38,961 nt of DNA from NCBI GenBank assembly GCA_024229615.1, contig JAAESG010000031.1, forward strand, positions 1 through 38,961, given 5' to 3'. A program made the position numbers and the translations under genes. Each line of letters opens with the position of its first letter. Position 1 is the stretch's first letter. Positions 1-38,961 of the stretch are shown here, one piece after another. This DNA comes from Gammaproteobacteria bacterium. Lineage in GTDB: Bacteria; Pseudomonadota; Gammaproteobacteria; GCA-001735895. The notes beneath the pieces are model-generated. The model worked only from the letters and a program-made list of their open reading frames with translations, had not been told where the DNA came from and made no database searches.

Positions 1-1
1 G

Positions 2-454
2 TTGTTCTGTTTTTGGATGACACCGGTTCAGGCTGCAATCGAAGCTTACCAGTTTGAGTCGGCACAAATGGAGGCTGACTACAACAAGCTCATCGATGAG
101 TTGCGTTGCCTGGTTTGCCAAAATCAAAACCTGTCCGGTTCGGATGCGGACCTGGCACGCGATTTAAGGCGTGAGACTTACGAGATGTTGCAGCAGGGAA
201 AATCTCCACAACAAGTGGTTGACTTCATGGTGGCACGTTATGGCGACTTCGTGCTTTACCGTCCGCAATTCAAATCGACTACTTATCTGCTATGGCTCGG
301 ACCTTTTTTGTTATTGCTGGTCGTGCTTTACATGGTCGTTCGCAGAATCCGCTCCGAGGACAAGCCGGTTGAAGTCGACGCCGATGCGATGACAACGGCG
401 AAGCGATTGCTTGAAGACGACGAACACCGCAAAGACAAAGGACAGGATAAATGA
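2..454 (+). CDS. ccmH: Cytochrome c maturation protein CcmH (5' end cut by window edge)
   Basis: Periplasmic, membrane-anchored thiol-redox subunit of the System I cytochrome c maturation machinery; the family keeps apocytochrome CXXCH cysteines reduced for haem ligation. The diagnostic motif LRCLVCQNQNL (residues about 35-45) carries the two redox cysteines, followed by the helical bundle (SGSDADLARDLR). A membrane segment lies at about residues 95-113 (LLWLGPFLLLLVVLYMVV), then a charged cytoplasmic tail. The reading frame is open to the first base and only the last part of a signal peptide is visible, so the true start is upstream of the window. The stop overlaps the ccmI start by 4 bp, which indicates translational coupling. 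Identification is firm. Confidence 0.93.
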   Translation: MFCFWMTPVQAAIEAYQFESAQMEADYNKLIDELRCLVCQNQNLSGSDADLARDLRRETYEMLQQGKSPQQVVDFMVARYGDFVLYRPQFKSTTYLLWLGPFLLLLVVLYMVVRRIRSEDKPVEVDADAMTTAKRLLEDDEHRKDKGQDK

Positions 455-1665
455 GTTTCTGGATTGCCGTGGTCGTGTTGCTCGCGCTCGCGCTCATTAT
501 TTTATTGCTCCCGTTGATGCGGTCCTCTCCGGTGCAGTCGGATCCGCAGCGTCAGCAGCAAAACGTTCAAATCGCACGCGAGAAAAAAGCCTTGCTGGAA
601 GCGCAACTCGCTGATGGTGAAATCGATCAGACGAGCTTTGATAGTGCCTACCTGGATTTACAGACTGCGTTGGCGCTGGAACTGGAAGTACAGGAAACGA
701 AAAGCGAGAAATCGCGCGGCAAGTGGATGGCAGTGGTAGTTGTGCTGATCATTCCGGCGATATCTGTGGCCATGTACCTGTATTACGGAGAGTACCGAGT
801 CATCGAAAACCCCGAACTGGCGCGGATAGCGCCGAGGCAACAGACCGCGTCGGCACCGCAGATGACAATCGATGAAATGATCGCGGCGATCAAGCAAAGA
901 TTGCGCGACAATCCGGAGGATGCCGAGGGCTGGTTTATGCTTGGCAGAACATTTATGGGTAAGCAGCAATACGGCGAGGCAGTGGCTGCTTTTCAGCGCA
1001 GCAATGATCTCCTCGCAAATGAACCGGGTATCATGTTTGCCCTCGCTGATGCACTCGCGATGCAAAACAATGGCTCCCTGCTGGGTGAGCCCGAGGCGTT
1101 GGTCAAGCGCGGACTCGAGCTTGCACCGAGTTTTCCAAATGGCTTGTGGCTCGCGGGTATGGCTGCAGAGCAACGTCAGGATTACGCGGCCGCGCATCGC
1201 TACTGGACACGGTTAGTGCCACTAATAACCGATAATGCTGCCTCGTTGCAGGAAGTCAAAAACCTCATCGCGATGCTCGAAACACGGGACCCGAATCTCG
1301 CCACGAGCGAAACTGTCGGTGCTGCGCTAAGTCTGCTTGTCGATATAACCGCTGAACTGAAAGCCAGGGCTGATCCTGCGGCAGAGGTGTTCATCTATGC
1401 CAAGGCGATGCAGGGGCCACCGATGCCGTTAGCCGCGAAAAGACTGCAATTGAGTGACTTGCCTGCCTCGCTGACCCTGAGTGACGCCGACGCAATGATG
1501 CCCAATATGAAACTATCCAGCTTCGACCAGGTTATCGTCGGTGCGCGCGTTTCCAGCAGTGGCAAGCCAGTTGCTCAGGCCGGTGATTTTTACACTGAAC
1601 TCGAGGCAGTCGATAGTAACGACCCGCCCGAACAGATCGTCTTGACCATCGATCGAGTCAAGTAA
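451..1665 (+). CDS. ccmI: Cytochrome c maturation protein CcmI (TPR domain)
   Basis: CcmI acts as the apocytochrome c chaperone of System I, presenting the C-terminal haem-binding segment to CcmF/CcmH. The 404 residues show the expected order: N-terminal membrane segment (residues 3-23), a cytoplasmic coiled-coil loop of about 70 residues, a second membrane segment (about 92-111), then a periplasmic domain with TPR-like helices (DAEGWFMLGRTFMGKQQYGE and onwards, about 155-275) and a C-terminal beta-rich domain (PLAAKRLQLSDLPASLTLSD) typical of the fused CcmH/CycH C-terminus. It starts inside the ccmH stop codon and ends 8 bp before the convergent rhodanese gene, so it is probably the last gene of the ccm operon. 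Confidence 0.92.
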   Translation: MSFWIAVVVLLALALIILLLPLMRSSPVQSDPQRQQQNVQIAREKKALLEAQLADGEIDQTSFDSAYLDLQTALALELEVQETKSEKSRGKWMAVVVVLIIPAISVAMYLYYGEYRVIENPELARIAPRQQTASAPQMTIDEMIAAIKQRLRDNPEDAEGWFMLGRTFMGKQQYGEAVAAFQRSNDLLANEPGIMFALADALAMQNNGSLLGEPEALVKRGLELAPSFPNGLWLAGMAAEQRQDYAAAHRYWTRLVPLITDNAASLQEVKNLIAMLETRDPNLATSETVGAALSLLVDITAELKARADPAAEVFIYAKAMQGPPMPLAAKRLQLSDLPASLTLSDADAMMPNMKLSSFDQVIVGARVSSSGKPVAQAGDFYTELEAVDSNDPPEQIVLTIDRVK

Positions 1666-1673
1666 TAACAGGA

Positions 1674-2024
1674 TCAGCCAAAGACTTCCTTGATCTCTTC
1701 GAATGGTGCGGTTATGGCGTAGACCTCGCTATATCCCAGTTTTTTAAGCGTGTGTGCCGCGAGTGACGCCCTGCCGCCTCCACCGCAGTGGGTCAGGATC
1801 ACAGTTGTCGCCTGGGGGCAGACTTTATGCACCTGCATTTCCAGCAAACCACGGGAAATATTGATTGAGTCGGCCAGCTTGGCTTCATCGGCGCTATGCT
1901 TTTCACGCACATCGACAATGACCGCGTCCGGGCTTCGATCATATATCTGCTTCGCCGTTATAACGTCCACGCATTCGATATGTTGCTGCGCGTTCTTAAT
2001 TAATTGACCTGCCGTCTTGAGCAT
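1674..2024 (-). CDS. Single-domain rhodanese-like sulfurtransferase
   Basis: A compact rhodanese domain of about 116 residues from the preferred ATG at 2024; an upstream in-frame start at 2093 is possible but would run into the divergent gene. The family transfers sulfane sulfur through a persulfide on the active-site cysteine. The active loop is visible as HCGGGGRAS, matching the C-x-x-G-x-R rule with all six loop residues present, and the preceding VIVDVRE strand is the conserved CH2A-like motif. No signal peptide or second domain is present, so it is probably a cytoplasmic GlpE/PspE-type protein. Its physiological partner cannot be inferred. It converges on ccmI and diverges from the hydrolase gene across about 50 bp. 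Confidence 0.82.
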   Translation of the reverse strand: MLKTAGQLIKNAQQHIECVDVITAKQIYDRSPDAVIVDVREKHSADEAKLADSINISRGLLEMQVHKVCPQATTVILTHCGGGGRASLAAHTLKKLGYSEVYAITAPFEEIKEVFG

Positions 2025-2074
2025 TTTTGATACCCTGTTTTCATCGACTCCCGAATGAGATAGTTTACTGCGAA

Positions 2075-2992
2075 ATGGATAGCAAACAACCACCTCCCGG
2101 GCGAGCCCGGATTCTAAGTTCTGCGGAACGTCGACAAAGGGTAATACCGTTGAGTTTTCAGCTGTCCGGGATAGCCCTTAACCTGATTTCCGTACTACAC
2201 AATGAATGGGCCGCCGGAGTGCTTTCGCGGTTCTGGTTTACCGTGTTCAAGTCTAATCCCAGGCCCTGGGTAGCTGAATTCTGGAGCGGTGCCCACCGCC
2301 GTGTCGAAGTGACGGTCGACGATGTGACTATTCCAGTGCATTGCTGGGGCCAGGGCCCAGTGGTCGTTTTAATGCATGGCTGGAGCGGTACTGGTACCCA
2401 GTTTCGCTACTTTATTACGCCGCTGGTCGAAGCTGGGTTTTGTGCCGTCTGCTTTGATGCGCCAGAACATGGTAGCAATCCCGGTCGGCAAACTCATATG
2501 CTGCGATTTAGCGACTCACTCATTGCGATTCAGCGGCAGCTGGGCGAAGTCGATTGCGTTATCGCGCATTCGCTGGGTGCGATGGCGGCGACTTATGCGA
2601 TGCGGGGCGGGTTTAATCCGCGTCATGCGGTGCTCGTGGCACCCCATCTCGATGTACAGAAAATGTTCGAAACCTATCGTGATCTGCTCAACATGCGGCC
2701 CGCGTTGGCGCAGCGATTTCACCAGAAAATTGGCGGTAAAATGCAGGCTTTGATGGATGGCGCCGATCCCTGGGAGTTGCTGTTACCCGGGAAACTGCTT
2801 GCTGACCCGGAATTGCAAGGCATGCTGGTATACGACCAGGAGGATCCTGAAATCAACACGGGCCAGTTTCTCGAAATGATCGATTGTTGGCCGACTTGCG
2901 AAGCCCATGCAACTCGTGGCCTAGGTCACAACCGGATTCTAAAGGATGAAGCCGTCATTACCCGGGTAGTCGAATATCTGAAGGTTCACTAG
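2075..2992 (+). CDS. Alpha/beta hydrolase
   Basis: Serine hydrolase of the alpha/beta fold, substrate unknown. From the ATG at 2075 (305 residues) the oxyanion-hole motif HGWSG is at residues 101-105 and the nucleophile elbow AHSLG places the catalytic serine at 166. A late GLGHNR motif supplies the histidine; an acidic residue in the DQEDPEIN stretch is the likely third member of the triad. The first 70 residues are a helical extension ahead of the catalytic core and contain a mildly hydrophobic stretch (about 25-58), which may bind membrane. A TTG at 2027 would lengthen the protein by 16 residues; the ATG is preferred because it avoids overlapping the divergent rhodanese start. It ends 17 bp before the convergent gluQ stop. 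Confidence 0.8.
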   Translation: MDSKQPPPGRARILSSAERRQRVIPLSFQLSGIALNLISVLHNEWAAGVLSRFWFTVFKSNPRPWVAEFWSGAHRRVEVTVDDVTIPVHCWGQGPVVVLMHGWSGTGTQFRYFITPLVEAGFCAVCFDAPEHGSNPGRQTHMLRFSDSLIAIQRQLGEVDCVIAHSLGAMAATYAMRGGFNPRHAVLVAPHLDVQKMFETYRDLLNMRPALAQRFHQKIGGKMQALMDGADPWELLLPGKLLADPELQGMLVYDQEDPEINTGQFLEMIDCWPTCEAHATRGLGHNRILKDEAVITRVVEYLKVH

Positions 2993-3011
2993 ATCTCCTT
3001 GAAGGAGTACT
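2993..3011. repeat. Isolated copy of the outer arm of the 13.7 kb inverted repeat
   Basis: The 19 bp between the convergent hydrolase and gluQ genes (atctccttgaaggagtact) match 14032-14050, the outer end of the large inverted repeat, at 18 of 19 positions. Locally it contains a small dyad (CTCC-ttgaa-GGAG) but no T-tract, so it is not a convincing terminator. It may be a relic or solo end of the same repeat family. Confidence 0.5.
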
Positions 3012-3918
3012 AGCTTTCGAAGTTTTCCGCTATGGACGGGCGCTGTATCGGGATCAGTTCTGGCGTCCAGTTGTCGATTGCCCATTGCAGTATTTCTGCG
3101 GGTTTGCAGGTCAGCAAGTCCGGTCCCGGTGACTGACCCAGATGAATCAAGGCGTCCAGTAATTGTAGCGCAGCGTTTTGCTGATCGATCGCGTTGGCGC
3201 CGGTCTGCTTACTGAGTTTTACCCCGGTAGCATTATTCACCAGCGGAATATGCATATAGGAAGGGGTGTCGAATCCAAGTCTTTGCTGTAGAAAAATATG
3301 CAGGCAAGTGTTTTCCAGTAAATCAGCGCCACGGACTATCTGGTTGACGCCTTGTTGTTCGTCATCGATAACCACGGCAAGATGATAGGCATAGATATCG
3401 TCAACCCGCTTGAGTACGAAGTCACCGACGGTTTCGGACAGGTTCAACGCAAACTCGCCATACACCCGGTCGCTAAATTTGACCACCCCTGCTTTTTTGG
3501 TGCGAAGCCGAATCGAATGGTTGGCAACGGACAATTGCTTGTCGCGGCAATTGCCCGGATAGATCAGTCCCAATGGCCCTTGCGGCGCATTCTGTTCACG
3601 CAGGTTTCGGCGACTGCACTCACAGGCGTAACAGTCATCCTGACCCAGTAGATTGTCGAGATAGTACTGATATTGTTCGAAACGCTCGCTTTGATACAGA
3701 ACAGAGTCATCCCAAGCGAAACCAAAGGCCTCCAGATCACGCAGAATCTGCTCGGCGGCCCCAGCGACTACTCTAGGCGTATCGACGTCCTCGATACGCA
3801 GCAGCCATCGACCCGAACAGGCTTTGGCCTGACAATAGCTAGCCAGCGCCGCAACCAGGGATCCGAAGTGCAGAGGACCCGAAGGCGAGGGCGCGAAACG
3901 TCCGGTGATTGTCGTCAA
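3010..3918 (-). CDS. gluQ: Glutamyl-Q tRNA(Asp) synthetase
   Basis: Paralogue of the glutamyl-tRNA synthetase catalytic domain that attaches glutamate to the queuosine base at the wobble position of tRNA(Asp). The 302 residues hold the class I Rossmann signature ([13 protein letters not shown] near residue 8; HIGH variant HFGS) and the KMSKS-like motif KLSKQ, with the anticodon-binding domain absent, as expected for GluQ/YadB. A cysteine cluster (CYACEC, near residue 98) with a later cysteine (YPGNC) matches the zinc site of the family. It begins with TTG inside the dapE stop codon (TTGA overlap), so it is translationally coupled as the last gene of the dap operon. Linkage to dapE is probably only organisational. 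Confidence 0.9.
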
Positions 3919-5045
3919 GACAACAGATTTTCGAGTATGCTTTGATAAATATCCGACAACTGATCGAGTTCCCGAATGTTTACATGTTCATTCAGCTTGT
4001 GAATCGATTCATTCACCGGTCCGAGTTCCAGCACCTGTGCACCAGTGGGTGCGATAAAACGACCATCAGAAGTGCCCCCGGTGGTTTTGAGAGAAGTCGT
4101 AAGACCGGTATGCTGCTTGATCGCCTGCTGCGCGGCTGCTACCAGTTCGCCCTCCGGGGTCAGGAACGGGTATCCGGAAATCGACCAGCCTATGTCGTAG
4201 TCAAGTTCGTGTTTGTCTAGAATTACGCGCGTGGTTTCGATTATTTGTTTGGCGTCGATCTCGGTCGAATAGCGCAGGTTGAAAACAACCTCGGCGTGAC
4301 TCGGAACCACGTTGTGGGCTCCGGTGCCGGAATTGATGTTGGATATCTGGAAACTGGTAGGCGGGAAGAAATGGTTCCCCTGATCCCACTCATGACGAGC
4401 AAGTTCGTGTAATGCCGGCATTGCGCGGTGTATCGGATTGTCCACTTTGTGCGGATACGCAACGTGCCCCTGTACACCATTAATGACCAGTTTTGCCCCG
4501 ATCGAGCCACGCCTGCCGTTTTTGACGACATCGCCTACGCAGTTCATGCTCGAAGGTTCTCCAATCAGAGCCCAGTCGATTTTTTCGGCACGTGCTTCCA
4601 GTGCTTCGATGACCTTGACAGTACCGTTGATGGCGATGCCTTCTTCGTCGCTGGTGATCAGCAGTGCGATCGAACCCGGGTGACCGGGATTACGTGAGAC
4701 GAATTCCTCGCAGGCAGTCACCATGGCCGCGATGCTCGATTTCATATCCGCTGCGCCGCGACCATACAGGTTGCCGTCGCGAATTTCTGGAGTAAACGGA
4801 TCGCTATGCCATTTATTCAGAGGGCCCGGCGGTACCACGTCGGTATGGCCGGCGAAGGCCAGCAGAGGTGCCTCCGTGCCGCGTCGTGCCCACAGATTGG
4901 TCACATCATCAAAAATCATGGTTTCACATTCGAATCCGATCGCACTGAGACGCTTGATCAACAGGGTTTGGCAGCCGGCATCGTCAGGCGTAATCGAGGG
5001 CCTGCTGATCAGTTCAGAGGCCAGTTTCAAGGTTTCGCTTGTCAT
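3915..5045 (-). CDS. dapE: Succinyl-diaminopimelate desuccinylase
   Basis: Dinuclear zinc hydrolase that removes succinate from N-succinyl-L,L-2,6-diaminopimelate, giving L,L-DAP for lysine and peptidoglycan. It is 376 residues, the standard length. The M20 family metal and catalytic motifs are in place: [12 protein letters not shown] (metal histidine and catalytic aspartate), [10 protein letters not shown] (bridging aspartate) and SDEEG (catalytic base glutamate), followed by the dimerisation (lid) domain and the C-terminal GGTSDGRF and [14 protein letters not shown] metal-site motifs. It lies 3 bp downstream of the ArsC-like gene and overlaps gluQ by 4 bp. Assignment is firm, supported by dapC and dapD in the same operon. 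Confidence 0.96.
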
Positions 5046-5048
5046 GGT

Positions 5049-5402
5049 TTAGCCGAATATCGCCTCGTATTGATCAGTATTGAAACCGAGATGAAGTTGC
5101 CCGTCCACATCGAGTATCGGCCGTTTGATGACCGCAGGGTTATCGAGCATGATACCGATTGCCGAATCGAAATCGATGCCGGTTTTAATCTCTTCCGACA
5201 ACGCACGCCAGCTCGTGCCGCGACGGTTCAACATCGCCTCCCATCCCAAAGCAGCTGCCATTGATTGCAGCTGTTTGCGCTCGAGGCCCTGTCTACGATA
5301 ATCGTGAAAATCAAACTCGATACTATGCGCCTGTAGCCAGTTGCGAGCCTTTTTGATCGTATCGCAGTTGGATATTCCGTAGAGTTTGGCCGGATCTGTC
5401 AT
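5049..5402 (-). CDS. ArsC/Spx-family reductase-like protein (YffB type)
   Basis: A 117-residue thioredoxin-fold protein of the ArsC/Spx superfamily. The N-terminus YGISNCDTIKKARNWL has the single conserved cysteine of the YffB-like subgroup (no CxxC), followed by the IEFDFHDYR strand-turn characteristic of the family and a C-terminal IKRPILDVDG. YffB-type proteins bind glutathione, and genes of this type are often found beside dapE or dapD, but no defined reaction in diaminopimelate synthesis is established. It is embedded in the dap operon, 7 bp after dapD and 3 bp before dapE. True arsenate reductase activity should not be assumed because no ars genes are near. Confidence 0.85.
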   Translation of the reverse strand: MTDPAKLYGISNCDTIKKARNWLQAHSIEFDFHDYRRQGLERKQLQSMAAALGWEAMLNRRGTSWRALSEEIKTGIDFDSAIGIMLDNPAVIKRPILDVDGQLHLGFNTDQYEAIFG

Positions 5403-5409
5403 CGGATAC

Positions 5410-6231
5410 CTAGATATTACGTATCAGGTCGTTGATGCCGACCTTGCCCCGTGTTTTTTCGTCGACCTGCTTGACGATCACTGCACAATAGAGACTATAG
5501 CGACCATCCTCGGATGGCAAATTACCGGATACAACCACCGATCCGGCGGGTACCCGTCCATAGGATACCTGACCGCTTTTACGATCATAGATCTTGGTGC
5601 TTTGGCCGATGTAAACGCCCATCGAAATGACCGAGTTTTTTTCCACGACGACCCCCTCGACGACTTCCGAACGGGCACCGATAAAACAGTTGTCTTCGAT
5701 TATAGTGGGTGAAGCCTGCAGGGGTTCGAGCACCCCACCGATGCCCACTCCGCCGGAAAGATGTACGTTTTTGCCGATTTGAGCGCAGGAGCCAACCGTG
5801 GCCCAGGTGTCGACCATGGTGCCGTTGTCGACGTAAGCACCGATATTGACATAGGAAGGCATCATCACCACACCTGGGGCCACATATGAACCCTTGCGCG
5901 CGACCGCGGGCGGTACCACGCGAACCCCGCTGGCAGCATGCTGCTCTGCACTGCAACCGTCAAACTTGGAGTCGACCTTGTCGTAGTACTGGGTGAAACC
6001 ACCGGGCATTATCTGATTATCACGAATCCGGAACGATAACAGCACGGCCTTTTTCAGCCACTCGTTGACTTGCCAGCCGTTGGCGACGGGTTCGGCGACG
6101 CGTTGCTTGCCCGAATCGAGAAGCTCGATGGCTTCGAGCACAGCGTTCCTGACCTCGATATCGACGTTGCCGGGATTGATTTCAGCTCGATTTTCGAACG
6201 CCTGTTCGATAATTTGCTGAAGTTCTGCCAT
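5410..6231 (-). CDS. dapD: Tetrahydrodipicolinate N-succinyltransferase
   Basis: Transfers succinyl from succinyl-CoA to 2,3,4,5-tetrahydrodipicolinate, committing carbon to the succinylase DAP route. The 273-residue length matches the family almost exactly. After an N-terminal helical domain, the left-handed beta-helix is visible as hexapeptide repeats ([20 protein letters not shown] onward, about residues 120-215), including [20 protein letters not shown] and [18 protein letters not shown] clear Shine-Dalgarno AGGAG precedes the ATG. It is the second gene of the operon, 10 bp after dapC. Confidence 0.97.
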
Positions 6232-6241
6232 GGTGTTTCTC

Positions 6242-7441
6242 CTAAAGAGTCGCTAACAATGAGTTGATTCGATGAGCCGCGTCGACGCATTCATCCAGCG
6301 GGGCGACGAGCGCCATGCGCACACGGTTCTCTCCCGGGTTGCCACTACCGTGATCGCGTGCCAGGTATCTGCCCGGGAGTACGGTCAGGTTTTGTTCGGC
6401 GTAAAGACGTTGCGTAAATTCGGTATCAGCAATCGGCGATTTGGCCCACAGGTAAAACCCGGCCTGCGGTTTCTGCGGCGCGAGTGTATCAGAAAGCAGC
6501 GCCAAAACCTGCTCAAATTTCTCCCTATAGAGGCGACGATTCTCGACCACGTGGGATTCTTCGCCCCAGGCAGCAGTGCTCGCGGTCTGAGTTGCCGAAG
6601 GCAGGGCGCAACCGTGATAAGTTCGATACAACAGAAATTTCTCCAGTATCTTCGCATCTCCCGCAACAAAGCCGGAACGCAATCCCGGTAAATTCGAACG
6701 CTTCGACAAGCTGTGAAAGGCAAGACAATGACTGAAACGGTCATTGCCCATCTCGGCAGCGACTCCTAGCAGGCCGGGTGGTGGTTCGCTTTCATCAAAA
6801 TAGATTTCGGAATAGCACTCGTCGCTGGCGATTACAAATTCGTGTCGATGCGCGAGGTCGATGAGCTTGCGCAAATATTCTGCCGGCATGACCGCGCCGG
6901 TCGGATTTCCGGGGCTGCAGATATAGATCATTTGACAGCGCGCCCATTGAGATTCATCGACACTGTCCAGGTCAGGCAGGAAATCATTCTCCGGCAGGCA
7001 ATCCAGGTACACCGGTTGCGCGGCTGCGAGTAGTGCCGCGCCTTCGTATATTTGGTAAAAGGGATTAGGCATCATTACCATCGCATCACCTGTGCTGCGA
7101 TCGATGACGCATTGGGCAATTGCAAATAGCGCTTCGCGAGTACCGCTTACCGGCAACAGGTTCACTTCGGGATCCAGCATGCCCGGCTGGATTTTAAAAC
7201 GAGACTGCAGCCAGTCCGTGATGGCTATGCGCAATTCCAGGGTGCCCCTGGTGCTGGGGTAGTTTGAAAGCTGGTGCATATGTGCGATCAGATTCTCGAT
7301 CACGAAATGAGGCATCGGATGCTGCGGCTCACCCATCGACAGGGCGATATGATCGAGCTGTGCAGGCGGCTGCAAACCTGCTTTAAGTGTGGATAATTTT
7401 TCAAATGGGTACTGCTGTAGCTGAGATAAATCTTTGTTCAT
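6242..7441 (-). CDS. dapC: Succinyldiaminopimelate transaminase
   Basis: PLP-dependent fold-type I aminotransferase, assigned to conversion of N-succinyl-2-amino-6-ketopimelate to N-succinyl-L,L-DAP. The protein is 399 residues from the ATG at 7441; a TTG codon directly before it is a weaker start. Visible features are the cofactor region ([12 protein letters not shown]), [29 protein letters not shown] and the Schiff-base lysine in [15 protein letters not shown], then the C-terminal arginine region (NRVRMAL). Sequence alone could fit other class I/II aminotransferases, but its position leading dapD and dapE makes the function very likely. A promoter -10 lies just upstream. Confidence 0.92.
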
Positions 7442-7468
7442 CAAGGCTCGATCCAGTTTCCTAAGGCT

Positions 7469-7474
7469 ATTATA
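7469..7474 (-). promoter_or_regulatory. Candidate sigma-70 -10 element for the dap operon
   Basis: On the minus strand a perfect TATAAT hexamer lies 27 bp upstream of the dapC ATG, which would give a leader of roughly 20 nt. The -35 match is poor (TTTAAA at a 16 bp spacing). A perfect TTGACA exists farther upstream (7591-7596) but at a distance that does not pair with this -10. Confidence 0.4.
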
Positions 7475-7639
7475 TCGTCAGATTCAGACTTTTAAATCGG
7501 TAACTCGATCGAGCTGAATTTTTCAGGAATTAATGTGACTAATTTACTTGAGCCAGTTTGTGGTTTGAGACCCGGGTCCCAGTTCGATTTTGTCAAAAGC
7601 TTATAATTTTATCACCCTTCTGTTTTACGTTTGTTTGCT

Positions 7640-7666
7640 AACCCCATTATTGATGGGGTTTTTTTT
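7640..7666 (+). terminator. Rho-independent terminator on the plus strand without an assigned gene
   Basis: An 8 bp perfect stem (AACCCCAT / ATGGGGTT) with a 5 nt loop is followed directly by a T-tract. The T-run exists only in the plus-strand direction, so it cannot end the minus-strand flgMN transcript. No plus-strand coding gene precedes it; the dap genes are on the other strand. Confidence 0.72.
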
Positions 7667-7706
7667 GGGGATAATCTGGCCTGTTTGTAGCGTTCGAGAT
7701 AATAGC

Positions 7707-7734
7707 AATCCGGAGACTACTTAGTCGCCGGATT
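7707..7734. repeat. Long imperfect hairpin
   Basis: Arms AATCCGG and CCGGATT flank a second, inner dyad (GACTA / TAGTC), giving a nearly continuous 28 nt stem with one mismatch. It sits between the terminator and the inverted-repeat unit in the 7442-7987 non-coding stretch. Confidence 0.6.
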
Positions 7735-7736
7735 AA

Positions 7737-7901
7737 TACCTGAATCCGTGGGTCCATGACAGCGCATAACGCAAGCCTTTGATCCCACAGCGGTTCAAAA
7801 AAATAGCCGCTTAACCTATGGGTGATGCTCAGATTTTTTGATTCCACTGTGACATCAGATTCTTAAACTCTGCATCCGCCCTGAACCCACGGATTCAGGT
7901 A
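7737..7901. repeat. Inverted-repeat unit (MITE-like candidate)
   Basis: About 165 bp bounded by perfect 17 bp inverted repeats (TACCTGAATCCGTGGGT at 7737-7753 and its complement at 7885-7901). The right end is itself a hairpin (CCTGAA / TTCAGG). The interior holds no supportable ORF, but has a short GCGG/CCGC hairpin around an A-tract. No convincing target-site duplication was seen. The size and ends suggest a non-autonomous element or REP-type repeat; no parent transposase is in the window. The remaining sequence to 7987 shows nothing further. Confidence 0.5.
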
Positions 7902-7987
7902 ATAGTAAACCGAAATCTGGCTTTCTCAATCAGAAGTAGTCGTTACCTGTGCTGCTTCGCGGAATATAGGCAGAAAAATGTCTGGAA

Positions 7988-8479
7988 TCAAACGATGGCG
8001 ATATCGCGTTGACCCGTGGGGTTAGTCGTTTTACCGTCGCTACTATAGGTTTTGCAGTTTCCTGCGGCACCGAGACCACTCAAAATTCCGAGCGAACGAC
8101 GCACCCGATCACGACCTTTGCTCACCAACAGGTTATTGGCCTGGATCGAATGCTGTAATTTCACCAGTCCCTGAATCAATTGCTGATACAGCTCATTGAC
8201 ATGCCCTTGTTCGTCATCACACCAGGCTACACATTGTTCAAAACCCTCGCTGCCCTCGCTAAATCCATAACTGGAGAGCAATTGGTGGCGTTGTTGCTCG
8301 AGATGTTCGATATCGTTCACCGCGAAATCCGGGTGCGCCAATGTTTGCTGCAGCTGTTCAAGCCGATTTTCCGCGATTGCTGTTTTAATTTCAGCCAGGT
8401 ACTCACTGGCTCGGTTAATCCGTGTTACATGGGTGTGCAACAATTCACAAAGTTGTACGTGGCACTTCTGACGACTCAT
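7988..8479 (-). CDS. flgN: Flagellar export chaperone FlgN
   Basis: Cytosolic type III export chaperone for the hook-filament junction proteins FlgK and FlgL. The 163 residues are predicted mostly helical with heptad-like leucine and glutamine spacing, and the C-terminal third carries the family signature (NNLLVSKGRDRVRRSLGILSG followed by TYSSDGK). FlgN diverges strongly in sequence, so identification rests on this C-terminal pattern plus its 4 bp ATGA overlap with flgM, the usual arrangement. Its flgK and flgL clients are not in this window. Confidence 0.88.
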   Translation of the reverse strand: MSRQKCHVQLCELLHTHVTRINRASEYLAEIKTAIAENRLEQLQQTLAHPDFAVNDIEHLEQQRHQLLSSYGFSEGSEGFEQCVAWCDDEQGHVNELYQQLIQGLVKLQHSIQANNLLVSKGRDRVRRSLGILSGLGAAGNCKTYSSDGKTTNPTGQRDIAIV

Positions 8480-8793
8480 GGCAGCAGTTTTTCGATTTCA
8501 CTGTATTTGCGGGCAATGACTTCGGCATCTGGTTGATACTCACCTTCGCCCAGTGCCCGCTTTACCGCTTCAACCCGGGCTTCATTCACCTCGGGTAAAT
8601 TTCTGATTTGCTCACTGAGCTCCTCGACAAGCGCTGTACTGCTGAGTTTGACGGTGCTGGCTTCGTCATTCGTTGTCGAAGCCGGCTTGCCTCGCGTGCC
8701 CTGCTGGTTTGCTTTCGCAACGGAGCCAGTCTTGGCATCAGTCGATGCCACGGAATTTCGCGGTCGGTTTTGCGTATTAATCGCGTCAGTCAT
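8476..8793 (-). CDS. flgM: Anti-sigma-28 factor FlgM
   Basis: Inhibitor of the flagellar sigma factor FliA, exported through the completed hook-basal body to release late gene expression. It is 105 residues, typical for the family: a low-complexity, disordered N-terminal half and a conserved C-terminal sigma-binding region (LPEVNEARVEAVKRAL, then YQPDAEVIARK). A strong Shine-Dalgarno (AAGGAGA) precedes the ATG, and a near-perfect sigma-28 promoter lies about 30 bp upstream, so flgM is itself sigma-28 controlled in the classic feedback arrangement. Co-transcribed with flgN. Confidence 0.93.
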   Translation of the reverse strand: MTDAINTQNRPRNSVASTDAKTGSVAKANQQGTRGKPASTTNDEASTVKLSSTALVEELSEQIRNLPEVNEARVEAVKRALGEGEYQPDAEVIARKYSEIEKLLP

Positions 8794-8825
8794 TGCTGGT
8801 CTCCTTGAGATTACTCACACACAGT

Positions 8826-8852
8826 TTATCGGCAGGATGCCAAGATAGTTTA
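8826..8852 (-). promoter_or_regulatory. Sigma-28 (FliA) promoter of flgMN
   Basis: On the minus strand the sequence reads TAAA, 15 bases, GCCGATAA, which is an exact match to the enterobacterial FliA consensus core. It sits between flgA and flgM and points at flgM, leaving a leader of about 25 nt. Confidence 0.9.
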
Positions 8853-8874
8853 CTTTTTAAAGCGTTTTGATTCA

Positions 8875-9609
8875 TCAAATGCTTACTCGCACCAGCGCTT
8901 CGCCCGAAACCACTCCTTCGACCACTTTCTGTGACTGGCTGTTACGTACCCTGACGACCTGGCCGAGACTCGCAGATTGCAAGGCCTTGCCACTCGATTT
9001 GATTTGTAATCCGTTGTAGGTCAGTACCAGGGTGACCTGCTGACCCGAACGAACCAGTAATCTCGGGCTCAAGTTGGCGGGGGTAAGCACGGTACCTCGG
9101 GCCAGATTACGTCGGCTTTGAAGCTGGTGGATCGAACTTTTCTTCGCATAGTAGCCATTTTTCAAGCGTGCGATGTTTTGTTTTTGAAAAGTGACGGCAG
9201 CATCGTCAATATTTTGACCTTTCAGCAACGGCTTTGCCGCGACGGCCACATCGTCGAAGACATCGATACGCACCGGCAAATGAATTTTCCAGCCCGATTT
9301 TATCGGACAACGTACCAGTATGGCGGTATTCCCCTTGATCATGCTGCGCCGTGCAAAATCGATTGAAAGCGCTTCAGGACAGGCTTTCAGGCGCAGTCTA
9401 GAATCCAGGATGCCGAGTTGAACAGCCGGTGGATATGGACTTTCGTAGGGGTAATTCATGATGAAGGATTCACTCTGCATACGCATCGATGCCAGGCTCT
9501 GGAAGTCTTTTGCCTGCAGAGCCAGGGCGTGGAATGTCAGCAGGCAGAACAGGACCGTCAGGCGTATGCTCGAGATTGTTGGCAGATTGAATGTCATCTT
9601 TGTCTTCAT
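8875..9609 (-). CDS. flgA: Flagellar P-ring assembly chaperone FlgA
   Basis: Periplasmic chaperone needed to polymerise FlgI into the P ring. A signal peptide is evident (SIRLTVLFCLLTFHALALQA, ending near residue 33), and the mature part ends in the SAF domain (KSSIHQLQSRRNLARGTVLTPANLSPR) and the conserved C-terminal segment (VTLVLTYNGLQIKSSGKAL, then VVEGVVSGEALVRV). Two starts are possible: ATG 9609 or ATG 9597. If the sigma-54 promoter at 9622-9637 is used, transcription begins near 9611 and the 9597 start is more plausible. The gene is divergent from flgB and upstream of flgMN. Confidence 0.92.
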   Translation of the reverse strand: MKTKMTFNLPTISSIRLTVLFCLLTFHALALQAKDFQSLASMRMQSESFIMNYPYESPYPPAVQLGILDSRLRLKACPEALSIDFARRSMIKGNTAILVRCPIKSGWKIHLPVRIDVFDDVAVAAKPLLKGQNIDDAAVTFQKQNIARLKNGYYAKKSSIHQLQSRRNLARGTVLTPANLSPRLLVRSGQQVTLVLTYNGLQIKSSGKALQSASLGQVVRVRNSQSQKVVEGVVSGEALVRVSI

Positions 9610-9621
9610 AATGTGAATAAA

Positions 9622-9637
9622 TGCAATTATCAGGCCA
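9622..9637 (-). promoter_or_regulatory. Candidate sigma-54 promoter of flgA
   Basis: On the minus strand the sequence is TGGCCT, 5 bases, TTGCA. The -12 block is perfect and the -24 block keeps the essential GG with the standard spacing. The predicted start of transcription is about 9611. Confidence 0.68.
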
Positions 9638-9722
9638 AAAAATGAAACTCTAAGCGGTCGGAACGAATTTATCTACTGGGTAGCTGAAACTGGGTGATTA
9701 CCTATCTTAACATGACACGGGT

Positions 9723-9787
9723 GCTAGCCCGCATTTCTCGCCACCCTTCTACTGCGACGACGAGAGGTCGTGAGGAATGCGGGCTAG
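9723..9787. repeat. REP-like palindromic repeat, also present at 38906
   Basis: The outer arms CTAGCCCGCATTTCTC (9724-9739) and GAGGAATGCGGGCTAG (9772-9787) pair at 15 of 16 positions, with an inner ACGAC/GTCGT hairpin. The first 21 bp (9723-9743) match 38906-38926 at 19 positions, so this is a dispersed family. It lies in the 440 bp flgA-flgB spacer. The rest of that spacer (9788-9998) has no ORF worth calling, only a small repetition of TGCCGC(C)TTT near 9933-9960. Confidence 0.7.
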
Positions 9788-9998
9788 TCTGAGACCGGAA
9801 GCCTGGTTATAGAACCGGTCGAATAGTTCGCTACAGTGTTGATTCGGTTTTTTTTGGAACCAATCCGGCGGTCTTTTCGCGTGTGTTGACCAATGGCCGG
9901 ATAAAAGCGGCAATATTGCCTCCCTGAGATTGCCGCTTTGCCGCCTTTGGATGCCGCTTTTAAACTTAAGTCATTGATTTGGAATAGCAATAAATTGG

Positions 9999-10014
9999 TG
10001 GCATCGTCTATGCA
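9999..10014 (+). promoter_or_regulatory. Candidate sigma-54 promoter of flgBCDEF
   Basis: TGGCAT, 5 bases, ATGCA, with the invariant GG and GC at the proper spacing (consensus TGGCAC-N5-TTGCA). The predicted transcription start is near 10025, which puts the leader about 26 nt ahead of the flgB ATG at 10051 and argues against the earlier in-frame start at 10027. Confidence 0.75.
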
Positions 10015-10050
10015 CTGGTATCCGTATTGTTGATTCTACGGTTAATTACC

Positions 10051-10452
10051 ATGCCAATCAGTTTCGAAAGAGCCTTTTCAATACACGACGATGCATTGCT
10101 GTTACGCGGTAAACGCACATCGATTCTGGCATCAAATATCGCTAATGCCGATACACCGAACTATAAAGCACGTGATATTGACTTTGGTGAAATGTTGCGC
10201 AGTGCCAGTCGGCAGCAGGCAGACTCTATGGTGTTGGCCAGCACGCATCGTGATCACATTGCGAAGCAGCCAGGGGTTATGCAGACCGGGCTGTTGTACC
10301 GTAACCCTTTACATCCGTCATTAGACGGGAATAGCGTCGATTCGCATGTCGAGCAATCCGAGTTTGCTGAAAATGCATTGATGTATCAAACCAGCTTTAC
10401 CTTTCTTAACAGCAAGGTAAGTGGCTTGATGAAAGCCTTGAAAGGAGAGTAG
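10051..10452 (+). CDS. flgB: Flagellar basal-body rod protein FlgB
   Basis: Proximal rod subunit. The start at ATG 10051 gives the typical N-terminus (MPISFERAFSIHDDALLLRG) and 133 residues; the in-frame codon at 10027 would precede or coincide with the predicted sigma-54 start. The diagnostic ASNIANADTPNYKARDIDF motif of rod/hook proteins and the C-terminal NALMYQTSFTFLNSKVSGL coiled-coil segment are both present. Rod proteins lack cleaved signals and leave through the flagellar type III apparatus. First gene of the plus-strand operon, 2 bp before flgC. Confidence 0.95.
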   Translation: MPISFERAFSIHDDALLLRGKRTSILASNIANADTPNYKARDIDFGEMLRSASRQQADSMVLASTHRDHIAKQPGVMQTGLLYRNPLHPSLDGNSVDSHVEQSEFAENALMYQTSFTFLNSKVSGLMKALKGE

Positions 10453-10454
10453 CC

Positions 10455-10865
10455 ATGGGATTGTTTGCCAACTTCAATATATCCGGGAGTGCGATCAGCG
10501 CGCAGTCGATACGCTTGAATACCACGGCCAGTAACCTGGCTAATGTCGAAACCATGGCCAGCAGCGAAGCCGAGGCCTATCGCTCGCGACAGCCAGTGTT
10601 CCAGGCTTTTATGAATAGCCATGGTGGTGTGGGCGAAGTTGGGGTACAGATGCTGGATATTGTCGAGAGTCAACGCGCGGTTGAGCGTCGCTACGACCCG
10701 GGTCACGCGCTTGCTAACGAAGACGGTTTTGTGTTTGGCAGCAACGTTAATCCAGTCGAAGAAATGGCGAACATGATCTCGGCCTCACGCGCTTATCAGA
10801 ATAATGTTGAAGTCCTGAACACCTCACGTGATTTACTCTTGCGTGTACTTTCGCTGGGAAGTTAG
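10455..10865 (+). CDS. flgC: Flagellar basal-body rod protein FlgC
   Basis: Proximal rod protein of 136 residues, the usual FlgC length. The N-terminal NTTASNLANVETMASSEAEAYRSRQPVFQ block is the FlgC version of the rod/hook signature, and the C-terminus (NPVEEMANMISASRAYQNNVEVLNTSRDLLLRVL) is the conserved flg_bbr_C helix that packs in the rod core. It begins 2 bp after flgB and ends 9 bp before flgD. Confidence 0.96.
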   Translation: MGLFANFNISGSAISAQSIRLNTTASNLANVETMASSEAEAYRSRQPVFQAFMNSHGGVGEVGVQMLDIVESQRAVERRYDPGHALANEDGFVFGSNVNPVEEMANMISASRAYQNNVEVLNTSRDLLLRVLSLGS

Positions 10866-10874
10866 CGGAGACTA

Positions 10875-11555
10875 ATGATGTCTGAAATCGATAGTAAAAA
10901 TATTTATTCCCAGTTGGGTCTGAATCAGCCAGCGGAGAGCTCGAACAAACGCAACGACGAACTCGGTCAAACCGAGTTTCTCGAACTGATGACTGCTCAA
11001 TTGCAGTACCAGGATCCACTCAAGCCGATGGAAAACGGAGATTTCCTCGGGCAAATGGCCCAGTTCGGCACCGTCAGTGGTATCAATGATTTGAACACCA
11101 CGTTTAGCTCCATGAGTGCCTCGTTTCAGTCGAACCAGGCCTTACAGGCTTCGACCCTGGTAGGGCGCAGCGTGATGGTGCCGTCGCAGAGCGGCTTTCT
11201 GGAGCAGGGTGCGTCTTTGATGGGATCGGTAGAACTGGATCAGCCGGCGAACAAAATGGTGATTACGATCAAAAATTCAGCCGGCCAGCTGGTCAACCGT
11301 CAGCAACTGGGCGTGCAGCAAGCCGGACTGATCGATTTTGAGTGGAATGGTCAGGATGCGAATGGCAACACGATGCCAATTGGTGAATACCAGATAGCGG
11401 CCGAGGTTTATCGAGGAACCGAGGTCAGCGCAGGTGCAGTTTATACGGTGGTTGATGTCGAGAGTGTAACCCTCGGCGTCGGTGGTCAGGATTTGACGCT
11501 TAGCGTTTCTGGCCTCGGCGATATCGATATGAGCCAGGTTCGGAAAATAATGTAA
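10875..11555 (+). CDS. flgD: Flagellar hook assembly scaffold FlgD
   Basis: Hook cap protein that promotes polymerisation of FlgE and is discarded when the hook is complete. The 226 residues begin with the conserved FLELMTAQLQYQDPLKPMENGDFLGQMAQF region (about residues 35-65), followed by the Tudor-like and FnIII-like beta domains (WNGQDANGNTMPIGEYQIAAEV). There are two adjacent ATG codons (10875, 10878) and either could be used. Positioned between flgC and flgE as in other Gammaproteobacteria. Confidence 0.95.
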   Translation: MMSEIDSKNIYSQLGLNQPAESSNKRNDELGQTEFLELMTAQLQYQDPLKPMENGDFLGQMAQFGTVSGINDLNTTFSSMSASFQSNQALQASTLVGRSVMVPSQSGFLEQGASLMGSVELDQPANKMVITIKNSAGQLVNRQQLGVQQAGLIDFEWNGQDANGNTMPIGEYQIAAEVYRGTEVSAGAVYTVVDVESVTLGVGGQDLTLSVSGLGDIDMSQVRKIM

Positions 11556-11573
11556 CAAAGCAGGAGAATATTT

Positions 11574-12896
11574 ATGTCATTCAATACAGCACTCAGCGGA
11601 TTACAGGCCGCTACCGTCGATCTTAGCGTGACCAGCAATAATATCGCTAATGTCTCGACCACCGGGTTCAAGAATTCACGAGCCGAATTTGGCGATCTGT
11701 TCGAAATCTCACCGTTTGGCAATACACCCACGGCGGTCGGTAGCGGGGTGCAGGTATCCAGTGTGAGCCAGCAGTTCGACCAGGGTAACTTGAAATTTAC
11801 CAACGCCAGTCTCGACATGGCGATCAGCGGCCAGGGTTTCTTCGTCACTAACAAGGCACTAACCGGTAGCGATATATCCTATACCCGCGCCGGCCAGTTT
11901 CGGATCGATGACTCGGGAATTATCACCAATAGTGCTGGCGAATATCTGCAGGCTTTTCCAGTCGATGCAAACGGTAACGTCACTTCGACCAGTCTGAATA
12001 CCACGGTTTCGATTCAGCTGCCTTCAACCACTGGTGCACCGCAGGCATCGACCGAGGTGGAAATTGGAGTGAACCTGGATGCCGCTACGGCGTCACTGGA
12101 TCCGGCGCTGTTCGATCCGACCGCGAGTAATACTTATTCTCATTCAACTTCAACCACGGTGTATGATTCACTCGGTGCCTCGCATGTCATGTCTTACTAT
12201 TTCATTCACGACCTTCCAGGATCGGTCACCAATGCCGCCAACGATCCCAATCAGTGGGTCGTCTATAACTATCTCGATGGTGCCGAGGTTGATATTGCCG
12301 GTGGCACCACGGTCAACCATTTGAGTGGCGGCCTGGCGGTGGCCCAGGATGCAGGCATCCTGAACTTCAATGCAGATGGCAGCTATAACAGTAGTACGCC
12401 TGCAGCCTTGCAAAACACTGCCGTCGCACTGACCAATGGTGCAAACCCTCTCACCATACTGCATGATTTTAGCAATAATCCGACGACACAGTTTGCGGCC
12501 TCGTTTGCGGTAAGCACACTGGATCCTAATGGATTTTCAACTGGCCGGCTGACCGGGCTCGACATCTCTGAAGATGGCTTGTTACGTGCGACTTTCAGTA
12601 ATGGTATCGCGATGCCAATGGGCCAGATAGCGCTAGCCGATTTTCCCAACGTACAGGGCCTGCGCGCGATCGGAGGGTCTTCGTGGCAGGAAACCATTGA
12701 TTCGGGAGCGGTCATTACCGGTGGTGCCGGTACAGGTCGTTTTGGCCTGATTCAGTCAGGGGCCCTGGAGACTTCAAACGTGGATTTGACGGAGCAGCTG
12801 GTCAACCTGATCACCGCGCAGCGTAACTTCCAGGCGAACGCACGTTCGATCGAAACATCGAACTCGATCACCGACACCATTATCCAGATTCGATAG
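11574..12896 (+). CDS. flgE: Flagellar hook protein FlgE
   Basis: Structural subunit of the universal-joint hook. It is 440 residues with the N-terminal rod/hook signature (SVTSNNIANVSTTGFKNSRAEF), the GQGFFVTN strand starting the D1 domain, a variable threonine/serine-rich central domain (about 130-330) that would be surface exposed, and the C-terminal block (GALETSNVDLTEQLVNLITAQRNFQANARSI). A Shine-Dalgarno-like AGGAG precedes the ATG. The size is medium for FlgE, with no sign of insertion or truncation. Confidence 0.96.
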   Translation: MSFNTALSGLQAATVDLSVTSNNIANVSTTGFKNSRAEFGDLFEISPFGNTPTAVGSGVQVSSVSQQFDQGNLKFTNASLDMAISGQGFFVTNKALTGSDISYTRAGQFRIDDSGIITNSAGEYLQAFPVDANGNVTSTSLNTTVSIQLPSTTGAPQASTEVEIGVNLDAATASLDPALFDPTASNTYSHSTSTTVYDSLGASHVMSYYFIHDLPGSVTNAANDPNQWVVYNYLDGAEVDIAGGTTVNHLSGGLAVAQDAGILNFNADGSYNSSTPAALQNTAVALTNGANPLTILHDFSNNPTTQFAASFAVSTLDPNGFSTGRLTGLDISEDGLLRATFSNGIAMPMGQIALADFPNVQGLRAIGGSSWQETIDSGAVITGGAGTGRFGLIQSGALETSNVDLTEQLVNLITAQRNFQANARSIETSNSITDTIIQIR

Positions 12897-12917
12897 CTAA
12901 CACCAGGGTAGAACGGC

Positions 12918-13661
12918 ATGGATAAGTACCTTTACCTGGCGATGAACGGAGCTGCGCAAGCGATGCTCGCGCAGCAGAACAACGCCAATAATCTCGCTAA
13001 TGTCAGCACAGTTGGTTTCAAGGCAACCCTGGACCGATTCCAGTCGAATCCGGTTGTAGGCCCAGGCTACTCAGATCGTGTCTACGTCAGTGATGAACAC
13101 GCGGGAGCGGACCTCAATCCAGGTGAAGTCATTACCACCGGTCGTGATCTCGATCTTGCGATCAAGGGTGAAGGCTGGTTTACGGTGCAGGCGGACGATG
13201 GCTCTACAGCCTACTCCCGGCGGGGCGATTTCCGAATCGACCCATCGGGATTGCTGTTAAATGGCGCCAATCAGTTGGTGTTGGGTGAAGGTGGGCCGAT
13301 TTCGGTTCCTCAGTTTGAAAGTCTCGAAGTAGGGCGTGACGGCACCATCAGCGTACGCGCTTCCGGCCAGGGGGCCAGTACCCTGATCGGAGTGGATCGC
13401 ATCCGCCTGGTTAACCCTCCGCAGGATCAGCTGTATCGCGGCGAAGATGGTCTTTTTCGTAGTCGAGACGGTACTGAGGCGGCTGCCGACGCGTCTGTCC
13501 TGGTGATCTCCGGTGCGCTTGAGTCAAGCAACGTCAACGCCGTAGATGCGATGGTTCGTATGATCGATTACGCGCGTTACTACGAACATCAGGTAAAGTT
13601 GATGAAACTGGCCAGCGAGAACGATGCCGCCAGCGCCCGCTTGATGCGCATGTCCGGATAG
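12918..13661 (+). CDS. flgF: Flagellar basal-body rod protein FlgF
   Basis: Proximal rod protein of 247 residues. It shows the FlgF-type N-terminus (MDKYLYLAMNGAAQAMLAQQ), the NNLANVSTVGFKATLDRF signature, the IKGEGWFTVQ beta strand, and the C-terminal GALESSNVNAVDAMVRMIDYARYYEHQVKLM helix. It is intact. In most relatives flgG, flgH, flgI and the rest follow immediately; here the series stops and a large inverted repeat begins 35 bp downstream. Confidence 0.95.
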   Translation: MDKYLYLAMNGAAQAMLAQQNNANNLANVSTVGFKATLDRFQSNPVVGPGYSDRVYVSDEHAGADLNPGEVITTGRDLDLAIKGEGWFTVQADDGSTAYSRRGDFRIDPSGLLLNGANQLVLGEGGPISVPQFESLEVGRDGTISVRASGQGASTLIGVDRIRLVNPPQDQLYRGEDGLFRSRDGTEAAADASVLVISGALESSNVNAVDAMVRMIDYARYYEHQVKLMKLASENDAASARLMRMSG

Positions 13662-13696
13662 CATGGCAAAATAACCCGGTAACGACAAGCGGGGGT

Positions 13697-14050
13697 AGTA
13701 CTCCTTCAATGAGATATCTTAGGATGCAGAGCGCCCCAAATTGGCCAAGGCAAGTGATGCGGCACCCCGACGCAGTCCGCAGGGAAGACCCAAAGCACTC
13801 GCTGCGCTCGCGGGGCCAGCCTTGGCATGCCCTTTACAAGGACTGTAACGCGGCATTGGCCAATTTGGGGCGCTCCCTTCGGGCCAGTCAGGAAGCGGTC
13901 ATACCCAAAGCATTCGCTTCGCTCATGGGGCAGGCTATCTGCGTTGTTGTGCTCCCTTGAATTAGCTACGGCTAGTCCTGCGGTCGCACGCCTAGCAGCT
14001 AACCGCTTCCTGACTGGCTGCATCCTAAGATATCTCATTGAAGGAGTACT
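13697..14050. repeat. 354 bp nested inverted repeat able to form a three-way junction
   Basis: Three perfect inverted-repeat pairs are arranged A-B-B'-C-C'-A'. A is 33 bp (13697-13729 with 14018-14050), B is 20 bp (13729-13748 with 13857-13876) and C is 17 bp (13884-13900 with 14002-14018). B abuts A on the left and C' abuts A' on the right, so a single strand can fold as a Y: stem A with two long-loop hairpins. The B and C loops carry related direct repeats (13788-13817 and 13904-13933, both starting ACCCAAAGCA and containing TCGCT-CGCTC-GGGGC), so the two lobes seem to have arisen by duplication. The ORFs across it on both strands are low-complexity translations of the repeat and are not called. 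Confidence 0.85.
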
Positions 14051-14054
14051 CAAA

Positions 14055-14546
14055 TTGAACGATTCAGATAGTGCGCAACAGGAATTCCTGAACTTGCGCG
14101 ACAGTGCCAACAACGCACACCTGGCGACTCTCTCCAGTGACGGTAGCCCCGAAGCCAGTTATGCCCCCTGCATTTGTTATCAGGGGGATTGTTATTTTTT
14201 TCTGAGTGAACTCGCGAGCCATACCGGCAATCTAACGCGAAATCCCGAAATCAGTCTGTTACTCATTGAATCTGTGGCCACGACCGCTAACGCGTTTGCG
14301 CGCCGGCGCATCAGCCTGCACGGAAATGCGCTTCGGGTCAGCCGGGATAATGATTTATGTAATCTCGTATTGGCTGAGTTTCGAGACCGGTTCGGCAAGG
14401 TGATGGATGTGATCGGGGAGCTTCCGGACTTCCATTTGTTTCGTGTGCAGGCACGGGCAGGTCGATTTGTTCGAGGCTTCGGGCAAACTTATGAATTGGT
14501 CGGAGAGAAACTTGATCATTTGCGAGCTGTCGATCCCAGGAGGTAA
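14055..14546 (+). CDS. Pyridoxamine-5'-phosphate oxidase-fold protein, HugZ-like
   Basis: A 163-residue split-barrel FMN/haem-binding protein. The N-terminus (AHLATLSSDGSPEASYAPCICYQGDCYFFLSELASHTGNL) is the typical PPOX strand pattern, and the C-terminal RAGRFVRGFGQTYEL motif is characteristic of the HugZ/HutZ haem-utilisation subgroup. The start is taken as TTG 14055 because AAGGAG at 14041-14046 is correctly spaced. That ribosome binding site is inside the right arm of the large inverted repeat. In-frame codons upstream (from 13827) would only translate repeat DNA. No haem-transport genes are adjacent, so a haem-degradation role is only a family inference. Confidence 0.82.
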   Translation: MNDSDSAQQEFLNLRDSANNAHLATLSSDGSPEASYAPCICYQGDCYFFLSELASHTGNLTRNPEISLLLIESVATTANAFARRRISLHGNALRVSRDNDLCNLVLAEFRDRFGKVMDVIGELPDFHLFRVQARAGRFVRGFGQTYELVGEKLDHLRAVDPRR

Positions 14547-14620
14547 AACAAGCGTTTACGGTTTTTTCGATGATGGCTGGGGTAAGATCGGCGACTTGCT
14601 GCCAGGTCCTGCAATGGCTG

Positions 14621-15118
14621 CTATCCGCTCAGGTCTTCTTTTTCGATCATTTCGAGCAGCCTTTTGCGCAGATCGTCTGCCTGGTACATTCCACCCGGTG
14701 TTTCAGAAATTGCGTGATACCACGATTTGACCAGATCTTTCAGATTATCCATATCTTGCGTGGCGTTGATTTCTTCAATCAGTTTACCGACTTTGATACG
14801 ATTGGCGAAAGTCAGCAAGGTATTACACATGAACTCTGCCGGGCTTGGCTCACTCGAATCCCTGCCTGCTACTGCCTGCGGCGCGTGATCGTATCTCTCG
14901 CCGGGGGCTTTTCTCCGGTCGATAAATTCATTCGATAGCAGAACTTCCAGAGTTTCAACGAGGTTGTCGCAAAGCGAATTTTGCTTAAGGGTCGCGGCAT
15001 CGTTTTTACCGTTTATCAGTATCAACACGCGACGCTGCTTCAATGTCAGAGCATTGCTTTTGTTTTCTATTTCCGACTGGCCTTTCGTCGTTTTATGAAA
15101 GATGTCGCTGGCTTTCAT
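14621..15118 (-). CDS. Conserved-looking hypothetical protein, possible winged-helix N-terminus
   Basis: A 165-residue soluble protein that I do not recognise by name. Residues about 24-68 (ALTLKQRRVLILINGKNDAA, then ETLEVLLSNEFIDR) look like the three-helix plus wing pattern seen in N-terminal domains of some proteobacterial signalling proteins. A charged, proline-containing linker follows (about 69-95), then a helical C-terminal domain (KVGKLIEEINATQDMDNLKDLVKSWYHAI). The ATG at 15118 is immediately preceded by a decayed region. It converges on the HugZ-like gene. The coding pattern resembles that of its neighbours, so it is probably a real gene. Confidence 0.6.
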   Translation of the reverse strand: MKASDIFHKTTKGQSEIENKSNALTLKQRRVLILINGKNDAATLKQNSLCDNLVETLEVLLSNEFIDRRKAPGERYDHAPQAVAGRDSSEPSPAEFMCNTLLTFANRIKVGKLIEEINATQDMDNLKDLVKSWYHAISETPGGMYQADDLRKRLLEMIEKEDLSG

Positions 15119-15756
15119 GGTTTACCTGAAGCTGTATCCTGCTCATCATACTGATCGCTACGGTAATTAAAATACCGAGACCAGCAATTAGGATGCGAAA
15201 CAATCGTTTAGCTGATACATGTGAGGTTTGTGTTACGCTTTTGGAGCAGGTCTCAATCGGGTGAATGGGATTTTCGTGGTTGTACATTGCCACCAAAATT
15301 TCTTTAAGTACAGCAGTCGAACCGATACGGTCAGGAAAACGTAGATATGGCCGAGTAGATTTTTATCAATCAGGTCATTCTGATTGCCAATGTACGAGTG
15401 ATTGTCAGTAGCCTGGCGCGCCAGCTGAAGGAGATAAGGATGCCTGCCAGTCTGAGTCGAAGTCCAACTATTGGTGCCTGTATCTGCGACCTCTGTAGCG
15501 TTCAATACATACGATTGAACTGCCGACATGGCTTCCAGTTGTTCGCTAATGTCAGACAAATGTCGAAATCAACCGGGACAAATTTAGTGTAAAATTTGGT
15601 GGCAACTTCGAAATGTCTGTGTTCTACTACTGCAAGCTTATATCGGCGGCCTGTACTTGAAGCGCCGAAGATCTGGCCCTCAGCGGTCAGCATTGCCAGG
15701 CATTGAAACTGGAGGAGATAGCTGCCAAACAAAATAATAATGGCAGCGAGGACGAG
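15119..15756. other. Apparently decayed or non-coding stretch
   Basis: No complete gene is supported in this interval. On the minus strand three short overlapping frames (15768-15502, 15559-15233, 15296-15093) follow each other. The first begins with a membrane-like helix (FLVLAAIIILFGSYLL) and the last contains another (LFRILIAGLGILITVAI), so together they could be the remains of one frameshifted membrane protein, though no family is recognisable. A 15 bp near-inverted repeat (TTGCCACCAAAATTT at 15287-15301, complement at 15591-15605) brackets about 290 bp. Confidence 0.35.
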
Positions 15757-15782
15757 AAAGGCGCCCATAGGCGCCTTTTTTT
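15721..15782 (+). terminator. Double hairpin with rho-independent terminator, plus strand
   Basis: A 7 bp hairpin (GCTGCCA at 15721-15727 with TGGCAGC at 15741-15747) is followed by a very strong terminator: 9 bp stem AAAGGCGCC/GGCGCCTTT (15757-15778), a CATA loop and a run of T. It precedes the SH3b gene promoter region and ends some plus-strand transcript that has no annotated gene, possibly a small RNA. Confidence 0.75.
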
Positions 15783-15800
15783 ATTCTGTTTTTCTGTTGT

Positions 15801-15806
15801 TATAAT
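15801..15806 (+). promoter_or_regulatory. Candidate -10 element for the SH3b-M48 operon
   Basis: A perfect TATAAT lies 11 bp before the ATG at 15818. Transcription from it would give a nearly leaderless mRNA, and the -35 region is only a T-run, so this is tentative. Confidence 0.3.
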
Positions 15807-15817
15807 CCTGTCTACCA

Positions 15818-16369
15818 ATGAAACATCTGCCGCAAATCCTTACCATCTTTCTGTTCCTGGCTGCTCCGTCGCAGGCGAACCAGGACGGTGTCATCGTGCG
15901 TCAGGCCCCGGTATATGCGAAACCGAGCACTGCGGTGCAGCAGGTCGGACAAATCAAGGCAGGTAGCAGGGTCAGTGTTTTCGATCGCAGGGGCGGATGG
16001 CAGGAAATCTTTTCCGAAAAGCAGGGGATTACCGGATGGGTGCGAAGCTATCAAGTTCGTCAAGGTAACTTTGCTCCGCAGGTCAAAACCGAAACCAGTT
16101 CAGATTCCCGTGGCTTCCTGTCTGGCCTGGCCAGTCTCTCGCGCAGAGCCAGTGGGTTTTTTAAATCCAGTAGCGGGAGCACCAGTTCGGGAACGGCGAC
16201 CATCGGTGTCAGGGGCCTTAGCGAAGATGAAATCAAGTCTGCGGTGGCCGATTTTGAGGAGTTCGAACGAATGAAACAGTTCGCTAGCAGTCAGAAACGC
16301 ATGAATGTTTTTACCAGCCAGGGTGGTCTGTCTGCGACTCGGGTGCCTTACATTTCGGAGTCGAAGTAG
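15818..16369 (+). CDS. Secreted SH3b-domain protein
   Basis: A 183-residue exported protein with a clear signal peptide (MKHLPQILTIFLFLAAPSQA, cleavage after residue 20). Residues about 24-80 form a bacterial SH3b domain (VIVRQAPVYAKPSTAVQQVG, RGGWQEIFSEKQGITGWVRS), a fold that commonly binds cell-wall peptide or acts as a protein adaptor. A serine/glycine-rich linker follows, then a helical C-terminus (SEDEIKSAVADFEEFERMKQFA). It is 5 bp upstream of the M48 protease gene, so the two are probably co-translated and may act together in envelope maintenance; that link is inference. Confidence 0.8.
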   Translation: MKHLPQILTIFLFLAAPSQANQDGVIVRQAPVYAKPSTAVQQVGQIKAGSRVSVFDRRGGWQEIFSEKQGITGWVRSYQVRQGNFAPQVKTETSSDSRGFLSGLASLSRRASGFFKSSSGSTSSGTATIGVRGLSEDEIKSAVADFEEFERMKQFASSQKRMNVFTSQGGLSATRVPYISESK

Positions 16370-16374
16370 TCAAT

Positions 16375-17250
16375 ATGAAATCTCTGATCCAGATACTGTT
16401 GGTGCTCAGCCTGGGCTTTGCCCCGGCCTTTACGATTCCTGCGCTCGCATTCGATCTGGACGATTTGAACAAGGAACTGAAAAAAGCGAAGAAAAAGGCG
16501 GACAAGGAATTAAGAAAGATTGATAAGGCACGCGGTAAGCTGACGACTGCAGAAGAGATCGAAATCGGTGCCAACCTGATTTCGGGATTGCTCGGTGCCG
16601 CCCCACTGGTCGGTGATCCTGTGTTACAGCACTATGTCAATGATGTCGGCTACTGGATAGCGCGGCAATCGAAGCGCAATGATCTGCCCTGGCAATTTGG
16701 TGTCATACAGTCAGATGGAATCAATGCTTTCGCTGCCCCGGGCGGATACATCGTCATTACCATGGGTTTGTTCAGCCTGCTGGAAAACGAAGCGCAACTC
16801 GCCGGGGTACTGGCGCATGAGATATCTCATGTCGTGCGTAAACACCACCTGAAAGCTTTGCATAAAACAATGAAACGCGACTTCTGGTCTGACCTGCCTG
16901 TACAAGCGGCGAATAGTGAAAAGGACAAAAAGAAGTTACGCAAATTGATCAACTCCGGAGTGCAACTATATGCCACCGGCCTGGATCGGAAATACGAATA
17001 CGATGCCGATCTGCGTGCTGTTGTGCTGGCGGCACGTGCCGGCTACGATCCCTACGCCTTGCTCGATGTATTGACGACGATTGACAGCATCAACCCCGAT
17101 TCAGAAGAACTGGCGGTATTGATGAATACTCATCCGCCTACCAACGAACGTCTCGATAAGCTGGCCGACAAGATGGATGGCAGAATGGACAAGTACGCCT
17201 CGGGTCAAACCAATCCCCGCCGCTTCAGGCAGCTCGCGGGTGGTCGTTAA
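16375..17250 (+). CDS. M48-family zinc metalloprotease, exported
   Basis: A 291-residue periplasmic peptidase of the M48 family (relatives include BepA and LoiP/YggG, which act in envelope protein quality control). A signal peptide covers residues 1 to about 25; the zinc-binding HEISH is at residues 148-152 and the third ligand is the glutamate in RKYEYDADLRA (about residue 208). A lysine-rich amphipathic helix (about 30-53) follows the signal peptide. No C-terminal TPR domain is present, so it is closer to the LoiP-like short type than to BepA, and there is no obvious lipobox. It is immediately downstream of the SH3b gene. Confidence 0.88.
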   Translation: MKSLIQILLVLSLGFAPAFTIPALAFDLDDLNKELKKAKKKADKELRKIDKARGKLTTAEEIEIGANLISGLLGAAPLVGDPVLQHYVNDVGYWIARQSKRNDLPWQFGVIQSDGINAFAAPGGYIVITMGLFSLLENEAQLAGVLAHEISHVVRKHHLKALHKTMKRDFWSDLPVQAANSEKDKKKLRKLINSGVQLYATGLDRKYEYDADLRAVVLAARAGYDPYALLDVLTTIDSINPDSEELAVLMNTHPPTNERLDKLADKMDGRMDKYASGQTNPRRFRQLAGGR

Positions 17251-17292
17251 GCCTGTTGCCTCGAAATAGAATAACCGGAACAAGAAACTCGC

Positions 17293-18327
17293 ATGTATGA
17301 GATAAGTGTTGATGATCGCGCGATCCTGCGTTGGTTACAGATTTGCCTGGGGTTGATTTTTATCATGGTGATCCTGGGGGGTGTTACCCGGCTCACAGGA
17401 TCAGGGCTGTCGATGGTGACCTGGCATCCAACCGGGATGCTACCGCCGTTCGGCAGTGATCAATGGCTTGCCGAGTTCGAGCTTTATCAGCAGTTTCCTG
17501 AATTCCAGAAAATCAACAGCGATCTCACACTCGAGGGTTTTAAATCGATTTTCTGGTTTGAATATTCCCATCGCATGTTGGGACGATTGATCGGACTCGT
17601 ATTTCTGTTGCCGTTTGCCTATTTCCGCTTGCGTGGAATGATAAAACCTGGATTGATACCCAGGCTGGTCATCATGTTTGTGCTAGGTGGGTTCCAGGGG
17701 TTACTGGGTTGGTACATGGTAAAAAGCGGGCTCGTCAGCAACCCGCACGTCAGCCAGTACCGACTAACCGCCCACTTGTTGAGTGCTATCCTGATCTATG
17801 GATTTATCCTGTGGACGATTTTCAATTTGACCAATAAAGATGGTTATCGTCGCCTGGCCGAGTCCAGTGTGGCTGCCTGGCGCAAGGCCTCTCTGGGTCT
17901 GATTTGCCTGGTGTTGCTAACCATCGTGTCCGGTGGTTTTGTTGCCGGGCTCAAGGCTGGATTGATCTTTAATACCTTTCCGCTCATGGGTGGCAATTTC
18001 ATACCCGAGGGTATAGGCGCCCTGTCTCCGTGGTATCTGAACCCGCTTGAAAACCTGGTTACGGTGCAGTTCGATCACCGCTGGCTGGCCATTGGCACCG
18101 GGCTATTGTTAATTGTCTGGTACACAAGGGGGCGTTCCCATTTCGACCAGAGCAGATTACAGCGGGGTTTCAAGTTGGTTGGCATGATGGTGATCCTGCA
18201 GTTGATTCTTGGCATCGCGACTTTGCTGCTGCAGGTCCCGGTCGTGCTGGGTGCCCTGCACCAGGCAGGGGCCCTGGTATTGTTCAGCGTCCTGCTTTTT
18301 AATGTTCATACGCTGAGCCGGGTGTAG
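17293..18327 (+). CDS. ctaA: Haem A synthase (COX15/CtaA)
   Basis: Integral membrane enzyme that oxidises the methyl group of haem O to the formyl group of haem A for aa3-type cytochrome oxidases. The 344 residues form about eight membrane helices. Conserved haem-ligand or active-site histidines are visible in EYSHRMLGRLIG, LTAHLLSA, FDHRWLAIGTG and LGALHQAGAL, and the conserved N-terminal GGVTRLTGSGLSMV and SNPHVSQYRL loops are present. The cysteine pairs of the Gram-positive type are absent, as in the proteobacterial/mitochondrial type. The gene stands alone here, without cox genes beside it, implying that an aa3 oxidase is encoded elsewhere. Confidence 0.93.
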   Translation: MYEISVDDRAILRWLQICLGLIFIMVILGGVTRLTGSGLSMVTWHPTGMLPPFGSDQWLAEFELYQQFPEFQKINSDLTLEGFKSIFWFEYSHRMLGRLIGLVFLLPFAYFRLRGMIKPGLIPRLVIMFVLGGFQGLLGWYMVKSGLVSNPHVSQYRLTAHLLSAILIYGFILWTIFNLTNKDGYRRLAESSVAAWRKASLGLICLVLLTIVSGGFVAGLKAGLIFNTFPLMGGNFIPEGIGALSPWYLNPLENLVTVQFDHRWLAIGTGLLLIVWYTRGRSHFDQSRLQRGFKLVGMMVILQLILGIATLLLQVPVVLGALHQAGALVLFSVLLFNVHTLSRV

Positions 18328-18382
18328 TTGTACAGACCTGTGGTTATAATATGCGGATTGAGTCAGTCGAAACAGGTATCCG

Positions 18383-18868
18383 ATGAGTAGCGCCAGAATA
18401 GGTCACGGCTATGATGTCCACGCATACACCAGCGGTGATCGCATTGTTCTCGGTGGCGTGACCATAGGTTGCAGCAAGGCGATAGTTGCCCATTCGGATG
18501 GAGACGTGTTGATTCATGCACTTTGCGACGCATTGTTGGGCGCGCTGGGTCGTGGCGATATTGGCTTGATCTTTCCCGATAACGAGTCTCAAAATGAAAA
18601 TCGCGACAGCCGTGAATTCCTGCGCGAAGTCAGGCGGTTTGCCGCGGTGGATGGTTTCCGCATTGGCAATGTCGATGTCACCATCATCGCGCAAGCCCCC
18701 AAAATGTCGCCCCATATAGCCCCCATGAAGCAACGCCTGGCGCAGGATCTGGACTGTGAGCCTGGCAGGATTAATATCAAGGCTACTACTACCGAGGGGC
18801 TAGGTTATATCGGGCGTGAAGAAGGACTCGCTGTTGCGGCTGTGGTCATGCTGGAGTCTGAAAGATGA
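18383..18868 (+). CDS. ispF: 2-C-methyl-D-erythritol 2,4-cyclodiphosphate synthase
   Basis: MEP-pathway enzyme that cyclises CDP-methylerythritol phosphate and releases CMP. It is 161 residues, standard for the trimeric enzyme. Metal-site motifs GHGYDVHAY (Asp and His ligands) and HSDGDVLIHALCDALLGALGRGDIG (His ligand) are intact, as are the C-terminal IKATTTEGLGYIGREEGLA residues. A TATAAT lies 33 bp upstream (18345-18350) with a weak -35. It overlaps nagZ by 4 bp. Its common partner ispD is not adjacent. Confidence 0.96.
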   Translation: MSSARIGHGYDVHAYTSGDRIVLGGVTIGCSKAIVAHSDGDVLIHALCDALLGALGRGDIGLIFPDNESQNENRDSREFLREVRRFAAVDGFRIGNVDVTIIAQAPKMSPHIAPMKQRLAQDLDCEPGRINIKATTTEGLGYIGREEGLAVAAVVMLESER

Positions 18869-19917
18869 CCCTTGGACCTGTAATGCTGGATATCGGCGGC
18901 TGTGAACTCGACCAGGAAGATCGTAAAAGGTTGTCTCACCCGCAAGTTGGTGGCGTTGTATTGTTCAGCCGTAACTACCGGAATCCGCAACAGTTAGCGG
19001 CGCTTTGCGATGAAATTCATGCACTTAGAGATCCGCAACTGGTGATAGCCGTCGATCACGAAGGCGGGCGGGTGCAGCGCTTTAGGGAAGGTTTTCAGGC
19101 GATCCCGGCTATGGGACATCTGGGCGATCTTTACGCTGAAGACCCACAGCAGTCATTGCGGTTAAGCGAGACTTTTGCCTGGGTCATGGCCGCTGAATTA
19201 ATCGAGTACGGCGTGGATCTTTCCTTTGCGCCGGTGCTCGATATTGGGAATCCAGTTAGCAGTGTCATCGGTGACCGCGCGTTTCATAGAGATCCCGAGA
19301 CGATTGCTCATTTGGCAAATGCCTGGATCCGCGGTATGCGCAAAGCGGGCATGGAAGCTGTGGGCAAGCACTTCCCCGGTCACGGTTCGGTCGAGGGTGA
19401 CTCGCATCATGTGATGCCTTTCGATCGGCGCAATTTTGTCGAAATCGAAGCACTGGATCTGGTGCCATTCAGGCGAGTTATAGCGACCCACTTGAGTGGT
19501 ATCATGATGGCGCATGTCATTTACGATTGTGTCGATTCTGCAGCCGCGGGCTATTCGCGTTATTGGATCGAAACCGTGTTGCGCGGTCAACTGGGTTTCG
19601 ATGGCACAGTTTTCAGCGATGACCTGAGCATGAGTGGAGCGGAGTCGGTTGGCGGTTACCCGGAGCGCGCCAGGCATGCGCTGGACGCCGGCAGCGACAT
19701 ACTGTTGGTGTGTAATAGTCCCGACGGCGCCGATGAAGTGCTCGAGTCGTTGGCTGGATATGCAAACCCGACCTCACAGTTGCGCATGATACGTCTACAC
19801 GGGCAAGCCCCCGGTCGCGAGCTGTTCAATTCACGCGAATGGCTTGATGCCTGTAGCGAACTACGTGACTTCAATCATCGCCTGGGGCTGGCAGAGAGTG
19901 GAGACCTGTTCGAATAA
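18865..19917 (+). CDS. nagZ: Beta-N-acetylhexosaminidase NagZ (GH3)
   Basis: Cytoplasmic glycosidase that removes GlcNAc from anhydro-muropeptides during cell-wall recycling; its products affect AmpC-type beta-lactamase induction where ampR is present. The 350 residues show the GH3 family landmarks: DHEGGRVQRF, the signature KHFPGHGSVEGDSHH with the catalytic His-Asp dyad loop, and the nucleophile aspartate in VFSDDLSMSGA. It starts in the ispF stop (ATGA) and its TAA shares one base with the next ATG, so it is tightly coupled with its neighbours. Confidence 0.95.
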   Translation: MTLGPVMLDIGGCELDQEDRKRLSHPQVGGVVLFSRNYRNPQQLAALCDEIHALRDPQLVIAVDHEGGRVQRFREGFQAIPAMGHLGDLYAEDPQQSLRLSETFAWVMAAELIEYGVDLSFAPVLDIGNPVSSVIGDRAFHRDPETIAHLANAWIRGMRKAGMEAVGKHFPGHGSVEGDSHHVMPFDRRNFVEIEALDLVPFRRVIATHLSGIMMAHVIYDCVDSAAAGYSRYWIETVLRGQLGFDGTVFSDDLSMSGAESVGGYPERARHALDAGSDILLVCNSPDGADEVLESLAGYANPTSQLRMIRLHGQAPGRELFNSREWLDACSELRDFNHRLGLAESGDLFE

Positions 19918-20996
19918 TGTTTGATCTGGAAACATGGTTGCCTGTTTTTGACCACGAGTGGGCCTGGGTGATACAGGTGTTTGTCATCGTTTTATTGACC
20001 GCGTTTGCGAGTTTTTTCACGAAACGATTTCTCGCCAGGATGCTGAAGAAGCTTGGTCAGACCCGAACGCGTTGGGATGAGATCATACTGGACGCGATGA
20101 CACGTCCCGCGACCTGGATAATCTGGTTGGTTGGACTGGATGTTGCGGTCGATATTGTCTATGTGCAAACCGAAAGCACGCTCTTCACCTATTCCGATTC
20201 GGTGCGGGACGTGGGTGTATTGGCATGCATTACCTGGTTCGTGCTTGGAGTCATTCGTGGTGCGGAGCGGGAGTTTGGTGAAAATTCCGAACAAATAGAC
20301 AAGCACACCGTACAGGCCATCAGTAAGCTGGTGCGTCTGGCTGTCATCATTACCGCCGCGTTGGTGATATTGCAGACTCTCGGCTTCAGCATTTCCGGTG
20401 TACTGGCGATGGGCGGCATCGGTGGTATCGCTGTCGGTTTTGCCGCTAAAGACCTGCTCGCGAATTTTTTTGGTGGTTTGATAGTCTACCTGGACCGGCC
20501 GTTCGTTATTGGCGACTGGATTCGATCACCCGATCGTAATTTAGAGGGCACCGTGGAAAGTATCGGCTGGCGCGTTACCATGATTCGTGATTTTCAATCG
20601 AGACCACTGTACGTGCCCAACTCGGTGTTTACCAATATTATCGTTGAAAACCCTTCACGTATGTCGAATCGGCGTATCTATGAAACCATTGGTCTGCGTT
20701 ATTCGGATTTGACCAGCATGGACAGGATTGTCGCCGAGGTCGAGGCCATGCTGAAAGCCCACGATGAAATCGATGCTGGCAGTACGATGATTGTCAACTT
20801 CAACGAATTCTCGAATTCCTCAGTCGACTTCTTTGTCTACTGCTTTACGAAAACCACGCAATGGGTAAAATTTCACCAGGTTAAACAGGATGTGATGTTA
20901 CGCATCGCCAGTATTATCGAGGCGAACAACGCCGAGATTGCATTTCCGACATCGACGATTCATATTGGCGAACCCATTTCCATAGATAAAACCTGA
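19917..20996 (+). CDS. MscS-family mechanosensitive ion channel
   Basis: Small-conductance channel-like protein that would release osmolytes on hypo-osmotic shock. The 359 residues have about four hydrophobic helices in the first 170 residues. The pore-lining helix is clear (GVLAMGGIGGIAVGFAAKDL, about 162-181) with alanine/glycine packing, followed by the MscS beta domain (VIGDWIRSPDRNLEGTVESIGWRVT) and the C-terminal alpha/beta domain. Only one base overlaps nagZ. The length (longer than E. coli MscS at 286) reflects an extra N-terminal helix pair, nearer to the YnaI/YbdG style. Confidence 0.88.
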   Translation: MFDLETWLPVFDHEWAWVIQVFVIVLLTAFASFFTKRFLARMLKKLGQTRTRWDEIILDAMTRPATWIIWLVGLDVAVDIVYVQTESTLFTYSDSVRDVGVLACITWFVLGVIRGAEREFGENSEQIDKHTVQAISKLVRLAVIITAALVILQTLGFSISGVLAMGGIGGIAVGFAAKDLLANFFGGLIVYLDRPFVIGDWIRSPDRNLEGTVESIGWRVTMIRDFQSRPLYVPNSVFTNIIVENPSRMSNRRIYETIGLRYSDLTSMDRIVAEVEAMLKAHDEIDAGSTMIVNFNEFSNSSVDFFVYCFTKTTQWVKFHQVKQDVMLRIASIIEANNAEIAFPTSTIHIGEPISIDKT

Positions 20997-20997
20997 A

Positions 20998-21552
20998 ATG
21001 AATGCAGATAGAGCTCAGCAAGTCCATAAAACCGCCGATTTACTGTTCGACGATAACGCGGTTGAGCGGGCCATAGGCGAGCTTGCGCTAAAGGTGGAAA
21101 CTGAATGCAAAGAGGATTTTCCGCTGGTTCTTTGCGTCATGAACGGTGGGCTGTATCTGACCGGACAGCTATTGCGCCACTGGAACTTCCCGTTGACACT
21201 GGACTATGTGCATGCGACGCGCTATCGCCTCGCCACTCTGGGCAAGGATGTACTATGGAAAGCCTACCCACAGAACGAGATCAAGGATCGCAATGTCATT
21301 ATCGTCGACGACATTTACGATCAGGGTTATACCCTGGAAGAGGTGAAATCCTATTGTCTCAAGCACGGTGCTCGTAAATGCACCAGTGTCTTTCTCATCG
21401 GCAAAACCCATCAGCGCAAGAAGGCGGATGTGTTACCGGATTATGTCGGCCTGGAATGTGGAGATTGCTATGTTTACGGTGTTGGAATGGATCTGAACGG
21501 GCATTTTCGCAATTTATGCAGTATTTACGCCCTGCCTGAAAAGGTGATCTGA
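20998..21552 (+). CDS. Hypoxanthine-guanine phosphoribosyltransferase
   Basis: Type I PRTase of 184 residues that would convert hypoxanthine or guanine plus PRPP to IMP or GMP. The PRPP-binding loop VIIVDDIYDQGYTLEEV (about residues 99-115) carries the adjacent acidic pair, and the N-terminal VLCVMNGGLYLTGQLLRHW loop and C-terminal LECGDCYVYGVGMDLNGHFRNL match the 6-oxopurine PRTase family. It ends on the base where the phosphorylase begins. The pairing with a 6-oxopurine nucleoside phosphorylase supports hypoxanthine as the physiological base. It resembles the hpt group but is divergent enough that I leave the symbol blank. Confidence 0.88.
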   Translation: MNADRAQQVHKTADLLFDDNAVERAIGELALKVETECKEDFPLVLCVMNGGLYLTGQLLRHWNFPLTLDYVHATRYRLATLGKDVLWKAYPQNEIKDRNVIIVDDIYDQGYTLEEVKSYCLKHGARKCTSVFLIGKTHQRKKADVLPDYVGLECGDCYVYGVGMDLNGHFRNLCSIYALPEKVI

Positions 21553-22295
21553 TGCTCGCCATCATTGGCGGCAGCGGCCTTTATTCGCTCGGCGATGACT
21601 TCGAAGTCGACGAGCAGGCATCGCGGGACACCCATTTTGGCGCTACTTCGGCCGATATATTGCAGGGACGCTGGCAGGGCTTTCCGTTGTTATTCTTGCC
21701 GCGCCATGGTCCTGGGCACAAGGTCCCGCCCCACCGCGTTAATTTTCGCGCCAATATCTGGGCACTGAAACAGCTGGGTGCCACGCAAATTATCTCGATC
21801 AACGCTGTTGGTGGAATTACCAGCGAAATGCCCCCTTTGACGCTGGCCTTACCGGATCAAATCATCGACTACAGTTCAGGGCGTGAACAGACCTTTTTCG
21901 ATGGCGATGACGGTCGGGTCACCCATGTTGATTTTAGCTGGCCCTACAGTGCGGAGCTGCGCGGTATTCTGCTGCAGGCTGGATTACAGCTGGGGCAGGG
22001 ACTGGTTGCTAGCGCTACCTATGGCTGCACCAATGGCCCACGTTTCGAAACTGTCGCTGAGATTATTCGCCTGAGACAGGATGGCTGTAATATTGTCGGA
22101 ATGACTGGAATGCCCGAAGCCGCATTGGCGCGAGAACTCGAGGTCGAATATGCCTGTCTCGCGCTGGTCGTCAACTGGGCGGCGGGCATCGAGGGTGAAT
22201 CCATCAGCATGGCGCAAGTGCTCGCAAACCTGGAGCAGGGTATCGACCGGGTGAAAGCACTGTTGCAAGCCGCGTGCAAATTGATTCAGACGTGA
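21552..22295 (+). CDS. S-methyl-5'-thioinosine phosphorylase (MTAP/PNP family)
   Basis: Trimeric purine nucleoside phosphorylase-family protein of 247 residues. Phosphate and ribose binding motifs are visible: IIGGSGLY near the N-terminus, LPRHGPGHKVPPHRVNFRAN, INAVGGI, and TYGCTNGPRFET. The base-recognition loop reads LVVNWAAG, with asparagine where true methylthioadenosine phosphorylases carry an aspartate. As in the characterised Pseudomonas aeruginosa enzyme PA3004, this predicts a 6-oxopurine substrate (methylthioinosine) over methylthioadenosine. The neighbouring nagZ and HGPRT fit that context. Often auto-annotated as mtnP, which would overstate adenosine specificity. Confidence 0.85.
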   Translation: MLAIIGGSGLYSLGDDFEVDEQASRDTHFGATSADILQGRWQGFPLLFLPRHGPGHKVPPHRVNFRANIWALKQLGATQIISINAVGGITSEMPPLTLALPDQIIDYSSGREQTFFDGDDGRVTHVDFSWPYSAELRGILLQAGLQLGQGLVASATYGCTNGPRFETVAEIIRLRQDGCNIVGMTGMPEAALARELEVEYACLALVVNWAAGIEGESISMAQVLANLEQGIDRVKALLQAACKLIQT

Positions 22296-22849
22296 ATTAC
22301 TGTAGCCAATGCGGGCGACCGGTGAGCCTGAAAATTCCGCTAGATGACAATCGTGAGCGCTTTGTCTGCGATCACTGCGGTTACGTACACTATCAGAACC
22401 CGAACAATGTTTGCGGTGCGTTACTCACGCGTGGCGACAAGATACTATTGTGCAAACGCGCTATTGAGCCGCGCTATGGACTCTGGACTCTGCCAGCCGG
22501 GTTTATGGAAAACAATGAAACCGTAGCCGAAGCAGCGGCACGCGAAGCAATGGAAGAGGCGAATGCGCAATCGGGCCCGCTCACCCTGTTTGGAATTTTC
22601 AGCATGCCTTATATTTCTCAGGTGTACCTGATGTTTCATGGTGAACTAACCGATGATGAGATTTCGGCAGGACAGGAAAGTCTCGATGTCGGCATGTTCA
22701 GCGAGCGACAGATTCCGTGGGAGGAGCTCGCTTTTCCAGTCGTGGCCCATAGCCTCAAACTGTTTTATCAGCATGGCACTGATAAAGTCCATCATGCCTG
22801 GTTCAGCCGTGGTCCGGACCGCAGTGTTGAATTGCACTCTATTGACTAG
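22292..22849 (+). CDS. Nudix hydrolase with N-terminal zinc ribbon
   Basis: Pyrophosphohydrolase of about 185 residues. A zinc ribbon is formed by CSQCG and CDHCG (first 40 residues), followed by the Nudix fold with the box G-x5-E-x7-REAMEEANA (GFMENNETVAEAAAREAMEEA). The box deviates at its end (EEANA in place of EExGU), as in several NudC-related ADP-ribose/NADH-type hydrolases. The start at GTG 22292 overlaps the preceding stop by 4 bp (GTGA); a GTG at 22274 is also in frame. Substrate is not predictable; being last in the nagZ-mscS-HGPRT-phosphorylase series suggests a housekeeping nucleotide role. Confidence 0.85.
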   Translation: MNYCSQCGRPVSLKIPLDDNRERFVCDHCGYVHYQNPNNVCGALLTRGDKILLCKRAIEPRYGLWTLPAGFMENNETVAEAAAREAMEEANAQSGPLTLFGIFSMPYISQVYLMFHGELTDDEISAGQESLDVGMFSERQIPWEELAFPVVAHSLKLFYQHGTDKVHHAWFSRGPDRSVELHSID

Positions 22850-22861
22850 ATCGAAGCGGAG

Positions 22862-24136
22862 CTACAGAGAGCTACCGGCACTCTGCATCATTGTGATATC
22901 GGTGAATTCTGAAACCACGGATTGATTGCGACCCATGTTTTTTGCTTCATAGAGTGCAACATCGGCGCGTTTGATCAATTCACCAATGGTTTCACCCTTG
23001 ACGATGGCCGCGCCACCGAGACTGGCGGTGATTTGGCCGACATACTCTAATTCGGTGCTGGCCACCAGATGCCTGATGGTCTCGGCGATCGGCAATAAAT
23101 CATCTTCTTCGATGGTGGTGCAACATATCAGGAACTCTTCACCACCCCAGCGCGCGACAAAGTCACTGGTGCGAATTGCCGATTCGAAAATCAGAGCCAG
23201 TTTCTTTAAAACAATATCGCCGGTATCGTGACCGAAACTGTCATTGATCTTTTTGAAGTGGTCGATATCCAGCATGATGATGCCGAAACGTTGATCATGA
23301 CGTTCAAATCTCGCGTATTCCCGGCGCAGAATCTGGTTCATGTTGGTGCGATTCGAGAGCCCGGTCAGATTGTCGGTCAAGGCCATGCGCGTCAGCTCGT
23401 TATTGTCTTCCAGCAGCTCTTTTTGAGTATCGAGCAGGGACTCGGTGCGCTCATGGATTCTTTGTTCCAGGTAGCTGTTCATGTCCTGAAGCTGGCCCGA
23501 CAGTTTGCGCCAGTACAATATAGCAATACAGGTAACGGCCAGGCTGACCAGCACCGCGATGATTGAGAAAATAGCGATCTGCATGCGGCTTTTCTCGGCC
23601 TCGTTGCTAGCGAGGAGTAATGCCTTCTGAACATCCATACGCTGCGACTGGGTCAGTTCTGACAGGTGTGAGAGCAGGGGTGCTGTCTTGGGTAACACTT
23701 CCTGCAATAGAATTTCGCTTGCTTCGTTGCGACTGCCATTTAGAAACAGTATTGAAACCTGTCGATTCAGATCACTGATATCTTTATCCAGGCGGTCGAT
23801 AGCCTGCATGATTTCGCGTTCTCGCGGTGCCAGCAGCGGTACCAGTCGATTGCGAGTTTCGGAGTAAGCCCCACTCAGGCGATTGAAATTCGGCCAGGAT
23901 TCATCCTCGATGAATTGCTCGTCGTTGAGTAGCATGGACTGCATGAAGCGCGTGCGATTCTGAATGATGGTGGCGAGCTCGTTGATCAGGTTTATTTTTT
24001 CGAGCTGCCGAGAAACCTTGAAGTTCCCTTCGATGTTGTTACTACTCGGAGAGTATAAGGCGATGAAAGCGAGGGCCATCATCATCAAAATGATAACGGC
24101 GAAACCATAGATTAGAAAACGAGTCTGATGTTGCAT
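22862..24136 (-). CDS. Membrane diguanylate cyclase (4HB-type sensor plus GGDEF)
   Basis: A 424-residue signalling enzyme that would make cyclic di-GMP. Membrane helices at about residues 7-29 and 187-209 frame a mostly helical periplasmic domain like the four-helix-bundle ligand domains of chemoreceptors. A short coiled coil (LEQRIHERTESLLDTQKELL) leads into the GGDEF domain (about 255-415). The active-site motif is GGEEF (331-335), a catalytically competent variant, and an inhibitory I-site RTSD (322-325) sits at the canonical five-residue spacing, so product inhibition is expected. Monocistronic and convergent with the Nudix gene. Confidence 0.93.
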   Translation of the reverse strand: MQHQTRFLIYGFAVIILMMMALAFIALYSPSSNNIEGNFKVSRQLEKINLINELATIIQNRTRFMQSMLLNDEQFIEDESWPNFNRLSGAYSETRNRLVPLLAPREREIMQAIDRLDKDISDLNRQVSILFLNGSRNEASEILLQEVLPKTAPLLSHLSELTQSQRMDVQKALLLASNEAEKSRMQIAIFSIIAVLVSLAVTCIAILYWRKLSGQLQDMNSYLEQRIHERTESLLDTQKELLEDNNELTRMALTDNLTGLSNRTNMNQILRREYARFERHDQRFGIIMLDIDHFKKINDSFGHDTGDIVLKKLALIFESAIRTSDFVARWGGEEFLICCTTIEEDDLLPIAETIRHLVASTELEYVGQITASLGGAAIVKGETIGELIKRADVALYEAKNMGRNQSVVSEFTDITMMQSAGSSL

Positions 24137-24197
24137 TAGTCGGGTTTAGATCTTGAATTTGGTATCCATTTCGTGATTTACCACAACATTAAACTGA

Positions 24198-26471
24198 TTA
24201 TAGGATAGATGCGCAAATTTTTTGATGAACGTCGTCGATATTGCGATGAACAACCCCGTGTATATCGCTTTGCAGCAGGGTTACAGTCTTATTTTCTGCG
24301 ATTATTAGCTTATCCAGCGTTTCAATGCTCGATGGAGCCACCACAGGGTCGTCATCTCCCTGGAAAAGGTGGACATCTGCATCGATTGTTAACCTATCTT
24401 CGGTAAAGTGGCTGATAAGTTGTTGTAACTGGTGCAGCGCGCGTATCGGGATGTGCTGATAATTGATATCCGGATTCTCGGGTTCGTTTGGTGTGAAGGG
24501 TACCAGCCCTTCAGAGCTCACCCAACTGACCAGCCTGTTTGCGTGGTGGACCAGGGGTACGAAGACCAGTTTCTTATTCCTGAAATGAACAGGTGCGCAG
24601 ACACTGGTTACCGATTTGAATCTTTTACTCGGAGAATTGGCCGCGAAGTTTAAAGCCAGCAAGCCACCCGTGGAAAACCCGACGATATGCACCGAACGGC
24701 TGAAAGCCTTGATGATATCGAAGCCTCGTTCTACCGATTCGGCCCAGTCGTGCCAGTTTCGACTGCGTAAATCCCAGGGGGACGTGCCGTGACCCTTCAG
24801 ACGAAGCCCCAGTACGTGATGACCCTCGGCGTGTAATCGCTGACCCAGGCTTTTCATCTCCGCTGGGCCAGAAAGGAATCCATGTATCAGCAAAACCGCC
24901 GCCGCAGACTTGGTCTTCGATTTAAGGAAATACCAGTTGGCGTCGGCAGTTTGAGTCTGCTGCGCATTGATTTCCGCGTAACGTGGGCGTTGAAACTGGT
25001 CGCGGTCCCATTCGAAGGCCAGAATCTGGTCGTTAAATTGATACTCGGCGAGCATTTTTGGATCCATTTTAACCGCGCCCTTTATCGCTTTATCGATGAT
25101 GCGGGTAATGTGTTCCAGTGGATTGATTTCGTTGGCGTAGACGCTGATCAGGTTTTCCGTGCGAACCTCGTCAATCTTGAAATCCTCGATCAGCTTCTGG
25201 TCGAGGACATAGTTGCCATCGGCGACATGCAACAGGCCAAGGTTGTTTGCGGTTTTCAGGAATTGGTCGAGCCGAATACTACCCTTGCTGACGATCGCGT
25301 CATATTCTTCCGGATTGCGCAGACTACGATGCAGGCGATGTTCCGATTGTTGTAGCAGCTTGATACTGAGATAGAGCATCTTGTGAAAACGACTGCAGCT
25401 GATTTCACGCAAGCCCTGCAGGAACAGCTTCAGTATGATCGTCGAAGCAATATGGCTCAGGTTGATAGTGACCGCCTGGTACATGGATTTCATGTAGTCA
25501 TCGCGCACATGGTTGGATTTAACCTTCATGCCGATGGCATGTATGCGGCCCCCCCAATGGCCCGTTTTCGGTTTGAGTGCAAATAATTCATCCAGAGACT
25601 CAAAGCGGTGCACGACGTTAGGCAACATGCGTTTTTCCCACCAACGCCAGTAATCGCCGGCAACTATGGGTCGCGAAAATCGGATATCCATATCGGTTTC
25701 CTTGAATAGTAGATTGCCTTCAATGATCAACTCCTCGGCAAAACGCTTGTTAATACCCTTGTTAAACATGCGCGCGGCCTGATGCAGGATGTTGTCACTG
25801 ACGCGAATCGGGTAAAAAGTAATATGGCTGGGCACGATCACAGTCGGCTTGACTGCCTTTGTCATTAAGTGTTTGACATCGTTGAAGTCCAGCTGCTCGG
25901 CCCAACGTTCGACCCGATCGTATTTACCCGCCGCATAGTCACGTAACAACGCGGTTTTGAAAGCATCGAGCGCGAGCGCGATGACCGCCGGCCCGCGATG
26001 ATGCTTACGGCGCTCGTTGGCGGTACGCGAGAATACGTTGTACTGTCCGCGATGGTCGACCACGCGTTTGTCCTTTACCATGCCGCCCTCCGGAAATATG
26101 ACCAGTTTGTGGTCATGCAAAATTTCACGCGCAAGAAACGGGAACAGGCCTGGTAAATCGTTTGGCACCACGCCGATGGAGTAGAGAAACTGACTGAAGC
26201 GCTCGTCACCGTCAAAAAACTCGGGCGCGGCGACCGAACGACAGTAGGCACCTGTCGCTTCCTTGATCAGATACTGCGGAATGAAGGTTTCGAAGCGAGC
26301 AAAATGATTGAACAGGAATATATCACCCTGGTGCACGCGATCATTTTCTTCATCGCCACCCTGGTGCAGCTTGATATTGAGCTTCAGAAGTTTTTTAGTA
26401 GTGCCAAAAGCCTTGACGCAAAAGTCGTAAACTCGGTTGTTAATCTGCGGATTTAGTGGGTCGGTGGGCAT
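24198..26471 (-). CDS. Fusion of PlsC-like acyltransferase and alpha/beta hydrolase
   Basis: An unusually long, 757-residue protein with two enzymatic halves. The N-terminal part resembles glycerophosphate acyltransferases: the block I motif is NHFARFE (His56, with glutamate at the position normally aspartate, H-x4-E) and the block III-like motif FPEGG is at 126-130. A central helical region (about 330-510) has no clear family. The C-terminal part (about 520-757) is an alpha/beta hydrolase with oxyanion motif LLIHGFLSGP, nucleophile elbow GFSTGG (Ser600), an acidic residue in GDDDPVV (about 707) and histidine near DIHGVVH (about 738-742). A lipid acylation/deacylation role is plausible inference. 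No signal peptide is present, so it is likely a cytoplasmic or peripheral membrane protein. Confidence 0.82.
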   Translation of the reverse strand: MPTDPLNPQINNRVYDFCVKAFGTTKKLLKLNIKLHQGGDEENDRVHQGDIFLFNHFARFETFIPQYLIKEATGAYCRSVAAPEFFDGDERFSQFLYSIGVVPNDLPGLFPFLAREILHDHKLVIFPEGGMVKDKRVVDHRGQYNVFSRTANERRKHHRGPAVIALALDAFKTALLRDYAAGKYDRVERWAEQLDFNDVKHLMTKAVKPTVIVPSHITFYPIRVSDNILHQAARMFNKGINKRFAEELIIEGNLLFKETDMDIRFSRPIVAGDYWRWWEKRMLPNVVHRFESLDELFALKPKTGHWGGRIHAIGMKVKSNHVRDDYMKSMYQAVTINLSHIASTIILKLFLQGLREISCSRFHKMLYLSIKLLQQSEHRLHRSLRNPEEYDAIVSKGSIRLDQFLKTANNLGLLHVADGNYVLDQKLIEDFKIDEVRTENLISVYANEINPLEHITRIIDKAIKGAVKMDPKMLAEYQFNDQILAFEWDRDQFQRPRYAEINAQQTQTADANWYFLKSKTKSAAAVLLIHGFLSGPAEMKSLGQRLHAEGHHVLGLRLKGHGTSPWDLRSRNWHDWAESVERGFDIIKAFSRSVHIVGFSTGGLLALNFAANSPSKRFKSVTSVCAPVHFRNKKLVFVPLVHHANRLVSWVSSEGLVPFTPNEPENPDINYQHIPIRALHQLQQLISHFTEDRLTIDADVHLFQGDDDPVVAPSSIETLDKLIIAENKTVTLLQSDIHGVVHRNIDDVHQKICASIL

Positions 26472-26598
26472 TTCTCAGCTATCTGGTTAAGCGCTTGTCG
26501 CGGCAAATTGAGGGTGAATATTAGTCTGGCCATACTCAGGGTTTAGAAGTTTCGTCTTCGGCCGATAAAGCAACTGTAGTTAACTGTTTCTTATACCA

Positions 26599-28335
26599 AT
26601 GCGCAAGCGTCTTTGTCTATATCTGCTTTTATTGGCGGTCTTAACGCATGGCCAGTCCGTGGCGTCGGAGCCCCGCTATGATTTTCGCGTAGTCATCGAT
26701 GTTTCTGGCAGCATGAAGCAAACCGATCCTCAAAATTTGCGCGTTCCGGCATTAAAGTTACTCAATGGGTTGATCCCGACGGGTTCGCGGGCCGGTGTCT
26801 GGACCTTCGGGCGTTATGTCGACATGACCGTGAAATGGGGAAAAGTCAACAATGCCTGGCGCAAACAGGCGGATTTGGGTGCCTCCAGGATCCACTCTAA
26901 TGCACTGCTGACCAATATAGAATCGGCATTGGCTCGTGCCCGGGTTGGCTGGGATAAAGCGGATCCGAAAACCCGGCGAATCCTGTTGCTACTGACCGAT
27001 GGCAAGGTTGACATTTCCAAGGACCCTGCAAAGAATGAGAAATCCCGTCACAAGGTATTGAGCGAAAGCCTCGACGCCTTAAAAAAAGCAGGCGCCGAGA
27101 TTCATGCCATAGCCCTGTCGAGCGGAACCGACGAAGTGCTGTTAAAACAGCTCGCGCTGGAAACCAACGGTTCGTTTGCGGTCACGCATAACGCCGACGA
27201 ATTGCAGAAGGTATTCTTTAAAATGTTTGAACGCGCCAGCAAACCGGATACGGTTGCATTACAGGGCAAGGAGTTTCCAGTTGACGCCAGCATCAAGGAA
27301 ATGACCTTGTTGATTTTTCGTAGTGCAGATAGCCAACCAACCATTCTGATACCTCCGGATAGTCCCGCTATTAGTGCCTTTAAAAAACGTGGCACCCGCT
27401 GGCGCAGCGACAAGGGATATGACCTGATTACGATTGAAAACCCGGAGGCGGGCACCTGGCGGATAGATGCCGAGCTGGATCCGGACAATCGTTTGATGGT
27501 GGTCACGGATTTGAAACTGAAAGTAGACGGGATGCCGGCATATGCGACACCACGAGAAGCGTTTCAGATCTCTGCCGAATTGTTCAATCGCGATAAGAAA
27601 ATCAGCAAGAATAGTTTCTTGCGCTTTATCGATTTTGAAGTAACTCATGTCGACGAAGACGATGCTGAAACCAGTCACGCGCTGATACACACTACTGTGC
27701 GCGAGGACAAGGGACAATACCTTTACCCCGTTGATCAAAAACTGGCCGAGGGCACGCATAGCTTCGTGGTCTCTGCCGATAGTCGAACCTTCAACCGCAG
27801 TAAGCGATTCGACATGCAGGTGCAATGGCCGGTGGAAGTCAGCATCGAGGCACAAAAAGAAGCCGGAATATACGAATTGAAACTGCGTGCACGCGAAGAA
27901 TACCTGAAGCCCGACGGTCTCGTGGCCGATGTCAATATCGAGGCACCCGATGGGACCCATGACAGTCTCGAGCTTGAATCTGATTCGGGATGGTTGAAAA
28001 CCATCGTTGAAACCAACCAGGCCGGCCTGTACCGCGCGCACATAAAGGTATCCGCGCAAACGCATGCTACCGAAATCAGGGATATAGATCTCGGTACTTT
28101 CTCAATGTTGGGGACTTATCGCGAAACCCCCGGCGCCAAGAAGGATACGGCTGCACAAGATACGGTGGTTGTAGAGCCTGCAAAACCCGAGGGTATCAAC
28201 TGGAAGCTGGTTGGTGTGGTGATCGTCGTGGTTAACCTCTCGCTTTTACTGTTGCTGATATTCGGATGGTGGCTGTTAAAGCGCAAAAAGGATTCGCCAG
28301 AAATAGTGCTGGAGGACGAGGAAGTCGGTGCTTGA
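26599..28335 (+). CDS. Membrane-anchored von Willebrand factor A domain protein
   Basis: A 578-residue exported protein. A signal peptide covers residues 1-23 (LCLYLLLLAVLTHGQSVA), then a VWA domain (about 27-215) has an intact metal-ion-dependent adhesion site: D34-V-S36-G-S38, a later threonine region, and LLLTDGKVD. Beta-rich, probably Ig-like, modules follow (about 215-500), then a single C-terminal membrane helix (VGVVIVVVNLSLLLLLIFGWWLL) with a short acidic cytoplasmic tail. The topology is therefore periplasmic with a C-terminal anchor. It overlaps the next gene by 8 bp, implying a functional pair. Role unknown; MIDAS-bearing VWA domains usually mediate protein binding. Confidence 0.87.
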   Translation: MRKRLCLYLLLLAVLTHGQSVASEPRYDFRVVIDVSGSMKQTDPQNLRVPALKLLNGLIPTGSRAGVWTFGRYVDMTVKWGKVNNAWRKQADLGASRIHSNALLTNIESALARARVGWDKADPKTRRILLLLTDGKVDISKDPAKNEKSRHKVLSESLDALKKAGAEIHAIALSSGTDEVLLKQLALETNGSFAVTHNADELQKVFFKMFERASKPDTVALQGKEFPVDASIKEMTLLIFRSADSQPTILIPPDSPAISAFKKRGTRWRSDKGYDLITIENPEAGTWRIDAELDPDNRLMVVTDLKLKVDGMPAYATPREAFQISAELFNRDKKISKNSFLRFIDFEVTHVDEDDAETSHALIHTTVREDKGQYLYPVDQKLAEGTHSFVVSADSRTFNRSKRFDMQVQWPVEVSIEAQKEAGIYELKLRAREEYLKPDGLVADVNIEAPDGTHDSLELESDSGWLKTIVETNQAGLYRAHIKVSAQTHATEIRDIDLGTFSMLGTYRETPGAKKDTAAQDTVVVEPAKPEGINWKLVGVVIVVVNLSLLLLLIFGWWLLKRKKDSPEIVLEDEEVGA

Positions 28336-28936
28336 GGTCAATGCCATCTACTTTATCCTGATAGCCGAGGGTTTCGTATTGCTGCTGATAGTGTTGCTGG
28401 CCTGGATTCTTTTTGCGCTCGTCAGTCGACGGCGGAAACGAAGGGAGATAGTGTCACTGGCAGCTAACATCAAGCAACGGTCAGCCCAGCGCGCAGAGCA
28501 AACCCTGTCGTTTCTGCAAGCGGTCTATCAGCTTGAAGAAGAGGATATGAGCGCCGCGCTAGCGGACATAGACAAGCATGAAGCGGAATTCTTTCGCCAA
28601 CTGGTCGATAGTCTGAATCGGGGTAGTCGCTCCCAGATTGCCTCCCTCGATACATCCATGGAGGAACTCATTAAGTCTTACAAGTGCATGCGACCGCGTG
28701 CCGAAACCGATTCCAAGGAAACGGTTCAGGAGATCAACGCCCTGCGGGAAGAAAATGAAACCTTGCGCAACGAGTTAGTCGTTGCTAAAAACGAACTCAG
28801 TGACCTGATTGCTGAATTTGGTGAAATCTTCAGTGGTGGCAAGGGTCACCAACTGACCCTGCAGGAAGTCACAGATATGGTTGATGCGATGAAAGCGGCT
28901 CCCGATTCCGCCTCATCAATTCAGACTCAGAAATAA
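28328..28936 (+). CDS. Membrane-anchored coiled-coil protein, partner of the VWA protein
   Basis: A 202-residue protein starting at GTG 28328 within the end of the VWA gene. One N-terminal membrane helix (YFILIAEGFVLLLIVLLAWILFALV, about residues 8-32) is followed by a basic stop-transfer cluster (SRRRKRR), so the rest should be cytoplasmic. The body is predicted helical and highly charged, with a clear coiled-coil stretch (ETVQEINALREENETLRNELVVAKNEL). No enzymatic motif is seen and I do not recognise the family. The overlap and complementary topology (VWA outside, coiled coil inside) suggest a trans-membrane complex. It overlaps the convergent thioredoxin-fold gene by 10 bp. Confidence 0.75.
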   Translation: MLEVNAIYFILIAEGFVLLLIVLLAWILFALVSRRRKRREIVSLAANIKQRSAQRAEQTLSFLQAVYQLEEEDMSAALADIDKHEAEFFRQLVDSLNRGSRSQIASLDTSMEELIKSYKCMRPRAETDSKETVQEINALREENETLRNELVVAKNELSDLIAEFGEIFSGGKGHQLTLQEVTDMVDAMKAAPDSASSIQTQK

Positions 28937-29502
28937 TCGGGTTCGTTACCTGCGCGCCATTTGATGTTACAACCGACGCTCGGAATTTGCTCGTCTGCAA
29001 TCTTGTCTCCTGCGAGCAAGGCATCGATCGCAGCTTTCATATCGCTCCCGTCAACCGGTGCCTGATTACCCGGTCTGGATGCGTCGTACTGACCCCGGTA
29101 AACCAGTTGATGCGCGGCATCGAACAAAAAGAAATCCGGCGTACAGGCAGCGTGGTAGGCTGCCGCCACCTGCTGAGATTCGTCATACAGGTAAGGAAAC
29201 TCAAAGCCACATTTACCTGCCAGCTCGATCATCTTGGGCGGGCTGTCATCCGGGTAGCCGGCAATGTCATTAGAGTTGATCATGACCACAGCCAGACCAT
29301 TGCGTTGAGCCGAGTTGGCGAATTTACTAAACGGGTCAATGATATGCAATACGTAGGGGCAATGGTTGCAGGAAAAAACCACCAGTAGTGGTTGAGCACT
29401 GAAATCGGCGAGATTTACTATTTTACCGCTGGCAGGTTCGGGTAACGAAAAATCTGGAGCCTGTGTGCCAATATTCAGCATAGTCGAAGGGGTTCGCGCC
29501 AT
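28927..29502 (-). CDS. Thioredoxin-fold (AhpC/TSA-like) family protein
   Basis: A 191-residue thioredoxin-fold protein. The N-terminal APDFSLPEPASGKIVNLADF is typical of the AhpC/TSA/ResA group, and a redox-type CNHC (Cys45-Cys48) in VVFSCNHCPYVLH begins helix 1. The C-terminus (GCNIKWRAGNEPDYF) is the conserved tail of a widespread bacterial group annotated as thioredoxin family or redoxin. No signal peptide is evident, so it is probably cytoplasmic. Substrate unknown. The gene is 56 bp downstream of lysR on the same strand and may be read with it or independently. Confidence 0.82.
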   Translation of the reverse strand: MARTPSTMLNIGTQAPDFSLPEPASGKIVNLADFSAQPLLVVFSCNHCPYVLHIIDPFSKFANSAQRNGLAVVMINSNDIAGYPDDSPPKMIELAGKCGFEFPYLYDESQQVAAAYHAACTPDFFLFDAAHQLVYRGQYDASRPGNQAPVDGSDMKAAIDALLAGDKIADEQIPSVGCNIKWRAGNEPDYF

Positions 29503-29558
29503 TTGCTTCTCGGGTATTTGATCAAAGCCTGAATTATAACCTGATTGGGGAAGCCGGG

Positions 29559-30542
29559 TTAACCACCCGTGTTGGTAACGGCTGCGAATACTACCGCCTG
29601 TTGGGCCTCGACATCGAGTAGCTGCATCGATTGCTGTAATCTAGCCCTGATTGCCAGGCTCAGATGTTGTGGCAGTTGATCGAGTTCATGTTGGCGATTG
29701 ACGAGAATAATATGACGTTTCAATGGCTTTATAGGCAGGGGTTTTATCGACAGTGACATGCCTTCAATAATTCCGTCTAACAGCAGGGTAGGTGAGAGAA
29801 TGCAGAAGCCGTAGCCGGCCGCGACTGCCGCCATGATCATCGTCGTGCGATCGGCATCGAAGTTGCGTTCAATACTGACACTGCAGCGACGCAGGTGTTG
29901 GTCTACGAGCAGACCAGCCGGAGTCGAGGGCGAGAAGCGTATCATCGGTAAGCTTGCCGCCAGGCGTTCCAGGTCACCGTCAAAATCGTCTCGGCCAGGC
30001 GGTAAAATCAACAGGAATGATTCCTCCAGGATTGGGTAGCGGGCGAGACCATCGAGGTCGTAAAAGGCTTGCGAGGTGACCAGTAAATCGACCTGACGGG
30101 ATTTGATTAATTGTTGATGGGTGTTGGAAAGGTCAGCAAATAGACTGACCTGTGGTACCTGGTAAAGCGACTGGGCGGTTTCAATCAGCACGGGTGTCAA
30201 CAAGGTTGCAAGCGAGGGAAGTAAACCCACACGCAACAACGGAATATGCGACTGGTCGATTTGATCAAGATCGACGTTGACCATTTCAACGCGGCTCAGG
30301 ATTTCAATCGCGTGTTGATGCAATGCCTGCCCGCTAAGCGTCAGTTGCATCGGGCGTAGCCTTCGATCAACCAGGTCGGTGGAATAGAGTTTTTCGAGAT
30401 TCGACAAATGTTGGGACACGGCCGATTGGGTGATCCCCAGAATCGATGCGGCCCGGGTCATCTGGCCATGTTCAGCAATCGCCTGAAATACTTCCAGCGA
30501 ACGCAATAAGTTGAAGTCGTGGGAACTGCTGCGCTTAGTCAA
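29559..30542 (-). CDS. LysR-type transcriptional regulator
   Basis: A 327-residue regulator. The N-terminal winged helix-turn-helix is clear (FQAIAEHGQMTRAASILGITQSAVSQHLSNLEKLY, about residues 18-53), followed by the linker helix and a periplasmic-binding-protein-like effector domain (about 95-300). The start is TTG (TTG-ACT-AAG); no closer ATG retains the HTH. It lies 36 bp after the class III aminotransferase gene on the same strand and is probably co-transcribed with it. Divergent methylamine-type genes start 1.6 kb away. It is a reasonable candidate to control the cluster, with a target-site dyad suspected at 32029-32043. Confidence 0.92.
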   Translation of the reverse strand: MTKRSSSHDFNLLRSLEVFQAIAEHGQMTRAASILGITQSAVSQHLSNLEKLYSTDLVDRRLRPMQLTLSGQALHQHAIEILSRVEMVNVDLDQIDQSHIPLLRVGLLPSLATLLTPVLIETAQSLYQVPQVSLFADLSNTHQQLIKSRQVDLLVTSQAFYDLDGLARYPILEESFLLILPPGRDDFDGDLERLAASLPMIRFSPSTPAGLLVDQHLRRCSVSIERNFDADRTTMIMAAVAAGYGFCILSPTLLLDGIIEGMSLSIKPLPIKPLKRHIILVNRQHELDQLPQHLSLAIRARLQQSMQLLDVEAQQAVVFAAVTNTGG

Positions 30543-30578
30543 TGCCTGATGTCGTTATTAGCGGTGTAGCGGGCTACC

Positions 30579-31907
30579 TTACAAGCTTTCAAAGCTCCTG
30601 TTAATGGCTTCTTCGAAAAATGCGACGTCCTCCATTTGCATGCATAGCGGGGGGCAGATTCTCAGTACGTTGCGATAGGCGCCCGACTTGCTCGCCACCA
30701 GTCCATATTTTCGCGTGTTTTCAAACAGGCGCACCATGGTCTCCGGGTCTGGTTCACGAGTCCCCCGGTTCTTGACCAACTCGACCGCCATCATCATACC
30801 CCGACCGCGAACCGTGCCGATGACTTCGTGTCGGCCTTGCAGATCTTCAAGCACCTCGAGCAGGGCCGTGCCAAGCTTTTTCGCGCGTTGTTGTAATTCA
30901 TGTTGCTGAATGATGTGTAACACTGAACGTCCCGCCGCGCAACTGACCGGATTCGCGCCATAGGTGTGAAAGTAAAATTTCTTCGACATTGCCTCGGCGA
31001 TTTCACGCTTCACGATGAGTGCTCCGAGAGGGTAGCCGTTGCCGATTCCCTTGGCGGCAACCACTATGTCCGGCATGACGCCATGCTGCTCAAATGACCA
31101 GAAACTGTCACCGGTGCGCGCAACTCCCGACTGAACTTCGTCAACGATGAGCAACCCTCCGGCTTGCCTGACGCGTTCATGTGCACCACTGATATAGCCT
31201 TCGGGCATTGGCACGATTCCGCCATAGCCCTGCACCGGTTCGATAATCATTCCGGCTAGCCTTCCCGAAGTAGCGTAGTGAATGGTGCCCTCCAGGTCAT
31301 TCAGGTAAGGATCGACGCCTTCCCCGTGAATACCCCGGTACTGATCCGGCACCGGTGCGAACTGAACCCCGCCAAGCTGTGGTACATTGTGCCGAAACCC
31401 ACTGATACCGGTCACCGACTGGGCACCAAAGGTGGCTCCGTGATAGGAGTTGGTCAGCGATATGATATCGATATTACCGGTATAACTGCGCGCTAATAGC
31501 AACGCCATATCGATCGCCTCGGCGCCGCTATTCATCAAATGCACCGTCCATTCTTCGCCAGCCGGCATGGTTTTTGTCAGTTCCTCGGCGTAGTGTGCCG
31601 GCATCGGGTGGAAAAACATGGTGGTGCAATGCTGTAGCGTTTGCGCCTGTTTGATCACTTCGCGTGTGACCAGCGGATTGTTGTAACCAATGCTAACGGT
31701 CAGGTTCTGACTCAGGCAATCGAGGTATTTGTTGTCCTTTTCATCCCACAGGTATTGATCCTGGCCACGGTTGAAGATCAATGGCGCCTGGTAAGGTACG
31801 AAGGCCCGTTGCGAGGCGGCATAATACTGGTTGCGACGCTCGACGATAGCGTCGGTATCCCAGTCGAGGATCAGCTCATGCGGATCATGGTCAAATTGTG
31901 AGGTCAT
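30579..31907 (-). CDS. Class III (omega) aminotransferase
   Basis: PLP enzyme of 442 residues. Key features are the cofactor phosphate region NSGAEAIDMALLLARSYTG, the DEVQSGVARTG strand with the pyridine-nitrogen aspartate, and the Schiff-base lysine in VAAKGIGNGYPLGAL. The family includes alanine-glyoxylate aminotransferase 2, 4-aminobutyrate and beta-amino acid transaminases; this one looks nearest to the AGXT2-like group, but the donor cannot be fixed from sequence. The ATG at 31907 is preferred because GGAGG lies 5 bp upstream; a GTG at 31913 would overlap that site. It diverges from the methyltransferase gene, suggesting a shared regulatory region and pathway. Confidence 0.88.
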   Translation of the reverse strand: MTSQFDHDPHELILDWDTDAIVERRNQYYAASQRAFVPYQAPLIFNRGQDQYLWDEKDNKYLDCLSQNLTVSIGYNNPLVTREVIKQAQTLQHCTTMFFHPMPAHYAEELTKTMPAGEEWTVHLMNSGAEAIDMALLLARSYTGNIDIISLTNSYHGATFGAQSVTGISGFRHNVPQLGGVQFAPVPDQYRGIHGEGVDPYLNDLEGTIHYATSGRLAGMIIEPVQGYGGIVPMPEGYISGAHERVRQAGGLLIVDEVQSGVARTGDSFWSFEQHGVMPDIVVAAKGIGNGYPLGALIVKREIAEAMSKKFYFHTYGANPVSCAAGRSVLHIIQQHELQQRAKKLGTALLEVLEDLQGRHEVIGTVRGRGMMMAVELVKNRGTREPDPETMVRLFENTRKYGLVASKSGAYRNVLRICPPLCMQMEDVAFFEEAINRSFESL

Positions 31908-32028
31908 CGCCACCTCCGTGACAGTCTGCGAGATGTGAACATATCGGAAGGTACACGGTTAGACAATCCGGGAATTCGAATTTAATACGTTCTGCACAAT
32001 CCCCTGACCTGGCGGGCCACGAAAAATG

Positions 32029-32043
32029 TAAAATACGATTTTA
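32029..32043. promoter_or_regulatory. AT-rich perfect dyad in the divergent regulatory region
   Basis: TAAAAT-ACG-ATTTTA is a perfect 15 bp dyad in the 279 bp spacer between the aminotransferase and methyltransferase genes. Its place between divergent genes near a LysR regulator makes it a candidate operator, but the half-sites do not give a classical T-N11-A pairing. Confidence 0.35.
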
Positions 32044-32106
32044 TGTTTTCCTTCGTTTTTCAATGGTTTAGGTAAGCACAATAATGGCGATACATCTTTG
32101 TACCGC

Positions 32107-32135
32107 AGGAATCTCCGCATTTTGTAGAGATTCCT
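32107..32135 (+). promoter_or_regulatory. Hairpin in the methyltransferase leader
   Basis: A perfect 9 bp inverted repeat AGGAATCTC / GAGATTCCT separated by 11 nt, ending 51 bp before the TTG start at 32187. It could be an mRNA hairpin or a regulator-binding dyad. No T-tract follows, so it is not a complete terminator. Confidence 0.45.
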
Positions 32136-32186
32136 TAAGTAATTCTTATGTCAGCTATCGATTTTACTTAGACAGGACGAAGTCGG

Positions 32187-33785
32187 TTGTTTCAACGTCA
32201 ATCTCTGTCAGAATATTCGTCGGTTGATGAATCGGGGATAGGTTTGACTGATACCACCGGCAATTCGGGGCCCAGGCGCAAACGCAGATCACGCGGTCAA
32301 AAGCGTGTTCCATCCTCAACCCGCATTCCCTATATTAAGCGCAAGATTGCAAACTACGATATCCTCAGCGAAGAAGGTCTATGCCTGATCGAGCAGAATG
32401 CAGATGAAATTTTGCGTGATATCGGTATGGAGTTTCATAACGATCCTGAAATCCTTGACTATTTTCGCAACGCCGGCGCAGACGTAGACGGCGTTCGAGT
32501 GCGTTTCGAATCCGGTATGTGTCGCCAGATAATCCAGGCCACGGCACCCCGGCAATACACCCAGCATGCTCGTAACCCGGATAATAACGTCGAAATCGGT
32601 GGAGACAACACGGTACTCTCCCCTGTATACGGGCCACCTTTCGTAACTGACCTCGATCAGGGCCGTCGCTACGCGACCCTCGAAGACTTTAAAAACCTGA
32701 ACAGAATTCACCAGATGTTACCGCAGCTGCATCACTGCGGGGGTATCGTCTGTGAACCGGTCGATGTGCCGGTCAACAAGCGCCATCTGGACATGATGTT
32801 GTCACATATTACCTACGGAGATCGCGCTCTGTTTGGCGCTCTGATCGGCAGCGAGCGTGCCGAGGATTCGGTGGCGATGGTCAAAATCCTGTTTGGCGAT
32901 GATTTCGTCGACCAGAATACAGTGCTTTACGGGGTTTCGAACACCAATGCGCCGTTGGTGATGGACGATGCGATGTCGGGTTCACTCAAGGTCTATGCAC
33001 GTAACAACCAGGCCGTTGCCTGCACACCCTGGATGATTACTGGCGCGATGAGCCCTTGCACCGAGGCTGGCACTCTGGCGCAATTGCTCGCTGAAGCGCT
33101 CGCGACCTGTGCACTGACACAGTTGATTCGCCCGGGTACACCTTGCCTGATGGGGAGCTTTGCGACCGCGATGTCAATGCAATCGGGCGCGCCGACCTTC
33201 GGCATGCCCGAGGCAGCCAGGACAGTGCTTGCGGCTGGCCAGTTGGCGCGCCGCCTCGGGGTTCCGTTTCACACTGTCGGCAGTCTGACTTCTTCCAAGG
33301 TTGCCGACGGCCAGGCGCAGCAGGAAGGTAGCACGAGTCTGATCATGGCGGTGCTGGCTGGCGCCAATTTCATTAACCATGCCACCGGATGGCTCGAGGG
33401 TGGCTTGTGCACCAGCTTTGAGAAAACCATTATCGATGCCGATATGTGTGGCAAATTGATCGAGTTTTGTCATGGCGTCGATTTGTCAGATAACGCGCAG
33501 GCAATGGATGCGATTGCCGAGGTAGGTCCGGGTAGCCATTTTCTCTCCAGCGCCCATACATTGAATAATTTTGAAGATGCTTATTACTGTTCAATTACCG
33601 CTGACGCTAACTCGTTTGAACAGTGGCAAAGTGAGGGCAGTCTGGATACGACACAACGCGCCAATAAAATCTGGAAGCAACTACTCGCGGAATACCAGCA
33701 ACCCGCGATTGACCCGGCCAAACTCGAAGCCTTGCAGGAATATGTTGAAGTCCGCAAGGCGTCGATGCCGGATCGCAATTACTAG
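32187..33785 (+). CDS. MttB-family (trimethylamine methyltransferase-like) protein, non-pyrrolysine
   Basis: A 532-residue member of the MttB/COG5598 superfamily, which demethylates quaternary or tertiary amines and hands the methyl group to a corrinoid protein or another acceptor. Typical family stretches include ILRDIGMEFHNDPEILDYFRNAG, VYGPPFVTDL, PCLMGSFATAMSMQSGAPTFGMPE and the C-terminal NFEDAYYC. There is no in-frame amber codon, so it is the pyrrolysine-independent type, as in glycine betaine methyltransferase MtgB. A basic N-terminal extension (GPRRKRRSRGQKR) precedes the core. The start is taken as TTG 32187, weakly supported by AGGA upstream. It leads the plus-strand cluster with the two FAD/GcvT proteins. 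Confidence 0.85.
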   Translation: MFQRQSLSEYSSVDESGIGLTDTTGNSGPRRKRRSRGQKRVPSSTRIPYIKRKIANYDILSEEGLCLIEQNADEILRDIGMEFHNDPEILDYFRNAGADVDGVRVRFESGMCRQIIQATAPRQYTQHARNPDNNVEIGGDNTVLSPVYGPPFVTDLDQGRRYATLEDFKNLNRIHQMLPQLHHCGGIVCEPVDVPVNKRHLDMMLSHITYGDRALFGALIGSERAEDSVAMVKILFGDDFVDQNTVLYGVSNTNAPLVMDDAMSGSLKVYARNNQAVACTPWMITGAMSPCTEAGTLAQLLAEALATCALTQLIRPGTPCLMGSFATAMSMQSGAPTFGMPEAARTVLAAGQLARRLGVPFHTVGSLTSSKVADGQAQQEGSTSLIMAVLAGANFINHATGWLEGGLCTSFEKTIIDADMCGKLIEFCHGVDLSDNAQAMDAIAEVGPGSHFLSSAHTLNNFEDAYYCSITADANSFEQWQSEGSLDTTQRANKIWKQLLAEYQQPAIDPAKLEALQEYVEVRKASMPDRNY

Positions 33786-33849
33786 ATGCAAACAGCCAGC
33801 ACCAAAATCGATATTTATGCCCCGTTCTTGACAGAGTGCCGGGGGAAAC

Positions 33850-36258
33850 GTGGCTGACCAGTGCGTCCAGGTTGTTATCATCGGTGGCGGTGCTATCGGT
33901 CTCAGCGTGGCATATCATCTGGGCCAGCTTGGGGTGACGGATGTGCTGTTGCTCGAACGTGATCGATTGACCAGTGGAACCAGCTGGCACGCCGCCGGTA
34001 TCGTCGGGCCGTTACGGGCGAGTATGAATCTGACCCGGCTGGCCAGATACGCGCTCGAGCTGTTCGTCGATCTCGAACTGGCTAGCGGCCAGGCAACCGG
34101 ATACCAGCAAACCGGCGGGGTCTGGCTGGCTCAGCATCCGGCACGTATGCTTGAACTAAAACGCATCAAGGCGATGGGTGACCGCAGTCAATTGCATACG
34201 GAGATTTTATCAGCTGACGAAATTCTCCAACGCCTGCCGTTCCTAAACACCGATGATCTCGCCGGCGGCATGTGGGTCGAGCAGGATGGTCAGGTTAATC
34301 CTGTCGATTTGTGTATGGCCTATGCAAAGGCCGCGAAAGTACTGGGCGTGGAAATGCGTGAGCAGTGCCGGGTTAGGGATATCGAGACAATGAACGCGGA
34401 AGTGTCTGCGGTGGTGCTGGCCGATGGAACCCGGATCGAATGTAACAAGCTGGTGATTTGCGCCGGCGCCTGGTCCCGCCAACTCGGTGCCATGGCTGGC
34501 GTCGAAATCCCGCTAGCTGCCTGCGAACATATGTATGTCGTTACCGATGTCATCGAAGAATTGCCTCAACCCTGTCCCATCATCCGTGATCTCGAAGCAG
34601 GGGTGTATCTCAAGGGTGACAATGGAAAACTGGTCCTTGGTGCCTTTGAGGCTAACCCCAAACTCTGGTCACCGCAGCAGCAGGATGCCGGTTTTCTGAT
34701 GTTCGATGAAGACTGGGACCATGCTCAACCCATGCTCGAGGCTGGCATCAACCGAGCCCCGATAATTACCGCACAGGGTATCACCCATTTCATGAATGGG
34801 CCCGAGAGTTTCACCCCGGATACGAAACAGATCATGGGTGCGGCGCCCAGCTGTAAAAATCTGTTTGTTGCGGCTGGCTTCAACTCGATCGGAATTATGT
34901 CATCTGCCGGCGTCGGCAAGGTCATGGCCGAGTGGATCAGGGATGGTGAAGCACCCTTTGACCTTTGGGAAGTCGATATCGCGCGTCTCGATCCATTACA
35001 GTGCTGCGATAAGTACCTGTCGCAACGTATTCCTGAGGCTGTACACAATCAGTTCGCCATGCATTGGCCCTACAAACAATTCAACAGCGGACGTAACCTG
35101 CGTCAATCCGCCTGGCATGATTTGCTGGAGCAAAAAGGTGCTGTGTTTGGTGCCCCCAGTGGCTGGGAGCGTCCGTTGTGGTTCGCCGCTAACGAGACCG
35201 AGGCAGAGTTTGAGTACAGTTACAGTTCACAATGCTGGTGGCCGGCAGCCCGACGCGAGGCGAGGCATTGCCAGCGGGCCGTGAGCCTGTTCGAACTCAG
35301 TCCATTCAGCAAGATTGATATCAGTGGCCCTGATGCCCTGGCATTGCTGCAAACGGTTTGTTGCGGCGATATCGATATCGAAACGAGCCGGGTGCTTTAC
35401 AGCCTGATGTTGAATCAACGCGGCGGCATCGAGGCCGAAGTCACTGTGACGCGTTTGGCAGCGGATCGGTTTCGCGTCATCAGTGGTGCAGCGACACGAT
35501 TCAAGGATGTTTACTGGTTACAAAAACATCGTGAAGACGCAATGGACGTCGAAGTTCGCGATGTCACCGAGGAATACGCGGTGCTCGGCATCATGGGGCC
35601 GAGATCGCGTGACTTGTTGCGAGACCTGAGTGATACGAGTTTTAGCGATACGAATTTTCCTTTCTCGACCACGCAATCGGTACGTATTGCAAGTTGCGAG
35701 TTACTCGTAACACGACTTAGTTTTGTCGGTGAGTTGGGCTGGGAACTTTATATTCCTGTTACCCAGGCGGTGCGGGTACTTACCGAAGTGCTGCGCGTCG
35801 GAGAAGTTTACGAGCTTGGACTCGCCGGGCATTTCGCGCTCGATAGCTGCCGCATGGAAAAAGGATATCGTCACTGGGGTCACGATATGGGTGCCGATGA
35901 CACGCCCTACGAAGTAGGTCTCGGGTTCACTGTAAATTTTGATAAAAAGATTGAATTCAAAGGCAAACAGGCATTGCTCGAACAAAGGCAACGCGGATGG
36001 AACAAGCAATTGAAACTCTGTGAAGTAGCAGCCGACGAAGTCCTGGTTTTGCACGATGAACCGGTTTACCTGGGCAGCGAGATCGTCGGTCACTGCACCT
36101 CGGGTGCGCTTGGCTTCCGCACAGACAGAACTTTATGTTTGGTAATGTTTTATCAACGCGGAATGAATGAGCCCGCCGAGTATCAAATTGAAATTGCGGA
36201 TCGTCGTTTCGGGCTCGATGTTCTCGACCAGGCCCCGTACCAGGTAAATATGAAATGA
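33850..36258 (+). CDS. FAD-dependent demethylase, dimethylglycine/sarcosine dehydrogenase family (copy 1)
   Basis: An 802-residue two-domain enzyme. The N-terminal DAO-fold domain binds FAD (IIGGGAIGLSVAYHLGQLG) and carries SGTSWHAAG, whose His47 corresponds to the covalent flavin attachment site in DMGDH/SARDH. The C-terminal half (about residues 430-800) is a GcvT-like tetrahydrofolate-binding domain (CRMEKGYRHWGHDMGADDTPYEVGLGFTV), so oxidative N-demethylation would yield 5,10-methylene-THF. The GTG start at 33850 follows a purine-rich GGGGGAAA. It lies 64 bp after the MttB-like gene and overlaps copy 2 by 4 bp. Substrate (dimethylglycine, sarcosine or another N-methyl amino acid) is uncertain. 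Confidence 0.9.
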   Translation: MADQCVQVVIIGGGAIGLSVAYHLGQLGVTDVLLLERDRLTSGTSWHAAGIVGPLRASMNLTRLARYALELFVDLELASGQATGYQQTGGVWLAQHPARMLELKRIKAMGDRSQLHTEILSADEILQRLPFLNTDDLAGGMWVEQDGQVNPVDLCMAYAKAAKVLGVEMREQCRVRDIETMNAEVSAVVLADGTRIECNKLVICAGAWSRQLGAMAGVEIPLAACEHMYVVTDVIEELPQPCPIIRDLEAGVYLKGDNGKLVLGAFEANPKLWSPQQQDAGFLMFDEDWDHAQPMLEAGINRAPIITAQGITHFMNGPESFTPDTKQIMGAAPSCKNLFVAAGFNSIGIMSSAGVGKVMAEWIRDGEAPFDLWEVDIARLDPLQCCDKYLSQRIPEAVHNQFAMHWPYKQFNSGRNLRQSAWHDLLEQKGAVFGAPSGWERPLWFAANETEAEFEYSYSSQCWWPAARREARHCQRAVSLFELSPFSKIDISGPDALALLQTVCCGDIDIETSRVLYSLMLNQRGGIEAEVTVTRLAADRFRVISGAATRFKDVYWLQKHREDAMDVEVRDVTEEYAVLGIMGPRSRDLLRDLSDTSFSDTNFPFSTTQSVRIASCELLVTRLSFVGELGWELYIPVTQAVRVLTEVLRVGEVYELGLAGHFALDSCRMEKGYRHWGHDMGADDTPYEVGLGFTVNFDKKIEFKGKQALLEQRQRGWNKQLKLCEVAADEVLVLHDEPVYLGSEIVGHCTSGALGFRTDRTLCLVMFYQRGMNEPAEYQIEIADRRFGLDVLDQAPYQVNMK

Positions 36259-38636
36259 AATCTCATGCACAGGTTGTCGTGATCGGTGGTGGCGTGATGG
36301 GCACCTCGCTAATATATCACTTGACCCAGCTCGGCTGGCAGGATGTGGTGTTGGTTGAAAAAAATGAATTGACGGCGGGCTCGACCTGGCATGCCGCTGG
36401 TCTGTGCACGCATTACGCGCACAACATAACCATCATGAATCTGCGGGCACACAGTGTGAATCTATACAAATCGATCCTGCCTGAAGAAACCGGGCAGTCA
36501 GTCAGTTTTCATGCCTGCGGCGCCTTGAGAGTAACGCGCCATGCGGATCGCCTCGACGAGTTTCGCCAGGTGCAGGGAATCGGCAAGTTTGCCGGCTTCG
36601 ATTTTCATATCCTGACGCCAGGCGAGCTCAAGGAGATGTATCCGCTGGCACAGGTCGACGACTTGATCGGTGCGATTTACGAACCCCTCGACGGCCATGT
36701 AGATCCAAGCCAGGCGACACAGGCAATGGCAAAGGGTGCGCGTAATCGCGGCGCCGAAATTTATCGGCAAACCACGGTGACGGCTATCCATCAGAAAACC
36801 AACGGCGAATGGCTGGTTAACACTGACAAGGGTGACATCTGCGCCGAACATATCGTCAACGCGGCGGGTACCTGGTGCCGCGAAATTGGTGACATGATGG
36901 GCGTCGATCTGCCGGTAGTACCGATGTTGCATCAGTACATCGTCAGCGATCGAATCGAGGCTTTTGCCGAACTCGATGATGAATTACCGATGATTCGCGA
37001 TCCGGACGAAAGCTGGTACCTGCGCATGGAGCGGGATGGCGTCATCATTGGTCCCTATGAAAAGCATGGCAAGCCCTGGTCGATCGATGGCGTGCCGGCG
37101 GAGTTCGGTATGGAGCTGTTGGAGCCCGATATTGATGCCATTGCCGATATCGCGGGACTCGCCATGCAGCGCGTGCCGGCCGCTGTCGAGGGTGGTATCA
37201 AGAGCATTGTAAATGGCCCGATTACATTTACCCCCGACGCCAATCCGCTAATCGGTCCGGCCTTCAATCAGCGTAATGCCTGGTTGCTGACGGGGTCGTC
37301 CATGGGCGTCATGGAGGGTGGTGGCGCCGGCAAGTTTCTGGCCGAATGGATGGATGCAGGTGAACCGCCGATGGATGCGATCGCTGTCGACGCCAGACGT
37401 TTTGGCGCTTACGCCGATCGAGAATATCGCGTTGCCAAAGCGGTGGAATGCTTTGCCGCACAGTTTGGTATTCATTATCCCTATGAAGAACGCCCAGCCG
37501 GGCGAAACAGAAAGCTGACGCCTGCCTATGAAACGCTCAGGCGCAGAGGGGCGGTTTTTGGTAGTGTCTACGGTTTCGAGCGTCCGAACTGGTATTCGCG
37601 CAACCCCGAGATCGAAGCGTCGAGTCTTAGTTTTCGACGTGCCAACTGGTTTGAAACCGTTGCCGCCGAATGTCACAACCTGCAACATAACGTAGGGCTG
37701 GCTGACCTGTCGGTATTTTCCAAGTTTCGCGTGAGCGGCAAAAATGCATTTCATTTTGTCGACCAGTTGGGTGCCAATCGCGCCCCATTGCGGGGTCGAA
37801 TCGGCCTAACCCATGTTCTGACAGCATCCGCGGGTGTGGCTTCAGAGTTCTCCGTGACTCGTCTGGCGGAAGACGAGTTCTATCTGGTCAGTGCGGCCGC
37901 TGCCGGGCGCCATGACGAAGATTTATTGCGAATACGCTCGCAGGGATATGACATCAGAATCGAAAACATCACCGATGACAAGGGAGTTTTCGGAATCATG
38001 GGACCGAATGCCGAGGCCATGTTGCAGGGATTGGCCGGGCAGGATTTATCGATAGAGTCCTTGCCCTGGATGAATGCACGACGTATCAATATTGCCGGAA
38101 TCGAGGTCGAGGCATTGCGCGTTTCCTATGTCGGCGAAGCCGGCTTTGAACTGCATCATGAAATAACCCAACAACAGATATTGCTACGACATCTATTGCA
38201 GGCTGGCGAGAAATTCGAGCTCGGGTTCTACGGTGCATTTGCGATGAATGCGATGCGCCTGGAAAAAGGTTATCGCGCCTGGGGGTCGGATCTTACCACC
38301 GAGCGCAGTCCGCTCGAGGCGGGCCTCGACCATCTCGTAAGTACCGAGTCGCGAAATTTTGTCGGGCGCGATGCGCTGCTGGAACGGGCACAGATCGACG
38401 CTCGTTGGAGCATGGAATTGCTCGAATTTGATGCCCCCGAGTTTGATCCCTTTTTTATGCACAGGTTGTTTCGTGGAGATGAGACGGTCGGTCTAGTGAC
38501 ATCCGGCAGCTATGGCCATCGCCTGCAAAAAGCGATAGGACTGGCCTATTTCCGAAAACCTGTGTCGATGCAGGATGAGCTATTCGTTGAAATTTTAGGT
38601 CGGAAGTGCGGCGCCCGGATAATCGACCCGCTATAG
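36255..38636 (+). CDS. FAD-dependent demethylase, dimethylglycine/sarcosine dehydrogenase family (copy 2)
   Basis: A 793-residue paralogue of the upstream gene, with the same order of domains: FAD-binding VIGGGVMGTSLIYHLTQLG, AGSTWHAAGLC with His46 for covalent flavin, substrate-side segment ITFTPDANPLIGPAFNQRNA, and the GcvT-like folate domain ending MRLEKGYRAWGSDLTTERSPLEAGL. The two copies are clearly homologous throughout but far from identical, so they are old duplicates that probably act on successive methylated intermediates. The 4 bp ATGA overlap indicates translational coupling. It is followed by a broken amine oxidase gene on the other strand. Confidence 0.91.
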   Translation: MKSHAQVVVIGGGVMGTSLIYHLTQLGWQDVVLVEKNELTAGSTWHAAGLCTHYAHNITIMNLRAHSVNLYKSILPEETGQSVSFHACGALRVTRHADRLDEFRQVQGIGKFAGFDFHILTPGELKEMYPLAQVDDLIGAIYEPLDGHVDPSQATQAMAKGARNRGAEIYRQTTVTAIHQKTNGEWLVNTDKGDICAEHIVNAAGTWCREIGDMMGVDLPVVPMLHQYIVSDRIEAFAELDDELPMIRDPDESWYLRMERDGVIIGPYEKHGKPWSIDGVPAEFGMELLEPDIDAIADIAGLAMQRVPAAVEGGIKSIVNGPITFTPDANPLIGPAFNQRNAWLLTGSSMGVMEGGGAGKFLAEWMDAGEPPMDAIAVDARRFGAYADREYRVAKAVECFAAQFGIHYPYEERPAGRNRKLTPAYETLRRRGAVFGSVYGFERPNWYSRNPEIEASSLSFRRANWFETVAAECHNLQHNVGLADLSVFSKFRVSGKNAFHFVDQLGANRAPLRGRIGLTHVLTASAGVASEFSVTRLAEDEFYLVSAAAAGRHDEDLLRIRSQGYDIRIENITDDKGVFGIMGPNAEAMLQGLAGQDLSIESLPWMNARRINIAGIEVEALRVSYVGEAGFELHHEITQQQILLRHLLQAGEKFELGFYGAFAMNAMRLEKGYRAWGSDLTTERSPLEAGLDHLVSTESRNFVGRDALLERAQIDARWSMELLEFDAPEFDPFFMHRLFRGDETVGLVTSGSYGHRLQKAIGLAYFRKPVSMQDELFVEILGRKCGARIIDPL

Positions 38637-38671
38637 CAGTTGTTCCCGCATTCGGGGGACGATGAAGTGGG

Positions 38672-38908
38672 TTAATAGTTCTGGTGTATTGCTTTTGCAG
38701 TGGCCTCTCCGGAAAGAATCGCGCCATTCATGTAAGACCAGTATTCTTCCTCTTACGCCTCGCCGGCAAAGTACATATTACCTTCAGTTACCGATTGCGC
38801 TCCCCACCAGGTGGTCATCACCCCCACAGCCGGGGAGGTGAATGCACCTTTCGCGAAGGGATCATCCCACCAGTTGGAAACCAGAGCCTTGTTGTTGTAC
38901 TTGGCGCT
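38672..38908 (-). pseudogene. Remnant of a flavin amine oxidase (C-terminal end only)
   Basis: Reading the minus strand in the frame that ends with TAA at 38674-38672 gives the C-terminus of a flavin monoamine oxidase-type protein: SNWWDDPFAKGAF, then GNMYFAGEA, then EEEYWSYMNGAILSGEATA, matching the family's terminal FAD-binding motif (YFAGE...GA..SG). An in-frame TAA (38755-38753) interrupts it directly after FAGEA. Upstream, the homology ends where the palindromic repeat at 38906 begins. Gene start, most of the FAD domain and the substrate domain are missing. It is therefore truncated and carries a stop, and has no intact counterpart in the window. Confidence 0.78.
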
Positions 38909-38961
38909 AGCCCGCATATCTCACCAGGATGGCGGGCCCTCGCTTGTTCTTTGAATTCACA
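38906..38961. repeat. Second copy of the GCTAGCCCGCAT palindromic repeat, at window edge
   Basis: 38906-38926 matches 9723-9743 at 19 of 21 bases. GCCCGC and GCGGGC (38910-38915 and 38932-38937) form a hairpin. It directly abuts the truncated amine oxidase relic and runs toward the window end, so it may be the end of a larger insertion whose remainder lies outside. Confidence 0.65.

Follow-up and report, generated by a model that had tools for sequence, protein, structure and literature searches.

MITEs tend to be viewed as transposons that have shrunk, with an interior that is usually regarded as debris. RUP of Streptococcus pneumoniae, a MITE attributed to IS630-Spn1, is 107 bp long with 9-bp ends, and the RNA of NEMIS has been proposed as a substrate of RNase III (PMC2229807). 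Empty alleles with a single TA, together with duplication of this TA at filled sites, are the signature of IS630/Tc1-mariner transposition (PMC2170065). Here we describe an element of 352 nt (13698-14049), flanked by a 2-bp target duplication, in a gammaproteobacterial contig of which the whole analyzed stretch of 38,961 nt is called the window. Its strand-polarised twin-hairpin core is unusual for an IS630-type MITE and is conserved; no description of this core was found in the open-licence literature searched, and an earlier one is possible.

Three inverted repeats make up the element, namely A (13697-13729/14018-14050, 33 nt, 100%), B (13729-13751/13853-13875, 23 nt at 96%, the first 20 perfect) and C (13883-13899/14002-14018, 17 nt, 100%). 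Their nested order A-B-B'-C-C'-A', already noticed in the sequence-only reading of this DNA, is real, and the 354-nt stretch folds far beyond its shuffled versions (z of -13.5 as DNA and -12.4 as RNA, with 0 of 100 shuffles equal to it). The junctions, held in that reading to be without gaps, turned out otherwise: arms A and B share one overlapping base, and the linker CCTTCGG keeps B' apart from C, with an equal 7-nt gap throughout the family. Module B is homologous to the reverse complement of module C, hence the element consists of a ~97-nt hairpin that is present twice, head to head. The earlier suggestion that one lobe had duplicated, drawn from related direct repeats of ~30 nt in the loops (29 nt, 13788-13816 and 13903-13931, 86%), thus holds in the sense that the lobes are inverted copies of one module, while the direct repeat itself belongs to an insert of ~36 nt which is carried by the longer copies, that of the window included, is absent from the short ones (~268 nt) and arrived later than the module pair. 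At L091 a further copy of the insert repeat is nested inside the insert. The repeat of ~30-36 nt, CCCAAAGCAYTCGCTKCGCTCRYGGGGC, inserted into hairpins and also found outside them, was observed at 13787-13822/13903-13938 of the window, at L022 (1397-1424) and at L082, L084 and L085, and may be a still smaller mobile hairpin. The parts of the element are listed in Table 1.

Table 1. Features of the element and its target site in the window.
Feature	Position	Strand	Basis
Target duplication, left copy, TA	13696..13697		Empty sites in relatives
Outer arm A, left terminal inverted repeat, 31 nt	13698..13728	+	Matches IS630-family ends
Hairpin module B	13729..13875	+ (sense)	Stem 13729-13748 with 13856-13875; covariance model, E 2.6e-7
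Insert of ~36 nt in module B, with one copy of the 29-nt direct repeat	13787..13822	+	Element comparison; missing from short relatives, e.g. L078
7-nt linker CCTTCGG, pattern CCNNNGG family-wide	13876..13882		Sequence comparison
Hairpin module C	13883..14018	- (sense)	Stem 13883-13899 with 14002-14018; homology to B
Insert of ~36 nt in module C, with the second direct repeat copy	13903..13938 (edges approximate)	+	Element comparison
Outer arm A', right terminal inverted repeat, 31 nt	14019..14049	-	Inverted-repeat comparison
AAGGAG in right arm, likely ribosome-binding site from the element	14041..14046	+	Sequence; ORF
Target duplication, right copy, TA decayed to TC	14050..14051		Length match with empty sites

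A whole-genome search, an alignment of the copies, a covariance model and a comparison of filled with empty sites all bear out an element family. The genome of the window itself (735 contigs, 5.24 Mb) holds 80 matches, which range from near-complete copies down to single arms. Across the genus, 32 elements have both ends and measure 67-413 nt, mostly 240-377 nt; they fall into several subfamilies that differ in the outer arms. A one-off local rearrangement, which the sequence-only reading had reserved for arms occurring once only with neither covariation nor movement, is refuted by this multicopy family with its filled and empty sites and by the covariation described below; we reject it as having virtually no chance of being right. 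The covariance model, built from 37 aligned modules, matches module C of the window at 13921-14018 (E 2.3e-8). With a cut-off of E up to 1e-5 it finds the module in 22 of the 31 genus genomes and, class-wide, in 114 of 369 sampled Gammaproteobacteria genomes, or 88 of 271 genera; this class-wide tally is one of modules, and the paired architecture was checked on the 71 loci that were read. There, 48 loci have a close module pair, which is head to head in every case and has the 7-nt gap in 46. The named records with an exact match to 25 nt of the arm are metagenome assemblies from uncultured Gammaproteobacteria or Proteobacteria, and the element was not found in the E. coli, plasmid and phage collections.

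Several loci show how such elements combine with other sequences. Among L080, L162 and L163 (G021), L080 has a core nearly that of the window subfamily and very different outer arms (GTGGTCGAACAA...), which suggests that ends and core have been exchanged. The right flank of L006 (G000 C1, ~35716-35870) carries a second repeat, GGGAAGCTCTGCA...TGCAGAGATTCCC, with CTAG-like ends, which directly adjoins the element; several ~90% copies of it occur in G044, and it looks like another TA-target MITE. Two different twin-hairpin elements, L277 (29-566, in G152) and L279, have one end in common, which looks like an insertion of one element into the terminal TA of its neighbour.

Regarding the insertion itself, the locus of the window lies between a gene for a flagellar rod protein of the FlgE/F/G type and a PNPOx-family gene, and it is empty in relatives such as G009 and G007, where 14 nt separate the same conserved flanking bases; in the filled allele these flanks enclose 9 nt, TA, the 352-nt element, TC and 3 nt. 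Empty alleles at other sites carry a single TA with no gap (e.g. CACTAG at the L032 site). Filled and empty sites, the target duplication, the many copies and strong covariation together support the earlier proposal of a structured mobile DNA unit. The deep covariation and the wide distribution would also suit a host RNA gene or riboregulator that was repeated by chance and for which mobility is secondary. We give very little credence to this possibility, since the same loci are empty in sister species, the neighbour genes vary between copies and the TA duplications are exact, and Rfam gave no match at the gathering threshold over the window and none at E up to 5 around the element. An identity with integron attC sites was also weighed; conserved boxes at the stem foot were not seen.

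Within the genus, most copies have TA on either side, which stands on the left of 23 of the 32 elements and on the right of 25; the base 5' of it is C or T in 27 of 32, and the base 3' is G or A, again in 27 of 32. Beyond the genus, TA adjoins at least one arm end in 44 of the 48 paired loci. The target appears to be a wider YTAR preference and no strict CTAG, the sequence reportedly preferred by IS630. As to the ends, the same genome contains the relic of a DDE_3 transposase, whose ends CTAGTACTTCTTCAATCTTATAAATTAGGATAAAG are identical to the CTAGTACTCCTTCAATGAGATATCTTAGGATGCAG of the subfamily at 27 of 35 positions, including 14 of the first 15. An IS630-family copy of ~1.39 kb in G004, with a broken transposase frame and CTAGTACTCC ends, is identical to the element at up to 25 of 35 positions. 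In G227, which belongs to another family, the ends CTAGTACATCGACCAGTTTATATTGACGGATAG of an IS630-family element are of the same type as those of our element, and an element arm in G193 is of a type similar to these G227 ends. From the match of the 31-nt arms with IS630-family terminal inverted repeats, the element is seen as a MITE of IS630/Tc1-mariner type, and the TA duplication, the YTAR/CTAG target and the shared terminal repeats of 31-34 nt together indicate a DDE transposase of that group.

These features leave without support the hairpin-processing transposase of Y1/REP type that had been considered when only the letters were read. An alternative mobiliser is a Y1 (HUH) transposase that would recognise the hairpins and move the element, REPIN-like, as single-stranded DNA. 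Such a system would indeed agree with the inverted hairpin pair and its compensatory changes, as known for REPINs (PMC3116915), and the strand polarity of the hairpins would fit a protein that binds single-stranded DNA. Nevertheless it is highly improbable in view of the 2-bp TA duplication and the long terminal repeats homologous to IS630-family ends, two features that a REPIN is expected to lack and that are both present here.

A transposase with matching ends, which the sequence-only reading had proposed to look for, was met only as relics or interrupted copies; none is intact in the 31 genus genomes, which is weak evidence since the assembly of the window's own genome is fragmented. The DDE_3 Pfam domain is missing in 17 of 24 carriers examined outside the genus. 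In many genomes the mobiliser may have disappeared or fall into a gap of the assembly, or a different transposase may do its work. The IS630 copies of G152 were considered as the mobiliser of the G152 elements and rejected, those examined having different ends.

In spite of their divergence, the stems remain paired. Parsing of 28 elements into outer arms, stems and linker shows that 92.8% of the arm pairs are Watson-Crick, as against 64.9% in shuffled controls; two or more Watson-Crick forms are seen at 55 of 67 pairs. In the 37 modules, two-sided changes occur in 21 of 25 consensus pairs, the inner helix included. One process able to yield such a pattern is template switching, by which one arm is copied onto the other (quasipalindrome correction), so that the hairpins would have no function and the element would be a passive MITE. 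Template switching is known in bacteria and makes multi-base compensatory changes (PMC8794818, PMC7202029), and adjacent double changes do occur in the stems of the element, e.g. GCGCCCC to GCGTTCC with the matching partner. We consider it an unlikely explanation all the same, because the loops are also conserved in sequence across genera, as are the lengths of module and linker, and because template switching is strand-blind and alone would not yield the polarity of mismatches that was found.

For this polarity, the sense orientation of a module was set by its loop sequence and mismatches were counted as distinct contexts. On the sense strand G.T mismatches outnumber A.C mismatches in the stems by 157 to 29, with a G.T excess in 32 of 33 informative genomes, and when modules were instead parsed out of complete elements, with no use of the covariance model, the count was 51 vs 13. 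In 36 of 37 genomes the sense strand is predicted to form the more stable RNA fold, with a mean advantage of 6.8 kcal/mol. Read whole in the orientation of the transcript, the elements have no mismatch bias (40 vs 39), as is expected if one module alone matters per transcript; the bias emerges only with each module taken in its own orientation. The count for the outer arms (21 vs 20) is no true polarity control, since neither arm has an inherent orientation. The G.T excess could alternatively stem from a mutation process with strand bias; G and C in the stems are near balance (1559 vs 1354). As modelled here, the polarity suggests strand-specific selection on a single-stranded hairpin that tolerates wobble pairs, most likely RNA. 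RNA is favoured over single-stranded DNA, the less probable form, as many elements are located between co-directional genes. For the inner hairpins, the strand-polarised wobble pairs lend some favour to the RNA element that the earlier reading had offered as an option.

Taken together, the element is probably an IS630/Tc1-mariner-type MITE whose strand-polarised twin-hairpin core is kept mainly by selection on single-stranded hairpins. Judged from sequence, its class of mobilisation appears well supported, and the role of its hairpins is put forward as a hypothesis. An IS630-family transposase supplied in trans would bind the 31-nt terminal repeats, excise the element and paste it into a TA, preferably in YTAR/CTAG context, with duplication of this TA. 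In this model the insertion, the TA duplication, the homology of the ends and the two head-to-head modules of ~97 nt are the observed parts. The head-to-head order implies that transcription from either side meets a sense-orientation module first. Covariation and the G.T over A.C polarity are consistent with stems that would be kept paired mainly by selection for the single-stranded hairpin of the sense strand. For an element within an operon, the most likely role would be that of an RNA hairpin just past the stop codon of the upstream gene, where it might shield the message upstream, as proposed for REP elements, and make the insertion tolerable.

The genomic setting is as follows. In 19 of the 32 elements the target TA is formed by the first two bases of the stop codon of the upstream gene, with the first G of the element completing TAG, and an open frame begins within 20 nt downstream in about 17 of 32. 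In the window, the AAGGAG of the right end stands 8 nt before a TTG start at 14055. The stop-codon placement is in large excess vs all tolerated TA sites, and no such excess exists vs the tolerated CTAG sites in the window, 5 of 8 of which are stop codons, so that stop-codon targeting as a special adaptation is weakened as a candidate; the CTAG/YTAR preference and the loss of gene-breaking insertions may explain most of this placement. Many sites in G000 (L025, L020, L024, L027, L028) retain single or collapsed outer arms, some of which place AAGGAG a few bases 5' of a start codon. From their sequence, such collapsed arms could possibly be portable ribosome-binding sites that remain once the core is lost.

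The interior of this element is highly constrained, as its module occurs in the 88 sampled genera mentioned above with stems that are rewritten yet paired. This permits a direct test of whether a small selfish repeat owes its life inside operons to a structural function that it carries, and the family supplies a large natural data set in which selection and template switching can be told apart as sources of compensatory changes. A more far-reaching reading, tentative and rather doubtful, is that one unrecognised transposon family of ~268 bp across Gammaproteobacteria is a direction-independent RNA carrier, whose two head-to-head modules would make transcription from either flank give the same functional hairpin first, and which protects the operons it enters and has swapped its ends to suit successive IS630-family transposases.

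Compared with the known systems, the element is like RUP in being non-autonomous and intergenic, with a TA target and IS630-family-like ends (PMC2229807). It differs in its size of ~268 bp or more, its 31-nt ends and its two conserved head-to-head modules, RUP being without such a core. Correia/NEMIS and ERIC are likewise MITEs with TA at their termini and folded transcripts (PMC2229807), but theirs is a single long stem-loop closed by the ends, whereas here an outer stem surrounds two inner hairpins, and the sequence is unrelated to theirs. The CIR elements of Caulobacter and Brucella also have two long inverted-repeat arms and a linker (PMC2229807); they lack terminal inverted repeats and their mobility is unclear, in contrast to the terminal repeats and the TA duplication of the present element. 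REPINs, the REP doublets moved by RAYT transposases, resemble it in the inverted palindrome pair, the conserved length and the compensatory changes (PMC3116915), while the TA duplication, the IS630-like ends and hairpins of ~97 nt, as against the short REPs, set it apart. QMITE of Coxiella burnetii belongs, like the family here, to the gammaproteobacterial MITEs with stable folded transcripts, yet its direct repeats are non-TA and no homologues elsewhere are reported (PMC5896051), whereas the present family is class-wide.
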